DNA of 64,000 bases, from the NCBI GenBank assembly GCA_900317585.1, contig ONHG01000013.1:1-64000 (forward strand), given 5' to 3'. Shown here piece by piece: positions 1 to 64,000 of the stretch; position 1 is the stretch's first letter; the number at the start of each line of letters is the position of its first letter. The translations under genes were made by a program, and so were the position numbers. This stretch comes from an uncultured Lachnospiraceae bacterium (GTDB taxonomy: Bacteria; Bacillota; Clostridia; Lachnospirales; Lachnospiraceae). The notes under the pieces were generated by a model. It worked only from the letters and a program-made list of their open reading frames with translations, did no database searches and had not been told where the DNA came from.

Positions 1-660
1 GCTCTTTTCCAATGCTGTCAGGAAAACAAATGTGACTGGGGTTAAGAAAAATTTCTTGAAATTAACTCTTGACAAAAGTCACTTCATAACAGGAGAGTGT
101 ATATCTTAACAGGTGCCAACCGAGGTGGAAAGACGACAATTACACAGGCTGTTGGGCAGTTGTTTGTGTTGGCGCAGGGTGGCATATATATTCCGGGAAA
201 AGCATTTACATTTTCCCCTGTTACAGGTATTTACACCCATTTCCCGGCAGATGAGGACAAGACATTGGATTTAGGAAGGCTTGGGGAAGAGTGTAAGCGT
301 TTTAAGGCAATCTATGAGGATGCTGACAGCAGGAGTCTGCTTTTGATGAATGAATCATTTTCTACCACTTCGTTTGAAGAGGGATACTACATTGCCAAGG
401 ACAGTGTCAGGGCGATTTTACATAAGGGAATGAGGACTATTTATAATACACATATGCATAAGCTGGCATTTGATGTGGAGGAAATGAATGAAGAGCAGCA
501 GAAGGCAGAGCACACAGATGGGAAAGCGTTTTCCATGATCGTGCACATGAAGGGGACAGAGCGCTCATATCAGATTGAAATGGCGCCTCCGGAGGGCAAA
601 TCCTATGCAAGCGAGATTGCGCAGAAGTACGGGGTTACTTATGAGATGCTGGTGAAATAA
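1..660 (+). pseudogene. MutS-family ATPase domain fragment, frameshifted
   Basis: This is the C-terminal ATPase part of a MutS-related protein, cut by the window edge. The main reading frame (97-660, 187 residues, GTG first codon) begins at a Walker A loop GANRGGKTT, followed by a Walker B-like LLLMNES and an HMH motif, the order found in MutS domain V. The preceding 95 bases are open in another frame and read as a plausible upstream continuation ending ...FITGE. One base appears to be missing near position 95, where GE should run into VYILTGAN. Mismatch-recognition domains are not in the window. GTG at 97 with AGGAGA just upstream could be a chance restart. I infer a broken gene; a sequencing error at the junction is the alternative. 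Confidence 0.7.
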
Positions 661-834
661 GAAAATGAGAAGTTTGATGTAGAACTTTCAGAGTTGGCAG
701 AAAAGCAATATGATAAAAAAGTTTTGCAAAGCATAGATATTTATTGGTTTATAGAGTGGCTGGAAATAGGGTTATCATAGAAGGTATATATCACGAATTA
801 CAAGATTATGAAAATTCAATCATGTAAATTAGGG

Positions 835-866
835 AGGACAGTGTTGAGAGGACACTGTCCTTTTTG
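835..866 (+). terminator. Rho-independent terminator
   Basis: A perfect 10-bp stem (AGGACAGTGT / ACACTGTCCT, loop TGAGAGG) is followed by a T run. It closes transcription from the MutS fragment. The rest of the 661-1148 gap holds this hairpin and two promoters; I see no convincing gene in it. Confidence 0.85.
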
Positions 867-965
867 TATTATCTACACTATCGCTAATCCTATATCAAAA
901 TCCTTGGCTATTCCCATCACTGACACCACATTTTTCAGCGTTATTGTATTAAATGTAAGGAGCAC

Positions 966-1004
966 ATGAATTGTGTTGACACCCTATAATATAGGGTATA
1001 ATAT
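966..1004 (+). promoter_or_regulatory. Promoter/operator repeat, copy A
   Basis: TTGACA at 976-981 is followed by a palindrome (ACCCTATAATATAGGGT) and a TATAAT-like box at about 997-1002. The same 39 bases, with one difference, lie at 4742-4780 in front of the toxin-antitoxin pair. No gene directly follows this copy: the next promoter begins 30 bases on. It may be an orphan operator left by a lost module. Confidence 0.6.
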
Positions 1005-1034
1005 GCAAAATTTAAAATGCAAAGGATAAACTTG

Positions 1035-1079
1035 TTGACATGATGTGTGATACACAGTATACTATGTTAAACATATAGT
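1035..1079 (+). promoter_or_regulatory. padR promoter with PadR-type operator
   Basis: TTGACA (1035-1040), a 17-bp spacer and TATACT (1058-1063) form a near-consensus sigma-A promoter. A palindrome, ACTATGTTAAACATATAGT (1061-1079), overlaps the -10 box. It contains ATGT...ACAT half-sites of the kind PadR/LmrR proteins bind, so autoregulation by the next gene is likely (inference). Confidence 0.65.
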
Positions 1080-1148
1080 GTGCAACACACAATACAGTGC
1101 AATAAACACAGTGAATTTAAATAAAGGATACTGAAGGGAGGAGATTTG

Positions 1149-1484
1149 ATGAATTGTGATGAAATTGTTTCAGGATTAATTTTAGAATTCAGACGGGGCA
1201 CACTCATCATGGTAGTGTTAGCACAACTAAATAAACCAATGTATGGATATTCATTGGTAAAGGAATTAGAAGGAAAAGGTATTTCGATAGAAGGCAATAC
1301 ATTATATCCTCTACTGAGAAGACTAGAGAGTCAAGGTCTGCTAAAAAGTGAATGGGAAACTGAGGCAACGAAGCCAAGAAAATATTATATCATCACAGAA
1401 GATGGGAAGCTGGTTTATAAAAAAATTAAAGAACACTGGAAAAAATTTTCACAGTCAATCAATGTTTTAATGGAGGAAGAATAA
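1149..1484 (+). CDS. PadR-family transcriptional regulator
   Basis: A 111-residue winged-helix repressor of the PadR type. The pattern MYGYSLVKELE...GNTLYPLLRRLESQGLL...RKYYIITEDGK is the PadR signature: recognition helix followed by the beta wing. ATG at 1149 is preferred to TTG at 1146 because GGAGGAG lies at the right distance. The next gene starts one base after the stop and encodes a HAAS-domain membrane protein, the usual partner of such regulators. The pair is probably co-transcribed and self-repressed through the palindrome in the promoter. The inducer is unknown. Confidence 0.9.
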   Translation: MNCDEIVSGLILEFRRGTLIMVVLAQLNKPMYGYSLVKELEGKGISIEGNTLYPLLRRLESQGLLKSEWETEATKPRKYYIITEDGKLVYKKIKEHWKKFSQSINVLMEEE

Positions 1485-2477
1485 ATGGTAAAAAATGATT
1501 TGATCGACAGATACATTTATGCAGTTACAAAACATATGAAATCCGCCATGAAAAAAGACGTGGCGGCGGAATTAGAGACGATCATACAAGATATGTTGGA
1601 GGAACGATGTGAGGATGTTACTCCAACGGAGCGTGATATCAAAGTTGTTCTAACGGAACTGGGAACCCCGAATGAGTTGGCTTCGAAATATAAAGGTGAA
1701 ACACAGGATTGTTTGATTGGACAGCCGTATTATAGTTTATATGTGTATGTATTGAAAATTGTGACAGTGTGCATCAGTGGAGGAATGTTACTTGCTCAAA
1801 TTATGGCAGCATTAACATCGCATACAATCTGGTATATAGCTATCTATAGAACCATCGGTGGGATTTTTGGCGGTATATTGACAGGATTTGCATTTGTGAC
1901 ATTATTATTTGCATTCTTTTATAAAAAAGGAATTAAGGTGGATAGGTTAAATGATGGAATAGATAATTTGCCTCCTGTTCCACAAAAGTCTTATAGGATT
2001 TCAAAAGTAGATGCGATTGTAGGAATTGTTTTTTCGGTTATCTTCACTCTTGTATTTCTTGTATGCCCACAGATTTTATGCATTGCATTTGTAAAAAATG
2101 GGGTAGGTGTGTATGAACCGCTTTTTAATTTAGAATATATCAGACAAACATGGTATTTCATTCTTGCATTTGGAATTTTGGGTGTTACAAGGGACAGTGT
2201 GAGACTTATTGATGGCAGCTATACCAAAAGGGTGATGCTTGTTACCATTATCACCAATATTATTGATGGAGTATTAACAAGCATTTGGCTGTTAAATGAT
2301 AGGATCATGAATAGTGGATTTTTTGATGGTATTGAGCAGTTACTTGGAACGGATGCAGAAGGTATTTCACATGTTTTTATACACTATAATAAGGTATTTC
2401 TCTCAATCATCATTTTGGCATTAACAATTAATTGCATTGAGACAGTCGTGAAAGCAGTAAAATACAGTCGACAATAA
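1485..2477 (+). CDS. HAAS-domain (DUF1700-like) membrane protein
   Basis: A 330-residue protein. About 75 N-terminal soluble residues have the alpha-helical HAAS/DUF1700 layout (DVAAELETIIQDMLEER...LGTPNELASKYKG). About six hydrophobic segments follow (roughly 82-110, 125-148, 175-198, 222-240, 248-268, 305-325). Proteins of this type are coded next to PadR regulators and are thought to sense or relay envelope signals. It follows padR with no gap. Its exact role and ligand cannot be read from the sequence. Confidence 0.75.
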   Translation: MVKNDLIDRYIYAVTKHMKSAMKKDVAAELETIIQDMLEERCEDVTPTERDIKVVLTELGTPNELASKYKGETQDCLIGQPYYSLYVYVLKIVTVCISGGMLLAQIMAALTSHTIWYIAIYRTIGGIFGGILTGFAFVTLLFAFFYKKGIKVDRLNDGIDNLPPVPQKSYRISKVDAIVGIVFSVIFTLVFLVCPQILCIAFVKNGVGVYEPLFNLEYIRQTWYFILAFGILGVTRDSVRLIDGSYTKRVMLVTIITNIIDGVLTSIWLLNDRIMNSGFFDGIEQLLGTDAEGISHVFIHYNKVFLSIIILALTINCIETVVKAVKYSRQ

Positions 2478-2492
2478 AATAATTTTAGATGA

Positions 2493-2774
2493 ATCAATCT
2501 CCATTTACAAAAATGCTACAATGCATATGATTTTATTATAGCAACGTATTCCTTACATCACCTAACAGATGATGTGAAAATTCAATTTATTCAATTATTA
2601 AAAACATTATTAAAAGAGGGTGGTTGTATTCTGATCGGAGATGTGGCATTTCAAACAAGATCAGATTTAGAAAAATGTCATAAGGAAAACAAGGATGGAT
2701 GGGATGAGGATGAAATTTATTTTGTGGCAGATGTAAACTGTACCCCTTGTCAAGGACATTTTGAATTAGTGTAG
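2493..2774 (+). pseudogene. SAM-dependent methyltransferase remnant
   Basis: An open frame from 2493 reads ...YDFIIATYSLHHLTDD...LLKEGGCILIGDVAFQT, matching motifs IV-VI of class I SAM methyltransferases (the Y-SLHHL segment and the following strand). The N-terminal half with the SAM-binding GxGxG motif is absent. The frame ends at the left edge of the IS3-family element. Reading only from GTG 2574 would give 66 residues and hide the homology upstream. Cause inferred: deletion on the 5' side and truncation by IS-associated rearrangement. Confidence 0.7.
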
Positions 2775-2917
2775 TGCCTATTTTTTAGACACCTACACAA
2801 AGATGATATCCCTGATTTTGGACATTCCATCGTTGGGGTATCCACAGAAGTGGGCACATGACATTTGCAGTACCCACGGAAATGGACATACCAGTTGGTG
2901 TGATATTCTTTTTGGTT

Positions 2918-3931
2918 TTATTTTTTAGAATCTATATCAACTGCCGCTTTGCCGAGTTCTTTCGGATCCTTCCGGATGGTTGGCGGGGCAGGAGCATTCG
3001 GGATATCCAGAGGATATTCCCCCGTAGTAACAAATTTGTAGAATTCATTAGGCGACAGCTTGGCAAGATGCCACTGATACCGCCGATTGTTGTAATAATC
3101 GATATAGTCATCAATGATGACCTGAACATCAGCAAACGCAGTACATTCGGCAAGTTTCGGTTTGATATGGTCTTTCATGTGGCCGAAGAAACTTTCCTGC
3201 GGGGCATTGTCCCAGCAGTTGCCCCTGCGTGACATGGACTGGCGGAGCTTTTTATCATACAAGATGTTTATAAATTTGTGGCTGGTATAATGGCAGCCCT
3301 GATCCGAATGGATGATGGTTTCCGCCTGAAGGGACACTCCGTGATCCTCCACCAGTTTGTTGATGGTTTCCAGAACGAAATCCACTTCCAGTGATGGACT
3401 GAGTACATACGACAGTATCTGCTTGGTAAAGGCATCCAGGACAGTAGATAAATAAGCAAAGGTGCCGTTGTACGGCAGATAAGTGATGTCTGTCAGCAGG
3501 ACAATCCGTGGACCGTATGCCTCGAATTCCCGCTGAAGCAGATTGTCTGCAACATTGCTTGTCTTAAGGGCTTTGGCCATCCGCCTGTAAGGATTCGGTC
3601 CCCTGTAGGGGCAGGACAGATTAAACTTGTCCATCAGACGCCGGATCTTCTTGAGATTCATGACCACGGGCGGCTCCATGTGGAGAAGAGCCATATAGAT
3701 GCCTTTTGCACCTTTGGAATAGCCGTGCATTTTGTAGGCAGCAAGTATCAGCTCAAAGTCATCCCGGTCCTGCTGCTCTCTGCGTTCTCTTGATGGAGCA
3801 GCCTTGAGCCAGGCGTAGTAACCGCTTCGTGAAACGCCTGCCATCTCACAGAGTGTCTTAACAGACATGGTGTTATGGCTTTGCTGCATGGTGTTGTAGA
3901 TTATTTCAAAAATACAGGAAGAATCGTTCAT
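2918..3931 (-). CDS. IS3-family transposase OrfB (DDE integrase domain)
   Basis: 337 residues: an HTH_21-like N-terminal part, then an rve-type catalytic core. The DDE triad is visible in LLTDITYLPY (first Asp), HSDQGCHYTS (second Asp) and the QESFFGHMK segment (Glu). The motif MSRRGNCWDNAPQES is typical of the family. The ATG lies 12 bases past the OrfA stop in the -1 frame. The frame stays open upstream as KNFLDQNYREVGALL, so the active product is probably an OrfAB fusion made by -1 frameshifting. Length and motifs look intact. Confidence 0.93.
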   Translation of the reverse strand: MNDSSCIFEIIYNTMQQSHNTMSVKTLCEMAGVSRSGYYAWLKAAPSRERREQQDRDDFELILAAYKMHGYSKGAKGIYMALLHMEPPVVMNLKKIRRLMDKFNLSCPYRGPNPYRRMAKALKTSNVADNLLQREFEAYGPRIVLLTDITYLPYNGTFAYLSTVLDAFTKQILSYVLSPSLEVDFVLETINKLVEDHGVSLQAETIIHSDQGCHYTSHKFINILYDKKLRQSMSRRGNCWDNAPQESFFGHMKDHIKPKLAECTAFADVQVIIDDYIDYYNNRRYQWHLAKLSPNEFYKFVTTGEYPLDIPNAPAPPTIRKDPKELGKAAVDIDSKK

Positions 3932-3942
3932 GAGCAGTGCAC

Positions 3943-4368
3943 CTACTTCCCTGTAGTTCTGATCGAGGAAATTTTTTTTAGAAATTCCATTTCCTGTTTC
4001 AGATAATCTACTTCGTGCCGGAGCTGACGGATTTCGTCAGCCTCAGAGACCGGGGTGTCAGTATCAGCGGGAACCGAATGGGCTGCTGAGGTACCCCGTG
4101 AACCATATCCCTCATGGAATTCGCCGTACTTCTGGTATTCTGTACGGATATGTTGGGAAATGCTCCATATGCGGCGTTCTCCAATGATGCTGATGTCAAA
4201 ACCGTGATCTTCAAGGATTTTTCTGGGTGACTCACCGGCTTTATAGGCGGTCATGAAAATCTCCTTGAATTCTTTGGTAAGAGTGATTCTTGTTTCAGTA
4301 ACACTGTAGATGTAAGGGTTTTGACGAAGTAACTGTTGTTGTTCCTCTGTGAATAATTTTCTGCTCAT
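3943..4368 (-). CDS. IS3-family OrfA (helix-turn-helix DNA-binding protein)
   Basis: 141 residues with an N-terminal helix-turn-helix (KEFKEIFMTAYKAGESPRKI...) and a C-terminal leucine-zipper-like coiled coil (EIRQLRHEVDYLKQEMEFLKK), as in IS3 OrfA proteins that bind the element ends. Near the 3' end eight consecutive A residues on the coding strand (complement of 3972-3979) give the heptamer A AAA AAA in frame. That is the classic slippery site for -1 frameshifting into OrfB. Confidence 0.88.
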   Translation of the reverse strand: MSRKLFTEEQQQLLRQNPYIYSVTETRITLTKEFKEIFMTAYKAGESPRKILEDHGFDISIIGERRIWSISQHIRTEYQKYGEFHEGYGSRGTSAAHSVPADTDTPVSEADEIRQLRHEVDYLKQEMEFLKKISSIRTTGK

Positions 4369-4502
4369 GAAAATCCTCCATTTCTGTGATTAGAATATCA
4401 CATTTGAGAGGTAGTGTCCAAGAAACTGGGTTCACTTAGGAACGGTGTTTGAAAACAGGGGAAGGGTTAGTGAGTGTGTCTGAGAACCAGGTACTACACT
4501 AA

Positions 4503-4679
4503 TTCATGTGTCCACTGTTATGGGTACATTATAATGAGTTAAGGAAAGCATCTGACAAAGGTTATACGGATACTGTTAAAGAATTAAGAAGACAAGGTAA
4601 GAAAGTTGTTGGAATTGGTGAAAAGAAAGCTCCAAAAGAATTAAGGGATGCTTGTAGTGAATTTTTTGAGATTAAGTAA
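4503..4679 (+). pseudogene. NYN/LabA-like nuclease C-terminal remnant
   Basis: An open frame right after the IS3-family element reads ASDKGYTDTVKELRR...KKVVGIGEKKAPKELRDAC, the C-terminal end of NYN-domain (DUF88/LabA-like, PIN-fold) proteins. The catalytic N-terminal part with its acidic residues is missing. It has no start with a ribosome-binding site. The missing half is not found left of the IS, where an unrelated methyltransferase remnant sits. The element therefore marks a deletion or rearrangement rather than a simple insertion into this gene. Confidence 0.6.
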
Positions 4680-4741
4680 TATTACTTATTGGTATTAGTA
4701 GAGAAAATCGGAAGTAATGGAGGGATGGCATATATATAAAG

Positions 4742-4780
4742 ATGAATTGTGTTGACACCCTATAATATAGGGTGTAATAT
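4742..4780 (+). promoter_or_regulatory. Toxin-antitoxin promoter/operator, copy B
   Basis: TTGACA at 4752-4757 and an A/T-rich -10 region frame the palindrome ACCCTATAATATAGGGT. It lies 28 bases before the toxin start. An operator between -35 and -10 in front of a toxin-antitoxin operon is the expected site for antitoxin autorepression (inference). Copy A at 966-1004 differs at one base. Confidence 0.7.
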
Positions 4781-4807
4781 AGTTAAAAAGAGAAGGGAAA
4801 ATTACAA

Positions 4808-5155
4808 ATGACAAGAACTTTTATAGAGGTTCCGTTGTTTTCAAAAAGATGGAAAGAGATTGGATTAGGTGAGGATGAATTACGAGCACTTCAGATAATG
4901 TTACTTAAAGATCCTGTGTCAGGACCTATAATGGAAGGAACTGGTGGAATTCGCAAGGTCAGATTTCCTCTCCAAAATAGAGGTAAAAGTGGTAGCGTAC
5001 GAGTTTGTTATACTGATTTTGCGGAGTATGAAGTAATATATCTGATTACAGCATTCCAAAAAAAGAGTCAGGAAAATCTTACAGAGGAAGAAAAAAGCAT
5101 TTTAAAGAAATTAGTTAAATCGTTGAGAGAGGAAGCTGCTAAAAATAGGAGGTGA
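4808..5155 (+). CDS. RelE/HigB-like toxin of a type II toxin-antitoxin module
   Basis: 115 residues. The pattern TFIEVPLFSKRWKEIGL...DPVSGPIMEGTGGIRKVRFPL...SVRVCYTDFAEYEVIYLITAF has the RelE/ParE order: N-terminal helices, a GG-x-RK(V/L)R loop, and strands with conserved basic and aromatic residues. Such toxins cleave mRNA on the ribosome. It overlaps the antitoxin's possible GTG start and sits 12 bases upstream of the preferred ATG. Toxin-first order is typical of HigBA-like pairs. The catalytic residues are not certain from sequence alone. Confidence 0.85.
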   Translation: MTRTFIEVPLFSKRWKEIGLGEDELRALQIMLLKDPVSGPIMEGTGGIRKVRFPLQNRGKSGSVRVCYTDFAEYEVIYLITAFQKKSQENLTEEEKSILKKLVKSLREEAAKNRR

Positions 5156-5160
5156 TTTCT

Positions 5161-5466
5161 ATGAGCTCATTATTTGAGGATTTAAAAGAAGGACTCGAGG
5201 AAGCTATAGCTTATGAGAAAGGATATGGAGCGGGGAGAGTAAAAACATATATGATTTTGCCGGTCAAAGAGTATAGTGGAAAAGAAATACGTGATATTAG
5301 GACAAAGGCGGGGATGACTCAAAGTGTATTTGCTTCATATATGGGGGTTTCAATTAAAACAGTGGAAGCATGGGAAGGTGGTAGAACTCATCCGACAGGA
5401 CCGGTGTTCAGGCTTTTAGATATTCTTTCTAAAAGCGAAGAAATGGAGTATATTGTTGCTAAATAA
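5161..5466 (+). CDS. HigA-like antitoxin (XRE-family HTH)
   Basis: 101 residues from ATG 5161, chosen because AGGAGGTG (from 5148) fits it; GTG at 5152 would add three residues and overlap the toxin stop. The C-terminal half is a Cro/C1-type helix-turn-helix (IRDIRTKAGMTQSVFASYMG then VSIKTVEAWEGGRTHPTG). The N-terminal half probably wraps the toxin. It should neutralise the upstream toxin and repress the operon through the palindrome at about 4757-4773. Confidence 0.88.
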   Translation: MSSLFEDLKEGLEEAIAYEKGYGAGRVKTYMILPVKEYSGKEIRDIRTKAGMTQSVFASYMGVSIKTVEAWEGGRTHPTGPVFRLLDILSKSEEMEYIVAK

Positions 5467-5746
5467 GCATAGAAATGGGCAGTAGATTATCTGTCAGTTT
5501 TTTATAACATTACATGCAGTAGAATTCTTTTATTATGGCATATTAGTGGTAGAATGGCTGGTTTACTTTATTGTTAGAAGTTTTAAACAATAAATTTCAG
5601 TAATACTGAGAGACGAATTTGACTAAATCAAGTGCTTTTATTGAACGAGATGGTATCATTTACTATATTCGCCTTGGATATACGTTGGATTATCAACAAT
5701 CTGGGATTCCATTCGGATTAAAAAAGTAGCAATTGCGGAAGAAAAT
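5467..5746 (+). other. Intergenic stretch with a tiny unassigned ORF
   Basis: AT-rich and without clear promoter or terminator. A 36-codon frame (5619-5729, TTG first codon) reads TKSAFIERDGIIYYIRLGYT and looks protein-like. It has no good ribosome-binding site and I cannot assign it. It may be a relic of a mobile-element gene. Confidence 0.3.
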
Positions 5747-5995
5747 ATGAAAAAAACAAAACATATTCAAGAAATTAGAGAATGTAAAAATACATTTTCA
5801 AGAGCATTGACAGAAGTATTAAATTCTAACAGTCTACCAAATGGGGGTGTGAAATTTTGTCAAATGGAGGATTGTCGATTAGAAAAAGAAACGAAGCAAT
5901 GGGTATGGTTATCGTATTATAATTGTTATACACACAATCAGAGAGTAACGCAAAAGTTCAGAAATGTATATGATTTTTCATTTATAAGAAGGTAG
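5747..5995 (+). CDS. Small hypothetical protein
   Basis: 82 residues, not recognised. The sequence is polar with a C-terminal aromatic-rich segment (WVWLSYYNCYTHNQ) and no membrane segment or zinc motif. The ribosome-binding site is weak (GCGGAAG about 15 bases upstream). It lies in a region full of gene remnants and could itself be a truncated gene, with a natural N-terminus but a lost C-terminus. Confidence 0.4.
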   Translation: MKKTKHIQEIRECKNTFSRALTEVLNSNSLPNGGVKFCQMEDCRLEKETKQWVWLSYYNCYTHNQRVTQKFRNVYDFSFIRR

Positions 5996-6067
5996 TTTCA
6001 TGTTCATTAGAGTACAAACTTCAAGCTTGCAAGGTTGAATCCCTTTGACCATTATATTTAGTTGGAA

Positions 6068-6595
6068 ATGAGAAACAGAATGAGAAAAATAGTAGCAGCT
6101 ACAGAAGAAAATAAAGAAGAAATTTTAAAATTGTATAAGATACAGCTCGGCAGGGAATTTTGTCCATGGGACGATTCATATCCGGGAATGAAGGAAATTG
6201 AGTTTGATCTTGGTAGAGAATCTTTGTTTGTAATGATTGATGGGCAGGAGATTAATGCTGATGCCGGAAGCAAAGAGGACAGAATTATCGCAGCAATTTC
6301 AATTGATGATGATCCACAGGTGGAGAGGCTTGATTGCTGGAGCCATAAGCTGGCACCCGGGGCTGAGCTTTCAAGACTTGCGGTTCATCCGGATTTTCAG
6401 AATCAGAAAATTGCGAGACAAATGCTGGTATTTGGGATGGAAGAGCTCGCAAGGAGAGGATACAAAAGTGTGCATTTTTTAGTCAACAAGCTTAATGTGA
6501 AGGCTCTGCGCTCGTATGCAGTGTTTGGATTTGATACAGTGGGTGAATGCAGCCTGTTTGGGCAGCCGTTTTTGTGCTATGAAAAGAGTCTGTAA
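6068..6595 (+). CDS. GNAT-family N-acetyltransferase
   Basis: About 175 residues. The acetyl-CoA-binding motif A is visible as ELSRLAVHPDFQNQKIARQM (beta4, V-x-P, Q-x-x-x-x-A/G), followed by beta5 SVHFLVNKLNVKALRSYAVFGF, the usual Y-xx-xGF end of GNAT domains. The substrate is unknown. TTG 6062, ATG 6068 and ATG 6080 are all possible starts; none has a strong ribosome-binding site, and 6080 (MRKIVAATEEN) would resemble typical GNAT N-termini best. It is the last gene before tRNA-Leu. Confidence 0.82.
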   Translation: MRNRMRKIVAATEENKEEILKLYKIQLGREFCPWDDSYPGMKEIEFDLGRESLFVMIDGQEINADAGSKEDRIIAAISIDDDPQVERLDCWSHKLAPGAELSRLAVHPDFQNQKIARQMLVFGMEELARRGYKSVHFLVNKLNVKALRSYAVFGFDTVGECSLFGQPFLCYEKSL

Positions 6596-6623
6596 AAAAA
6601 TATGATTTTTTTGAAAAAAGTGC

Positions 6624-6652
6624 TTGCATTTTTGAAAACAATCTGATATTAT
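6624..6652 (+). promoter_or_regulatory. tRNA-Leu(AAG) promoter
   Basis: TTGCAT (6624-6629), a 17-bp spacer and TATTAT (6647-6652) end 40 bases before the tRNA. The tRNA-Leu(CAG) gene at 19343 has the same TTGCAT box and spacing, which supports the call. Confidence 0.75.
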
Positions 6653-6692
6653 ATACAAGTCGCGTGAGACAAGCGGCGGAAACAAAATATAT

Positions 6693-6777
6693 GCGGAAGT
6701 GTCGGAACTGGCAGACGAGCAAGACTAAGGATCTTGTGATTATTGCAATCGTGTGGGTTCAAGTCCCATCTTCCGCA
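6693..6777 (+). tRNA. tRNA-Leu (anticodon AAG)
   Basis: A class II tRNA with a long variable arm. Acceptor strands are GCGGAAG (6693-6699) and CTTCCGC (6770-6776), discriminator A at 6777. The anticodon stem is CAAGA/TCTTG around loop CTAAGGA, giving anticodon AAG, which should be edited to inosine and read CUN codons. The T arm is GGGTTCAAGTCCC. CCA is not encoded. The 3' end is the attachment site of the adjoining element, which restores a complete tRNA. Confidence 0.93.
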
Positions 6778-6779
6778 TT
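6756..6779 (+). repeat. attL of the tRNA-Leu element
   Basis: 24 bases covering the T-arm and acceptor 3' half of tRNA-Leu(AAG), beginning GGTTCAAGTCCC and ending CCGCATT. They are identical to 17932-17955. The flanking bases differ on both sides, so this is the full core repeat. Confidence 0.92.
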
Positions 6780-6793
6780 AAGTTTTTTTGGTG

Positions 6794-6834
6794 AAACCCT
6801 TGAAAGTATTGGCTTTCAGGGGTTTTGCTTTTTA
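6794..6834 (+). terminator. Terminator downstream of tRNA-Leu
   Basis: AAACCCTTGAAAG pairs with CTTTCAGGGGTTT across a 6-base loop, followed by TGCTTTTT. It lies inside the element, just right of attL, so the element supplies a new terminator for the tRNA it integrated into. Confidence 0.85.
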
Positions 6835-6843
6835 ATGAAAAGT

Positions 6844-6863
6844 GGTTGACCCCGGTTGACCCC
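6844..6863. repeat. Tandem GGTTGACCCC boxes at the left end
   Basis: Two abutting copies of GGTTGACCCC (6844-6853 and 6854-6863) overlap the 3' end of the integrase gene. Similar boxes lie at 17853-17862 and 17865-17874 near attR. Position at both ends suggests arm-type integrase binding sites (inference). Confidence 0.55.
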
Positions 6864-8227
6864 TACGAAACCCTTGATATTCCTGCGTTTTCGTTAAAAG
6901 CGTCCCAAATGTCACCAATCTCATTAAGGTATTCTTTGTCTCTTGAAAAGGTGTAATTCTCTAGATTTGTCTTTACAGAATGTCCAAGTATTCTGGCGCG
7001 TTCAGCCGGATTCAATCCCATAGGTATTAATACATAAGAGTTGAGTGCGATTCTGAAAGCATGATTGTTGCTAAGACCAAGTCCGAGCTTTTCTATGCAA
7101 ATCTTATAAAGACTTTCATAGTAGGCTACGGTAGTAGTCCAAGTACCATCTTCTTTGCAGAATACCCATTCGGAATGAATGCCTAAGGCTTCCTGCTTTT
7201 TCTTTAGTTCACTTAAGATGTACTTTACATCCTTTGTAAGAGGAATGTATCGTCCGTTCTTGCTATCGCCCTTCTCATTCTTTGTGGTTGGGTTGTAGTA
7301 ATATTCTTTACCGTTTTCGGTGATATGATCATTCTGTTGAGAATGGATATGTATCATCTTGTCGGTAATGTCTTCCCAACGCAGAGAAGGTATCTCTCCC
7401 TGCCTTACTCCTGTATGTGAGGAAAATAGTATGGCGTATCCGTTTACATCGTATTTGAGCGTGTTAACGCGCTTCCAAAGGTATGTACGGATTCGTTCTA
7501 TCTCGTGAGGCTGAAAAGCTTTCTCCTCAGGTCTGTCATTGCCCACGTTGCAGTTTCTGATGAAAGGTGTATTGTCCTCCGGAATGATATTGCGTTGGAT
7601 AATTCCGTGATCATCACTTGCAGCATATCGGAAAGCCAGATTTAATACTCCTTTGAACTTGTAAAACCGCTTCTTGGTCAGATGCATTGTCTGAGTGATA
7701 ACCTGCATGTACTCCATAAGTTCCGCCTTTGTCATATAGCGGATGTCCTTGGAACCGAACTCATCTGTGATAAAAGCTTTATATGAACTTTCATAATCAC
7801 GGATGGTCTTTTCCTTCGGAGCCTCGGTTCTTACCTTTTCATCAAGTGCCAACTCAAAGAGTGACTTAAAGGAATAATCATTTAAGATATCTCCGCCAAA
7901 GTAATAAGCGTATAACTTTTCGATTAGTCCTTCGTAAGAGTAAGAACGTGGAACAGAGTTATCGTTCTTAAGCCTCGTCTGATAGTAAGTCTTTTCTTTC
8001 CCTCGTTTTTTGAGAGTGCCGGTCTGGATAGCATTATCGTGAACCAATAATACTTTTTGCTCTATTAATTTAAACTGCTTCTTAGTCATTTCGTCTAAAT
8101 ACGTAGAGCCGGCTTCTGTAAGTGTACCTTCATCTTTGGATTTTTTCAAGGCGGCGATCTGCATTTTTAACTGCTGAATCTCAATACTAAGATCATCGCT
8201 AGCCGGTTTTGTTAGGTCTTTGTTCAT
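6863..8227 (-). CDS. int: Tyrosine-recombinase integrase
   Basis: 454 residues from ATG 8227, preceded by AAGGAGGTG; the frame is open for 20 more codons without a better start. An N-terminal coiled region and SAM-like core-binding domain are followed by the catalytic domain. The conserved Arg lies in SSHTGVRQGEIPSLRWEDI, the HxxR box is HAFR, then GHS, and the tyrosine is in NLENYT. The layout resembles Tn916-family integrases. It should recombine the 24-bp att core in tRNA-Leu. It is transcribed toward attL. Confidence 0.95.
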   Translation of the reverse strand: MNKDLTKPASDDLSIEIQQLKMQIAALKKSKDEGTLTEAGSTYLDEMTKKQFKLIEQKVLLVHDNAIQTGTLKKRGKEKTYYQTRLKNDNSVPRSYSYEGLIEKLYAYYFGGDILNDYSFKSLFELALDEKVRTEAPKEKTIRDYESSYKAFITDEFGSKDIRYMTKAELMEYMQVITQTMHLTKKRFYKFKGVLNLAFRYAASDDHGIIQRNIIPEDNTPFIRNCNVGNDRPEEKAFQPHEIERIRTYLWKRVNTLKYDVNGYAILFSSHTGVRQGEIPSLRWEDITDKMIHIHSQQNDHITENGKEYYYNPTTKNEKGDSKNGRYIPLTKDVKYILSELKKKQEALGIHSEWVFCKEDGTWTTTVAYYESLYKICIEKLGLGLSNNHAFRIALNSYVLIPMGLNPAERARILGHSVKTNLENYTFSRDKEYLNEIGDIWDAFNENAGISRVS

Positions 8228-8320
8228 GCAGATCACCTCCTTCCTTTTCTTAAAACTTGTCCAACAATTCCAAATACCATTATTCACTTGTCAAGGTGCT
8301 TTACTTTTGCTTCTGTTAAG

Positions 8321-8550
8321 TATGTGGGACACATAAGCCCCTAATCCGAAAAAATTTTTGAAAAATAAAAATTTCTTTGTAATACATTTGGGGTGCTTTC
8401 GGTCCCATTACTAAACCGGGAAGAAAAAATTTTTTTATCCCTTTACTAATACATTTGGGTCACAGAATGTCTCATTACTAAATCAAGGCAAAAATTTTTT
8501 CTTTCTACCTACTATTTGGAACGAGTCAGAACTGATTACTAAAATTTTTT
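8321..8550. repeat. Four degenerate direct repeats upstream of int
   Basis: Units of about 60 bases share an ATACATTTGGG-like box, then CATTACTAAA, then a palindromic A-run/T-run (AAAAAATTTTTT). Approximate positions are 8321-8360, 8383-8437, 8450-8500 and 8510-8550. They look like protein-binding iterons, for int regulation, recombination accessory factors or replication. The function is not known. Confidence 0.6.
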
Positions 8551-8592
8551 CAAAAAAAATCCTCCAAGAAGATTTCTTCCTGAAGGATTTGC
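8549..8592 (-). terminator. Leftward terminator before int
   Basis: On the minus strand AAATCCTTCAGGAAG pairs imperfectly with CTTCTTGGAGGATTT and is followed by eight T. It would stop leftward transcription arriving from the small genes at 10.3-10.9 kb before it enters int. Confidence 0.65.
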
Positions 8593-8670
8593 TTTCGCAG
8601 GCGTTTAAGCTGCAATCTTTATTCTGTTTTTATCATGGTACCATTCCTACCCCCTAGCCCCCTTCCCATC

Positions 8671-10294
8671 CAATGTCATTAAGATAAGAAAATTTGAATC
8701 TTTAGAGCAGATATTATGATGAAAATGTCTGCTCTATTTTTTACTTTTTCCTCAAAAAACACTTGACAAATCGAATAAAAAATGCGGCGAAGCCCTTGAA
8801 ATATATACATTTCAGGAGGTTACGCATATGAAATTTTCAGAAGAAGTAAAAACAACGTTATGGAGCATGATTGATCAAATGTCAACGAATCTATCACAAT
8901 TCATCGTAAATCCAGAAAAAGATTTTTCGAGAAAAAAGAAATGGGATTTTCCAACACTAATGAAGTTTATTATTTCAATGGAAGGGCAATCTTTAAAAAA
9001 TGAACTTCATAAATACTTTGGATACACGATTGAATGTCCATCTAACTCTTCGTTTAATCAGAGAAGATCACAAGTTAAAGCAGATGCATTTAAATACTTA
9101 TTTAATAGTTTTACATCTAATTACAATAAGACACCTAAACTTTTTAAGGGATATAAACTTCTTGCCTGTGATGGTTCAGATATTAATATTTCACATAATC
9201 CGTGCGATGAAGAAACATATTTTCAACAAGGAACTGCCAAGGGATTTAACCAATTACATTTAAATGCAATGTATGATTTGATGAATCGTATATATACAGA
9301 CATTGTGATTCAACCAGCACGAACAGAAAATGAGCATGCTGCTTTCTGTGAAATGGTTGATAGATATAATGGAACAGAAAAAACGGTATTCATTGTTGAT
9401 CGTGGCTATGAATCTTACAACAACCTTGCTCATGTAATCGAAAAGGGAGCATTCTTTCTCTTCAGATGCAAGGATATTAATAGTAATGGAATTGTAGCAT
9501 TCTCAAAGGATAAACTACCAAATAAAGATGAGTTTGATACAAATATTTCTTTGATTTTAACTCGAAAATGGACAAAAGAGATACTGAATAACCGAGATAA
9601 ATATAGGCATTTTAGAAATAATGATACGTTCGATTATTTAGATCTAACAGAACATATTTTTTATCATATGAATTTAAGGGTGTTACGTTTTAAAATTTCC
9701 GAAGAAGAATATGAATGTATTTTGACTAATCTTCCTCAGAACGAATTTTCAGTAAATGAAATTAAAAAGTTGTATGCGATGAGATGGGGAATAGAAACCT
9801 CATTTAGAGAATTAAAATATGCTGTGGGATTAACAAGCTTTCATGCGAAAAAAAAAGAATACATTATTCAAGAAATATGGTCTCGCCTGATATTATACAA
9901 CTTCTGTGAGATTATTACTTCTCACGTAGTAATTAAAAAATGTACCAAGAAGCATACCTATCAAATAAACTATACGTTTGCAATACATATTTGTAGATAT
10001 TTCATAAGCAAAATGGCGGAGAAGTCTCCGCCAGATGTTGAAGCATTAATCAGTAAAGAAATTCTACCTGTTCGTCCTGGACGTCACGACCCTCGCAAAG
10101 TCGATCACAAGAAAGCAGTTAGTTTTCTATACCGTGTAGCCTAAACACAAATATACTATACACTTAATTTCGACAGATGAAAACATCTGTCTATTTGTAA
10201 TGTGATAAAATATAGGAATTGTATCATACAACCGCTTTTGTTATACAAAAAAATAATATCTTGTATTACTTTTCTAGTTATCTTAATGACATTG
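8671..10294 (+). mobile_element. IS4-family insertion sequence with 10-bp target duplication
   Basis: A 1.62-kb element with inverted ends CAATGTCATTAAGATAA (8671-8687 and complement at 10278-10294). It is flanked by perfect 10-bp direct repeats CCTTCCCATC (8661-8670 and 10295-10304). One intact transposase gene lies inside. Hairpins at 8704-8735 and 10172-10191 guard the ends against read-through. Intact ends and duplication point to a recent insertion. Confidence 0.93.
8828..10144 (+). CDS. IS4-family transposase
   Basis: 438 residues. The DDE residues lie in LLACDGSDI, FIVDRGYES and the YREK signature YAMRWGIETSFRELK (Tyr-2-Arg-3-Glu-6-Lys), diagnostic of DDE_Tnp_1/IS4 transposases. Before the start is CAGGAGG, well spaced. 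The gene fills the insertion sequence and looks complete. Its AT-rich codon use is like the rest of the region. Confidence 0.95.
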   Translation: MKFSEEVKTTLWSMIDQMSTNLSQFIVNPEKDFSRKKKWDFPTLMKFIISMEGQSLKNELHKYFGYTIECPSNSSFNQRRSQVKADAFKYLFNSFTSNYNKTPKLFKGYKLLACDGSDINISHNPCDEETYFQQGTAKGFNQLHLNAMYDLMNRIYTDIVIQPARTENEHAAFCEMVDRYNGTEKTVFIVDRGYESYNNLAHVIEKGAFFLFRCKDINSNGIVAFSKDKLPNKDEFDTNISLILTRKWTKEILNNRDKYRHFRNNDTFDYLDLTEHIFYHMNLRVLRFKISEEEYECILTNLPQNEFSVNEIKKLYAMRWGIETSFRELKYAVGLTSFHAKKKEYIIQEIWSRLILYNFCEIITSHVVIKKCTKKHTYQINYTFAIHICRYFISKMAEKSPPDVEALISKEILPVRPGRHDPRKVDHKKAVSFLYRVA

Positions 10295-10327
10295 CCTTCC
10301 CATCTCCCAGGGGGAACTCTACAAAAA

Positions 10328-10645
10328 CTATCTGTGGCGTCTTGGTCTTACAATAGGGGCTTCCTGTTGATTTGGCATCTCTCCAATTACCTCTAAATCA
10401 GCAATCTTTTCCTGTAGCTCCTTAATCATATCCATAGCTCGGTGATTTGCTGTGACTTCCGAATAATAGTTAAGCATCTCCAAATCCATCCTTTTCCCGA
10501 CTACCGCCTCAAATTCCGTAGAATCCCAGCCTTCACCAACAACTACAGAAATGGACTTAATGCCATTCATCCTTGTTGCCGGGATTCCCTCCCAGATTTT
10601 GATTGCTTCATCCACTGATTCTATATTCTCATGCATTTCACCCAT
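10328..10645 (-). CDS. Hypothetical protein of the mobile element
   Basis: 105 residues, not recognised. A short mixed domain (IPATRMNGIKSISVVVGEGWDS) is followed by a helical, charged C-terminal part (MDMIKELQEKIADLEV) and a basic tail ending RPRRHR. No membrane segment. The ribosome-binding site is weak; ATG at 10636 (MHENIE) with a nearby GGTGAA is an alternative. It lies just right of the IS4 insertion and is probably a normal element gene. Confidence 0.5.
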   Translation of the reverse strand: MGEMHENIESVDEAIKIWEGIPATRMNGIKSISVVVGEGWDSTEFEAVVGKRMDLEMLNYYSEVTANHRAMDMIKELQEKIADLEVIGEMPNQQEAPIVRPRRHR

Positions 10646-10683
10646 AGAATGAAATTCACTACACTCATATACTGCATATGGCG

Positions 10684-10740
10684 CCCTGCTTCGGCCGCTT
10701 TTGCGGAGCTAAACGGCCGCGTTGCGTAGCGAGCGGCCAG
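10684..10740 (-). terminator. GC-rich hairpin cluster between two small genes
   Basis: GGCCGC/GCGGCC and overlapping CGGCCGC/GCGG pairings form stable hairpins in an otherwise AT-rich region between the 48-residue and 105-residue minus-strand genes. A run of T is not present on the minus strand, so it may attenuate or protect RNA rather than terminate it. Confidence 0.4.
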
Positions 10741-10760
10741 TATTCTTTTTTTATTTAATC

Positions 10761-10907
10761 CTATGTTATTCTAATGATGTTATATCCTTTTATCTTGTAT
10801 TCCTGATATTCGCCATCCTCATCAATAACCCTTATTTTCATCGGGGTTATCTTCCCATCACGGGAAGGCTGGTATATAACATCAATGGGTTTTAGTTCTG
10901 CTGCCAT
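10761..10907 (-). CDS. Small hypothetical protein (48 residues)
   Basis: 48 residues starting at ATG 10907 after AGGTGAAGG. The sequence (MAAELKPIDVIYQPSRDGKI then TPMKIRVIDEDGEYQEYKIK) predicts a small all-beta barrel-like fold and resembles short proteins often found in Clostridia mobile elements. Longer readings of this frame upstream overlap the MCP promoter and are unlikely. Function unknown. Confidence 0.6.
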   Translation of the reverse strand: MAAELKPIDVIYQPSRDGKITPMKIRVIDEDGEYQEYKIKGYNIIRIT

Positions 10908-11040
10908 AATACCTTCACCTCTCCTGAAGATATTGCAGAACGTATTTTCGATTTTGTAAAGAAGTATAGAATCGCAACATAGGAATAAGCCAACACACAT
11001 AATAATCTTTTGTTTTTCACAGCCGGGGGCCATCTTGTAT

Positions 11041-11068
11041 TTACAATTCCCTAAATTATTGTTATAAT
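11041..11068 (+). promoter_or_regulatory. Promoter of the chemoreceptor gene
   Basis: TTACAA (11041-11046), 16 bases, then TATAAT (11063-11068), about 68 bases before the start codon. It is in the 10908-11136 gap, which otherwise shows nothing. Confidence 0.6.
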
Positions 11069-11136
11069 TAAAGAGCGAGTTCGCACACTGAGAAATGCGG
11101 CTTACATATGACAGATTGTATATGGAGGTACATATA

Positions 11137-12588
11137 ATGAGTAGAGAACATTTTATGCGGGCGAACAAGACCGTATATCGGGTCAATGTGATCATCGTAG
11201 TGGTTGCCACACTGATGGTATTTCTGGATATGGCCATACACGGAGTGGGACCTGCACTGATCGCTGAGTTATTATTCTGCTTGGCGGGATTGGGGATCAT
11301 GACCTTCGGGTACTTTAAGTTTAAGGACAAAAGACTCGGTGCGGTTTTGATCATGTTTGGCTCCACGGTGATGTATATCGTGGTGATGCTGATCCAGAAT
11401 GATATGATGTTTTACGCATTTGCCGTTCCGGTGATGTTTTCCTGTGTGACCTATCTGGACCTGAGGCTCCTCATCGAGGGCCAGGCCATCTTTACCGTGA
11501 TTCCCCTCATTGTTTTGATCCGGGGAGTGATCGGCACCCATGAACCGAACCGAGCACATATCGTGGCGGGATTTATCATCATCCTTACCGGCATTGCTTC
11601 CATCGAGAGCATGAAACTCCGTAAAAAGCTGACCATGGAGGATGAAGAGGAGATCCAAGAGAACGTATCCAAGCAGGAAAAGGCTACGGAACAGATGACG
11701 GCGGTAGCCGGGAACATTACAGAGCTTTTTAACGACGCAAAGAATTCCGTTGAGGAGTTAAAAGAGATCATCACCAATAACCGTGACGGAATGCATGAGA
11801 TCGCCGGTAGTACGGAAAACACTGCCCAGTCCATTACGGAACAGTCCCATATGATCGCCGATATCAACCAGCAGACGGAAGCTGCCGAGGAAAAGAGAAA
11901 CCAGATGATGGAGGTTTCCGGAGAGACCCAGCAGGCAGTACAAAACGGTGTTGGTGTGATCCAGGACTTAAGAGCCAAGACAGCCAGCGTGGTAGACTTA
12001 AGTCAGGTGACAGTGGATGCCACAAAGGCTTTGACGGAAAAGGTAAAGAGTGTGGAAAGTATTGTGGATACCATTCTTTCCATTTCCAGCCAGACCAATC
12101 TTCTGGCACTAAATGCTTCCATCGAAGCAGCCAGAGCGGGAGAAGCCGGCAAGGGCTTTGCCGTTGTGGCGGATGAGATCCGGGTACTGGCGGAGCAGAC
12201 AGCTTCCGCTTCCAACCAGATCACCGAGATCATCAAAGAACTGACTCAGGATGCGGAAAAAGCCATGGACAGTACCAATGAAGCAGCGGATTCCGTTCGG
12301 GATCAGAACGAACTCATCGAGAATACGGCAGAGACCTTCCAGAGGATCGACGAGAACGTAAACAACCTGATCCAGCGTTCCGATGATATCGGAGACAGCA
12401 TCAGCGCCATCGGGAGATCCGCAGCGGAGATCAATGAGAGCATTACAAATCTTTCCGCCACCAGTGAAGAGGTGGCATCCCTTTCCAGTACGGGAGAGAC
12501 GGATGCGCAGAATGCGGTGGATCGCTTTGGAGCATTTAATGATGTACTGAACAATATCTACGAAGAAGTAAGTCGGTTGCAAGCATAA
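11137..12588 (+). CDS. Methyl-accepting chemotaxis protein without periplasmic sensor
   Basis: 483 residues from ATG 11137 (GGAGGT upstream). The first about 160 residues contain about six hydrophobic segments joined by short loops, so the sensor is probably intramembrane. The rest is a long cytoplasmic coiled coil with the conserved signalling hairpin [20 protein letters not shown] and [17 protein letters not shown], which docks CheA/CheW. Codons are GC-rich (GCC, ACC, ATC), unlike its AT-rich neighbours, suggesting separate acquisition. It is cargo of the mobile element. Ligand unknown. Confidence 0.95.
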
Positions 12589-12592
12589 AGAA

Positions 12593-12658
12593 CTGCGGGC
12601 AGTGGCAGGGGTGACACCGTCCCCACGGCTCACCCCTGCCACTGCCCGCAGCCTTTTT
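12593..12658 (+). terminator. Strong 22-bp hairpin terminator after the MCP gene
   Basis: A perfect 22-bp stem (arms 12593-12614 and 12630-12651, starting CTGCGGGCAGTGG) with a 15-base loop, followed by CCTTTTTGG. It isolates the chemoreceptor transcript from the next gene. Confidence 0.92.
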
Positions 12659-12750
12659 GGATGCTATTAATTGTCTTATATGATATACTCAAATAAAGTC
12701 ATCCTCTTTCAATTTATATCAATCTCGGACTGAGAACCAAAGGAGAAATA

Positions 12751-14478
12751 ATGGCCAACTTAGATAATACTGATGAAAAATTGACAACACAAGATGATTT
12801 TTCAGAACTATTCATAAAATACATCGATGCCATGGTTGATTTTGAACATTTTTCCAGAGAAACCCTGGTTGATGTTCTTTGCAGATTGGCTCGTTCTTTT
12901 CGTCTGACCAAAGTTGTCACAGAGTTTTATAAGAGCAGTGTGGATGAAAAAGACGGCAAGGGAGAAATCCTCTGTGATTTCAATGAAGGTTCTGCGGACA
13001 TTGTTGTGCTCAAAAAAGAACTCATTTCAAGAACAGGGGCTATAATTAGAGCCACAGCATATTCTGCCAAAGGCACAGAACATTTGAGCAATAAAGAAGA
13101 ACAGCAGCTTGACATCTGTCTGCGTTCCATGATGAGTTACATAGGACGGAACCGTATGCAGACAGCAATCGAGAATCTCGCGTTTCATGACAACAATGGA
13201 TATCCGAATTTTGCATATTTCTTCCGCCATCTTGAAAAAATGAATAAAACAGGTGGATTTAACGGCTTTACCGCCATTATGTATAACCTTAAGGGTTTTT
13301 CTGTCATAAATCATGATCTGGGATTCGAAGAAGGCAACGCCGTTATGAAAGCCCATTTCGATACTTTAAGGGATATGATTGGAAATAGTGGTACTGTGTG
13401 TCGTGTGGGCGGGGATAGCTTCGCAGCTATATTCCCAAATGAAATGTTGGAGAAAATTCTCGCTTTTTTTGAAGGCACACCTATCATATATGACCGGCTG
13501 ACTTCAAGCAGCGCAATCGTATCAGCATATGCCGGAGTATTTATCATTCCGAGTGATTTCAAATATGAAAGGCCGGGCAACATTGTTGAAATGATCTTGC
13601 CCACTTGTCAGACTGCAAAAATATCCGATGAAACTGATGTTGTATATGCGAGTATGCAGTATATAGAGGATAAAGAGAATGTTTCAAAAATCCGCGGACA
13701 TTTTGAAGAAGCTCTAAATAATTATGAATTCCATGCATACTATCAGCCAAAAGTAAATGTTGAAACGGGCAGGATCATAGGCGCAGAGGCTCTATGCAGG
13801 TGGATCAGGGATGGAAGGATAATACCACCTATGGATTTCATTCCGATACTCGATCGTAACACGGATATATTCCGGCTGGATTTCTATATGCTTGATCTTG
13901 TTTGTAAGAATATAAGAAAATGGTTGGATGAAGGGAAAAACGTGGTTCGGATATCTATTAACTGTTCCCGTAAGCACCTGGCTGATCCGGAACTTTTGGA
14001 TAAAATCGTCAGTATAATAAACCGATATGATATCCCATATGAATACATTGAGATAGAGCTAACCGAGACAACTACAGAAGGCGATTATCTTAAACTCAAA
14101 AAGCTGGTCGAAGGTCTTACAAAGATAGGTATACATACATCCATTGATGATTTTGGTATCGGCTACTCTTCCTTAAATCTTATCAGGGAGTTGCCATGGA
14201 ACGTAATGAAGATTGACAGAAGTCTACTTCCGATATCTTCAACCGACCAAAAAGATCGCTCTACAGTTCTATATAAGCACATAACAGCTATGGCATCTGA
14301 CATGGGAATCGAATGCCTTACAGAAGGTGTTGAAACTGCTGAGCAGGTTCAGATCCTATCAATTAACATGGCAATAATTTCCAACGCTTTTCCGCTATCC
14401 ATAAACCATGTTACAGTAAAATTAATGAGGGCTTCTGTTATATATGAAAGAAGTTGCTGCTCCGGTAAAAGTATTTAA
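12751..14478 (+). pseudogene. Degenerate GGDEF-EAL protein with frameshifted 3' end
   Basis: 575 residues. An N-terminal region of about 150 residues is followed by a GGDEF-like domain whose active-site motif is VGGDSF instead of GG(D/E)EF, so cyclase activity is unlikely. The EAL domain has EAL (GAEALCRW), NCSRKHL, ELTET, DDFGIGYSS and KIDRSL, so phosphodiesterase residues look kept up to EGVETAEQV. After that the expected NNFQGF..SKP ending appears in another frame from about 14367. One base seems lost around 14362-14369, and the true C-terminal stretch is replaced by about 33 unrelated residues. ATG follows AAAGGAGAA. Confidence 0.8.
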
Positions 14479-14650
14479 GGATGATAATGACTATTTTATT
14501 TGGGGATTTCATTTCTTTAATCAAGATGAGAGAATGTCTGAATTCCAATATGATGTAGAGTCATTATTGGATAGAAAAGATACATCAATAAAAGCGCTTG
14601 CGACATATGCCAATAAACTTCAACAGACAATAAAGAAAACTTCTGAGTAG
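14444..14650 (+). CDS. Short ORF of unknown status
   Basis: 68 residues beginning MKEVAAPVKVFKDDNDYFIW, with a helical C-terminal half. It overlaps the end of the EAL gene in a third frame and has no ribosome-binding site. It reads like real coding sequence, so it may be the C-terminal remnant of another protein joined to the decayed EAL gene. I do not recognise it. Confidence 0.35.
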   Translation: MKEVAAPVKVFKDDNDYFIWGFHFFNQDERMSEFQYDVESLLDRKDTSIKALATYANKLQQTIKKTSE

Positions 14651-14741
14651 AAGTAATTTTATTTAAGGTAGTCCCCAACTTGGGGACGCAGCAATAACTT
14701 GTGATAATAGCGACGTGACGTCAAAATGGCGTCAGATAATA

Positions 14742-14773
14742 AGAGGGGTGACGTCAAAATGACGTCATCCCTT
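14742..14773. terminator. Bidirectional terminator between convergent genes
   Basis: GGGGTGACGTCA and TGACGTCATCCC pair across a short AAAA loop and are followed by CTTTAT. A related GTGACGTCAAAATGGCGTCA lies at 14714-14733. The hairpin separates the GGDEF-EAL region from the convergent relaxase gene. Confidence 0.7.
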
Positions 14774-15291
14774 TATCTATGTCTTCCGACAACTCTGCAT
14801 GCCGCATCTTTTGCAATTTCTGTAATTATATCTTCCATATAATGACCGGAATCAACGGAAGTTTTTACGGAATCAATATCTGCCATCTTAATCTGACGAT
14901 ATCCGGCACCTGCCTCGTGAAGAGCATCTTTGATATCTTCAGCTTCTGCTCGCTCAAGGATTTCACCAACCGTAAATTTTTCTGCATCATAGAATCCGTA
15001 TTTGAATAAACGCTCTGCGGTGACATCATCTATAGGCATTTCTTGAATAACGGAAATCACTTCAGCCTGATGCTTACCTTCGAATCGTTTAAAGAAGGTT
15101 GCCTTAAATTTGGTAAAGAAGTCTTTGAAGGCATCTTTGATGATATCTGCAACGGAACGTTTTACTTCTTCGTCCAATTCCTTTTTGCGACGGTTTAGTT
15201 TGTCTGATATGGATTGGAGATAAACTTCGGTATCGTGTTGATTCTCTGCAATGGAATTTAGTTTCTTTTCTTTGGATTCAAGCTTTTTGGA
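14773..15291 (-). pseudogene. C-terminal part of the relaxase, beyond an in-frame stop
   Basis: 172 codons in exactly the same frame as the relaxase and separated from it only by the TAA at 15292-15294. It continues the coiled coil (KKLESKEKKLNSIAEN...NRRKKELDEEVKRSVADII) and ends in a helical domain closing AKDAACRVVGRHR. There is no ribosome-binding site; TTG 15177 is not a credible start. The two parts would make one protein of about 558 residues if the stop were read through or reverted. Confidence 0.75.
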
Positions 15292-16449
15292 TTATTTTGA
15301 AATAAAATCCTGCCATTGTTTAATCTCTGACGGAAGTTTTGCCTCTACCTGTTTTTTCACCTCATAATCAAGTGTTAATTCACGATTATTAAGTTGACAT
15401 TCTTTTTGCGAAAGACTTTGCTCTTTGGAGCTGAGTTCTTCTTCTCGTTTTGACAACTCAGCTTGAATAAGTTCATTATGCTCTTTGGTTTCAGCTGACT
15501 TTTGCCAACTCCGATATTCCTGGGCAGTGACTTCGATTTTGCGAGGACGTCCAAATATATTTGTGTCGGAGACTTCTTTGTTTTTCATTTCTTCGGTTAC
15601 AAGCTCAGCAGAAACTTTTGCCAGTTTCTTTTCGGTAGCATTAAGCTTTTCTTCGGCTTCGCGATTTTTTGCCTGCAATTTAACAGCGATAGCTTCTTCT
15701 TTTGTCATAGATGTTTTTCCCGGAACCTTTGGAACAAGCTCGATATCTAATCCATATTTTTGACAAAGCTTTAGTTTGATATCACGTTCCCACTCGGAGA
15801 ATGTAATCTTTGCATTATTCCATTTGTTAGGTGCTTTGTCCGGCTCCGGTCTTTCAAAGCCCATTTCTTCCAAGGCTTTATTCTGAGAGATATCCAATCC
15901 ATCCTTTCCATCATATGCCCATACTTTTCTGACATGGATATGCGGGACAGCCTCATCTAAGTGTAAGGCGGCATCAAGGAAGTGAATGTTATGACCAAAT
16001 CGCGCAATTACTTCGCGTTGGTAGTCCTCAAATATCTCCATAAGGATAGAGGAATCCGGGAATCCGTCGTCTACAGATCCGATTTGAAAGATGGTTTCTT
16101 CTGGACAAGTGTTTTTGGAATCCAATAGGTCATCTATGGATTTGTTTCGCTCCGGATGTCTTGCAGCTTCGTTGCGCCTGTGTTGAGCGGATAAACTTTC
16201 ACCAAATAACTCTTGGTATATAGTGTGTTCGTGCTCATCGATGGAAGTGCGGTTTTCATCAGTGTTATCTATAACATGGGGAACATTATCCTTGTCGTAG
16301 TGAAGGATTATGTTTTTGATAACCATGGATTCATTGATGTTTTCTGCTTTGGTTATGTCATATTGTCTGTCATTATGTTTACGGGAATATGCTTTTCCGG
16401 TCTTAGCATTTACTCTGCCATTATGATTTGTTTGTCTATAATTTGCCAT
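15292..16449 (-). CDS. mob: MobV-like relaxase (Pre/Mob), truncated by a stop
   Basis: 385 residues from ATG 16449 (AAGGAGA upstream). The metal-binding histidine motif is HLDEAVPHIHV, the HxDE..PHxH pattern of MobV relaxases, preceded by a region with FGHNIHFLDAALH. The part after about residue 230 is a long Glu/Lys-rich coiled coil. It nicks the element's oriT to start transfer. The relaxase core is complete; only the C-terminal third is cut off by TAA at 15292. The hairpin-rich region just upstream is the likely oriT. Confidence 0.85.
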   Translation of the reverse strand: MANYRQTNHNGRVNAKTGKAYSRKHNDRQYDITKAENINESMVIKNIILHYDKDNVPHVIDNTDENRTSIDEHEHTIYQELFGESLSAQHRRNEAARHPERNKSIDDLLDSKNTCPEETIFQIGSVDDGFPDSSILMEIFEDYQREVIARFGHNIHFLDAALHLDEAVPHIHVRKVWAYDGKDGLDISQNKALEEMGFERPEPDKAPNKWNNAKITFSEWERDIKLKLCQKYGLDIELVPKVPGKTSMTKEEAIAVKLQAKNREAEEKLNATEKKLAKVSAELVTEEMKNKEVSDTNIFGRPRKIEVTAQEYRSWQKSAETKEHNELIQAELSKREEELSSKEQSLSQKECQLNNRELTLDYEVKKQVEAKLPSEIKQWQDFISK

Positions 16450-16851
16450 ATTAATTCTCCTTTCAAAGTCACTTCTGGTCCAGTGGACCAGAGCTTGTAG
16501 TCCAGTGGACCACAAGTTGCTGTTTAAATTTCCTGCGGGATATTTCCTAAAGCGACACCTTGTCGCGTCAAGGAAATACCCCGTATTAGTTTGTCGCAGA
16601 CTTCGTCCGAACAAACTCGGGGACCCCAACCTACGCGGTTAGCGGTCATTCGCCATGACGGGCATCTCATAAGGGCTTTGCCCTTGCCGATGGCTAACCC
16701 AATCTTTTGGGGCTCTGCCCCGGCGATGCCATCCCTGGTCTCATCGGGAGCTACACTCCCAAGGCGACGCCTTTCCCTTGTACCATCGCCTTCGAAATAA
16801 AAGTCCTCGCTCGGACTTATATTTCATAGCCGATGTTGAAGGAATGGATTA
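16450..16851. other. Candidate oriT: array of hairpins
   Basis: The region contains a perfect palindrome TCTGGTCCAGTGGACCAGA (16474-16492), a near-palindrome sharing its centre (16494-16516), a 13-bp stem at 16536-16583 with an inner GCGACA/TGTCGC hairpin, AGTTTGT/ACAAACT (16588-16617), a branched fold closed by GGTTAGC/GCTAACC (16637-16699), and further small stems (AAGGGC/GCCCTT, GGGGC/GCCCC, GGGAG/CTCCC). No gene fits. It lies upstream of the relaxase, the usual oriT position for MobV elements. A single-strand origin or a structured RNA are alternatives. Confidence 0.6.
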
Positions 16852-17784
16852 CTAATCCTCCATTAGCTTTCTGCGTTCCAACTGTTCCCAAAAGTCATCG
16901 CTATATTCACGTTCCAGGAAATTGTGAATTCCATTCCTTATGCGAGGAGTTTTGCTAATGGGGTGATATCCTTCCTTAATGGCTTTGATGAACCAACCGG
17001 TTACGTTATTAATCTTTGCTGTTTGTTGATCAAAGATAGCCTTTGCATTTTTTACACGGAGGATATCGTGGTCCGCAGCCGATAAGATGGATTGAATATC
17101 CTTCTCTGGTAAATCAAACTCTTTTAATAACTCCTGTGCTTCATCAACAACAAAAGCCAAATTTTTGTCTTCAAGTGTTGTTGAAGAACTCTGTGTAGAA
17201 ATATTTGTAGTATTCTTTGATGAAGTCTTTGTATACGTATCTACTTTTTCATCATGGGGTGATTTCGTTTGTGTCATATCCTCGTTGCTTTTAGGGAAGG
17301 GGGTAGTAACATTTTTGTTACCACCTAGGCCTAAAAATTGTCCGGATGGAAAAGTGAGCTTTTCTAAAACATCCGGAACGAGTTCAAGGAACATCACATT
17401 TGAGAGAGAAAGCCCTGCAACAACTATGTTTTTGAAATGTCGTTTGACTACACCGAGATCTTCGAGAAAGATGAGCGCGTCACGAGCTTGCTTCTTGGAG
17501 ATGTTGAATTTCTCCATTAGTTGTTCATAGCTTCGTTGCAGATAGTTTTCATCGTGGAATTTTTTAGAATAGGATACGGATAAGGTGGTTTCGTTTCGTT
17601 CTTCTGTAGGACGATACCAATACACAATATCCGCCAAAATAAGAATGGCAAGAGGGTTGGTTTTTCCTTTGTCATTTACGATGGTGTAATACCATGATTC
17701 CGGAATGATATTTCCGGTTAAATTGAGTTTACCTATTGCATCTACAATAGGATTTTTTGTTGATGGATTGATTGATTTTGTCAT
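16852..17784 (-). CDS. Probable replication initiation protein (RepA/DnaD-like)
   Basis: 310 residues from ATG 17784 (AAAGGAAA upstream); nine further upstream codons are open. The N-terminal half has a winged-helix look (LAILILADIVYWYRPT...YEQLMEKFNISKKQARDALI then FLEDLGVVKRHF), as in replication initiators of Firmicutes plasmids and integrative elements. A low-complexity Ser/Thr/Asn linker (residues about 180-210) leads to a C-terminal helical domain ending NFLEREYSDDFWEQL. I infer replication or copy control of the excised circle. Confidence 0.6.
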   Translation of the reverse strand: MTKSINPSTKNPIVDAIGKLNLTGNIIPESWYYTIVNDKGKTNPLAILILADIVYWYRPTEERNETTLSVSYSKKFHDENYLQRSYEQLMEKFNISKKQARDALIFLEDLGVVKRHFKNIVVAGLSLSNVMFLELVPDVLEKLTFPSGQFLGLGGNKNVTTPFPKSNEDMTQTKSPHDEKVDTYTKTSSKNTTNISTQSSSTTLEDKNLAFVVDEAQELLKEFDLPEKDIQSILSAADHDILRVKNAKAIFDQQTAKINNVTGWFIKAIKEGYHPISKTPRIRNGIHNFLEREYSDDFWEQLERRKLMED

Positions 17785-17852
17785 ACATTTCCTTTCTTTC
17801 ATGTATGACAAGTGAATATTAGATATTTAGATGTGGATTAGATTTGAAAAAT

Positions 17853-17875
17853 GGTTGACCCCCTGATTGACCCCC
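17853..17875. repeat. GTTGACCCC boxes at the right end
   Basis: GGTTGACCCC (17853-17862) and GATTGACCCC (17865-17874) lie about 60 bases inside attR and mirror the pair next to attL. They are candidate integrase arm sites. Confidence 0.5.
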
Positions 17876-17931
17876 AGAGGTAGCCGGCTCTACATCCTCC
17901 ATTTTTCTAGTGTTTTCGGGGGTCGGAAATA

Positions 17932-17955
17932 GGTTCAAGTCCCATCTTCCGCATT
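17932..17955 (+). repeat. attR of the tRNA-Leu element
   Basis: A 24-base copy of the tRNA-Leu(AAG) 3' end identical to 6756-6779. Only this partial tRNA remains here; the sequence to its right is the original chromosomal flank. Confidence 0.92.
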
Positions 17956-18205
17956 GAACAATAAGACAGGGGCCAAGCAAAGCGTTTGGTCCCTGTCTTA
18001 TTGTTCAAAGCCGAAGCGAGCCTTGAACCCATGGTTCAAGGTCTCGCCTCCGGCTCGGTCGGCTCGTGGCATGAGGTCCCCCGGACCTCACTCGGTCTCC
18101 GCTCCGCTTCGGTCGGCGCAGAGCAGACATCCCCCGGATGTCTTGCGCCCCATCTTCCGCAAGGCTACGGTCGTGGTAGAGCAGGCGCCCTATATTGATT
18201 GATAA
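17956..18205. other. Chromosomal flank with a series of hairpins
   Basis: Immediately after attR, GAACAATAAGACAGGG pairs with its complement ending at 18006, a stem of over 20 bp with mismatches and the likely original tRNA terminator although the T run is poor. Then come CCTTGAACC/GGTTCAAGG, GAGGTCC/GGACCTC and AGACATCC/GGATGTCT in GC-rich DNA. No coding sequence is convincing here despite open frames. Confidence 0.5.
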
Positions 18206-18226
18206 GACAGGAAAGGTAGGATTTTT

Positions 18227-19261
18227 ATGATTAGATTTAATAACGATTATAACCGCGGTGCATTTGATTGCATTTTGAAGGCACTGGCGGATACAAATAC
18301 AACCAGCTATCCGGGATATGGTGAGGATGAGTGGTGCGATAAGGCTGAGCAGATTATTAAGGGGCTTATTGGCAGAGATGATTCCATGATTAAATTTATT
18401 CCGGGTGCGACACAGGCAAATTATGTTGTGGTTGCGGCGGCGCTTTCACCGGTGCAGAGCGTGATTGCAGCGGATACGGGACATATCAATTGCCACGAGG
18501 CAGCTTCTATTGAGAATACAGGTCATAAGATTCTTGCACTTCCTAACACGGATGGTAAAATCAGTGCTGCGCAGATTGAGGCGTGTGCCGCAGAGTATTA
18601 TGACAATGCAAAGCCTGAGTATCTGACGGAGCCAAAGATGGTTTATATTTCATTTCCGACTGAGCAGGGTACTCTTTACACGAAAAGAGAGCTTTGCGAT
18701 ATCAGTGCTGTCTGCAAGAAATACGGCATGTACCTGTTTGTTGATGGTGCGAGAATGGGTTATGGACTGGGCTCAGATAAAAATGACCTTACACTTTGTG
18801 ATTTTGCCATGCTTTCGGATGTTTTTTATATCGGTGGCACAAAGTGTGGTGCGCTCTTTGGCGAAGCGCTGGTTATAAATGCTGAGGATATCAAGTATCG
18901 TTTTAAGGCTTATATGAAGCAAAACGGTGCAGTGCTTGCAAAGGGCTGGCTGATGGGCTTACAGTTTGCCACTATGCTTGAGAATGGCGATTATTTTGAA
19001 AAGACAAAGCGTGCTGATGAGCTTGCCATGCAGATTAAAGAGGCATTTGAACAGAAGAAGGTACCGTTTTGGGTTGAGAGCTTTACAAATCAGCAGTTTG
19101 TGATTTTATCGGATGAGCAGAAGAAGACACTTGCCGAGAAGTACTATTTTGAAGAGATGGAAAGAGAAAAAGAGGGCACTATAGTACGATTCTGCACCAG
19201 CTGGGCCACAAAACAGGAGGAGGTTGATGCACTGGTTTTAGATATATCAAAGCTGGTGTAG
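18227..19261 (+). CDS. L-threonine aldolase-like PLP enzyme
   Basis: 344 residues, full length for low-specificity L-threonine aldolases (threonine to glycine plus acetaldehyde). Family marks are the N-terminal FNNDYNRGAFDCILKAL, a Gly/His-rich phosphate-binding region (PGATQANY), the aspartate in FVDGARMGYGL and the PLP lysine in GGTKCGALFG. It is cytoplasmic. The start ATG follows GGAAAGGTAGG. It is a single gene between the attR flank and tRNA-Leu(CAG). Related beta-eliminating lyases share the fold, so the substrate is inferred. Confidence 0.88.
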   Translation: MIRFNNDYNRGAFDCILKALADTNTTSYPGYGEDEWCDKAEQIIKGLIGRDDSMIKFIPGATQANYVVVAAALSPVQSVIAADTGHINCHEAASIENTGHKILALPNTDGKISAAQIEACAAEYYDNAKPEYLTEPKMVYISFPTEQGTLYTKRELCDISAVCKKYGMYLFVDGARMGYGLGSDKNDLTLCDFAMLSDVFYIGGTKCGALFGEALVINAEDIKYRFKAYMKQNGAVLAKGWLMGLQFATMLENGDYFEKTKRADELAMQIKEAFEQKKVPFWVESFTNQQFVILSDEQKKTLAEKYYFEEMEREKEGTIVRFCTSWATKQEEVDALVLDISKLV

Positions 19262-19302
19262 TAACAAATTTATATTTTTCGTATAGTTTTTAAAAATTTT
19301 GC

Positions 19303-19331
19303 TTGCATTATTCTAAACTTTTTGGTAGAAT
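19303..19331 (+). promoter_or_regulatory. tRNA-Leu(CAG) promoter
   Basis: TTGCAT (19303-19308), 17 bases, TAGAAT (19326-19331), 12 bases before the tRNA 5' end. Confidence 0.75.
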
Positions 19332-19342
19332 AATGCTTGTTC

Positions 19343-19426
19343 GCAGGAGTGGCGGAATTGGCAGACGCGCAGGCTTCAGGTGCCTGTGGTAGCAATATCG
19401 TGTGGGTTCAAGTCCCATCTCCTGCA
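19343..19426 (+). tRNA. tRNA-Leu (anticodon CAG)
   Basis: Acceptor strands GCAGGAG and CTCCTGC, discriminator A at 19426. The anticodon stem CAGGC/GCCTG encloses TTCAGGT, giving CAG, which reads CUG. It has the long variable arm of class II tRNAs and a T arm like tRNA-Leu(AAG). CCA is not encoded. Its 3' end differs from the att core at three positions, so it is a possible secondary integration target. Confidence 0.95.
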
Positions 19427-19433
19427 TTAACAG

Positions 19434-19462
19434 GGAAGTCGGTGAACGACTTCCTATTTTAT
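19434..19462 (+). terminator. tRNA-Leu(CAG) terminator
   Basis: GGAAGTCG and CGACTTCC pair across GTGAA, followed by TATTTTATTTT. Confidence 0.85.
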
Positions 19463-19581
19463 TTTGTGCAGATAATTTTGAAAGCCTATTGGCTATTAAT
19501 GGTCTGTAACCGTTGCCTGCCACACTGAGGGGTACAGCTGTCACAGGAATTTGATTATTATATTGGAGATGTGATTGCAGC

Positions 19582-20955
19582 GTGAAGAGATTGAATCTAT
19601 CTTATATTAATGTAATATGTGTGTTTGTTTTGTCCTTTGCTGTTATGGAGTATGTAAATCTTTTGATTGGCAGAGTGGGCGGATTTCCTGTGTTTGCAGG
19701 GGGGCTTGTGTCATATTCCGTTATGAGATATGGCAGCTTTGCAAGGAAAAATATGGCATGCTACATGGGCATCTATATACTGACATGGTTTATCGGCACG
19801 GTAGTGCTCTTTATCTCAAAATACTCAGGCTGGGGCAATATCAAAAAGCTTGGTCCGGCGCGGTATTTCAAGGCACTGTACGGCTCAACCCTGTCAGAGA
19901 TATGGGGATATTTTTTTGCAATTGTGCTCATGCTGACAGTGATTGTTTCACTTTTTCCGCTTACCGTAATAAAAAGCAGGAAAATATATGCACGGTATGT
20001 GTTGGGAAATACGCTTTTTTGGACGATAATACTCATACCGCTTAGGTTTATAGATAAGAAATTTGTCAATCACAAGGTGATGTGGCAGGCCGGCTGTATG
20101 ATGGCCTTTGCTGTGCTTTTGCTTGTGCTGGAGCTTTTCGTTGTATACAGACTGGTGAAATACAGGTATTGCGATGAGCATGCAGACAGGAAAGTGTGCA
20201 TTCACAGACGCAGGGTCCGAAGGAAAACATTAAAAGCTGTAATAGTCATTGTGCCGGTCGTTGTCATTGCAATTATTGTTGTTTACACATATTTCATGTC
20301 GCCTTCAAACGAGCCGGCTGAGTATGAAAAGGTCGCAAGCTGTATCACAAATGATGACAGGCTTGGGCCTATGGTTTATGACAGTCAGGTGTATATTCCG
20401 ATAAACATAGAGCTTGACTATGCAGGGACTGGCAGTCCGCTTGGCTATATTGTATACAAGGATCAGGACTATAGCAGCAGGTACTATGAGTTTGCAGCAT
20501 CAAACCTCTTATATATGAATAAGAATGGTGACGATACATATTTACAGATGGCGGGCAACGCATCAAATTCATACAAGAAGCTGTCTATAGTTGAAAAAAG
20601 CAATTCATGGAGGGACTGCAGCGTTTTTCTCATGTGGGACGAGGAGTGGCAGTCAGAGTCGCGCTACAGCAAGGATGTCACAGGCTATACGGAGTGCAAT
20701 GAGGATTTCATAAAAAGTCTTGAGGATACTTTTGGTGCAGTGAAAATAAATCCAGCAGACTTCAAGGGCTATGATGCCTATTTTACAATAGAGGGCTACA
20801 AATCCATGAAGGATGCCGTAGAGAGTGACAGTCATGTGGGCACCTGGGTGGGCTGCATACTGGCAAAAGACGATAAATTTTACTATGGAAGCTACGACAA
20901 TGAAATCACAGGCGGACAGCTTCAGATGCTGCGCCATGTGCTCGGCGGTAATTGA
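19582..20955 (+). CDS. Hypothetical multi-pass membrane protein with soluble C-terminal domain
   Basis: 457 residues, not recognised. About five hydrophobic segments lie in the first 180 residues, then a basic loop (CIHRRRVRRK) and another membrane helix (VIVIVPVVVIAIIVVYTYF, about 224-242). An extracytoplasmic C-terminal domain of about 215 residues follows, rich in Tyr, Asp and Ser. The start is GTG 19582 with GGAG 13 bases upstream, a little far. It stands alone between tRNA-Leu and dgt. Sensor or envelope roles are possible but unsupported. Confidence 0.65.
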   Translation: MKRLNLSYINVICVFVLSFAVMEYVNLLIGRVGGFPVFAGGLVSYSVMRYGSFARKNMACYMGIYILTWFIGTVVLFISKYSGWGNIKKLGPARYFKALYGSTLSEIWGYFFAIVLMLTVIVSLFPLTVIKSRKIYARYVLGNTLFWTIILIPLRFIDKKFVNHKVMWQAGCMMAFAVLLLVLELFVVYRLVKYRYCDEHADRKVCIHRRRVRRKTLKAVIVIVPVVVIAIIVVYTYFMSPSNEPAEYEKVASCITNDDRLGPMVYDSQVYIPINIELDYAGTGSPLGYIVYKDQDYSSRYYEFAASNLLYMNKNGDDTYLQMAGNASNSYKKLSIVEKSNSWRDCSVFLMWDEEWQSESRYSKDVTGYTECNEDFIKSLEDTFGAVKINPADFKGYDAYFTIEGYKSMKDAVESDSHVGTWVGCILAKDDKFYYGSYDNEITGGQLQMLRHVLGGN

Positions 20956-21136
20956 TATAGCATTTAATTTTTGCCGAAAGAAAATTAAAGTAAAAAGAAA
21001 TAAAAAAAGGATTTTTAAAAATCACGTCGAATAATAACTAGTGTAGAGCACTATTAGTGGAATGTAACGCTATTTGTTACATTTGTGTGTGAATAGCAGC
21101 AGAACATAACGACTGTGACAGCGAGGAGGCAGATAA

Positions 21137-22150
21137 ATGACTATTCGCGAGCAGATAGAAAAACGTGAGCAGGAAATACTTAGTCCGTTCGCATGCCTGA
21201 GCATCAACTCTAGAGGCAGGGACTATGATGAGCCACAGTGCGATATCAGGCCTGTTTTTCAGCGGGACAGGGACCGGATACTGCATAGCAAGGCATTCAG
21301 GCGTCTGAAAAATAAGACACAGGTGTTTCTTACGCCAAAGGGCGACCATTACCGCACACGTATGTCGCATACGCTTGAGGTGTCGCAGAATGCCAGGACA
21401 ATAGCCAAGGCACTGAGACTGAATGAGGATCTGGTGGAGGCTATAGCACTGGGGCACGACCTGGGGCATACACCGTTTGGACATGCGGGTGAGCGCATCC
21501 TCAATGAAATATACGAGGGTGGTTTTAAGCATAATGAGCAGAGTGTGCGCATAGTGGAGAAGCTCGAAAAGGACGGAGCAGGACTCAATCTGACCTGGGA
21601 GGTCAGAGATGGTATGCTAAATCACCAGACCTCGCTCATGCCTCACACTTTAGAGGGCAAAATAGTCAGGCTTTCAGACAAGATAGCCTACATAAATTCA
21701 GACTTTGATGATGCAATCCGCGCACAGCTTCTGTGCGAGGATGATATACCACTTGAGATAAGAAACACGCTTGGACACAGCACCAAGGCCAGGCTCAATC
21801 ATATGGTGCACAATATCATCACAAACAGCATGGGAAAGGACGATATATGCATGTCAAAAGAGTCCGCGCAGGCAATGCAGGATTTGCGTAAATTCATGTT
21901 CGCAAACCTCTACAACAATCCAGTCGCAAAAAGCGAGGAGAAAAAGGCCAAGGCGATGCTCAAGCAGCTTTATTTCTATTATATGGAGCATATAGAGGAG
22001 CTGCCGCAGAAGTATCTCGTCATGCTAGGACAGGGTGATGACAAGGGGCGCATCATATGCGACTATATATCAGGCATGACAGATCAGTATGCCACCACGA
22101 AGTTCCACGAGTATTTCGTACCGGTAGCATGGGAAATCGATGGTTACTGA
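21137..22150 (+). CDS. dgt: dGTPase-like HD-domain triphosphohydrolase
   Basis: 337 residues. The HD metal site is visible in RMSHTLEV (His about 78), GHDLGHTPFGH (His-Asp about 107-108) and SDKIAYINSD. It hydrolyses dGTP or related dNTPs to deoxynucleoside and triphosphate, limiting nucleotide pools. Length fits the short Firmicutes/Actinobacteria subgroup. ATG follows GAGGAGG. It precedes dnaG, the usual Clostridia order, but the two are separated by a 325-base gap with a very large palindrome. Confidence 0.92.
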   Translation: MTIREQIEKREQEILSPFACLSINSRGRDYDEPQCDIRPVFQRDRDRILHSKAFRRLKNKTQVFLTPKGDHYRTRMSHTLEVSQNARTIAKALRLNEDLVEAIALGHDLGHTPFGHAGERILNEIYEGGFKHNEQSVRIVEKLEKDGAGLNLTWEVRDGMLNHQTSLMPHTLEGKIVRLSDKIAYINSDFDDAIRAQLLCEDDIPLEIRNTLGHSTKARLNHMVHNIITNSMGKDDICMSKESAQAMQDLRKFMFANLYNNPVAKSEEKKAKAMLKQLYFYYMEHIEELPQKYLVMLGQGDDKGRIICDYISGMTDQYATTKFHEYFVPVAWEIDGY

Positions 22151-22167
22151 GATTATTTATAATTCTG

Positions 22168-22450
22168 TAAAAACCGCCTGGTGAGCGCGTCTGCAGTGCG
22201 GCACTTAGCTCTTGCAGAGGCGACTAGCGAAGCTGCTTAGAGATTGTAGAATTATGCACATGAAGCACAGAAATGCACCGGCATGGAAGCCGGGGCAAGG
22301 AGATATCGAGCCATGGATGGCGAGTATCGACGGTTTCGTCAAGCATAGAAAAACTGCAGGCATAATTCGTACAGACTCTTAGCAGCGTAGCGTTAGCCGG
22401 TTGTAAGAGCTAAGTGCCGCACTGCAGACGCGCTCGCCGGGCGACAACAA
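22168..22450. other. Large structured palindrome between dgt and dnaG
   Basis: Outer arms 22183-22213 and 22405-22435 are perfectly complementary over 31 bases, with partial pairing extending to about 46. A second, imperfect stem lies inside (CTGCTTAGAG...AATTATGC with GCATAATT...CTCTTAGCAG), enclosing smaller hairpins (CCGGCATGGAAGCCGG; GCCATGGATGGC). No gene fits the gap. It could be a structured RNA, a MITE-like insertion, or a read-through control between dgt and dnaG. Confidence 0.7.
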
Positions 22451-22475
22451 AGAAGAACAGTAAGGGGATGATAAA

Positions 22476-24248
22476 ATGCCGTACTACTCTGACGAGCTTA
22501 TAGAGGAGGTACGTTCGCGAAATGACATAGTCGATGTTATAGGAAGCTACGTGCATCTTCAGAAAAAGGGAAGTACCTATTTTGGATTATGCCCATTCCA
22601 TAACGAAAAGACAGGATCCTTTTCAGTCTCACCGAATAAGCAGATGTACTATTGCTTCGGCTGTGGAGCCGGAGGCAATGTATTTACATTTCTCATGCAG
22701 TATGAGAACTTTACCTTCCCAGAGGCCATGCAGGAGCTTGCAGACCGTGTGGGAATTGAGCTTCCCAAGCAGGAGATGACATCAGCACAAAGGAGAGAAG
22801 CAGACAGGCGCACACAGCTGCTTGAGATAAATAAAGAGGCTGCAAAGTATTTTTATATGCTGCTTCGTGGACCGAGAGGACAGAAGGCACATGAGTATTT
22901 CAAAAAGAGAGAGCTGTCCGATGAGACAATGCAGAAGTTCGGGCTTGGTTACTCGGACCAGTACAGTGATGATCTGTACAAGTATCTGCGCAGCAAGGGC
23001 TATGATGATGAGATACTTAAGGAGACAGGTCTTGTGACGATAGATGAGGTCAGAGGCGGGCACGATAAGTTCTGGAATCGTGCGATGTTTCCGATTATGG
23101 ATGTGCACAACCGTGTCATAGGCTTTGGAGGCCGAGTGATGGGGGACGGAGAGCCAAAGTATTTAAACTCTCCGGAGACAAAGATATTTGATAAGAGCCG
23201 TAATCTTTACGGACTTAATATAGCAAGGAGCACGAGGAAAAACCAGCTCCTTTTGTGTGAGGGCTACATGGATGTCATAGCACTGCATCAGGCGGGTTTT
23301 GACAATGCGGTGGCGTCGCTTGGCACGGCGCTCACGAGCGGACATGCCTCACTATTAAAGAGATACACCAATGAGGTATATCTGACATATGACAGTGATG
23401 GCGCCGGGGTAAAGGCAGCGCTGCGTGCTATTCCGATACTCAAGGAGGTAGGCATCACAACAAAGGTCATTAACATGCGGCCGTACAAGGATCCGGATGA
23501 GTTTATCAAGGCGCTTGGCGCACAGGAGTATGAGGAGCGTATCAAAAAGGCTGAAAACAGCTTTATGTTTCAGATACGGATCATGCAGGCAGGCTATGAT
23601 ATGGACGATCCCGAGTCAAAAACCGCATTTTATAATGAAATCGCAAAGAAGCTGCTTGGTTTTACCGAGGAGCTTGAGCGGACAAACTATACGCAGGCAG
23701 TGTCCAGAGAGTACAGCATACCATACGACGACTTAAGAAAGCTCGTAAACAGTATGGCAATGAAGGGCGGTATCGTAAAGCCACAGACCAAACTTAAAAG
23801 TGGAATCAATGAGAAAAATAAAAAGGAGGATGGCATGAAGCAGTCGCAGAAGCTTCTCCTCACATGGCTCATAGAGGATAATTCACTTTTTGACAGGATA
23901 AAGGGGCTTATCAGTGCAGATGACTTTACCGAAGAGCTGTACCACAAGGTGGCTAAGGAGGTTTTTTCACAGTACGAGACCACGCATACAGTAAATCCAG
24001 CCAGGATAGTAAGCATGTTTACCGATGAGGACGAACAGCGTGAGGTGGCAGGGCTTTTCAATGCCACAATCCATCAGGTGGAGGGCAAAAATGACAAGGC
24101 AACCGCACTCAGGGAAACCGTTGTCCGTATCAAGCAAAACAGCATAGACTACCGTTCAAAGCATCTGGCACCTACAGATATGGAGGGCATGATGAGGATT
24201 ATTGAGGATAAGCGTGCACTCGAAGAATTGCAAAAAATACCAGAATAA
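22476..24248 (+). CDS. dnaG: DNA primase
   Basis: 590 residues, normal length. Domains in order: the CHC2 zinc-binding domain (Cys39, His42, Cys60, Cys63), the catalytic TOPRIM core ([12 protein letters not shown] and [11 protein letters not shown]) and a C-terminal helicase-binding region after about residue 430. It makes RNA primers at the replication fork with DnaB. The ATG follows AAGGGGATG. rpoD starts 13 bases downstream, forming the macromolecular-synthesis pair conserved across bacteria. Confidence 0.97.
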
Positions 24249-24261
24249 AGAGGAAAATAAA

Positions 24262-25518
24262 ATGGCAAAGAAAAAGGAACAAAAAGACATGGCACAGGAG
24301 CAGGAGCAGAGACTGAAATTCCAGCAGAAGCTTATTGAGATTCTTGAGCTTGGAAAAAAGAAAAAGAATATGCTCGAATATGAGGAAATTGCAGATTTTT
24401 TCAAGGACTTAAATCTGGATCCGGAGAAGTTTGAGATGGTAATAGATTATCTTGAGCAAAACGGCATAGACGTGCTTAAAATCAGCAATGATGATGACGT
24501 GGATGATGATATCATACTCGATGATGAGGATGAGGTAGAGGTTGAAAAGATTGATCTCTCAGTACCGGAGGGAGTCAGCGTCGAGGATCCTGTCCGTATG
24601 TATCTTAAGGAAATAGGTAAGGTACCTCTTCTCTCTGCAGATGAGGAGATTGAGCTCGCCCAGAATATGGAGGACGGAGCGGTAGCAACCGAGAAGATTA
24701 ATGTACTAAAGGGCCGCCTTGATGGTGCATCGGAAGAGGAAAAGGCTGAGATAAAGGCAGAAATAAAGACACTGCAGAGGGATGTGGACAAGGGAGCGGA
24801 TGCCAAAAAGCGTCTTGCAGAAGCAAACCTGCGTCTTGTTGTCAGCATTGCAAAGAGATATGTGGGAAGAGGAATGCTTTTCCTTGACCTGATTCAGGAG
24901 GGAAACTTAGGTCTTATCAAGGCAGTTGAGAAGTTCGACTACAAGAAGGGCTACAAATTCTCTACATATGCCACATGGTGGATTCGCCAGGCTATCACAA
25001 GAGCCATAGCTGATCAGGCCAGAACAATCCGTATCCCTGTGCATATGGTTGAGACAATCAACAAGCTCATCCGTGTGTCAAGACAGCTCCTTCAGGAGCT
25101 TGGCAGAGAGCCTTCACCGGAGGAAATTGCCAAGGAGATGAACATGCCGGTAGAGCGTGTGCGTGAGATACTCAAGATATCGCAGGAGCCTGTTTCACTT
25201 GAGACTCCAATCGGTGAGGAGGAGGATTCACATCTTGGTGATTTCATCAAGGATGATAATGTACCGGTTCCTGCTGATGCGGCAGCATTCACACTTCTTA
25301 AGGAACAGCTTGAGGAGGTGCTTGGCACTCTTACAGAGAGAGAGCAGAAGGTACTCACACTCCGCTTTGGCTTAGAGGACGGCAGAGCCAGAACACTTGA
25401 AGAAGTAGGTAAGGAGTTCAACGTCACTCGTGAGCGTATCCGCCAGATTGAGGCAAAGGCGCTAAGAAAGCTTCGTCATCCAAGCAGAAGTAGAAAGCTT
25501 AAGGACTACTTAGAGTAA
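24262..25518 (+). CDS. rpoD: Primary sigma factor (sigma-70/SigA)
   Basis: 418 residues from ATG 24262 (AAGAGG upstream); the frame is open 20 codons further back but overlaps dnaG. Region 1.1 and an acidic stretch ([19 protein letters not shown]) precede region 1.2 ([11 protein letters not shown]), region 2 ([33 protein letters not shown]), region 3 ([10 protein letters not shown]) and region 4 ([19 protein letters not shown]). It directs RNA polymerase to housekeeping promoters, such as the TTGACA/TATAAT boxes listed here. It probably forms an operon with trmK and the nucleoside kinase. Confidence 0.97.
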
Positions 25519-25519
25519 G

Positions 25520-26263
25520 ATGATTAGGCTATCCAGAAGAATGAAGGCAGTGGCATCAATGGTCACGGCCGGCTACACGCTGTGTGATGTGGGAACCGAC
25601 CATGGTTATGTGCCTATTGCCCTTGTGCAGGGGAATATAATACCGAAGGCAATTGCTGTTGATATAAATAAGGGACCGCTTGAGCGCGCCAATGAGCATA
25701 TAAGGGCAAACGGTCTGACAGAGCAGATTACCACAAGGCTTTCCAATGGGCTTGAAGCGATACACGACGGAGAGGTTGACTCTATTGTCATAGCAGGAAT
25801 GGGAGGAGAGCTTGTTATTCACATTTTAACCGCAGGGGAGACAGTGTGCAGGTCGGCAAAGGAGCTGATTCTGCAACCACAGTCGGAAGTGAGCAAAGTC
25901 CGTGAATATGTAAGGAACACAGGCTATAAGATAGTTGATGAGGATATGATTTTGGAGGACGGAAAATACTATCCGATGTTCAGATGTGTGCCGTGTGCGG
26001 ACAATTCCGCATGGGACAATATGGACGAGACGACGGTTACTGTATGCGATTTGTACGGACCGGTACTTATCAAAAACGGCAATCCGGTGCTTAGAAAGTT
26101 CCTTGTCAGGGAACATCACAAGCTGGCTGCCATCATGCAGCAGCTAAGGACACAGGAGATGAGTGATTCCATCATGGACAGAATCGAGCAGATAAACGAG
26201 ATGATGGCATACAATGAGGCAGCATATTCGACTATGGGGGCAATAAGAAATGCAGGAATATAG
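25520..26263 (+). CDS. trmK: tRNA (adenine22-N1)-methyltransferase
   Basis: 247 residues. A Rossmann methyltransferase with SAM motif DVGTDHGYVPIAL and the TrmK catalytic stretch IVIAGMGGELV, followed by LILQPQSEV. It methylates A22 of tRNA. It starts one base after the rpoD stop, the conserved Firmicutes arrangement. The C-terminal about 75 residues are helical, as in TrmK. Its last 14 bases overlap the next gene, so translation is probably coupled. Confidence 0.93.
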   Translation: MIRLSRRMKAVASMVTAGYTLCDVGTDHGYVPIALVQGNIIPKAIAVDINKGPLERANEHIRANGLTEQITTRLSNGLEAIHDGEVDSIVIAGMGGELVIHILTAGETVCRSAKELILQPQSEVSKVREYVRNTGYKIVDEDMILEDGKYYPMFRCVPCADNSAWDNMDETTVTVCDLYGPVLIKNGNPVLRKFLVREHHKLAAIMQQLRTQEMSDSIMDRIEQINEMMAYNEAAYSTMGAIRNAGI

Positions 26264-27992
26264 TGTGAAGGTGACCTTGCCGGATGGACAGGTCATGGCA
26301 GTGACAGCATCAGAAAGTGATACTTTAGAAGCCGTAGCAGACAGAGTCAAGGATTATTATGAGGATGACATAATCCTTGGAATTGTAAACGGCAGGCTTC
26401 GTGAACTGAATAAGCAAATAAAAAGTGACTGTGAGCTTAGCTTTGTGACGACAGCTGACAGGGATGGCAGGCGTACATACAGAAGAAGTGTTGTGCTGCT
26501 TTTGCAGAGGGCTATATACGATGTATATGGCAGCATGACACAGCTTCATGTGATGCATTCGCTCGGAGAAGGCTATTATTGTCAGCTTGAGAAAGCGGTA
26601 GAGTGTGCGGACAGTCAACAGGAAAAATATAATGAAGATACAGACTTACAAGGCAGCAGAGAAAACAGTGTGAAAAGCGTTACAGAGCATGATATCGACA
26701 GGATAGTATGCAGCATGTACTCATTTGTGGAAAAAGACCTCACGATTATCAAGCACAGTGCAAAAACACAGTATGCGGAGCAGCTTTTCAAGGAAAAAGG
26801 GCTGCATGATAAGGAGAGGTTATTGCACTACAGGAGAAGCTCCAGAGTCAATCTCTATGAGCTGGATGGTGTGGTGGATTATTTCTACGGATTTATGGCA
26901 CCTTCGACAGGCATGCTCAAATATTTTGATATAGTGCCGTATGAGAGTGGCTTTGTGCTTCTTTTTCCGGGTGCTCACAGCAGGAGTGTTGAGCCGCTTG
27001 TGACATCAAATAAGCTGTTTCACACGCTGGATGATTCCAGGGAATGGAGCAAGATGCTTGGAATAGGCACGATAGGCTCACTAAATGATGCGATTGCAGC
27101 AGGCAGGGGACAGGAAATCATGCTGCTTCAGGAGGCACTGATGGAGCAGAAGATAGGAAATCTTGCAGCGCAGATTGCTTCGGATGACAAAAAGAAATTT
27201 GTCATGATAGCAGGTCCTTCATCATCAGGCAAGACATCGTTTGCCAACAGACTGTCAATCCAGCTTATCGCAAAGGGCAGAAAGCCACATCCGTTAAGTC
27301 TGGATGACTACTATGTGGACAGGGAGTTTTGCCCGAAGAATCCGGACGGAAGCTATGATTTTGAGTGCCTTGAATCTATTGATGTAAAGCTGTTCAATGA
27401 GGATATGAACAGGCTTCTTAAAGGAGAGGCTGTTGATATGCCTTCCTTCAATTTCAAGACAGGAAAGAGAGAGTACCGCGGAAGAAAGCTGACGCTTGGC
27501 CCTGATGATATACTTGTTATTGAGGGTATTCACGGCCTAAATGACAGGCTTTCACAGCTTATCCCGCCTGAGCACAAGTTCAAAATCTATATCTCAGCGC
27601 TTACACAGCTCAATATTGACGAGCACAATCCTCTTTCCACCACAGATGAAAGACTGATACGCCGGATTGTGCGTGATGCGCGCACACGAGGTACCAATGC
27701 CATGGAGACCATCGCTATGTGGCCGTCTGTCAGAAAGGGTGAAAGGGAGAATATCTTTCCTTTCCAGGAACAGGCGGATGTGATGTTCAACTCTGCACTT
27801 GTGTATGAGCCTGCGGTACTCAAGGTGTATGCGGAGCCGTTGCTTTTTGGCATAGAAAGAGACTGCCCGGAGTATCTCGAGGCAAAGAGGCTGCTTAAGC
27901 TCTTAGACTACTTCCTTCCGATGCCGGCTGATGGCATACCAAACAATTCACTGCTTCGTGAGTTTGTAGGAGGAAGCTGCTTTAATGTTTAA
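26250..27992 (+). CDS. Nucleoside (uridine-like) kinase with N-terminal TGS-like domain
   Basis: 580 residues. The N-terminal about 70 residues are ubiquitin-like/TGS (VKVTLPDGQVMAVTA), followed by a ThrRS-like second domain containing HSLGEGYY. The C-terminal about 260 residues form a P-loop kinase of the uridine kinase/PRK type, Walker A GPSSSGKTSFANRL at about residue 320 and LDDYYVDRE. Such Clostridia and Spirochaete proteins are annotated nucleoside kinases. Substrate uridine/cytidine is inferred. It overlaps both trmK and the hydrolase, indicating one operon. Confidence 0.88.
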   Translation: MQEYSVKVTLPDGQVMAVTASESDTLEAVADRVKDYYEDDIILGIVNGRLRELNKQIKSDCELSFVTTADRDGRRTYRRSVVLLLQRAIYDVYGSMTQLHVMHSLGEGYYCQLEKAVECADSQQEKYNEDTDLQGSRENSVKSVTEHDIDRIVCSMYSFVEKDLTIIKHSAKTQYAEQLFKEKGLHDKERLLHYRRSSRVNLYELDGVVDYFYGFMAPSTGMLKYFDIVPYESGFVLLFPGAHSRSVEPLVTSNKLFHTLDDSREWSKMLGIGTIGSLNDAIAAGRGQEIMLLQEALMEQKIGNLAAQIASDDKKKFVMIAGPSSSGKTSFANRLSIQLIAKGRKPHPLSLDDYYVDREFCPKNPDGSYDFECLESIDVKLFNEDMNRLLKGEAVDMPSFNFKTGKREYRGRKLTLGPDDILVIEGIHGLNDRLSQLIPPEHKFKIYISALTQLNIDEHNPLSTTDERLIRRIVRDARTRGTNAMETIAMWPSVRKGERENIFPFQEQADVMFNSALVYEPAVLKVYAEPLLFGIERDCPEYLEAKRLLKLLDYFLPMPADGIPNNSLLREFVGGSCFNV

Positions 27993-28797
27993 AACTAAAA
28001 AATCACGCATTCCGGCTGTGTATAGAATGCTGCTTGTGGCAATTGCAGTCATGGCTATTGGCGGTATTGCCGTAAATTGTTATGTGGGAAATTATTATCG
28101 TGCAGATTCAATTGCGAAGGCTGCAATCGATTCAGACAGAGAGATTTCTGTTACCATAGAAAAGAAGGACAAGCGTATACAGGCCACCCAGTACGACTTA
28201 AAGCATAAGAATTATACGATAACCTTTGCACCGCAGGATAAGGAAAAAGCCACAAAGGCATTGATTTTTTATCCGGGAGGCAGGGTGCAGTATACGGCGT
28301 ATGCGCCGCTGATGCATGAGCTTGCAAAAAATAATTTCGTGTGCATACTTGTACATATGCCGGGCAACCTCGCAGTATTGGACCAGAATGCAGCGGACGG
28401 TATCATTGAAAAATACAAGGAAATATACCCATCCATACAGGAATGGTACATGGGAGGCCACTCCTTAGGCGGAGCCATGGCTGCAGAATATGTGTCAAAG
28501 CATGCAGATGAGTTTGATGGACTATATCTTTTTGCAGCATATTCTACCGCTGACCTGTCGGATTCAAATCTGAGGGTTTTTAGTGTGTATGGCTCAGAGG
28601 ATGGTGTGCTTGATATGGACAAATACCGCAAATACCGCTCAAACCTGCCGGAGGATACATATGAGTATGTCATTGATGGCGGGTGCCATTCTTATTTTGG
28701 AAGCTATGGTCTGCAAAAGGGAGACGGTACACCTTATGTGGCTTTCGAGGAGCAGATAGAGATGGCGGTAGACTTTATTACATACAACAGCAAGTGA
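27985..28797 (+). CDS. Membrane-anchored alpha/beta hydrolase
   Basis: 270 residues. One N-terminal membrane segment (about 13-32) anchors an extracytoplasmic alpha/beta hydrolase. The nucleophile elbow is GHSLGGAMA (Ser about 159), preceded by the oxyanion region FYPGGRVQY. The catalytic acid is probably Asp in YGSEDGVLD and the His in GGCHSYFG. The substrate is unknown. It starts inside the last 8 bases of the nucleoside kinase. The 3' end of the gene is partly duplicated downstream. Confidence 0.85.
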   Translation: MFKTKKSRIPAVYRMLLVAIAVMAIGGIAVNCYVGNYYRADSIAKAAIDSDREISVTIEKKDKRIQATQYDLKHKNYTITFAPQDKEKATKALIFYPGGRVQYTAYAPLMHELAKNNFVCILVHMPGNLAVLDQNAADGIIEKYKEIYPSIQEWYMGGHSLGGAMAAEYVSKHADEFDGLYLFAAYSTADLSDSNLRVFSVYGSEDGVLDMDKYRKYRSNLPEDTYEYVIDGGCHSYFGSYGLQKGDGTPYVAFEEQIEMAVDFITYNSK

Positions 28798-28849
28798 TAG
28801 TTACCAGTATAATATATTACATTACATACAACAGCAAATGATAGTTACC
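28777..28849 (+). repeat. Tandem duplication of the hydrolase 3' end
   Basis: ATTACATACAACAGCAAGTG... (28777-28805) recurs at 28821-28849 with one mismatch, 44 bases apart. The first copy holds the last codons and stop of the hydrolase; the second is untranslated. Confidence 0.85.
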
Positions 28850-28860
28850 GGGAAATAACA

Positions 28861-28893
28861 AAATGCAACTGAGATATCTCAGTTGCATTTTTA
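28861..28893. terminator. Bidirectional terminator between hydrolase and rnpB
   Basis: A perfect 30-base palindrome, arms AAATGCAACTGAGAT / ATCTCAGTTGCATTT, followed by TTT on the + strand and TTTG on the minus strand. It ends the rpoD operon and the convergent rnpB transcript. Confidence 0.85.
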
Positions 28894-28965
28894 ATGGTGC
28901 ACCTTGCGGCGCACGTTACCAATAAGTTATTTTACGAAACGCCAATAGGCTTTAGATTATTAAAA

Positions 28966-29304
28966 TACGCAGGACGATAAGCCGGGTTATGTCGTTGAGT
29001 GATCATCTATCTAGGACGCCTGTTGCCAGACGCCTCAAGCGACCTACCTAAAGCTGGCGGGCCACGTCAAAGCTTTGTTTCGGTCTTGCTTCGGATGGGG
29101 TTTACATGTGCCCTCCCTGTTACCAGTGAGGCGGTAGTCTCTTACACTGCCATTCCACCCTTACCACAAAAGTGGCGGTATATTTCTGTTGCACTGTCCT
29201 TAGAGTTTCCTCCACCGGCCGTTAACCGGCATCCTGCCCTATGAAGCCCGGACTTTCCTCACCTGCGGTCTTTCGACACCTGCAGCCGCGATCACCTGTC
29301 CTGC
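28966..29304 (-). ncRNA. rnpB: RNase P RNA component
   Basis: Read on the minus strand, the sequence begins GCAGGACAGGTGATCGCGGC, contains GAGGAAAGTCCGGGCTTCAT (the universally conserved core), GGTGGAGGAAACTC, ACAGAAATATACCGCC and ends with AACCCGGCTTATCGTCCTGC. The 5' and 3' ends pair (GCAGGAC/GTCCTGC) as helix P1. It matures tRNA 5' ends. About 339 bases. Ends are approximate. The rest of the 28798-29530 gap holds the tandem repeat and terminator on one side and nothing I can assign in 29310-29520. Confidence 0.97.
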
Positions 29305-29530
29305 ATATTTATTTAATATACCAAGCATTTTTCCAAAAATCAAGCCCTTTTACCAACTTTAATAAACGAAATATAAAATGTTTCTTAAAAGACGATAGGT
29401 CTATTGACGGTTTTTATCTTCAATATTATCTTAATAATGTAAAGAGCGATTTAAAACCTCAAATTCATAGCGTGGACACTGTATGAGGTAAGAATTTGGC
29501 TATAATGAAAATATAGGGCGAGGCGGTAAT

Positions 29531-29926
29531 ATGAGAGAAAAATTTATCAGATTTATGAATGGAAGAAACGGGATGGACGAGCTTGCAAGGGCTGAGTCAT
29601 GGGTAGTAATGATATTACTTGTGGTTTCAATATTTACAAGGTCGGCGATACTTGATATACTGGCTATAGGACTGATGATACATATGTATTTTCGTGTATT
29701 TTCAAGGAATGTAAACAAGCGCTATGCAGAGAATCAGAAGTTTTTAAATGCCAGGTATGAGTGGACCGTAAAGGCAGAGCGCAGGAAAAAGCGCTTTGCA
29801 CAGAGGAAGCAGTACAAGTTCTTCAAGTGTCCTATGTGCAAGCAGGAGGTCAGGGTGCCAAGAGGACATGGCAAGATCTGTATAACCTGTCCGAAGTGCC
29901 GGGAGCAGTTCGTGAGACGCAGCTAG
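29531..29926 (+). CDS. Small membrane protein with C-terminal zinc ribbon
   Basis: 131 residues. Two closely spaced hydrophobic segments (about 24-38 and 42-56) are followed by a basic linker (KAERRKKRFAQRKQYK) and a zinc ribbon with CPMC and CPKC pairs (about 98-124). ATG lies about 6 bases after GGCGGTAA. It stands upstream of the DUF5685 and DnaJ genes, an association I remember from Lachnospiraceae. Function unknown; the ribbon may bind a partner protein or nucleic acid at the membrane. Confidence 0.75.
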   Translation: MREKFIRFMNGRNGMDELARAESWVVMILLVVSIFTRSAILDILAIGLMIHMYFRVFSRNVNKRYAENQKFLNARYEWTVKAERRKKRFAQRKQYKFFKCPMCKQEVRVPRGHGKICITCPKCREQFVRRS

Positions 29927-30050
29927 CTACGCTGAGGCTTTTTGGATTGTACTATCGAGAAAACGGGCAAGTATTTGGTCCAGTTATTTAAGAAACGCTA
30001 TACTAGTATGTCAATATATATACCTGTACATAAGAGCATGGAGAAGAGAA

Positions 30051-30902
30051 ATGTTTGGATATATAACTGTCAATAAGGACACCTTGTCCGAGGAAAATAA
30101 AAAAATATATCAAAGCTATTATTGCGGGCTGTGCCAGACAATGAAGTCGCAGTATGGCAGGCGTGCACAGATGGCACTAAACTATGACATGACTTTTCTC
30201 ATAGTGCTTCTGACAGGCTTGTATGAGCCGGATAGTGTGACGCGGGATGGATTTGTATGCAGCGTGCACCCTACGAAGAAGCGTACACTTCGCACCAATG
30301 AGATTACAGAGTATGCTGCAGCTATGAACATACTGCTTGCATACTACAATCTGATAGATGACTGGAAGGACGATAAAAGCCTGACGAAGAAGACGTACGC
30401 AGAGATGCTGAAAAAGGACTTTGAGAAGGCAAAAAAAGGCTATCCGATACAGGCTAAAGCGATAGAGGACTACATTGCAAGGCTTGCAGAGTGCGAGAAG
30501 TGCAATGATACCAATATTGATGCAGTTGCAGGGTTGACAGGAGAGATGCTCGGCATACTTTTTGCGTGGAAGCAGGATGAGTGGCAGAAGGATTTGAAGG
30601 AATTTGGCTGCTATATGGGCAAATTTATTTATATAATGGATGCGTATGAGGACATAGGGGATGATGTGAAAAAGAAGTCATATAATCCACTTATACAGCT
30701 CATGCATTGCTGCAATAATGATCAGGAAAAATTTGACAAATCCTGTCGGCTTATGATGACATCTATGCTTTCAGAGGCAGCAAAAATATTTGAGAGGTTG
30801 CCAATTCTCTTACATGCGGATATAATCAGAAATGTTCTATACTCCGGTGTGTGGAGCAAGTATGAGTATATTCAGATGAAGAAAAGGAAGAAACATAAAT
30901 GA
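30051..30902 (+). CDS. DUF5685 family protein with two Asp-rich motifs
   Basis: 283 residues, predicted all-helical and soluble. The N-terminus [15 protein letters not shown]...[10 protein letters not shown] is the DUF5685 signature. Two aspartate-rich helices, [11 protein letters not shown] (about residue 102-112) and [19 protein letters not shown] (about 199-217), resemble the metal-binding motifs of squalene/phytoene-type isoprenoid synthases. That resemblance is by eye only. Its stop overlaps the DnaJ start (ATGA), so the two are translationally coupled. No function is established. Confidence 0.8.
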
Positions 30903-31603
30903 TAGATCCATATCAGGTGCTCGGTGTCAGCCGCAGTGCAAGTGACGATGAAATAAAAAAGGCCTACAGGAAATTAAGCAGAAAATATCATCCTGATGCC
31001 AATATCAACAATCCTAACAAGGATCAGGCTGAGGAGAAGTTTAAGCAGGTGCAGCAGGCATATGACCAGATAATGAAAGAAAAGCAGTCCGGTGCTGCCG
31101 GAGCCGGTGGATATGGCAGTGCGGGAAGCAGCAACTCATACGGCGGCAGCTCCTATGGTGGAGCATATGGTAGTGGACCGGGAGCAGGTGGACCGTTTGG
31201 TGGTTTCTATGGCCGCTATACCTACAATAATGCAGGCAGCAGTGCACAGGATGACAATCCAAAGGTGCGTGCAGCAGGCAATTTCATCAGCAACGGCTAC
31301 TACAATGAGGCACTGAAGGTGCTTGAGGAGGTACCTTTTGCTGAGAGACGCGGAAGGTGGTACTACTACAGTGCTGTCGCAAACCAAAAGCTCGGCAACA
31401 CAGCGACTGCCATAGAACACATACAGCGAGCAGTGTCGCTTGAGCCAAACAACATGCAGTACCGCCAGTTTATGCAGATAATTGAAAATGGTGGCTCGTG
31501 GTATTCGGATATGGGAGACATATACGGACGCCCTAGTGGCAGGGGCAGCGAGTGCTGCAGTCTGCTAGCCACATTCTTTTGCTGGCAGATGTTCTGCTGC
31601 TAG
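30899..31603 (+). CDS. DnaJ-domain protein with TPR-like repeats and Cys-rich tail
   Basis: 234 residues. An N-terminal J domain ([23 protein letters not shown] present in YHPDAN) should stimulate a DnaK partner. A Gly/Ser/Tyr-rich linker (about 65-110) follows, then two TPR-like helical pairs (about 120-190). The C-terminus is unusual: [18 protein letters not shown], six cysteines in the last 18 residues and a terminal Cys-Cys. The zinc-finger and substrate domains of classical DnaJ are absent. Coupled to DUF5685 by a 4-base overlap. Confidence 0.85.
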
Positions 31604-31700
31604 ATGTCAAGCTTTTCTGATGTTACAGATGGAAATTCGTGCAAGTTATTGGGCTGGTTATTTGCAGAATGATGGACTGGTATATTAATCTGTGAATTAT

Positions 31701-31797
31701 TCTGAATAGTTACCTGAAAAATAAAAGGGGATGTGAAAAAACTCGATTGAGTTTTTTCACATCCCCTTTTATTTATGGACATAAGTAACTATTCAGA
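31701..31797. terminator. Bidirectional terminator within a longer palindrome
   Basis: Stem arms of about 26 bp (AAATAAAAGGGGATGTG... with its complement, loop GATT) carry T-rich tails on both strands. The hairpin is itself enclosed by TCTGAATAGTTAC (31701-31713) and its inverted copy GTAACTATTCAGA (31785-31797). It separates the convergent DnaJ and PH-like genes. Confidence 0.9.
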
Positions 31798-31841
31798 TCC
31801 ACATATATATGAGCAAAATCAGCTGCGCAGCAACGGCTGTA

Positions 31842-32303
31842 TTATTCCATAGAATCCGCAATACCATCATGATCCAAATCTGCCATGTCTGCTCCGTGCG
31901 CACCGATATCCACAGTGTTTAAGGTGCGTCTTTTAAGTCTTGCGGCCTCAGACTGCTTGAGCAGATAGCTCTTTATCTCGCGTGAGTGCTTTATGTGAAC
32001 GAGCTTAAGCTCAGGGTTTGTGACGTCGCCTGTGTAGCAGACTATGGTGCCGAGCTTAAAAATGCGCTCCATCAGTGATGTGGTGAGCTTTACATCAGCT
32101 ACCTTATACATGTAGCAGTCATCCTCTGTGGTGCTTAAGAGTCCGGACTCTACAGTGATAAAGGACGGTGTGACGGTATATTTTGTGAAAGTCCACGGCA
32201 GACCGAGAAACAGCAGTCTCTTTCTCTCCTTAAAGATTACGGCATCGTCATCATCGATTGCGCCGGCTGTGGTGTTTTTGATTTGTGATTCATTTACAGA
32301 CAT
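31842..32303 (-). CDS. PH-like domain protein with Ca-binding-type tail
   Basis: 153 residues from ATG 32303 (AAGGAGAA upstream). The middle has the bacterial PH (bPH2/DUF304) pattern: KYTVTPSFITVESGLLSTTE, YKVADVKLTTSLMERIFKLGT, then a strand and a final helix. No membrane segment. The C-terminus DLDHDGIADSME resembles a DxDxDG calcium-binding loop as in thrombospondin-3 or EF-hand-like repeats. Function unknown. It is divergent from pyrB. Confidence 0.7.
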   Translation of the reverse strand: MSVNESQIKNTTAGAIDDDDAVIFKERKRLLFLGLPWTFTKYTVTPSFITVESGLLSTTEDDCYMYKVADVKLTTSLMERIFKLGTIVCYTGDVTNPELKLVHIKHSREIKSYLLKQSEAARLKRRTLNTVDIGAHGADMADLDHDGIADSME

Positions 32304-32503
32304 ATTATTCTCCTTTTTGATGTTGAAATTGTTGTAATTGTATGAAAACTTCAATACAATTGCTAAGCGTTCAGAACAGTTATATTCTGTCATATATTCT
32401 ACAACAAAAAAGTGTAAAAGCCAACTTGAATATTGCGCTAAGTTATTATATGATAGAAAAAATGTAATAAAAATTGTTACGCGAAAAAGAATGGAGGCAA
32501 ATT

Positions 32504-33424
32504 ATGCGTCACTTAATGAGTCCGTTGGATTTTTCTGTAGAAGAGTTGGACAAGCTTCTGGATCTTGCAAATGATATAGAGGCTCATCCTGAGAAATATG
32601 CACACAAGTGTGATGGAAAGAAGCTTGCAACCTGTTTTTATGAGCCAAGCACGAGAACCAGGCTTAGCTTTGAGGCTGCCATGCTTAATTTGGGAGGCTC
32701 GGTGTTAGGTTTCCACAGTGCTGATTCGTCATCTGCGGCAAAGGGCGAGAGCGTTTCAGATACTATCAGGGTTATTTCCTGCTATGCGGATATCTGTGCA
32801 ATGCGTCATCCTAAGGAGGGTGCACCGCTTGTGGCTTCAGAGAAATCGCGTATCCCTGTAATCAATGCAGGCGATGGAGGTCATCAGCATCCTACCCAGA
32901 CACTTGCTGATCTCCTTACAATCCGTTCCATCAAGGGCAGATTGAATAATATCACAATCGGCTTTTGCGGAGATTTAAAGTTTGGACGTACAGTGCATTC
33001 ACTGATCAATGCACTCATCAGATATGACAATGTGAGGATTGTGCTTATCTCGCCTGAGGAGCTTAAGGTGCCTGACTATGTGCGCGATGATGTGCTTCGT
33101 GCCAACAATATCGAGTTCAAGGAGGTAGAAAAGCTCGAGGATGCCATGGGAGAGCTTGATGTGCTCTACATGACACGTGTCCAGAAGGAGCGTTTCTTCA
33201 ATGAGGAGGACTATGTGCGTCTGAAGGATTTCTACATTCTGACAAAGGAGAAGATGGAGCTTGCAAAGGATGATATGATTGTACTTCATCCGCTCCCACG
33301 TGTGAATGAGATTTCTGTTGATGTGGATGATGACCCGAGAGCATGCTATTTCAGGCAGGCACAGTATGCGGTTTACGTGCGTATGGCGCTTATTCTGACA
33401 TTGCTTGGACTGGCTGAGGACTAA
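32504..33424 (+). CDS. pyrB: Aspartate carbamoyltransferase, catalytic subunit
   Basis: 306 residues from ATG 32504 (ATGGAGGC upstream). The carbamoyl-phosphate loop [16 protein letters not shown], the HPTQ motif in [13 protein letters not shown] and the aspartate loop HPLPRVNEI are all present. It makes carbamoyl-aspartate, the first committed step of pyrimidine synthesis. pyrI follows 11 bases later, so the enzyme is the regulated E. coli-like dodecamer type rather than the Bacillus PyrB trimer. No PyrR-type attenuator was noticed upstream. Confidence 0.97.
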
Positions 33425-33435
33425 AGGAGGATAAT

Positions 33436-33867
33436 ATGCTGAATATTAGTGGAATACATGAGGGCTTTGTGCTCGATCATATCAAGGCAGGTATGAGTCT
33501 TCAGATTTACAGGGATTTAAAGCTTGACAAGCTCGACTGCACAGTTGCAATCATAAAGAATGCAAAGAGCAGCAAGATGGGCAAGAAGGATATCATCAAG
33601 GTAGAGTGTCCGATAGAGTCGTTAGACCTCGATATCCTTGGATTTATCGACCACAATATCACTGTAAATGTGATAAAGGGTGACAAGATTGTGGACAAGA
33701 TGGAGCTTAAGCTGCCTCATCAGGTGAAAAATGTCATCAAGTGCAAAAACCCAAGATGCATCACTTCAATTGAGCAGGAGCTTGACCAGATTTTCGTGCT
33801 TTCCGATGAGAAAAACGAAATCTACCGCTGCAAGTACTGCGAGGAGAAATACGAAGGAGTTAAATAG
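33436..33867 (+). CDS. pyrI: Aspartate carbamoyltransferase, regulatory subunit
   Basis: 143 residues. An N-terminal allosteric domain (GFVLDHIKAG, LGFIDHNITVNVI) that binds CTP/ATP is followed by a four-cysteine zinc domain (CKNPRC ... CKYC) that contacts PyrB. The ATG follows AGGAGG. It is translationally linked to pyrB. Full length for the family. Confidence 0.96.
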   Translation: MLNISGIHEGFVLDHIKAGMSLQIYRDLKLDKLDCTVAIIKNAKSSKMGKKDIIKVECPIESLDLDILGFIDHNITVNVIKGDKIVDKMELKLPHQVKNVIKCKNPRCITSIEQELDQIFVLSDEKNEIYRCKYCEEKYEGVK

Positions 33868-33875
33868 TATCAGTT

Positions 33876-36137
33876 ATGTATGCCAACGTGATTGTGGATA
33901 TATCCCACGAAAAACTGGATAAGACATTTCAGTACAGCATCCCGGATGAGCTTTTATGCGACATCCGTCCGGGTGTGTGCGTGGATATTCCATTTGGCAG
34001 CCGCACTATCACAGGCTATGTGATTGAGGTCACGGATAAGCCTGAGTACGACCCGGCAAGGACAAAGCCTCTTATCGGGATAAAGGCAGACTCTGTGGCT
34101 GTGGAGGCAAAGCTCATCGCACTTGCGGCATGGATACGGCGCAATTACGGCTCTACCATGAATCAGGCGCTTAAGACTGTTATACCTGTAAAGAAGCAGG
34201 CTAAGGAGCAGGTGAGCCGCAGTATTGCACTGAAAATAGACAAGGTAAAGGCAAGGGCGCAGCTTGCGCTTTGCGAGGCAAAAAAACAAAAGGCAAAGGC
34301 CAGGCTTTTCCGTGCGCTGATTGATGCTGATGATGGGGCGCGCCTTGAGTATTCCTTTGTGACAGGCAAGCTGTCGGTGTCGGCTGCCACTATAAGAGCG
34401 CTTGAGCAGAGCGGCTTTATCGAGGTCATCACACAGAGCGGCTACAGAAATCCTGTGGAGCATATGAGTGTGGACACCTATGATAAGGTACTGAATGCTG
34501 CGCAGCAGAGTGTGGTTGATGCGATAGAAGGCGACATTGCCGCTGGCCTTAGAAATACTTATCTGATTAAGGGTGTCACCGGAAGCGGCAAGACAGAGGT
34601 GTACATGGAGCTTATCGCACACTGTATACAGTCCGGGCGTCAGGCGATTGTGCTGATTCCCGAGATTGCCCTCACTTACCAGACCGTGATGCGTTTTTTT
34701 GCCAGATTTGGGAACAGGGTTTCGATAATCAATTCAAGACTTTCAAATGGTGAGCGTTATGACCAGTTTGAGAGAGCTAAGAATGGTGATATTGATATCA
34801 TGATTGGCCCGCGGTCGGCGCTGTTCACACCTTTTTCAAATTTAGGACTTATCATAATAGATGAAGAGCACGAGAATTCATACAAGAGCGAGTCGGTGCC
34901 ACGCTATCATGCAAGAGAGGTGGCGATAGAGTATGCGCGCATGTCCGATGCTATTGTGGTACTTGGCTCTGCAACACCGTCGGTGGATAGCTATTACAAG
35001 GCAAAGAAAGGTGTTTACAGGCTTTTGGAGCTGGATAAGCGTGTGGACGACAGACCTCTTCCAAAGTGTGAGGTTGTCGATTTGAGGCAGGAGCTTCGTG
35101 AGGGAAACCGCTCGATTCTTTCCACCAGGCTTCAGGAGCTTATGGAGGAGAGGCTTCTAAATGGCCAGCAGACCATGCTTTTTTTAAATAGAAGGGGCAA
35201 ATCGGCATTTATGTCGTGCAGAGCGTGTGGTTTTGTGGTAAAATGTCCTCATTGCGATGTATCACTCAGTGAACATAGCGGTGGAGTGATGGTCTGTCAC
35301 TACTGCGGCTACAGACAGCCGGTGCCTAAGGTGTGTCCGAGCTGTGGCTCGAAGTACATTAGCGGCTTTAAGGCCGGCACACAGAAGATAGAAGCGATGG
35401 TGGCAAAGCGTTTTCCACAGGCGCGCATACTGCGCATGGATTATGACACCACGAGGGCGAAGGATGCGTATGAGAAGATTCTGCAGGCATTTTCCAATCA
35501 TGAGGCCGATATACTTATCGGTACGCAGATGATTGTAAAGGGGCATGATTTTTCAAATGTCACGCTGGTTGGTGTGCTGGCGGCGGATATGTCACTGCAT
35601 GTGAATGATTTTCATGCGGCGGAGCGCACATTTGCGCTGCTGACCCAGGCGGCAGGGCGCGCCGGCAGAGGAAAGCTGCCCGGCAATGTGGTTATCCAGA
35701 CCTACGACCCTGACCACTATGCCATCCGGACTGCCAAAGAGCAGGATTATGAGGCTTTTTACGATAAGGAGATAGAGTACAGGAGGCTTATGAACTATCC
35801 ACCTGTATGGAATATGCTTTTAGTACATGTCACATCACCTGATGAGAGTGAGTGCGGCAGCATGGCACAGCAAGTGTACGATATAGCGTCGCAAATGATA
35901 TCGCATACAGATGAAAATCAGAGCCCGGATGATAGGCATCTGATTCAGCTCATCGGTCCTGCGGATGCGACTATCGCCAAGGTAAATGACATATACCGCA
36001 AGGTGATTTATATGAAGACATCTGACTATGCGGCGCTCATTTCCATAAAAGATGGCATAGAGCAGGCGGTGAAAACTGATACGGCAATGAAACATGCTAA
36101 TATCTCATTTGATTTCAATCCGATGAGTGGATTTTGA
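33876..36137 (+). CDS. priA: Primosomal replication restart helicase
   Basis: 753 residues. The N-terminal DNA-binding domain starts VIVDISHEKLDKTFQY. Helicase motifs include Walker A GVTGSGKTEVY, DEEH (IIDEEHENSYK) and motif VI (QAAGRAGR). A zinc-binding insert has paired cysteines (CRACGF, CPHC, CHYCGY, CPSCGS). It reloads DnaB at stalled forks. It begins 8 bases after pyrI and heads the priA-def-fmt set conserved in Firmicutes. Confidence 0.97.
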   Translation: MYANVIVDISHEKLDKTFQYSIPDELLCDIRPGVCVDIPFGSRTITGYVIEVTDKPEYDPARTKPLIGIKADSVAVEAKLIALAAWIRRNYGSTMNQALKTVIPVKKQAKEQVSRSIALKIDKVKARAQLALCEAKKQKAKARLFRALIDADDGARLEYSFVTGKLSVSAATIRALEQSGFIEVITQSGYRNPVEHMSVDTYDKVLNAAQQSVVDAIEGDIAAGLRNTYLIKGVTGSGKTEVYMELIAHCIQSGRQAIVLIPEIALTYQTVMRFFARFGNRVSIINSRLSNGERYDQFERAKNGDIDIMIGPRSALFTPFSNLGLIIIDEEHENSYKSESVPRYHAREVAIEYARMSDAIVVLGSATPSVDSYYKAKKGVYRLLELDKRVDDRPLPKCEVVDLRQELREGNRSILSTRLQELMEERLLNGQQTMLFLNRRGKSAFMSCRACGFVVKCPHCDVSLSEHSGGVMVCHYCGYRQPVPKVCPSCGSKYISGFKAGTQKIEAMVAKRFPQARILRMDYDTTRAKDAYEKILQAFSNHEADILIGTQMIVKGHDFSNVTLVGVLAADMSLHVNDFHAAERTFALLTQAAGRAGRGKLPGNVVIQTYDPDHYAIRTAKEQDYEAFYDKEIEYRRLMNYPPVWNMLLVHVTSPDESECGSMAQQVYDIASQMISHTDENQSPDDRHLIQLIGPADATIAKVNDIYRKVIYMKTSDYAALISIKDGIEQAVKTDTAMKHANISFDFNPMSGF

Positions 36138-36158
36138 TAGATATAGAAGGAGGCAATT

Positions 36159-36635
36159 ATGGCACTTAGAACTATTAGAGTGGAGGGAGACCCTGTACTT
36201 GGCAAGGTCTGCAGAGAGGTTACGGAGGTGACTCCAAAGATAGTAACACTTATTGATGATATGCTTGAGACTATGTATGAGGCTAATGGTGTAGGACTTG
36301 CCGCACCACAGGTTGGCATATTAAAGAGAATCGTTGTTATTGATGTGGGCGAGGGTCCAATCGTGATGATTAATCCTGAAATTATCGAGTCTGACGGAGA
36401 GCAGACCGGCGATGAGGGCTGTCTTTCAGTACCGGGAAAGGCCGGACAGGTGACCCGCCCGAATTATGTAAAGGCTCGCTTCATGGGCGAGGATATGAAT
36501 GAGTATGAGATAGAGGGAGAAGAGCTTTTGGCCAGATGTATATGCCACGAGCTTGACCATCTCGACGGACATCTCTATGTGGAGAAGGTTGAGGGCGCAC
36601 TTCACGATGTGACATATGAGGATACACAGGAGTAA
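36159..36635 (+). CDS. def: Peptide deformylase
   Basis: 158 residues with the three family motifs: GVGLAAPQVG, EGCLSVP (metal Cys) and CHELDH (HExxH-type metal His residues and catalytic Glu). It removes the formyl group from nascent proteins. ATG follows AAGGAGGC. It pairs functionally with fmt, 54 bases downstream. Confidence 0.97.
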   Translation: MALRTIRVEGDPVLGKVCREVTEVTPKIVTLIDDMLETMYEANGVGLAAPQVGILKRIVVIDVGEGPIVMINPEIIESDGEQTGDEGCLSVPGKAGQVTRPNYVKARFMGEDMNEYEIEGEELLARCICHELDHLDGHLYVEKVEGALHDVTYEDTQE

Positions 36636-36689
36636 TCATTAGGATGACATTTGTTATCTGAGCTTGGAAAATATCTGGGAGGCAGTAAG

Positions 36690-37622
36690 ATGAGAGTAAT
36701 TTTCATGGGAACACCGGACTTTTCGGTGGGAACACTTGAGGCAATTATAGAGGCAGGGCACGAGGTGGCACTGGTTGTCACACAGCCCGACAAACCAAAG
36801 GGCCGCGGCAAGACAATGCAGTATACACCTGTCAAGGAGTGTGCGCTTTCGCACGGTATTGAGGTATTCCAGCCGGTTAAAATAAGAGAGAGTGCTAATA
36901 TAGAGTATCTCAGAAAGTTTAATGCAGATATAATAATTGTGGTTGCTTTTGGACAGATTCTGTCAAAGAGTATTCTTGATATGCCTCGATACGGCTGTAT
37001 CAATGTGCATGCTTCACTTTTGCCAAAGTACAGAGGTGCGGCGCCTATCCAGTGGGCTGTGATTAACGGTGACGAGTTTACAGGTGTCACTACCATGAGG
37101 ATGGATGAGGGCGTCGATACCGGCGATATGATTGCAAAGAGTACAGTCAGACTCGCACCTGATGAGACCGGCGGCAGCCTGTTTGATAAGCTCTCAGCAG
37201 AGGGAGCAAGGCTGTGTGTGGAGACCATGAAGATGATAGAGGATGGCACTGCAGAGTATACTCCTCAAAACAGCGAGGAGGCCACACATACATCAATGAT
37301 TAGTAAGGAGCTTGGCTTTATCGACTGGACAAAGCCGGCTGTTGAGATTGAGAGGCTTATAAGGGGGCTTAATCCATGGCCGAGCGCATACACCAACCTA
37401 AACGGTAAGACATTTAAGGTGTGGAGTGCAAAGGTGATTGACGGCAGCGATGATTATGAGCCGGGCTGTATTTATCATATCGGAAAAAATGATATGTATG
37501 TACAGACAGGAAAAGGAGCATTATCTTTAGTAGAGGTACAGCTCCAGGGCAAGAAGCGCATGGATACAGGTTCATTTTTGAGAGGCTGTCATGTGGAAGA
37601 GGGCTCGTTCTTCACATTATAG
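36690..37622 (+). CDS. fmt: Methionyl-tRNA formyltransferase
   Basis: 310 residues from ATG 36690 (GGGAGGC upstream); an open extension of 13 codons has no better signal. RVIFMGTPDFSVGTLEAI and the folate/catalytic motif HASLLPKYRGAAPIQWA (Asn/His region) are family marks. A C-terminal OB-like domain binds initiator tRNA. It formylates Met-tRNA for initiation. Confidence 0.97.
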   Translation: MRVIFMGTPDFSVGTLEAIIEAGHEVALVVTQPDKPKGRGKTMQYTPVKECALSHGIEVFQPVKIRESANIEYLRKFNADIIIVVAFGQILSKSILDMPRYGCINVHASLLPKYRGAAPIQWAVINGDEFTGVTTMRMDEGVDTGDMIAKSTVRLAPDETGGSLFDKLSAEGARLCVETMKMIEDGTAEYTPQNSEEATHTSMISKELGFIDWTKPAVEIERLIRGLNPWPSAYTNLNGKTFKVWSAKVIDGSDDYEPGCIYHIGKNDMYVQTGKGALSLVEVQLQGKKRMDTGSFLRGCHVEEGSFFTL

Positions 37623-37690
37623 TTATCATTATAAGTAACTATTGACAAACTACTACACGCATTATAATAAGCAGCAAGGAGAGATGATAC

Positions 37691-38395
37691 ATGGGATATT
37701 ATTACTGGGATCCGACATATATACTCGTTGTGATAGGTGCAGTTATATGTATGATTGCATCGGCAAGAGTTAAAGGTACATTTAATAAATACTCGCAGCT
37801 AAGAAGCATGTCAGGCATGAATGGCGCACAGGTAGCTCAGAGAGTGCTTCAGGCGGCAGGCATATATGATGTGCAGGTGCGTCATGTGTCCGGCAGTCTG
37901 ACGGACCACTATGATCCGCGCACCAAAACAGTGAATTTATCTGATCCTGTGTACAATGCCACATCGGTCGCAGCACTTGGCGTAGCAGCCCACGAGTGTG
38001 GACACGCTATACAGCATGCAAAAAGCTATGCACCTCTTTCAATCAGGAGTGCACTTGTGCCTATAGCTAATTTTGGCTCAATGCTTGCATGGCCTGTTAT
38101 ACTTATCGGCTTGTTCTTTAACACACGCTCGTCAGGGCTTATTATTGATATAGGCATATTGTTGTTTTCGGCAGCAGTGCTTTTCCAGCTCGTGACATTG
38201 CCGGTAGAGTTTGATGCTTCAAGACGTGCGCTTGTCATGCTTCGTACACAGGGCATACTTGCAGATGACGAGCTTAAGTATACTAGAAGGGTGCTCAAGT
38301 CAGCGGCACTTACCTATGTAGCCAGTGCGGCGGCTGCTATTTTACAGCTCCTTCGTATCATACTCATCACAAACGGACGCAGGCGTGACGACTGA
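37691..38395 (+). CDS. YugP-like membrane zinc metallopeptidase
   Basis: 234 residues. The N-terminal membrane segment (about 9-24), zinc site HECGH (101-105) and two or three further hydrophobic segments match the YugP/COG2738 family of neutral zinc peptidases. The substrate is unknown. ATG follows AAGGAGAG. Conserved neighbour of fmt and rsmB in Clostridia. Confidence 0.93.
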   Translation: MGYYYWDPTYILVVIGAVICMIASARVKGTFNKYSQLRSMSGMNGAQVAQRVLQAAGIYDVQVRHVSGSLTDHYDPRTKTVNLSDPVYNATSVAALGVAAHECGHAIQHAKSYAPLSIRSALVPIANFGSMLAWPVILIGLFFNTRSSGLIIDIGILLFSAAVLFQLVTLPVEFDASRRALVMLRTQGILADDELKYTRRVLKSAALTYVASAAAAILQLLRIILITNGRRRDD

Positions 38396-38594
38396 TACTG
38401 TTGTAGCTGCTGTTTGCCTGTGATTTTATAGGGTGGCAGTTCAAATTGGATATATTAGTTAGAAAATTAAATGTATATGTAACTATTCGGAAACATCATC
38501 ATGAGTAACTGAAAACTTTTGCGTACATGAAAGTATGATACATAAGTTTTTTTGATTTCAGTGATTCAGAATAGCTGCAAGTAGATTAAACTAT

Positions 38595-40019
38595 ATGACA
38601 TCGAATAAGAATATAAATAATCATAGTAAAAATAATCATAATAATAAAAATAGCCAAATAAACAAAAATAATATATCGGGAAGACCGGCAAAATCAAATG
38701 TGGCAGCGCATAATGAGCACTCTGTAGATACGCGTGAACTTGCCCTTGAGATGCTTATTGAGATTAATGAGCGTGGAGCATTTTCACATATCGTGCTTAG
38801 TAGTGTGCTTGACAAGTATCAGTATCTGTCAAAGCAGGACAGAGCCTTTATGACGAGGCTTGTTGACGGCACTATCGAGTATATGCTGCAGCTCGACTAC
38901 ATCATAGACTCTTTTTCAAAGACAAAGGTAAGGAAGATGAAGCCTTTCATCAGAAACCTTCTTCGCATGAGCGTCTACCAGATAAAGTACATGGACGCGG
39001 TGCCGGATTCAGCTGTATGCAATGAGGCGGTGAAGCTTGCAAAGAGGCATAAGTTTGCACAGCTTTCGGGCTTTGTAAACGGTGTACTCAGAAATATTGC
39101 AAGAAATATAGATTCAGTACAGTTTGATACCTTAAGCATCCGATACTCCATGCCACAGTGGATAGTGGACAGATTTGTATCAGCATACGGAGAGAAGAAG
39201 GCAGAGGAGATTTTCAAGGCCTTTCACAATAAGAGCACAATAAGCATCAGGACAAACCTGACCAGGTGTACTCCGGATGAGCTTCGTGCAATGCTTGAGG
39301 CAGAGGGTGTGACGGTCACAGCGGTTGATGAACTTAATTATGCGTTTGTTATATCTGGATTTGATTATTTGAATGGCCTGCAGAGCTTCAGAGACGGACT
39401 TTTCTATGTGCAGGATATCAGCTCCATGCTTGTCGCCCAGACTGCTGCTCCAAAGAAGGGCGACTATGTGATAGATGTATGCGCAGCACCGGGCGGCAAG
39501 AGCACCCATATAGCTGAGCTTTTGCAGGGAAGCGGACATGTGCTCGCGCGTGACCTGACCGATAACAAGGTCGGTATGATTGAGGAAAATATAGAAAGGC
39601 ATGGTCTTAACAATATGTCGGCAGAGGTGTGGGATGCCACAGTACCTGATGCTGATTCGGCGGGAAAGGCAGATATACTCATCTGTGATCTGCCGTGCTC
39701 AGGGCTTGGAGTGCTCGGAAGAAAGAAGGACATCCGCTACAAGATGACACCTGAGTCTGTAGATGAGCTTGCCGCTCTTCAAAGACAGATACTTGATACC
39801 GTGCATACATACGTGAAGCCAAACGGAGTGCTCGTGTACAGTACATGTACGATAGACGAGGCTGAGAACGAGGACAATGTGAGCTGGTTTATTGAAAAGC
39901 ATCCGGAGTTTGAGCTGGATAAGAGCTTTGCTGAGGGCACCGGAATGAAACAGATGCTGCCCGGTGAGCATGGAAGTGACGGATTCTTTATTGCAAGATT
40001 TATAAAAAGCAAATTATGA
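38595..40019 (+). CDS. rsmB: 16S rRNA (cytosine967-C5)-methyltransferase
   Basis: 474 residues. An Asn/Lys-rich N-terminal extension of about 40 residues precedes the NusB-like RNA-binding domain (RELALEMLIEINERGAFSH). Then comes the methyltransferase domain with SAM motif DVCAAPGGKSTHIAE, DLPCSGLGVLGRKKDI, and the catalytic cysteine in YSTCTIDEAEN. No clear ribosome-binding site precedes ATG 38595. A later start within the low-complexity extension is possible. Confidence 0.95.
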   Translation: MTSNKNINNHSKNNHNNKNSQINKNNISGRPAKSNVAAHNEHSVDTRELALEMLIEINERGAFSHIVLSSVLDKYQYLSKQDRAFMTRLVDGTIEYMLQLDYIIDSFSKTKVRKMKPFIRNLLRMSVYQIKYMDAVPDSAVCNEAVKLAKRHKFAQLSGFVNGVLRNIARNIDSVQFDTLSIRYSMPQWIVDRFVSAYGEKKAEEIFKAFHNKSTISIRTNLTRCTPDELRAMLEAEGVTVTAVDELNYAFVISGFDYLNGLQSFRDGLFYVQDISSMLVAQTAAPKKGDYVIDVCAAPGGKSTHIAELLQGSGHVLARDLTDNKVGMIEENIERHGLNNMSAEVWDATVPDADSAGKADILICDLPCSGLGVLGRKKDIRYKMTPESVDELAALQRQILDTVHTYVKPNGVLVYSTCTIDEAENEDNVSWFIEKHPEFELDKSFAEGTGMKQMLPGEHGSDGFFIARFIKSKL

Positions 40020-40111
40020 TATTAAAGTAAATCATGAATTAATAAATATAAATGGGATCGAATTAGTAGAATTATAAAACAATAGTTAAATGATGACTTA
40101 ATAAAAATAAT

Positions 40112-41176
40112 ATGGAACAGATAAAAGAACAACTAACTGACATCAAATCAATGAATATGGATGAGCTCACAGAGTTTATCATATCGCTCGGAGAAAAGAA
40201 ATTCCGTGCGAAGCAGATATATGAGTGGATTCATGTGAAGCATGTGGACAGCTTTGATGAGATGACCAATATTTCAAAAAAGTTCATACAGGTATTAAAG
40301 GACAATGCAATACTCATCTCGCTAAAAAAAGAGGAGGTGCAGGTGTCAAAGCTCGATGGCACGAGAAAATATCTCTTTGCACTCGATGATGGTAATGTCA
40401 TAGAAAGTGTGCTTATGAAGTACAAGCATGGTAATTCGGTGTGCATATCTTCGCAGGTTGGCTGCAGGATGGGGTGCAGATTCTGTGCATCTACTCTTGA
40501 TGGTCTCGTCAGGGGGCTTAGGCCGTCCGAGATGATTGACCAGATTTATAAGATAGGCAAGGACATAGGGGAGCGCATCTCAAATGTTGTTGTCATGGGA
40601 ACAGGTGAGCCGCTTGACAATTACGACAATCTGCTGCGCTTTATAGAGCTTCTTACTGATGAAAACGGAATCAATATCAGCCAGCGCAATCTGACAGTTT
40701 CCACATGTGGTCTCGTATCGCGTATGAGACAGCTTGCAGATGAAAAGCTTTCTATCACGCTGGCGCTTTCACTGCATGCCTCCAACCAGGAAAAGAGAAA
40801 AGCTCTCATGCCGGTTGCAAACAGCTATGATATACATGATGTGGTGGATGCATGCAAATATTATTTTGCACAGACCGGCCGCAGAGTCACTTTTGAGTAT
40901 AGCCTGGTAGGCGGAGTGAACGATACAGCCGAGGATGCAGCAGAACTTTCGGCACTTGTGCATGGCATGAACTGTCATATAAATCTGATTCCGGTAAATC
41001 CTATAAAGGAGCGCGATTACGTGCAATCCAACAAGGGTATTATTGAGGCTTTTAAAAATAAACTTGAAAAAAACGGAATTAATGTTACTATTAGAAGGGA
41101 AATGGGCAGAGATATAGATGGTGCCTGTGGACAGCTTCGCAAGAAGCATATAGATAAAGAGAGAGGAATAAACTAG
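40112..41176 (+). CDS. rlmN: Dual-specificity 23S rRNA/tRNA adenine-C2 methyltransferase
   Basis: 354 residues. A radical SAM enzyme with cluster motif CRMGCRFC and the second catalytic cysteine in DGACGQLRKKH. It methylates A2503 of 23S rRNA and A37 of some tRNAs. Start ATG 40112; a weak upstream signal. Its stop is followed immediately by the prpC start codon, so the genes are co-translated. Confidence 0.96.
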   Translation: MEQIKEQLTDIKSMNMDELTEFIISLGEKKFRAKQIYEWIHVKHVDSFDEMTNISKKFIQVLKDNAILISLKKEEVQVSKLDGTRKYLFALDDGNVIESVLMKYKHGNSVCISSQVGCRMGCRFCASTLDGLVRGLRPSEMIDQIYKIGKDIGERISNVVVMGTGEPLDNYDNLLRFIELLTDENGINISQRNLTVSTCGLVSRMRQLADEKLSITLALSLHASNQEKRKALMPVANSYDIHDVVDACKYYFAQTGRRVTFEYSLVGGVNDTAEDAAELSALVHGMNCHINLIPVNPIKERDYVQSNKGIIEAFKNKLEKNGINVTIRREMGRDIDGACGQLRKKHIDKERGIN

Positions 41177-41905
41177 ATGAAGACTTTTTCCATTACGGAT
41201 GCAGGCATCATTCGTGAGATGAATCAGGATTATTACTTCTCATCAGATACCGCAGTAGGAAATCTTCCGAATCTTTTCATCGTAGCAGATGGAATGGGAG
41301 GACACAAAGCAGGCGACTACGCATCAAGACATACTATAGAGCGTGTAGTGGCATCAGTATCCAGAAATGGTGGGGATGAGCCTGTTTCCATCATAAAAGA
41401 GGCCATAAATAAGGCCAATGAGATTTTGGTGGCGGAATCACGAGAGGATGAAACAAAAAGTGGTATGGGTACCACTTTGGTTATTGGAACTATAATAGGA
41501 AATAAGCTTTTTGTGGCTAATATCGGAGACAGCAGGCTGTATATTGTGGGAAGTACAGAACCTATTAGACAGATAACAAGGGATCATTCGTTGGTTGACG
41601 AGATGGTCAGAATGGGTGAAATCAATGCTGATGAGGCTAGAGTGCATCCAGACAAGAATATTATCACGAGAGCAGTCGGTGCAGCAGAACATGTGGAGGC
41701 AGACTTTTTTGAGGTTGAGCTTTCGGATGATGACAAAATACTTCTGTGCACGGATGGACTTACCAATATGGTAAGGGATGAGGAAATACTTGATATTATC
41801 AGAAAAAATGACAATATTGAGGATGCAGCATCGCAGCTTGTTGGAATGGCCAATGCAAATGGCGGCCGTGACAACATCACAGTAATGATTATTAAACCAT
41901 TTTAA
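41177..41905 (+). CDS. prpC: PP2C-type Ser/Thr phosphatase
   Basis: 242 residues with the PPM/PP2C metal motifs in order: FIVADGMGGHKAGDYAS, GMGTTLV, ANIGDSRLYI, LLCTDGLTNM, GGRDNITVMI. It reverses phosphorylation by the adjacent kinase PrkC. It abuts rlmN and lies 14 bases before prkC. Cytoplasmic. Confidence 0.97.
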   Translation: MKTFSITDAGIIREMNQDYYFSSDTAVGNLPNLFIVADGMGGHKAGDYASRHTIERVVASVSRNGGDEPVSIIKEAINKANEILVAESREDETKSGMGTTLVIGTIIGNKLFVANIGDSRLYIVGSTEPIRQITRDHSLVDEMVRMGEINADEARVHPDKNIITRAVGAAEHVEADFFEVELSDDDKILLCTDGLTNMVRDEEILDIIRKNDNIEDAASQLVGMANANGGRDNITVMIIKPF

Positions 41906-41919
41906 AACGAGGTAAAGGA

Positions 41920-44061
41920 ATGTTAGAAGTAGGAAGTTTTTTGTCGGATAGATATGAAATTCTAAGTAAAGTCGGCGCAGGCGGAATGAGTGATGTGTAC
42001 AAAGCAAAGGATCATATCCTCAGTCGTTTTGTTGCCATTAAAGTTTTGAAGCAGGAGTTTTCTGAGGACAGTTCATTTGTGACGAAGTTTCGTGCAGAGG
42101 CACAGTCAGCAGCAGGACTGGAGCACCCAAATATTGTTAACATATATGATGTGGGCAGCGAAAATGGTTTGTACTACATTGTTATGGAATATGTGGAGGG
42201 AATCACACTCAAGACTTATATTGAGAAGAAAGGACAGCTTTCATTCAAAGAGTCAGCGAGCATAGCAATTCAGGTTGCAAGAGGAATTGAGTCAGCACAC
42301 AATAAAAATATCATTCATCGAGATATAAAGCCACAGAATATTATTATTTCAACAGAAGGCAAGGTAAAGGTAACAGACTTTGGAATTGCCAAGGCGACAT
42401 CATCAAAGACTATAAGCTCTGACGTGATGGGATCAGTACATTATGCATCACCGGAGCAGGCAAGAAATGGATTTGTTGACGGAAGAAGTGACATTTATTC
42501 ACTCGGTATTGTGATGTTTGAGATGGTGACAGGTCGTGTACCGTTTGATGGAGAGACGACAGTTGCGGTTGCGTTACAGCACTTACAGGAGGAGATCGCC
42601 AGACCAAGTAAATATGCACCCGATCTGCCAATCAGCTTTGAAAAGATTATACTGAAATGTACACAGAAAACTCCGGACAGAAGATATCAGACAATAGAAG
42701 AGCTTTTGGCGGATATAAGACGTTCGCTTGCACATCCTGATGAGGATTTTGTGACAATTGCCCCATTGGTTGATAATGGAAAAACTAAAGTTATAAGCCC
42801 ACAGGAGCTTGAACAGATAAAAGAGGGAAGAGGTGTCGCTGAAAATCTGGACGATACGGATGATGAAGAAGATGATGACAGTGATGAGATTGACGATTCA
42901 CTCCTTGACGATGAGGATTATGATGATGAAGAAGATGATGATGAGGAGAATGACGGTAAGCTGTTAAATCCGAAAATGGATAAGGCTATTACAATTATGG
43001 GAATTGTCACAGCGGTAATAATAGTTATTGTTATTATTTATCTTGCTCTTTCAGTATTTGGCGTGTTCAAGTTTTCCGGAAAGAAAAACTCAGAGTCACA
43101 GCAGACAGAGACACAGACAGAGTCTGAATCAGAGTCAGAATCAGAGTCAGAGTCAGAAACAGAGAAAGAAGGACAGATGGTTGACATCAGAGGAATGTCA
43201 GTGGATGATGCTCAGGAGAGAGTCGACAGATTAAAGCTTGATCTTACTGTATTTGCATATGAGACAAAGCAGTCAGATGAGGAGGACGGCACTATTCTGG
43301 AGCAGGACGTAAAGGCCGGAGATGTGGTAAAGCGAGGTACTCAGATTAATGTTATTATCGCAGGAAAAGGTGATAACACATCAGAGATGGTAAAGATACC
43401 TAGTGTAATAGGAAAGACAAAGAGCTCAGCAAAGAGCACACTTGAGTCAGCAGGCTTTAATGTCAACTTTGAGTACGGAGATTACAATGACAGTGTAGCA
43501 GCAGACGTAGTAACAGCACAGTCACCATCAGCCAAAAACCAGGCCGCAAAGGGCAGCACAGTAACAGTCACACTCTCACCTGGTCAGAAGCCAATCACCG
43601 TGCCAAACGTAGTAGGCTACACACAGACACAGGCAGAAAGCGCCCTCGCAGGAGCAGGTCTCAAGTACACCTACGCCGACTCCCAGTATAGCGACACAGT
43701 AGCCGCCGGCAGCGTAATCAGCCAGACCAAATCAGGCGAAACCGTAGCCGCAGGCACCACAATCACACTGACACTCAGTAAGGGAAAGCAGCAGGTTTCA
43801 AAGAGCGTAAATAAGACATTGTCACTTGGAATAGAAAATGCAAAGGTAGTAGATGGTTCATATACCTTAAAAGGCAGTGATGGACAGACATACGCAAGTG
43901 GAACAGTAACTTCAGCAGAGGTTGCAGTATCCGGAACAATGAATTGTGCATCCGGTAAAATAACGGTAACATGGAAATATACAGTTCCATCATTGGATGG
44001 AGATGGAAATGAAGTTGAGGGTGAAATTCAAACAAAGACAGAAACAGTAGAAGTACAGTAA
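41920..44061 (+). CDS. prkC: PASTA-domain Ser/Thr kinase
   Basis: 713 residues. The kinase domain spans about 10-270: glycine loop VGAGGMSDVYKAKD, catalytic HRDIKPQN, DFGIAK. A strongly acidic stretch (about 309-347) precedes the membrane helix (about 354-380), then an SE-repeat linker (about 398-414). Three PASTA domains (about 418-480, 487-552, 553-620) are followed by an extra C-terminal domain of about 90 residues. It senses peptidoglycan fragments and regulates growth and cell wall. Codon use becomes C-rich in the second half of the PASTA part (about 43520-43780), unlike the rest. Confidence 0.96.
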   Translation: MLEVGSFLSDRYEILSKVGAGGMSDVYKAKDHILSRFVAIKVLKQEFSEDSSFVTKFRAEAQSAAGLEHPNIVNIYDVGSENGLYYIVMEYVEGITLKTYIEKKGQLSFKESASIAIQVARGIESAHNKNIIHRDIKPQNIIISTEGKVKVTDFGIAKATSSKTISSDVMGSVHYASPEQARNGFVDGRSDIYSLGIVMFEMVTGRVPFDGETTVAVALQHLQEEIARPSKYAPDLPISFEKIILKCTQKTPDRRYQTIEELLADIRRSLAHPDEDFVTIAPLVDNGKTKVISPQELEQIKEGRGVAENLDDTDDEEDDDSDEIDDSLLDDEDYDDEEDDDEENDGKLLNPKMDKAITIMGIVTAVIIVIVIIYLALSVFGVFKFSGKKNSESQQTETQTESESESESESESETEKEGQMVDIRGMSVDDAQERVDRLKLDLTVFAYETKQSDEEDGTILEQDVKAGDVVKRGTQINVIIAGKGDNTSEMVKIPSVIGKTKSSAKSTLESAGFNVNFEYGDYNDSVAADVVTAQSPSAKNQAAKGSTVTVTLSPGQKPITVPNVVGYTQTQAESALAGAGLKYTYADSQYSDTVAAGSVISQTKSGETVAAGTTITLTLSKGKQQVSKSVNKTLSLGIENAKVVDGSYTLKGSDGQTYASGTVTSAEVAVSGTMNCASGKITVTWKYTVPSLDGDGNEVEGEIQTKTETVEVQ

Positions 44062-44395
44062 GCCACCGGATAGCACCCACAAAGTGGTGCTATCCGAACC
44101 CCACTACCACACCAACCCGCGGACGAGAACCTGAACTCGCGGAGAGGAACTAAGGAAGCGGGGGCAGGCATGTGTTCCGAGAAAAAAATATGAATTGCCC
44201 CGGGATGCCATAAACCTACCGGGGAAAAAACAGGGCAGAGCAAGCCATAGCCTGTCCGTAGGAGAGCCCGGGGCTGGCTTCATATTTTTTAAGAGGAATA
44301 TATGCCTGCCCCCGCCACTCACACAACCTTAAAGCGTGGCATGCACCCCGCCGAAAGCGTGACTCCCGCAAATACAAAAGCACACAAGGAAAACC
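44062..44395. other. Intergenic structured palindrome between prkC and rsgA
   Basis: After prkC comes a hairpin CGGATAGCACC/GGTGCTATCCG (44067-44096). Then a large imperfect inverted repeat, arms 44158-44204 and 44267-44315, both with GGGGGCAGGCAT and AAAAATATGAA-type blocks, encloses an inner CCTACCGG/CCGTAGG stem. No coding frame is credible. GC-rich and C-rich on the + strand. A structured RNA or MITE-like insertion is possible. Confidence 0.65.
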
Positions 44396-45304
44396 ATGAC
44401 AGGAAAAATTATTAAAGGAATTGCCGGCTTCTACTACGTTTACGTAGAAGAAACCAAAGGGGCAAAAGAAAATGCCACAGGCGGCACCCTATACGAGTGC
44501 AAAGCAAAAGGCACCTTCAGAAAACAAAAGATAAAGCCACTGGTAGGCGATACAGTTGACATAGCAGTCCTCGACGAGGAAAAGCATATAGGCAATGTCG
44601 AGCGTATACTGCCACGGAAAAACGAACTTATCAGGCCGGCTGTGTCCAATATAGACATGGCCCTGGTTATTTTTGCATCCGCAAAGCCGGATCCCAATTT
44701 CAACCTGCTTGATAGGTTTTTGTGTATGATGGAGTATCAGCATGTGCCGGTCACCATATGCTTCAACAAAAAGGATCTTATCACGCCCCAAAAGCAGCAG
44801 GAGCTTAAAAGCATATACGAGCCGGCTGGCTACAGAGTGATGTTTACCAGCACGAAAACAGGTGAGGGCATAGATGAGATAAAGCACATTTTAGAGGGAA
44901 GGACGACCACGGTTGCAGGTCCCTCGGGAGTTGGCAAGTCATCTATCATCAACTGTCTGCAGGATGATGTGCAGATGGAGACCGGACATATAAGTGAGAA
45001 AATAGAGCGCGGAAAGCATACGACCAGACATTCTGAGATTATCCCGATAAAGGATGGCACATATATCATGGATACACCCGGATTTAGTTCGATGGATGTG
45101 CCGGGCTTTAAAAAGGAAGATTTGTGGACTTGTTATCCGGAGTTTGTAGAATATGAACCGTATTGCAGGTTTAAAGGCTGTAGTCATATAAACGAGCCGG
45201 ACTGTGGCGTGAAGGAGGCTCTTTCAGATGGAAAAATATCGCAGGTGCGCTATGATAACTATAAACTTCTGTATGAGGAGCTGAAAAACAGACAAAGATA
45301 TTAA
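44396..45304 (+). CDS. rsgA: Ribosome small-subunit-dependent GTPase A
   Basis: 302 residues. An N-terminal OB fold is followed by a circularly permuted GTPase: G4 (FNKKDL) first, then G1 (GPSGVGKSSIINCL) and G3 (DTPGFSS). A C-terminal zinc site has Cys and His residues in CRFKGCSHINEPDCGV. It assists 30S maturation. The first third uses more C-rich codons than the rest, continuing the composition of the upstream palindrome. Confidence 0.96.
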   Translation: MTGKIIKGIAGFYYVYVEETKGAKENATGGTLYECKAKGTFRKQKIKPLVGDTVDIAVLDEEKHIGNVERILPRKNELIRPAVSNIDMALVIFASAKPDPNFNLLDRFLCMMEYQHVPVTICFNKKDLITPQKQQELKSIYEPAGYRVMFTSTKTGEGIDEIKHILEGRTTTVAGPSGVGKSSIINCLQDDVQMETGHISEKIERGKHTTRHSEIIPIKDGTYIMDTPGFSSMDVPGFKKEDLWTCYPEFVEYEPYCRFKGCSHINEPDCGVKEALSDGKISQVRYDNYKLLYEELKNRQRY

Positions 45305-45405
45305 TTAAAAGTATACTAAGATAATACATTTCAACTAAAATATAATCAAAACTAAAGCAAAATAGAGCATTATCAAAACTAAAGCATAATCAAACGGAGG
45401 GAAAC

Positions 45406-46056
45406 ATGAACTGTTTATCACCATCAATTTTATCAGCGGATTATTCAATACTTGGAGAGCAGCTTAAGCTGCTTGACGAGGCCGGAGCACAGTATGTGCA
45501 TATAGATGTTATGGACGGCAGCTTCGTTCCCAGCATATCAATTGGGCTGCCTGTCATAAAGACAATCAGAAAGTGCACAGAGCGTATGTTTGATGTGCAT
45601 CTGATGATAGATGAGCCGGGCAGATACATAGATGATTTTGTGGCAGCAGGAGCTGATATCATCACTGTTCATGCGGAGGCATGTAAGCATCTTGACAGGA
45701 CAATCGAGGCAATAAAGGAAAAAGGCATATTGGCAGGTGTAGCATTAAATCCGGCTACTCCGCTCTCGGCAATTGAGTATGTGCTGCCTAAGGTGGACAT
45801 GGTGCTTATCATGACGGTGAATCCCGGCTTCGGTGGACAAAAGTTAATTCCGTACACCGTAGACAAGGTGCGCGACCTAAGGGCTCTTCTCGAAAAATCA
45901 GGAAATAAGGCTGATATTGAGGTTGATGGAGGTATCAATCTGGAGAATGTAGAGACACTGCTTGCGGCAGGTGCCAATATCATTGTTGCGGGAAGTGCGG
46001 TGTTTAACGGAGATATAGAAGAAAATGTAACCGGTTTTCTTAATATTATGATGTAG
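45406..46056 (+). CDS. rpe: Ribulose-phosphate 3-epimerase
   Basis: 216 residues. A TIM barrel with SILSADY, HIDVMDGSFVPSIS, NPGFGGQKLI and EVDGGINLEN, the metal- and phosphate-binding sites of Rpe. It interconverts ribulose-5-P and xylulose-5-P. ATG follows ACGGAGGG. In Firmicutes rpe usually follows rsgA and precedes thiN, as here. Confidence 0.97.
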   Translation: MNCLSPSILSADYSILGEQLKLLDEAGAQYVHIDVMDGSFVPSISIGLPVIKTIRKCTERMFDVHLMIDEPGRYIDDFVAAGADIITVHAEACKHLDRTIEAIKEKGILAGVALNPATPLSAIEYVLPKVDMVLIMTVNPGFGGQKLIPYTVDKVRDLRALLEKSGNKADIEVDGGINLENVETLLAAGANIIVAGSAVFNGDIEENVTGFLNIMM

Positions 46057-46118
46057 CTGTTGCCGGTTAAACCGTGATAAGAACAGAAAGATATATCATT
46101 CAGGAGAGGGAAGATAAG

Positions 46119-46763
46119 ATGCGTTATTTGATTGTCTGTGGTGGAAAAATAGATAAGGAATTTGGCTTAAATGAGATAAAGACTGACGGAATAGACGTTA
46201 TCATTGCTGCTGACAGCGGAATGGATTTCTTATACGAAAATGGTGTCACGCCTGATATAATTGTAGGTGATTTCGATTCAGCCACAACAAAGGCATTGGA
46301 GTTTTTTGAGAGAAAGGGACAGACCGAGATACATAGGCTTAATCCGGTAAAAGATGATACCGACACAGAGTATGCCATAAGACTTGCGATAAAGCATGGT
46401 GCACGAAGTATAGTGGTGATTGGTGCAACAGGCAGCAGAATAGACCATGTATTGGGCAATATTTCGCTTCTTGGAATAGGACTGGAAAGTGGAATTGATA
46501 TCAGGATTATTGATGCAAACAATCGTATTAGGATGGCAGATAAGCCTGTAACCATTGAAAAATCATCCCAGTATGGCAGGTTTGTCTCTCTTATAGCAGT
46601 GACAGATGACAATGAGGTGAGCCTTAAGGGCTTTAAGTATCCTGTTACTGATTATTCATTTGATCGTTTTACATCGCTTGGCATATCCAATGAAATAATT
46701 GATGACCATGCAGTGATTGATATCCATAGAGGAAAATTCATCATTATAGAGTCAAAAGATTGA
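46119..46763 (+). CDS. thiN: Thiamine diphosphokinase
   Basis: 214 residues from ATG 46119 (AGGAGAGGGAAG upstream), preferred to GTG 46074. Family marks: AADSGMDFLYENGVTPDIIV then GDFDS, DDTDTEYAI, and GATGSRIDHVLGNI. It pyrophosphorylates thiamine to TPP. No TPP riboswitch was seen. Confidence 0.93.
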   Translation: MRYLIVCGGKIDKEFGLNEIKTDGIDVIIAADSGMDFLYENGVTPDIIVGDFDSATTKALEFFERKGQTEIHRLNPVKDDTDTEYAIRLAIKHGARSIVVIGATGSRIDHVLGNISLLGIGLESGIDIRIIDANNRIRMADKPVTIEKSSQYGRFVSLIAVTDDNEVSLKGFKYPVTDYSFDRFTSLGISNEIIDDHAVIDIHRGKFIIIESKD

Positions 46764-46817
46764 CTTTTTGGGAGCTTTGGACTACTATTGTTTTAGAATT
46801 ATTTCGGAAAAGTCTGA

Positions 46818-46949
46818 TTACATGTGATAATTTATCCAGTTGAGAGAAATGTCACCAGTGAGAGCCAGATTACTGAGCTTATTAAGAAGGCGGACGATCT
46901 GATGTATACAGTAAAGACAGGCGAGAAAGGACACTATGCATTCTTTTAA
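46818..46949 (+). pseudogene. GGDEF-domain C-terminal remnant
   Basis: A 43-codon open frame after a stop at 46815 reads IIYPVERNVTSESQITELIK then KADDLMYTVKTGEKGHY, the typical last helix of GGDEF domains (ADxxMYxAK). It has no start codon with a ribosome-binding site and no cyclase core. It ends inside the first codons of the Eis-like gene. Probably the relic of a deleted diguanylate cyclase gene. Confidence 0.55.
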
Positions 46950-48162
46950 ATCAGATGAATTTAAGATAAGAGTATTGACAAAGGACGATGCAGAGGAATA
47001 CAATGCGCTGCTTCGTTATGCTTTTCAGGTAACAGAGGCAGATCTTGCTGAGACCGGTTGGAAGGATGATGAAATCAAGCAGTCGAAGTTTCCGGTGCTT
47101 GAGAGAGCTGATGTGCTCGGCTGCTTCAATATTATAGACAAAAAAGAGGAGCTTGTGGCTCAGTTTGCGGTATATCCGCTCGATATGAATATATATGGTG
47201 AGCGCTACGAGGTGGGCTTTGTCACAAGTGTGTGCACGTATCCTGAGTACACAGGCCATGGTCTCATGAAAAAGCTTATGAGAAAGAGTCTTACGAGGAT
47301 GCGCGATAGCAACAAGTCGTTTGCTCTTTTGTATCCATACTCTATACCTCTTTACAGAGGGCTTGGCTGGGAGATTATCTCAAACAAGATGACATATGTG
47401 ATAAAGGACAGACAGATCCCTACAAAGCTTAAGGAGCCGGGCTATGTGCGCCGTGTGCAGTGGGATGATGAGCAGTTTAAGAAGCTTCATACTCACTTTG
47501 CCGCAAAGACTCACGGCTGTCTGTACAGAAACAATCTGGCTTGGGAGGAGTACTTCCGCTGGGATGAGGACGATACGATGGTCGCCATCTACTATAACGA
47601 GGATGATGAACCGTGTGGCTATATGGTGTATCTTATCAGCTCCGATGTCATGCATATCAAGGAGCTCATCTACTTAAACCGTGAGGCGCAGCTTGGGCTG
47701 TGGGAGTACATTCATGCGCACGATTCCATGATTGATGAGGTCAGAGGCAACAACTATTACAGCGAGCCCATTGCTTTTGAGCTCGATGACAGTGATATAA
47801 AGGAGACAATAAGACCATACGCCATGGGCAGAATCATTGATGTGGCGCAGTTTATGTCACAGTATAACTGTGACCCGGATGGCCCGGGCGGCTGCTTTAG
47901 TTTTGAGATAGCAGATGACCTGCTTCCGTGGAACAATGGCACATTTGTCATTGATTTTGAGAAAGGGCACTGTGCTCTCACCGATAAAAATCCACAGTAT
48001 CACTTAAGCATGTCTATTGGCACGTTTACCACACTGCTTTTAGGCTACAAGAGTGCTGAGAAGCTTTTGCAGATGGGCAAAATACAGACTACGTATGAAG
48101 CTGTTGCAAAGCTTGACGATATTTTATATCATGAGATACCATATGTATCTGACTACATATAA
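46936..48162 (+). CDS. Eis-like GNAT acetyltransferase
   Basis: 408 residues, the three-domain length of the Eis family: an N-terminal GNAT domain (VGFVTSVCTYPEYTGHGLMK with acetyl-CoA loop), a second degenerate GNAT domain and a C-terminal SCP2-like domain. The final free carboxylate (…VSDYI) often serves in catalysis in Eis. GAAAGGA precedes the ATG. The substrate is unknown; amines, including aminoglycosides for some relatives. Confidence 0.88.
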   Translation: MHSFKSDEFKIRVLTKDDAEEYNALLRYAFQVTEADLAETGWKDDEIKQSKFPVLERADVLGCFNIIDKKEELVAQFAVYPLDMNIYGERYEVGFVTSVCTYPEYTGHGLMKKLMRKSLTRMRDSNKSFALLYPYSIPLYRGLGWEIISNKMTYVIKDRQIPTKLKEPGYVRRVQWDDEQFKKLHTHFAAKTHGCLYRNNLAWEEYFRWDEDDTMVAIYYNEDDEPCGYMVYLISSDVMHIKELIYLNREAQLGLWEYIHAHDSMIDEVRGNNYYSEPIAFELDDSDIKETIRPYAMGRIIDVAQFMSQYNCDPDGPGGCFSFEIADDLLPWNNGTFVIDFEKGHCALTDKNPQYHLSMSIGTFTTLLLGYKSAEKLLQMGKIQTTYEAVAKLDDILYHEIPYVSDYI

Positions 48163-48194
48163 TGATAAAGGGTCAAAAGGTAAAGGAAAATAAT

Positions 48195-49082
48195 ATGTCA
48201 AATTATGTGATTAGCTGCTGTTCAACAGCAGATCTTACCAGGGAGCATATGCTCGAGAGAAATATTAAGTACGCATGCTTTCACTATGAGCTTGACGGTA
48301 AAGAGTATATGGATGATTTAGGACAGTCCATGCCACTGCCTGATTTCTACAAGGCAATGGAGGCAGGTGCCATGACAAAGACCTCGCAGATCAATCAGGA
48401 GGAGTACATGGAGTACTTCAGGCAGTTTCTGGATGAGGGATATGATGTGCTTCACTGTACATTAAGCTCAGGTATATCAGGTACAGTCAACTCGGCGAGG
48501 CTTGCAAAGGAGGCTCTCGAGGAGGAATACCCTGACAGAAAGATATATGTGATTGATTCGCTGGCAGCATCGTCAGGCTTTGGTCTTTTGATGGATAAGC
48601 TCGCTGACCTTAGGGATAGTGGCATGGATATTGATACATTGGCTGATTGGACCATGGAGCACAGACTTGAGGTGAATCACTGGTTCTTCTCATCAGACCT
48701 TACATTTTTTATCAGGGGCGGCCGTATCTCAAAGACCGCGGGATTCGTGGGAAATGTGCTTAATATCTGTCCTTTCATGAATGTGAGCAATGAGGGAAAG
48801 CTTATTGTGCGTGAGAAAATCCGCACCAAAAAGAAGGCAATAAAGGAGATGCTTGTGAAGATGCAGGCACTCTGCAAGGATGGTGCCGATTATTCGGATA
48901 AGGTCTATATATCAAATTCTGCATGCTATGAGGATGCTAAAGCCGTAGCTGATCTGATTGAGGCTGCCTTCCCTAATATGAAGGGCAAAGTAGAGATAAA
49001 TGATATCGGTACGACTATAGGAAGCCATACCGGTCCGGGAACAGTTGCATTGTTTTTCTGGGGTAATAAGAGAGAGGATTAG
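48195..49082 (+). CDS. DegV-family fatty-acid-binding protein
   Basis: 295 residues from ATG 48195 (AAAGGAAAA upstream); an earlier ATG at 48162 lacks a ribosome-binding site. The DegV pattern is clear: YVISCCSTADLTREHM, MTKTSQINQEEYMEYF, LSSGISGTVNSARLA, FFIRGGRISKTAG, IGSHTGPGTVALFF. Such proteins (FakB type) bind a fatty acid for phosphorylation by FakA. No fakA is nearby. Confidence 0.93.
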   Translation: MSNYVISCCSTADLTREHMLERNIKYACFHYELDGKEYMDDLGQSMPLPDFYKAMEAGAMTKTSQINQEEYMEYFRQFLDEGYDVLHCTLSSGISGTVNSARLAKEALEEEYPDRKIYVIDSLAASSGFGLLMDKLADLRDSGMDIDTLADWTMEHRLEVNHWFFSSDLTFFIRGGRISKTAGFVGNVLNICPFMNVSNEGKLIVREKIRTKKKAIKEMLVKMQALCKDGADYSDKVYISNSACYEDAKAVADLIEAAFPNMKGKVEINDIGTTIGSHTGPGTVALFFWGNKRED

Positions 49083-49250
49083 CCGGATATTTTAGCCTAA
49101 ATATCTGATTAGAATAATCAAAATCAATAAAGTTGATTATATTTTTATAAAAAAATAAATTACATCAATCAAAGTGATTAAATATAATCATTCCAATAAC
49201 TGTGCTTATGTGTTACAATTATATCAGTTCAAACGAAAAGAGGTTTTAAG
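49083..49250. promoter_or_regulatory. leuA upstream region with candidate operators
   Basis: Very AT-rich. ATAATCAA and TTGATTAT form an inverted pair around 49114-49140, and further ATCAATCAAAGTGATTA and TAATCATT elements lie at about 49164-49192. TACAAT at about 49214 may be the -10 box. Repeated ATCA/TGAT half-sites close to a gene that codes an AraC-type domain suggest autoregulation (inference). No T-box or leader peptide was seen. Confidence 0.4.
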
Positions 49251-51245
49251 ATGAAAGGATATGAAAAATACGAGCGCAGTTATTTTCTGCCTCCTGAATG
49301 CACTTATGACTGGGTTAAGAAGGATTATATAGATAAAGCACCACTGTGGTGTTCGGTTGATTTACGTGATGGCAACCAGGCTCTAATCGAGCCGATGAGT
49401 CTTGAGGAGAAGCTTGACTTCTTTAAGATGCTTGTAGATATAGGCTTTAAGGAAATCGAGGTAGGTTTCCCGGCAGCCTCTGAGACAGAGTTCAATTTCA
49501 CGAGAGCTCTTATTGAGAGGGATATGATTCCTGATGACGTCACTATACATGTGCTGACACAGGCCAGAGAGCATATCATCAAGAAGACCTTCAAGGCACT
49601 TGAGGGAGCACCGAGAGCAGTTGTACATCTGTACAATTCCACATCTGTTGCACAGCGTGAGCAGGTGTTTAAGAAGTCAAAGGAAGAGATAAAGCAGCTT
49701 GCAGTTGACGGAGCTATTTTACTGAGAGACCTTGCAGCAGAGACTGACGGTAATTTCCGTTTCCAGTATTCACCGGAGAGCTTTTCGGGCACTGAGGTGG
49801 ATTATGCGGTTGATGTGTGCAACGCTGTGCTTGATGTATGGCAGCCAAAGGCTGATAATAAGGCCATCATCAATATCCCTACCACAGTAGAGAATGCCAT
49901 GCCACATGTTTTTGCCACACAGATAGAGTATATCAACAAGCACCTCAAGTACAGAGACGGAGTAGTGCTTTGCTTACATCCTCATAATGATAGAGGCTGC
50001 GGTGTTGCCACATCAGAGCTTGGTGTGCTTGCAGGAGCTGAGGAGATAGAGGGTACGCTGTTTGGAAATGGTGAGAGAACAGGAAATGTAGATATCGTGA
50101 CACTTGCCATGAATCTTTACTCACACGGAGTGGATCCACAGCTTGATTTCTCAAATCTGCCTGAGATCAGGGAGAAGTATGAGACATTTACCAGAATGAA
50201 GGTAGGCGAGAGACAGCCATATGCGGGAGACCTTGTTTTTTCTGCTTTTTCAGGCTCACATCAGGATGCAATCTCAAAGGGCATGGCATGGAGAGAGGAA
50301 AAGAAGCTTGATAAGTGGACTGTTCCATATCTGCCTATAGATCCAAAGGATGTCGGCAGGACATACGAGGCTGATGTTATCCGTATCAACAGTCAGTCAG
50401 GAAAGGGCGGAGTGGCATATATCCTTAAGCAGAGCTTCGGTATCAATGTGCCACAGCAGATGAGAGAGCAGGTCGGATACATGGTCAAGCAGGTATCGGA
50501 CGAGGAGCACAAGGAGCTTTCACCTGAGTGGGTACACAGTATCTTTACAGACAATTATGTGGATTTTCATCCATATTTCACTATACCGGAGTGCCACTTT
50601 AAGCAGGTAAATGGCATTTTCGCAGAGGCAGTTATTTTACACAATGACAGCACCAGAAAGGTAGATGCCAATGGAAACGGCCGTCTTGATGCAGTCAGCA
50701 ATATAATTAAGCAGTATTTTGACATCAGCTTTGAGCTCACTGTATACGAGGAGCATGCGCTTTCGCACGGATCTTCATCAAAGGCTATGGCATATGTGGG
50801 TATCACAGTTGACGGCAGTATGTTCTGGGGCGCAGGTGTGGATGAGGATATCATCAAGGCATCAATCGGAGCACTTGTTGTTGCGGTAAACCATTACCTT
50901 GCCACCAAGGCTGACAGTCACGTGAAGGATGAGCGCTATATTGCCATGCTCAACTTCATCCAGGCTAACTACAAGACGGTATCGCTTGCAGACATGGCTG
51001 CACAGTTCAACCTGACAGAGCCGTATATCTCCAAGTACATAAAGGAGAAGTCAGGCAAGACTTTCGGAGAGCTGGTCACCAATGCCAAGATGAAGAAGGC
51101 ACGTACACTGCTGAGAAACAGCATCACAACTGTTGAGAATATCGCAATCGAGGCAGGATATCAGAACGTGGAGCATTTTAACAGACAGTTTAAGAAGCTG
51201 TATGGAATGACACCACTTGAGTACAGAAATTCAAGCACAAAATAA
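49251..51245 (+). CDS. leuA: 2-isopropylmalate synthase fused to an AraC-type DNA-binding domain
   Basis: 664 residues. Residues 1 to about 560 are a complete type-2 LeuA: catalytic barrel with [12 protein letters not shown] and [14 protein letters not shown], then the C-terminal allosteric domain ([20 protein letters not shown]), the region that binds leucine. Residues about 562-664 are a full AraC double helix-turn-helix ([40 protein letters not shown] and [12 protein letters not shown]). There is no stop, frameshift or second start between them. The enzyme makes 2-isopropylmalate for leucine. ATG follows AAGAGGTTTTAAG. No other leu gene is near. Confidence 0.95.
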
Positions 51246-51266
51246 GCGGATGCAGCATTTTAATAT

Positions 51267-51327
51267 AACCGGATCAATATGCTGAATGACAATTCATTCA
51301 GCTGTATTGGTCCGGTTTGCTTTTTTG
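51267..51327 (+). terminator. leuA terminator
   Basis: A long stem, AACCGGAtCAATA..GCTGAAT with its complement ATTCAGC..TATTGGTCCGGTT, followed by TTTGCTTTTTT. Confidence 0.9.
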
Positions 51328-51580
51328 TATTGCACTTTTTATGTGAAAATCTGCATTAAAATTGTATAAAAATGGGAACAATGGGCTATTGATTGTATTT
51401 TATCAAGTAATTTGTTGTTTTTACAACGGATTATATGTACAATGCGGGTATAATATAAATAAAAAATAATTATTCAGAACTACTGGTAACAAAGCAGATA
51501 TTGAGAATTTGTGTTTGGAATGAATAGTTATAATAAAAAGCAACTATTTGAATTATAGTTTAAGAAAGAGAGGAACGTAC
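51328..51580 (+). promoter_or_regulatory. ldh upstream region
   Basis: AT-rich. TATAAT at about 51450 is a probable -10 box. A short inverted repeat GTTGT-TTTT-ACAAC (51414-51427) upstream might be a redox (Rex-like) operator, which would fit ldh; the match to Rex sites is weak. A mini-palindrome TGAATAGTTA...AACTATTTGAA lies near 51524-51553. ldh starts at 51581 after AAGAGAGGAACG. Confidence 0.4.
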
Positions 51581-52552
51581 ATGAGCAATAAAACTAGCGC
51601 AGTTGTTAAGACAAACCCAAGAAAGGCTGTTATGATCGGATGTGGATTCGTTGGTTCGGCATCAGTTTTTGCACTTATGCAGAGCGGTCTTTTTTCTGAG
51701 ATAGTTCTCATTGACGCTGATAAGGACAAGGCTGAGGGAGAGGCGATGGATATAAGCCACGGTATTCCTTTTGCCAGACCTATGAAGATATATGCAGGCG
51801 GTTATGATGATGTGGCAGATGCTGCTATCATTGTTGTTTCTGCAGGTGCAGGCCAAAAGCCTGGCGAGACAAGACTTGATCTGGTAAATAAAAATGTTGC
51901 AATCTTCAAGAGCATCATTCCGGAGATTGCAAAGAGAAATTTCGGTGGAATCTTACTTATCGTTGCAAACCCTGTAGATATTTTAACACAGGTGGCACAG
52001 AAGCTTTCAGGACTTCCTGAGGAGCGTGTCATCGGTTCAGGTACCGTGCTTGACAGTGCAAGACTTAAGTACGCGCTTGGAGAGCACCTTGAGGTGGACA
52101 GCCGAAGCGTACATGCATTTATAGTAGGTGAGCATGGAGACAGTGAGGTGGTTGCATGGTCATCAGCCAATGTTTCCGGAGTGGAGCTTCACAAGATGTG
52201 CGAGATGAGAGGTCACTACAAGCACAAGGAGAATACAGAGGAAATCGCTGCAAACGTAAAGAACAGTGCTTACGAGATAATCAACCGAAAGCATGCGACA
52301 TATTATGGTATCGCTATGTCAGTCAGACGTATCTGCGAGGTAATCATGCGTGATGAGAAGTCTATTCTTCCTGTTTCACACATGATGCACGGACAGTACG
52401 GCATCGACGGTGTGGTTCTCTCAATGCCTGCAATCGTTGGAGCAGACGGAGTGGAGAGCGATATCCCAATCGAGTTAAACGGTGAGGAAGCTTTAAAGCT
52501 CAAGGAGTCTGCTGATGCACTTAAGAGCATACTTGACGGGCTTGAGCTGTAA
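51581..52552 (+). CDS. ldh: L-lactate dehydrogenase
   Basis: 323 residues from ATG 51581. NAD-binding motif GCGFVGSASVFAL, substrate-binding Arg in GQKPGETRLDL and catalytic His in GEHGDSEV identify L-LDH rather than malate dehydrogenase (Gln before KPGETR). It reduces pyruvate to L-lactate, regenerating NAD. Likely a major fermentation enzyme. Single-gene transcript with its own promoter. Confidence 0.96.
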   Translation: MSNKTSAVVKTNPRKAVMIGCGFVGSASVFALMQSGLFSEIVLIDADKDKAEGEAMDISHGIPFARPMKIYAGGYDDVADAAIIVVSAGAGQKPGETRLDLVNKNVAIFKSIIPEIAKRNFGGILLIVANPVDILTQVAQKLSGLPEERVIGSGTVLDSARLKYALGEHLEVDSRSVHAFIVGEHGDSEVVAWSSANVSGVELHKMCEMRGHYKHKENTEEIAANVKNSAYEIINRKHATYYGIAMSVRRICEVIMRDEKSILPVSHMMHGQYGIDGVVLSMPAIVGADGVESDIPIELNGEEALKLKESADALKSILDGLEL

Positions 52553-52634
52553 ATATCAGGCTCTTAATATTAATTTTGTAATATTAAACTTATATAAAAT
52601 ACTATAAATTCAGTAGGGTTTGGGGTATAATGAT

Positions 52635-52680
52635 AACTGTCGGGCTGCATATATTATGTGCCCGGCGGTTATTTGATTTT
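52635..52680 (+). terminator. Probable ldh terminator or leader hairpin
   Basis: GTCGGGC and GCCCGGC pair around a 14-base loop, followed by GGTTATTTGATTTT. TATAAT at about 52625 just upstream makes a leader hairpin of the DUF3737 gene an alternative. Confidence 0.5.
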
Positions 52681-52726
52681 ATGGCAGATAACTATTTAGA
52701 ATTACCGGGAAAAAGGAGTATATATA

Positions 52727-53578
52727 ATGAGCGAAAGAAAACAAATCCATCAGGAGTTTCTGACAGGCGAAAGAGCCCTGTTTGCAAGCAACAACCTGGA
52801 TATATATGATACAATTTTTGATGACGGAGAGTCACCTCTTAAGGAGAGCCATGGCATTAGCCTGACAGGCTGTTTTTTTAGATGGAAATATCCGCTATGG
52901 TACTGTAGTGACATAGCTGTAAAGGACTGTACATGGTTTGACATGGCGCGTGCGGGTGTCTGGTATACTGACAATATCTCTGTCACTGATTCAATAGTTG
53001 AGGCACCTAAGAACTTCAGGCGCTGTAATAACCTAAAGCTTAAAAATGTGACATTTCCAAATGCCCAGGAGACACTCTGGAGCTGTGATCATGTCGATAT
53101 CGAGAATGTCTCGGCAAAGGGAGATTATTTTGGCATGAATACAAATAATCTTATCATGAAGAATTTCCAGCTGGTCGGCAACTATTCGTTTGACGGCTCA
53201 AGAAATGTAGAGGTGCACGATTCAAAGCTTATCTCAAAGGATGCCTTCTGGAATACGGAAAATGTCACAGTCTATGATTCATTTATTACAGGTGAATACC
53301 TTGGCTGGAACGCAAAGAATCTGACACTTATAAACTGCACAATCGAGAGCTTGCAGGGGCTTTGCTACATCGACAACCTCGTTATGAAAAACTGTAAGCT
53401 CATAAACACTACATTGGCATTTGAGTATTCTTCGGTAGATGCAGAGATTTGCAGTAAGGTGGACAGTGTTTTAAATCCGACAAGCGGAGTGATAAGGGCA
53501 AAGGAGATTGGCACCCTGACTATCGAAAAGGACAGAGTTGACCCATCAAAGACTAAGATAATATGTGAGGGAAAATAA
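52727..53578 (+). CDS. DUF3737 protein (right-handed beta-helix-like)
   Basis: 283 residues. Repeated short strands of about 20 residues with Asn/Ser/Asp turns (VKDCTWFDMARAGVWYTDNI, VTDSIVEAPKNFRRCNNLKL and so on) indicate a parallel beta-helix. The pattern (HQEFLTGERALFAS, LFKAENLTVYDS-type repeats) matches DUF3737. ATG follows AAAAAGGAG. It is adjacent (3 bases) to the MalY-like lyase, a pairing seen in other gut Firmicutes. Function unknown. Confidence 0.88.
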   Translation: MSERKQIHQEFLTGERALFASNNLDIYDTIFDDGESPLKESHGISLTGCFFRWKYPLWYCSDIAVKDCTWFDMARAGVWYTDNISVTDSIVEAPKNFRRCNNLKLKNVTFPNAQETLWSCDHVDIENVSAKGDYFGMNTNNLIMKNFQLVGNYSFDGSRNVEVHDSKLISKDAFWNTENVTVYDSFITGEYLGWNAKNLTLINCTIESLQGLCYIDNLVMKNCKLINTTLAFEYSSVDAEICSKVDSVLNPTSGVIRAKEIGTLTIEKDRVDPSKTKIICEGK

Positions 53579-53581
53579 TCT

Positions 53582-54730
53582 ATGTATGATTTTGATACCG
53601 TTGTAGACAGAAGAAATACAGGCTCACTAAAGTGGGATGTGGCAGAAAATGAGCTCCCGATGTGGGTAGCAGATATGGATTTCAAGACAGCACCCCAGAT
53701 AATAGATGCAATATCAGAGCGTGTTTCTCACGGAGTGTTTGGCTATTCCATCATTCCGGATGAGTGGAATGATGCGTATATTTCGTGGTGGGACAGACGC
53801 CATGGGCTTAAAATCGAAAGAGACAGCCTGATTTTTTGCACAGGGGTCGTTCCGGCCATATCATCTACAGTGCGAAAGCTCACAACACCTGGTGAAAATG
53901 TGCTTATCATGACACCGGTATACAATATATTTTTTAATTCCATTTTTAATAACGGCGTAAATGTGCAGGAAAGCCCGCTTGGGTACGAAAACGGCAGATA
54001 TTTTGTGGACTATGACAGGTTGGAGCATGACCTTTCCAATCCACAGACCTCGCTTATGATATTTTGCAACCCTCACAATCCGTGCGGTATCATCTGGACA
54101 AAGGATGAGCTTGCGAAAATAGGTGCACTCTGCAAGAAGTACAATGTGACGGTCATATCAGACGAGATACACTGCGACATCACAGCACCGGGAAAATCAT
54201 ACGTGCCGTTTGCGGCAGCATCAGAGGACTGCGCCGATATAAGCATCACCTGTATTGCTCCGACCAAGTGCTTTAATATGGCAGGCTTACAGACTGCGGC
54301 AGTGATGGTGCCAAATAAATTTTTGCGCCACAAGGTATGGCGCGCATTAAATACAGACGAGGTGGCAGAGCCAAACGCATTTGCCATCACGGCAGCAGTT
54401 GCGGCATTCACAAAGGGTGAGCCGTGGGTTGAGGAGCTCAGAAAATATCTCTGGGAAAACCGCAAAACAGTCTGCAGCTTCATGGCAGAAAACCTGCCGC
54501 AGATACATATAGTGGATGCCGATGCGACATACCTAATGTGGCTTGACTGCAGTGCACTCACAGATGATTCTGTGGCATTTACGCAGATGATTCGCGAAAA
54601 GACAGGCCTTTATCTGTCGGAGGGAGCTGAGTTTGGAGGCAATGGCCGTTACTTTGTGCGATTAAATATCGCATGCCCCGGTTCAGTGCTTATGGAAGGA
54701 CTTGACAGGCTAAAGAGAGCCCTCGCATAA
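53582..54730 (+). CDS. MalY/PatB-type PLP C-S lyase (aminotransferase class I fold)
   Basis: 382 residues. MWVADMDFKTAPQI near the N-terminus, GVFGYSIIPDEW, CNPHNPCGIIW, SDEIHCDI and the PLP lysine in APTKCFNMAGLQ match the MalY/PatB family of cystathionine beta-lyases. It likely cleaves cystathionine or cysteine conjugates to a thiol, pyruvate and ammonia. It starts 3 bases after the DUF3737 stop. Substrate is inferred. Confidence 0.93.
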   Translation: MYDFDTVVDRRNTGSLKWDVAENELPMWVADMDFKTAPQIIDAISERVSHGVFGYSIIPDEWNDAYISWWDRRHGLKIERDSLIFCTGVVPAISSTVRKLTTPGENVLIMTPVYNIFFNSIFNNGVNVQESPLGYENGRYFVDYDRLEHDLSNPQTSLMIFCNPHNPCGIIWTKDELAKIGALCKKYNVTVISDEIHCDITAPGKSYVPFAAASEDCADISITCIAPTKCFNMAGLQTAAVMVPNKFLRHKVWRALNTDEVAEPNAFAITAAVAAFTKGEPWVEELRKYLWENRKTVCSFMAENLPQIHIVDADATYLMWLDCSALTDDSVAFTQMIREKTGLYLSEGAEFGGNGRYFVRLNIACPGSVLMEGLDRLKRALA

Positions 54731-55038
54731 GTTAAATAGTTACCTTTTTTATAAAATAAATAAGACCGGTGATCGGCCGGTCTTATCTGGTATAATTAAA
54801 CATTTATGGCATACAAGATTTAGAAGTATATCATGCATACGTTTGTTTTATGATTCGATAGTTAGTATACACTAACACAAATTAGAAGTCAATAACAAAT
54901 ATAGGGTTTTGATATTTTTTTGGATTTTTATAAATCACGTACAAATCAAAAAGAAAAGTTTTGCAAACAATAAAATGTATGTTATAATAATATAACTGAA
55001 TTAAAACGAACGAAAATAAACTCACGGGGGTATTCGAA
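54731..55038. promoter_or_regulatory. Intergenic region before the DtxR-like gene
   Basis: A terminator-like hairpin ATAAGACCGG/CCGGTCTTAT (54759-54785) follows the lyase. A palindrome GTTAGTATACACTAAC (54861-54876) resembles a regulator-binding site. Close to the next gene, GTTATAATAAT supplies a possible -10 box near 54985. Nothing else is seen. Confidence 0.45.
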
Positions 55039-55404
55039 ATGCGAAACAATGAATCATCAGAAAATTATTTAGAGACCATACTTATTCTCAGCAAGAAGCT
55101 TCCTGTGGTACGCTCAGTTGATATAGCAAATGAGCTTGGATTTAAGAAATCCAGCGTGAGTATAGCCATGAAAAACCTTAGAGAGAAGAACAATATCACA
55201 GTTAGTGATGCAGGCTTTATCACACTTACAGAGTCAGGAAGACAGATAGCAGAGATGATATACGAAAGACATGAGCTTTTGTCAGAGTGTCTTGAGAAGC
55301 TTGGTGTTGATAAGGAGATTGCAGCAGAGGACGCATGCCGTATAGAGCATGTCATCAGTTCTGAGAGCTTTGAAGCAATCAAGAAGCATATACATAAGAG
55401 CTGA
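55039..55404 (+). CDS. DtxR/MntR-family metal-dependent regulator
   Basis: 121 residues. A winged helix-turn-helix (ENYLETILILSKK, VRSVDIANELGFKKSSVSIA, NNITVSDAGFITLTESGR) precedes a helical metal-binding/dimerisation domain (RHELLSECLEKLGV, EDACRIEHVISSE). It lacks the SH3-like third domain, as MntR does. It may control metal uptake or the following exporter genes; a terminator separates them. ATG follows ACGGGGG. Confidence 0.88.
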   Translation: MRNNESSENYLETILILSKKLPVVRSVDIANELGFKKSSVSIAMKNLREKNNITVSDAGFITLTESGRQIAEMIYERHELLSECLEKLGVDKEIAAEDACRIEHVISSESFEAIKKHIHKS

Positions 55405-55410
55405 TATATG

Positions 55411-55440
55411 AAACCAGTACCGCAGGGTACTGGTTTTTTA
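55411..55440 (+). terminator. Terminator after the DtxR-like gene
   Basis: AAACCAGTACC and GGTACTGGTTT around GCAG, then TTTT. Confidence 0.9.
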
Positions 55441-55526
55441 GTGTATCGTTTTTCTTGTATATATGAGAAAAATCATCTATAATAGTTAAGCTGTAATCGG
55501 CGACATAAAATCTGAAAGGGGAAAAG

Positions 55527-57275
55527 ATGAAACAGATATTAAAATATTTGAAGGAGTACAAAAAGGAATGCATCTGTGCTCCGTTATTTAAGCTGCTGGA
55601 AGCATCCTTTGAGCTTATAGTACCGCTTGTCATGGCGGCAATCATTGATAACGGAATTACGGCTTCGGACAAGCCATATATATGGAAGATGGGAGGTGTG
55701 CTGGTGCTGCTTGCGGCAGTTGGCCTGGTAAGCTCGGTCACAGCGCAGTATTTTGCGGCAAAGGCGGCAGTTGGTTTTTCCACAAAGCTTCGCCATATAT
55801 TGTTTGAAAAGATAGAGTCACTGTCATTCTCAAAGATGGATACAGTGGGCACATCGACACTTATCACGAGGATGACAAGCGATATAAACCAGGTGCAGTC
55901 AGGAGTCAATCTGGTACTTCGACTCTTCCTTCGCTCGCCATTTATTGTATTCGGAGCTATGGCGATGGCTTTTACAGTAAATGTAAGAGCAGCAATGGTT
56001 TTTGTTATTACTATACCTCTGCTTTCAATAGTGGTATTCTCAGTTATGGCTGCAAGCCTTCCGCTTTACAAAAAGGTGCAGAGCTCTCTTGACACAGTGC
56101 TTTCACACACCAGGGAGAATTTAGAGGGAACAAGGGTTATAAGAGCTTTCAATAAGCAAAATGATGAGATTGACAGCTTCAACAGGGACAACGAGCTTTT
56201 AGCCAATATGCAGCAGGTTGTAGGACGAATCTCAGCACTCACCAATCCTCTGACTTTTATCATTATAAATATCGCAACAATTGCAGTTATCGTATCAGGC
56301 GGCAAGCAGGTATACGCAGGAATCCTCACACAGGGTGAGGTTGTGGCACTTGTAAACTACATGTCACAGATACTTGTCGAGCTGATAAAGCTTGCAAACC
56401 TCATCGTACAGGTGACAAAGGCAGTGGCGTGCGGTAATCGTATAGCGGATGTGCTTTCTATTCCATCAAAGCTTCCTGAGAAAAATCCTAAGCTCATTGG
56501 TGCAAAGGATGGCGCACCTGAGGTTGAGTTTGACCATGTCTGCATGACCTATGAGGGAGCGGCCGATGAGACACTCACAGATATAAGCTTTACAGTGCAA
56601 AAGGGGCAGACAATCGGAATAATCGGTGGTACAGGTTCAGGAAAATCAAGCCTTGTAAACCTTATCCCGAGGTTTTATGATGCCACAAAGGGTACTATAA
56701 GGATTCAGGGAAATGATATAAATGATTACGATGCAGTGCAGCTTCGAGATAAAATCGGTGTTGTAATGCAAAAGGCAGTGCTTTTTGCAGGAACGATAGC
56801 CGACAACCTGCGCTGGGGCAAAAATGATGCCACAGAGGAGGAAATGTGGAAGGCGCTCGATATAGCACAGGCGACAGAGGTTGTAAAGGGCAAAGAGGGA
56901 GGCCTAGACTACATGATAGAGCAGGGCGGCAAGAACTTATCAGGCGGTCAGAAGCAGCGTCTTACAATTGCCAGAGCGGTTGTAAAGGATCCTGACATAC
57001 TGATACTTGACGACAGTGCATCGGCACTTGATTTTGCTACAGATGCGAGTCTTCGCGCGGCATTAAAGGGCATGCATGGTGACAAGACAATATTTATCGT
57101 GTCACAGCGTACCTCATCTATCCAGTTTGCGGACAATATCATAGTGCTCGACGACGGGCAGATGGTTGGCTTCGGACCTCATGAAAAGCTGCTTGAGACA
57201 TGCGAGACCTACAAAGAGATATATGATTCACAGTTTAAAAAAGAGTCGGATATGACTAGACAAAAGGAGGTGTAG
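55527..57275 (+). CDS. ABC exporter half-transporter, subunit 1
   Basis: 582 residues. Six membrane helices in the first about 310 residues, then an ABC ATPase: Walker A GGTGSGKSSLVNL, signature LSGGQKQRLTIARA, Walker B ILILDDSASALD. The residue after Walker B is Asp where a catalytic Glu is usual, marking a degenerate site as in TM287/288 and BmrCD-type heterodimers. ATG follows GAAAGGGG. It pairs with the next gene. Confidence 0.94.
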   Translation: MKQILKYLKEYKKECICAPLFKLLEASFELIVPLVMAAIIDNGITASDKPYIWKMGGVLVLLAAVGLVSSVTAQYFAAKAAVGFSTKLRHILFEKIESLSFSKMDTVGTSTLITRMTSDINQVQSGVNLVLRLFLRSPFIVFGAMAMAFTVNVRAAMVFVITIPLLSIVVFSVMAASLPLYKKVQSSLDTVLSHTRENLEGTRVIRAFNKQNDEIDSFNRDNELLANMQQVVGRISALTNPLTFIIINIATIAVIVSGGKQVYAGILTQGEVVALVNYMSQILVELIKLANLIVQVTKAVACGNRIADVLSIPSKLPEKNPKLIGAKDGAPEVEFDHVCMTYEGAADETLTDISFTVQKGQTIGIIGGTGSGKSSLVNLIPRFYDATKGTIRIQGNDINDYDAVQLRDKIGVVMQKAVLFAGTIADNLRWGKNDATEEEMWKALDIAQATEVVKGKEGGLDYMIEQGGKNLSGGQKQRLTIARAVVKDPDILILDDSASALDFATDASLRAALKGMHGDKTIFIVSQRTSSIQFADNIIVLDDGQMVGFGPHEKLLETCETYKEIYDSQFKKESDMTRQKEV

Positions 57276-57278
57276 AGT

Positions 57279-59033
57279 ATGGCTATGGATAATGCGAAGA
57301 TGAATAAAGCAGGCACAATGCGCAAGGTATTAAGCTACATGAAGAGATATATTCCTTTGCTTGTAATTTCACTTGCCCTGTCTGTTGTTACAGTGGCGCT
57401 TACGCTCTATTTTCCAATCCTCACAGGACGCGCAATTGATTTGATTGTAGGAAAAGGAAAGGTTGATTTTACGGCTATGACAGCCATCCTCACGAGATCA
57501 GCAATAATAGTCGTCATAGCGGCAGCAGCCCAGTGGCTTACAAATATCTGCAACAACAGGATGACCTACAACATAGTGAGGGATATAAGGCGTGATGCAT
57601 TTTTAAACATTGAAAAAATGCCACTTTCCTATATTGACAGTCACTCACACGGTGATATGGTCAGCCGTATCATCGCCGATGTAGATACATTTTCAGAGGG
57701 ACTTTTGATGGGCTTCACACAGCTCTTTACAGGAATTGCAACAATAGCAGGCACGCTTATTTTCATGCTTACAATAGATGTGAAGATATCATGCATTGTA
57801 GTGCTCATCACACCTCTGTCACTTTTTGTGGCGAGTTTTATCACTAAAAAGACTTATTCCATGTTCCAGCTGCAGACAAGAACAAGGGGAGAGCAGACAT
57901 CACTCATCGATGAGATAGTAGGAAATGAAAAGGTCGTACAGGCCTTCAACCATGAGGATGAGGCGCTTGATCAGTTTGACGAGATAAATGACAGATTACA
58001 GAAATGCTCACTGAGGGCAACATTTTTCTCAAGTCTTACAAATCCGTGTACACGTTTTGTCAACAGTCTTGTGTATGCCGGAGTCGGAATTTTTGGCGCC
58101 ATGAGTGCACTCACCGGCGGAATTACAGTAGGACAGCTTTCATGCTTCTTATCATACGCAAACCAGTACACCAAGCCGTTCAACGAGATATCGGGTGTCA
58201 TCACAGAGCTTCAGAACGCACTTGCCTGTGCTGCTCGTATCTTCGAGCTGATTGAGGAGAAAAAGGAGATACCGGATGCTTCGGATGCGGTAACACTCGA
58301 TGAGGCAGACGGCCGTGTGGACATAGAGGATGTTTATTTCTCATATGTGCCGGATAAAAAGCTTATCGAGGATTTCAATCTCCATGTAAAGCCTGGACAG
58401 CGCGTGGCTATCGTAGGTCCGACAGGATGTGGAAAGACGACTATTATCAATCTGCTTATGAGATTTTATGATGTAAACAGTGGAACAATTAAGGTGAGCG
58501 GACATGATATCCGAAAAATCACACGAGAGAGTCTTCGTGACAACTATGGTATGGTGCTTCAGGAGACATGGCTCAAGAAGGGCACAATCCGTGACAATAT
58601 CATAATGGGAAAGCCTGATGCCACAGATGAGGAAATCATTGCAGCGGCAAAGGCATCCCATGCACACAGCTTTATCAGACGTCTGCCGAAGGGCTATGAC
58701 ACTGAAATCGGTGAGGACGGCGGCAGCCTGTCACAGGGACAGAAGCAGCTATTATGCATCACAAGAGTCATGCTCTGCTTACCGCCTATGCTGATATTGG
58801 ATGAGGCTACATCATCGATTGATACACGTACAGAGATTAAGATTCAAAAAGCGTTCCTTACCATGATGCAGGGAAGAACAAGCTTTATAGTGGCTCATCG
58901 TCTGTCCACCATCAGGGAAGCAGATATTATCCTTGTTATGAAAGACGGAAAGATTATAGAGCAGGGCAATCATGAGAGCCTGCTTGCAGCGGACGGATTT
59001 TATGCGAACCTCTACAATAGCCAGTTTGCATAG
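57279..59033 (+). CDS. ABC exporter half-transporter, subunit 2
   Basis: 584 residues. Membrane domain of about 320 residues, then Walker A GPTGCGKTTIINL, signature LSQGQKQLLCITR, and Walker B MLILDEATSSID with the catalytic Glu intact. It starts 3 bases after subunit 1 (AGGAGGTG ribosome-binding site). Together they should form an asymmetric multidrug or lipid/peptide exporter with one active site. Substrate unknown. Confidence 0.94.
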   Translation: MAMDNAKMNKAGTMRKVLSYMKRYIPLLVISLALSVVTVALTLYFPILTGRAIDLIVGKGKVDFTAMTAILTRSAIIVVIAAAAQWLTNICNNRMTYNIVRDIRRDAFLNIEKMPLSYIDSHSHGDMVSRIIADVDTFSEGLLMGFTQLFTGIATIAGTLIFMLTIDVKISCIVVLITPLSLFVASFITKKTYSMFQLQTRTRGEQTSLIDEIVGNEKVVQAFNHEDEALDQFDEINDRLQKCSLRATFFSSLTNPCTRFVNSLVYAGVGIFGAMSALTGGITVGQLSCFLSYANQYTKPFNEISGVITELQNALACAARIFELIEEKKEIPDASDAVTLDEADGRVDIEDVYFSYVPDKKLIEDFNLHVKPGQRVAIVGPTGCGKTTIINLLMRFYDVNSGTIKVSGHDIRKITRESLRDNYGMVLQETWLKKGTIRDNIIMGKPDATDEEIIAAAKASHAHSFIRRLPKGYDTEIGEDGGSLSQGQKQLLCITRVMLCLPPMLILDEATSSIDTRTEIKIQKAFLTMMQGRTSFIVAHRLSTIREADIILVMKDGKIIEQGNHESLLAADGFYANLYNSQFA

Positions 59034-59041
59034 CATAGGGT

Positions 59042-59163
59042 TATGGAAATACGGGGCGTAAGCCGCCGGAGTGACTGCCCTGCAGCAGAGGCGTTCTCTC
59101 GTTAGCTCGTCGGGAGCACCTCTGCCGGGGGCAAATTCCCCGTGCACCGGTCGCCTTTCCATA
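59042..59163. other. Structured palindrome between convergent genes
   Basis: TATGGAAA (59042) pairs with TTTCCATA (59156-59163). Inside, CGGGG/CCCCG and GCAGAGG/CCTCTGC form further stems. GC-rich in an AT-rich context. It lies between the ABC exporter and the convergent L,D-transpeptidase; it may act as a two-way terminator or be a mobile or structured repeat. Confidence 0.65.
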
Positions 59164-59191
59164 TTATTAAAAGATACAATGCAATCCACAC

Positions 59192-60634
59192 TTACTGCGC
59201 AGCATCAGGAGCCACATACGAGTATGCATTGGACATCTTTGCAGCATTGTTTGTCAGAGTGACAGCCTCTCTGTAGTAGGCAACGACAGGAGTGCCTTTA
59301 TCCACAGCGTTGAACAGCTGCTCTGCAAAAGCAGGCGGCACATTGATACATCCGTGTGAGCCGGAGGTTTTGTAAATTGTTCCTCCGAAAGTATCACGCC
59401 AGCCGGCATCATGGATACCTATATTGTAGGCAAATGGCATGAAATAGCTGACAGGAGAAGAGTATCCCTCGCCGACAAGAGTAGCATTTCTCTGCTTGTA
59501 AACAATCTTGTATACACCATCTACAGAGCCATTCTGACGGGCGAGGTTACCTGATACGAAATCAGACTCCATCTGGAGAGCACCATCCTTGTAATACCAC
59601 ATGTGCTGCTTTGTGTAGTCAATCTCTATGTATGTATTACCTATGTCGTCAGCGCCTCGGTAGAGTGCTGTCTGCTCGTAAACAGGCTCTCTTTCCACTG
59701 GCTTGCCTCCCTCTAAATCGGAAAGAAGCTGGGCCTTCTCATTTTTCTTGCTGACTACCCATCCGTAGTCTCCACCACCTATTTCAATAGTGTCACCGGA
59801 CGATGTCTTGAATGAGCGTTTACGGCCGAAGGTATTGTACTTGGAAGCAAGCTGCTGGACATATTTAGTGACCTTGGCATCATCTATGCTCACGCTGCCG
59901 TCATCTGAGATGCTTAGCATATCAAGGATTTTGGCTGAGTCAAGCTTCTCGTCGGCACCTTCAATTTTGTAAGTGACGGTTGAAGCAGTGTATTTGTCGA
60001 GGGCTTCTTTTTCATTTTTGATTGTATCGCTTTCCTTTGTGATTTTAGGAGATTCATAACAGTCATCGTTTAAGCTAAGCTTTGGAAGCTCATTGTCCAG
60101 GGCATCCTTTACTTCGGCAAGGATGCTGTCATATATCGGCTTGCAGCCATTTTTCTCTTCAATCACATTGTATTCGCCGTCTTTTATCTCGATATGGGCA
60201 TCCTCCGGATTTTCAATGTAGTCATCACTGAAAATATCAAGAGCCTTGAGCTTTTCTGCCAAAGCGGCATCGTCATATTTGGACGAACCCTTTAGAGTAT
60301 AGTTTTGAGCTTTGAAAAGACTGACAGGCCATGTAAAAGCATTCTGGCTTTTTAGGATTTGCTCCTCGTCACCGTTTGAGACATATTCATAGGAAAAATC
60401 AGGTCCCTTAAGTGAAAAGCTGTTGCCTTTTCTATCAGTGATTGTGAGCAGATAGTCGCGGCTTAGGGCTGTATTTTTTTCTAATGCCTCTTTTGCAGTT
60501 TTCCCTGCGTATTTTACAGAGTTAATTTTTGTGTTGAACAGGTAGTGGCTGCTAAAATAAAAGGCAAAGCCAAGATAAACAGCCAAAAGCACACCAAGCA
60601 CAACGGCACAGGTTATAAGCACTTTTTTCTTCAT
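59192..60634 (-). CDS. L,D-transpeptidase (YkuD) with PG-binding-like domains
   Basis: 480 residues from ATG 60634 (AAGGAGGT upstream). A single N-terminal membrane anchor (about 3-25) is followed by a large extracellular region with two putative peptidoglycan-binding-4-like repeats (about 40-300). The C-terminal YkuD domain has HDAGWRDTFGG and the catalytic motif SGSHGCINVP. It cross-links or modifies peptidoglycan by a penicillin-insensitive route. Confidence 0.94.
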   Translation of the reverse strand: MKKKVLITCAVVLGVLLAVYLGFAFYFSSHYLFNTKINSVKYAGKTAKEALEKNTALSRDYLLTITDRKGNSFSLKGPDFSYEYVSNGDEEQILKSQNAFTWPVSLFKAQNYTLKGSSKYDDAALAEKLKALDIFSDDYIENPEDAHIEIKDGEYNVIEEKNGCKPIYDSILAEVKDALDNELPKLSLNDDCYESPKITKESDTIKNEKEALDKYTASTVTYKIEGADEKLDSAKILDMLSISDDGSVSIDDAKVTKYVQQLASKYNTFGRKRSFKTSSGDTIEIGGGDYGWVVSKKNEKAQLLSDLEGGKPVEREPVYEQTALYRGADDIGNTYIEIDYTKQHMWYYKDGALQMESDFVSGNLARQNGSVDGVYKIVYKQRNATLVGEGYSSPVSYFMPFAYNIGIHDAGWRDTFGGTIYKTSGSHGCINVPPAFAEQLFNAVDKGTPVVAYYREAVTLTNNAAKMSNAYSYVAPDAAQ

Positions 60635-60699
60635 GTAAATCGACCTCCTTGGAGATATGCTGTTGCTGCCCACACCGGGGGGTAGGCGGCAGCTAAAAA

Positions 60700-61938
60700 T
60701 CAGTTACATTTGTGAAGATGTGACACATCCATATAGTCAGGCAGACCATTCTTGTAGGCTACAGCGGTTTCTCCCTGAATAAGTGGCTTTAAGTATTCGA
60801 TAAGCTCAGGCTTCACATCATTGCCCGCATCATTGATCCACTCTCTTGGCACAGACTTGGCCTCGTTTGCGATATCCTTGATAGCAGAATATGTGTATTC
60901 CACCTGATAAGGATTATTTGAGATGCGCTTTAAGCATACCATTGATGCGGTCACACCCTCTGCTGCAATAGTGACACCCTTTTTACCCTGAGCAAAAGAT
61001 TCCTCGATATCGGTTAATGATGCAAGATGTGAGGCACAGCGCTGGAGCACATTTACCTCTACAGAGCGCACCTTGACACCGATGTTTTCCTTTACGATGA
61101 ACTCAAGAGCTTTTCCGGCACCACTTAGCTGCTGGTGTCCGAACTGGTCACATGCGGCCTTTGATGATGTAATGTATGAACCGTCTGCGTCATGTATTCC
61201 TTCAGATACGGCAACTATCACATTGTTAGTGTGCTTGAGGGCTTCTTTTATATCGGCAACAAATTTGTCCTTGTCGAAATCCACCTCAGGCAGATATATG
61301 AACTGAGGCGCTGTATTGTACTCATTACGTGCGAGAGCGGAAGCAGCAGTGAGCCATCCTGCGTCACGTCCCATGATTTCAACGATTGTCACACTCTTAA
61401 CAGCATAGATAAAGGTGTCATGGGCTATCTCAAGCATGCTCGATGCGATGTATTTGGCGGCAGAGCCAAAGCCCGGAGTGTGGTCTGTCATGCACAGATC
61501 ATTGTCGATGGTCTTTGGAATCCCTATAATTTTCACATCACTGTTGATTTTTTTTGCATAATCGGATAACTTTAATACGGTATCCATCGAATCATTTCCA
61601 CCGATGTAAAAGAAAGCCTTTACGGAGAACTTATCAAACTGGTGGAAGATGTATACATATGGTGAATCATCATCCTTGTAATCAGGGAGCTTGTGGCGGC
61701 ATGAGCCAAGATACATGGCAGGTGTGGTCTTGAGCTTTTCAAGATTAGCATCATCTGCAAAAATATCTGACAGATTGAGATAATTCTCATTTAAAACGCC
61801 GAGTATTCCGTTTACGGCGCCATAGCAGATATCGTATTTCTCTGAGCTTTTTACTCCTGCGATGACTCCTGCAAGGCTTGCGTTGATTGCAACAGTTGGG
61901 CCACCTGACTGGGCGACGATACAGTTTGACTGATTCAT
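60700..61938 (-). CDS. pfp: Pyrophosphate-dependent phosphofructokinase
   Basis: 412 residues. IVAQSGGPTVAINASLAG, GGNDSMDT (Asp in the position that favours PPi over ATP), PKTIDNDL (Lys where ATP-PFKs have Gly) and MGRDAGWL mark the PPi-PFK type. It phosphorylates fructose-6-P using pyrophosphate, saving ATP in fermenting anaerobes. ATG follows AGGAGATT (minus strand). Confidence 0.93.
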   Translation of the reverse strand: MNQSNCIVAQSGGPTVAINASLAGVIAGVKSSEKYDICYGAVNGILGVLNENYLNLSDIFADDANLEKLKTTPAMYLGSCRHKLPDYKDDDSPYVYIFHQFDKFSVKAFFYIGGNDSMDTVLKLSDYAKKINSDVKIIGIPKTIDNDLCMTDHTPGFGSAAKYIASSMLEIAHDTFIYAVKSVTIVEIMGRDAGWLTAASALARNEYNTAPQFIYLPEVDFDKDKFVADIKEALKHTNNVIVAVSEGIHDADGSYITSSKAACDQFGHQQLSGAGKALEFIVKENIGVKVRSVEVNVLQRCASHLASLTDIEESFAQGKKGVTIAAEGVTASMVCLKRISNNPYQVEYTYSAIKDIANEAKSVPREWINDAGNDVKPELIEYLKPLIQGETAVAYKNGLPDYMDVSHLHKCN

Positions 61939-62086
61939 TGTAATCTCCTTATTGTGTATTTTAACTATTCTCTTCTGTAAGAATAGTTATGATATAATTT
62001 TAAAATGACTACTGAAGGTGCATGACATATGCACCGCATAATCATATAGATTGTAGTATCAAACATTATTTTTAGCAAGGGTTAAA

Positions 62087-62992
62087 ATGAAAAATATGAA
62101 TAAATACGAAAATTGCTTACTGTGTCCCAGAAAATGTGGCATAAACAGAGGCATAGGACAAACAGGTGTATGTGGCGTTTCATCTGAAATAAAGGTGGCG
62201 CGAGCAGCGCTTCATTACTGGGAGGAGCCATGCATATCAGGAAAAAGAGGAAGCGGGGCAGTTTTTTTCTCAGGCTGCAGCCTGCACTGCGTGTTCTGCC
62301 AGAACAGGGCGATTTCTGACGGAAAAGAGGGAAAGGTAATCAGTAAAGCGCGGCTGAGTGATATCTTTATAGAACTTGCTGACAAAGGCGCAAATAATAT
62401 CAATCTGGTCACACCGGGGCAGTATATCCCTGATATAGTGTGGGCGGTAAACGATGCAAAAAGCCGTGGCATGAAGCTTCCTATTATATATAATACGAGC
62501 GGATATGAAAATGTGACAGAGCTAAAGCTGCTTGAGGGCATAGTGGATGTGTATCTTCCCGATTTTAAATATATGGACAATATGCTTTCGGCGAAGTATT
62601 CAAGGGCAAAGGATTATCCATCTGTAGCAAAGCAGGCGCTTTCAGAGATGGTCAGGCAGCAGCCGGATGTCGTGATTGACGGTGCGACAGGACTCATACA
62701 AAAGGGTGTTATTGTGCGTCAGCTTCTTTTGCCGGGACATGTGAATGATGCAAAGGCTGTACTTAAGTACCTGTATGATACATATCATGATCACGTATAT
62801 ATAAGCATGATGAGCCAGTTTACGCCAATTGCACTAAAGGATTATCCTGAGATAAACCGCACAGTGACAAGGAGAGAGTATGAAAGGCTTGTTGACTATG
62901 CTATAAAAATAGGAATCACGAATGCATTTATACAGGAGGGTGACGTGGCAAAGGATAGCTTTATCCCGGCATTTGACTGTGAGGGAGTATAA
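62087..62992 (+). CDS. PflX-like radical SAM protein
   Basis: 301 residues. An N-terminal Cys pair (CLLCPRKCG) is followed by the radical SAM cluster motif CSLHCVFC (about 64-71) and a pattern (NLVTPGQYIPDIVWAVNDAK, YNTSGYENV, VDVYLPDFKYMD) matching COG1313, homologues of pyruvate formate-lyase activases. Probable glycyl-radical or other activase; target unknown, and no glycyl radical enzyme is next to it. ATG 62087 lies after AGGGTTAAA. Confidence 0.88.
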   Translation: MKNMNKYENCLLCPRKCGINRGIGQTGVCGVSSEIKVARAALHYWEEPCISGKRGSGAVFFSGCSLHCVFCQNRAISDGKEGKVISKARLSDIFIELADKGANNINLVTPGQYIPDIVWAVNDAKSRGMKLPIIYNTSGYENVTELKLLEGIVDVYLPDFKYMDNMLSAKYSRAKDYPSVAKQALSEMVRQQPDVVIDGATGLIQKGVIVRQLLLPGHVNDAKAVLKYLYDTYHDHVYISMMSQFTPIALKDYPEINRTVTRREYERLVDYAIKIGITNAFIQEGDVAKDSFIPAFDCEGV

Positions 62993-63197
62993 TATTTACC
63001 GTTTTTCTTAATAAAATAGTAAGAATTGGCAGGCAAAAATGACTGGATTTTGTAGCGCCGTTGTAGTACTATGGTTATGTGATATTTTGTAACTGTGAAG
63101 GTACTGAACGATATTATGTTATTACTCACATCCCGGTGTGACAGACGATAATGTTTTTAATCACACAGGATACATTATTCAATAAGAGGATACATTG

Positions 63198-63497
63198 ATG
63201 AAAAATATAGAAGAACAGCAGATAATAATTGAATGTCCGAATACTATCTTTCATCTATACATTGACAGTGAGGATGAGCTTTCAAAGGTTAAGGTGTTTA
63301 TGAACAATATGAAGCATGTTGATTCGATAAGTCTGCATGATATATACAACTGGTGCAACAGACAGCATGTGCAGTATACGACGACATTTAATTATGACAG
63401 TAAAATGCCCTGGACAGAAATGATAAAATCCTACATGTTTTACTTCAGACAGAAGCTTAGATATGTAAATAATAGTGATAGGATGATAGAAACATGA
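63198..63497 (+). CDS. Small hypothetical protein
   Basis: 99 residues from ATG 63198 (AGAGGA about 10 bases upstream; TTG 63195 directly precedes). Not recognised. Predicted mixed alpha/beta (IIIECPNTIFHLYIDSEDEL, YNWCNRQHVQYTTTFNYD), no membrane segment. Its stop overlaps the next gene's start (ATGA), so it is translationally coupled to the carboxypeptidase. Confidence 0.6.
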   Translation: MKNIEEQQIIIECPNTIFHLYIDSEDELSKVKVFMNNMKHVDSISLHDIYNWCNRQHVQYTTTFNYDSKMPWTEMIKSYMFYFRQKLRYVNNSDRMIET

Positions 63498-64000
63498 GAT
63501 ACCCTGAATTTCTAAAGGATAAAGGAACAATAGGCTTTGTGGCGCCTTCGATGGGTTGTACAACAGAGCCGTACAGGAGTGCCTTTGACAATGCCATTAA
63601 AAGGTTTCACAGCATGGGATATAAGACGATAGAGGGACCTAACTGCAGGTGCGACAGTGGCATAGGTATCAGCAATACACCTGAGAAGTGCGCAGAAGAG
63701 CTGAACGAGAGCTATGCTTCTGCTGACAGTGATGTGCTTATATCCTGTGGTGGTGGCGAGCTGATGTGCGAGGTAGTGCCTTATATTGATTTTGAGCGCG
63801 TGAAGCAGTCAAAGCCGAAATGGTACATGGGCTATTCCGACAACACGAATTTCACATTTTTGGAGGCTACTATTGCAGATACAGCAGGTATTTACGGGCC
63901 GTGTGCGGGCAGCTTTGGCATGGAGGTGTGGCATGAGTCACTTACCGATGCATTTGATCTGCTTTGTGGCAGGAAGATTTCATTTACCAATTACCCTATG
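63494..64000 (+). CDS. S66-family LD-carboxypeptidase (partial)
   Basis: 169 codons before the window ends, no stop. The translation starts MRYPEFLKDKGTIGFVAPSM and contains SCGGGELMCEVVPYIDF and WYMGYSDNTNFTF, the GYSD nucleophile motif of S66 peptidases (LdcA, MccF). The catalytic Glu and His should lie beyond the edge. Related enzymes trim muropeptides for recycling or cleave microcin C-type toxins. Start ATG overlaps the previous stop. Confidence 0.88.
   Translation, partial: MRYPEFLKDKGTIGFVAPSMGCTTEPYRSAFDNAIKRFHSMGYKTIEGPNCRCDSGIGISNTPEKCAEELNESYASADSDVLISCGGGELMCEVVPYIDFERVKQSKPKWYMGYSDNTNFTFLEATIADTAGIYGPCAGSFGMEVWHESLTDAFDLLCGRKISFTNYPM

Follow-up and report, generated by a model that had tools for sequence, protein, structure and literature searches.

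The Fused Gene and Its Protein

The window (the whole 64,000-nucleotide stretch analyzed here, from an uncultured Lachnospiraceae bacterium) contains one open reading frame of 664 aa with an ATG start and no internal stops, in which a complete leucine-biosynthetic enzyme continues into a DNA-binding domain. The gene, its domains and the hairpin that follows it are:

49251..51245, forward strand: fused gene, type-2 LeuA plus AraC-type DNA-binding domain (ORF list, Pfam, NCBIfam)
49344..50174, forward strand: catalytic domain (HMGL-like), residues 32-308 (Pfam)
50229..50429, forward strand: IPMS_D2 domain, residues 327-393 (Pfam)
50517..50897, forward strand: LeuA_dimer allosteric domain, residues 423-549 (Pfam)
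50994..51230, forward strand: AraC-type double HTH, residues 582-660 (Pfam HTH_18)
51267..51317, forward strand: terminator hairpin with a U tract 3′ of the fused gene (-38.8 kcal/mol, z -7.9)

All Pfam domains of the protein score above gathering, including HTH_18 (71.9 bits, gathering 33.6) and HTH_AraC (40.2 bits, gathering 26.6; residues 627-660), and the best NCBIfam match is PRK03739, 2-isopropylmalate synthase, at 792 bits and above its cut-off. The HMGL-like, D2 and LeuA_dimer domains together with PRK03739 place the protein among type-2 2-isopropylmalate synthases, the double HTH places it in the AraC/XylS family, and the combination of a catalytic and a DNA-binding domain within one polypeptide is the architecture of a trigger enzyme. 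The LeuA_dimer domain is taken, from knowledge of the family, to be the leucine-sensing part. The original prediction of an unbroken LeuA-AraC fusion closed by a terminator is borne out by this single frame and by the strong U-tract hairpin behind it, which the list of a simple terminator scan does not include. As the next downstream frame, at 51548, resembles a lactate or malate dehydrogenase (by eye) and lies beyond the hairpin, the fused gene probably stands alone.

Both halves of the protein are conserved. Twelve checked catalytic positions, whose presumed roles are those of the M. tuberculosis enzyme, are invariant in all 114 distinct fused proteins; the allosteric domain's GNGRLD loop is almost invariant. 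Mean conservation is 0.755 for the HTH, 0.750 for the allosteric domain and 0.53 for the linker. The dN/dS of the HTH ranges from 0.008-0.036 in five pairs whose dS of 1.7-2.6 is near saturation (three further pairs gave no ratio), and the HTH of L001 and L002 differs by zero replacements at a dS of 0.29. By these sequence measures the HTH is under strong constraint.

Distribution of the Fusion

We searched 60 genomes, 36 of the genus (that of the window included) and 24 from other families of the order. The whole fusion was found in an open frame in 30 of the 36 genus genomes, again counting the window's own, with 67-99% identity and lengths of 662-669 aa. Two others (G008 and G028) hold it in pieces cut by contig ends, one of the G008 pieces spanning the fusion; in G011 and G023 the sole type-2 LeuA is unfused and about 46% identical; and no LeuA of this type was found in G007 and G020, which are 71% and 68% complete. 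No fusion appeared among the matches listed in the 24 genomes from other families. A second, unfused kind of type-2 LeuA, 46-47% identical, occurs in G013, G011 and G023 (L037, L038 and L039, respectively), and in 3/3 it lies directly 3′ of a small HPr-like gene (a PTS phosphocarrier, by eye). A link between the sugar PTS and this second LeuA kind is possible.

In the wider family the whole junction lies in one frame in 90 of 397 sampled genomes (a count from the results table), is split in 2 and is cut by a contig end in 1. Of the 397 genomes, 207 contain a LeuA of this kind (E 1e-190 or better), which would put the fused share among these at roughly two in five. Named relatives with a fused gene include Roseburia inulinivorans, Eubacterium uniforme and Butyrivibrio strains. 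The original prediction had proposed this search of domain architecture across Lachnospiraceae, and had named a fusion confined to one assembly and split elsewhere as an outcome that would speak against it; the 90 intact junctions stand against 2 split ones, and both split loci keep the upstream site described below. Chance or contamination as the source of the fusion was set aside, given its presence in 30 genomes of the genus, 90 of the family and nine of the Ruminobacter amylophilus family.

A Conserved Site Upstream of Fused leuA

Fused leuA genes are preceded by a conserved site, ATCAA-N5-TTGAT with TTAAATTTAATCA, at a fixed distance 5′ of an extended -10. In the window the upstream features are:

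49123..49137, forward strand: extra copy, ATCAATAAAGTTGAT, lying 41 bp upstream of the main core (motif)
49164..49192, forward strand: main conserved site, with the core ATCAA-N5-TGAT at 49164-49178 followed by TAAATATAATCATT, the proposed site of the AraC domain (motif)
49211..49219, forward strand: inferred extended -10, TGtTACAAT, at the conserved offset 47-55, hexamer at 49214-49219 (alignment of sites)
49223..49227, forward strand: remnant (ATCAG) of a second copy, weak and by eye (position relative to other species)

The region 49083-49250, put forward in the original prediction for binding tests, contains both the main site and the extra copy.

Expectation maximization on 28 fused upstream regions (L002 and L014 were left out of the training) returned AAAATAAATCAATAAAATTGATTAA with a likelihood ratio of 406, compared to 78-89 in five shuffled sets. 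For the 29 fused loci that have 250 bp or more of upstream sequence, the site scores 16-36 bits. In the ten first unfused genes it scores -3.4 or less within 450 bp; one of them, L034, reaches 15.2 bits when 900 bp are scanned. A named collection was formed from the best 80 of 470 loci, eleven of them on the same contigs as training loci; since L125, L130 and L139 have no upstream sequence, 77 could be scored, and 72 of these 77 (among them L178, whose frame is broken in its record) have a site of at least 14 bits in the 900 bp before the gene. In L194, L196 and L198 the site is present farther out than 900 bp, and L171 and L189 score 12.8 and 5.3 bits, under the 14-bit cut. As controls, 154 coding windows reached at most 9.4 bits, and 99% of 385 shuffled upstream regions fell below 12.2 bits, with a highest score of 17.1. 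A further set, consisting mostly of the most divergent genes, has the site in 14 of its 20 fused genes and in 1 of the 20 unfused ones. Thirteen unfused family genes have no site, with a best score of 4.0 bits (one had only 219 bp upstream).

The Site and the AraC Domain Travel Together

With identical LeuA counted once, the site is present in 103 of 114 AraC-bearing and 2 of 43 AraC-less leuA genes (Fisher 4e-25, a value that takes loci as independent and ignores kinship); the table of 157 rows leaves out L178, for its broken frame, and L224, at a contig end. Removal of the rows used in motif training leaves 75/86 and 2/43. In the other 11 of the 114 AraC-bearing genes nothing within 900 bp reaches the 14-bit cut. 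The two split loci, L211 (G137) and L212 (G120), have leuA and the HTH in separate open frames, the latter of 119 and 117 aa; the site is retained in both, with scores of 26.7 and 29.1 bits. In L211 the frame breaks at a run of eight A, and a sequencing slip may therefore explain this split; in L212 the HTH frame has its own ATG behind a possible ribosome-binding site (by eye).

Kinship was addressed by independent pairs and by trees. Across five independent pairs, the presence of the site agrees with that of the domain in an average of 4.4 and conflicts with it in 0.0; the sign test gives a median p of 0.125, five pairs being too few for significance. A tree uniting all AraC-bearing LeuA as one clade is rejected (AU p 4.4e-5, on 44 chosen rows picked after an earlier tree had been seen). 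On three trees the AraC label has to change 6, 8 and 10 times, and starred branches force 4 of these changes on the first tree and 2 on the last. A single shared event behind the AraC label is weakened by the independent pairs and the AU test, yet it retains some plausibility because just 2 to 4 changes are forced.

The fused gene also occurs outside the order. Ruminobacter amylophilus is a gammaproteobacterium, and 9 of 56 genomes of its family, Succinivibrionaceae, have fused genes, four of which are L157, L164, L177 and L183 of the earlier sets (for L183, the origin of the neighboring genes was judged by reading alone). All nine have a site copy of 17 bits or more. In L279 and L280 this copy lies 43-45 bp before the gene and is like the second copy described below, the main site not being identified there; a second copy at 58 bp was scored in 5/9, L183 included, and a weak one lies at 59 bp in L282. 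Because the proteins of this family fall among those of Lachnospiraceae in the trees, we infer that the fused gene moved between lineages. Further LeuA_dimer proteins are encoded in R. amylophilus (a frame of 518 aa) and in Acetobacterium tundrae (frames of 519 and 536 aa), so that the fused gene is an extra copy in both.

Promoter Anatomy

Counting from the start of the core, the site occupies offsets 0-27 and an extended -10, TGnTAnnAT, follows at offset 47-55 across 103 sites. The TG is exact in 79/103, and at least four positions of the -10 agree with TATAAT in 86/103. The -35 is weak, with 3.4 of 6 matches compared to 2.8 at control offsets. Transcription would then begin near offset 60, in the window near 49226. 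This agrees with the T-box RNAs of L150, L169, L170, L176 and L199, which start 61-73 bases after the core. Relative to such a start, the site would span about -62 to -35, the usual position of AraC-type activators.

A second copy of the site is found in 42 of the 103 loci, compared to 6 in shuffles. In 18 of the 42 it lies 58-59 bp after the main core, where it falls on the inferred start. Where a T-box is absent, 41 of 74 loci have this second copy; where one is present, 1 of 29. In the window a simple scan also reports a promoter-like -35/-10 pair at 49159-49188 that is a better match (10 of 12) and overlaps the main site; 6 such pairs were found in the region, with 6.5 expected from shuffles. 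The overlapping pair would fit repression.

Leucine T-Boxes in Relatives

A T-box pattern precedes 30 of 43 AraC-less and 30 of 114 AraC-bearing leuA genes, a difference for which the independent pairs give no support. Since 30 of the AraC-bearing genes also have the pattern, the fusion is no simple replacement of the T-box. Within the named collection the pattern occurs in 24 of 28 loci whose site lies more than 300 bp upstream and in 0 of 44 with a shorter leader. Rfam confirms the T-box at gathering in 20/20 of the loci submitted from the 80, and it also matches T-boxes upstream of the unfused L033-L035. In the five alignments shown, the specifier is CUC, for leucine, by our own reading. 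The order of elements in T-box loci is site, promoter, T-box and gene, so that some lineages combine site and T-box and others have the site by itself, as in the window: for the whole window Rfam lists no T-box at gathering. In L024 (G006), of the window's genus, the site is followed by a T-box of 89.4 bits (gathering 93) and then by the fused gene. In L196 and L198 the site and T-box lie at least 1 kb before the fused leuA; this leaves room for another gene in between, and control there may cover two genes. Elsewhere in the window, at 22225-22393, Rfam reports a TwoAYGGAY RNA motif (137 bits).

Search for Other Targets

A promoter sequence model was built from 30 sites. In 9 of 10 fused genomes (the exception being G030) the leuA site is the only strong match, at 32-47 bits, heights that are partly circular because several of these sites were in the model. 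In two genomes with unfused leuA the model peaks at 13.0 and 17.1 bits. The best match away from leuA, at 21.8 bits in G019, stands before an infC-like frame (by eye). Scoring covered 150 first-look candidates per genome out of 1,006-6,540, and weaker targets may have escaped it. A 23-base pattern allowing two mismatches gave 25, 29 and 16 matches in G000, G015 and G034, with 6, 8 and 7 for the reversed control. The pattern is close to a palindrome, so that a single place may be counted once per strand; the surplus over the control is not fully explained. A pair of matches about 100 bp apart in G015 and G000, at a distance from leuA and between ribosome-hibernation-factor-like and ABC ATPase-like frames (by eye), was set aside.

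The leuB and leuC loci scanned gave no further targets. No site precedes leuB in nine loci, the sole match within 600 bp lying in a coding frame, and these loci continue into frames resembling ilvD and ilvB. Nine leuC loci likewise have no site before the gene, and Rfam found no T-box in those nine or in the five leuB regions submitted. At leuC (L105-L107, L118-L123) the gene adjoins a divergent LysR-type-like frame, with a common TTATGGTAAATATGTTTATTATGTATTTT-like stretch between the two (by eye). This arrangement is perhaps a second, separate switch of the leucine pathway.

Discussion

The fusion is intact and conserved, and the site upstream of it keeps a fixed distance to the -10, co-occurs with the AraC domain, is nearly unique in the genomes scanned and recurs with the transferred copies. 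That the fused protein binds this site at its own promoter is in our judgment highly probable, and the protein is probably an autoregulating trigger enzyme. In the mechanism we propose, the fused enzyme would catalyze the first committed step of leucine synthesis, and its AraC-type C-terminal domain would bind the site directly 5′ of its own extended -10 promoter. Most likely, a leucine-free enzyme dimer would occupy the main site and switch its own promoter on. Once leucine occupies the LeuA_dimer domain, catalysis would be inhibited and the two DNA-binding domains displaced, upon which activation would stop; where a second site is present near the transcription start, the gene would then be held off. 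Leucine is plausible as the effector because the AraC domain directly follows the leucine-sensing domain, and we are inclined to accept it with reserve. The original prediction read the protein as an enzyme that represses or activates its own gene in response to leucine. Its autoregulatory part now has good comparative support in a site at the gene's own promoter that follows the AraC domain, being rare in AraC-less relatives and kept in split genes and transferred copies; the leucine signal and the sign of control stay at the cautious level given here.

As to that sign, activation by the leucine-free form is favored because the main site lies upstream of the promoter, and we lean, if not strongly, toward activation. 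Pure repression, which the second site would fit, we consider doubtful. It is conceivable, and in our view somewhat unlikely, that the leucine-loaded enzyme is a repressor of the promoter it is made from, a protein counterpart to the T-box attenuation of its relatives. The second copy near the inferred start, its concentration in loci that have no T-box and the promoter-like pair that overlaps the main site of the window would all suit such a repressor. Yet the main site is the better conserved of the two and lies upstream of the inferred -10, the weak -35 suits an activator, and species with a T-box keep the main site.

AraC-family regulators are numerous in these genomes and binding by the fused protein is a prediction, so the site might belong to another regulator, with the AraC domain acting elsewhere or just on enzyme activity. 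We hold this to be improbable, since the site follows the AraC domain through gain and loss, split genes and transferred copies, no other strong copy of it turned up among the candidates scored in 9 of 10 fused genomes, and a separate protein would need to travel along with the fused gene. Least credible of all is an AraC domain that persists as the inert passenger of an old fusion: the linker varies and several relatives do without the domain, but the HTH is conserved to about the degree of the allosteric domain, has a very low dN/dS (dS near saturation) and no replacements between L001 and L002, and co-occurs with the site.

Several features of the system have counterparts elsewhere. PutA serves catabolism, and its DNA-binding part is not known to be of the AraC type, whereas the fused LeuA is a biosynthetic enzyme, presumably feedback-inhibited, with an AraC-type domain. 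Ada carries an AraC-type HTH; in LeuA-AraC, by comparison, the sensor would be an allosteric metabolic enzyme, and one strong target site was found. With AraC/XylS regulators the fused protein shares a C-terminal double HTH of ~100 aa (HTH_18) and a site upstream of a weak -35, but a whole enzyme replaces the usual small ligand domain, which in the nearest stand-alone relatives (L220-L223) is a cupin, by eye. The leucine T-box likewise controls leuA in relatives, upstream of unfused and some fused genes, but it senses tRNA in a leader RNA. Enzymes that regulate transcription are already known (PutA and others, PMC8249747; Ada, PMC2753364). In the first, PutA is described as both proline dehydrogenase and repressor, with the putA-putP spacer as its only binding place; like LeuA-AraC, it is an enzyme that acquired a DNA-binding domain (PMC8249747). 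In the second, E. coli Ada combines a methyltransferase and a regulator in one protein that activates its own gene and, differing here from LeuA-AraC, is switched through covalent methylation and has several genes under its control (PMC2753364). What is new is the conserved site upstream of fused leuA at a fixed distance from an extended -10. Among the matches listed from the open-access literature, as far as their excerpts go and with subscription journals and preprints outside the scope, there is no earlier description of a LeuA-AraC fusion.

Overall, we think it somewhat more likely than not that a feedback-inhibited biosynthetic enzyme serves here as its own dedicated, single-target transcription factor, with end-product sensing, adjustment of catalysis and control of its own transcription in one polypeptide, in a portable unit of gene and operator that has spread in Lachnospiraceae and crossed to Succinivibrionaceae, often where relatives have a leucine T-box. 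The site, together with the natural split and AraC-less variants, makes this idea directly testable. If true, AraC-type control would gain a whole enzyme as its sensor, an example would be given of how a protein sensor can join or supplant a tRNA-sensing RNA leader, and a ready-made leucine-responsive expression unit would be at hand. For the organisms themselves it would mean that the shortest possible feedback loop, one protein and one gene, governs leucine synthesis, and that this loop operates across a good part of gut and rumen Lachnospiraceae, including Roseburia, Agathobacter and Butyrivibrio.
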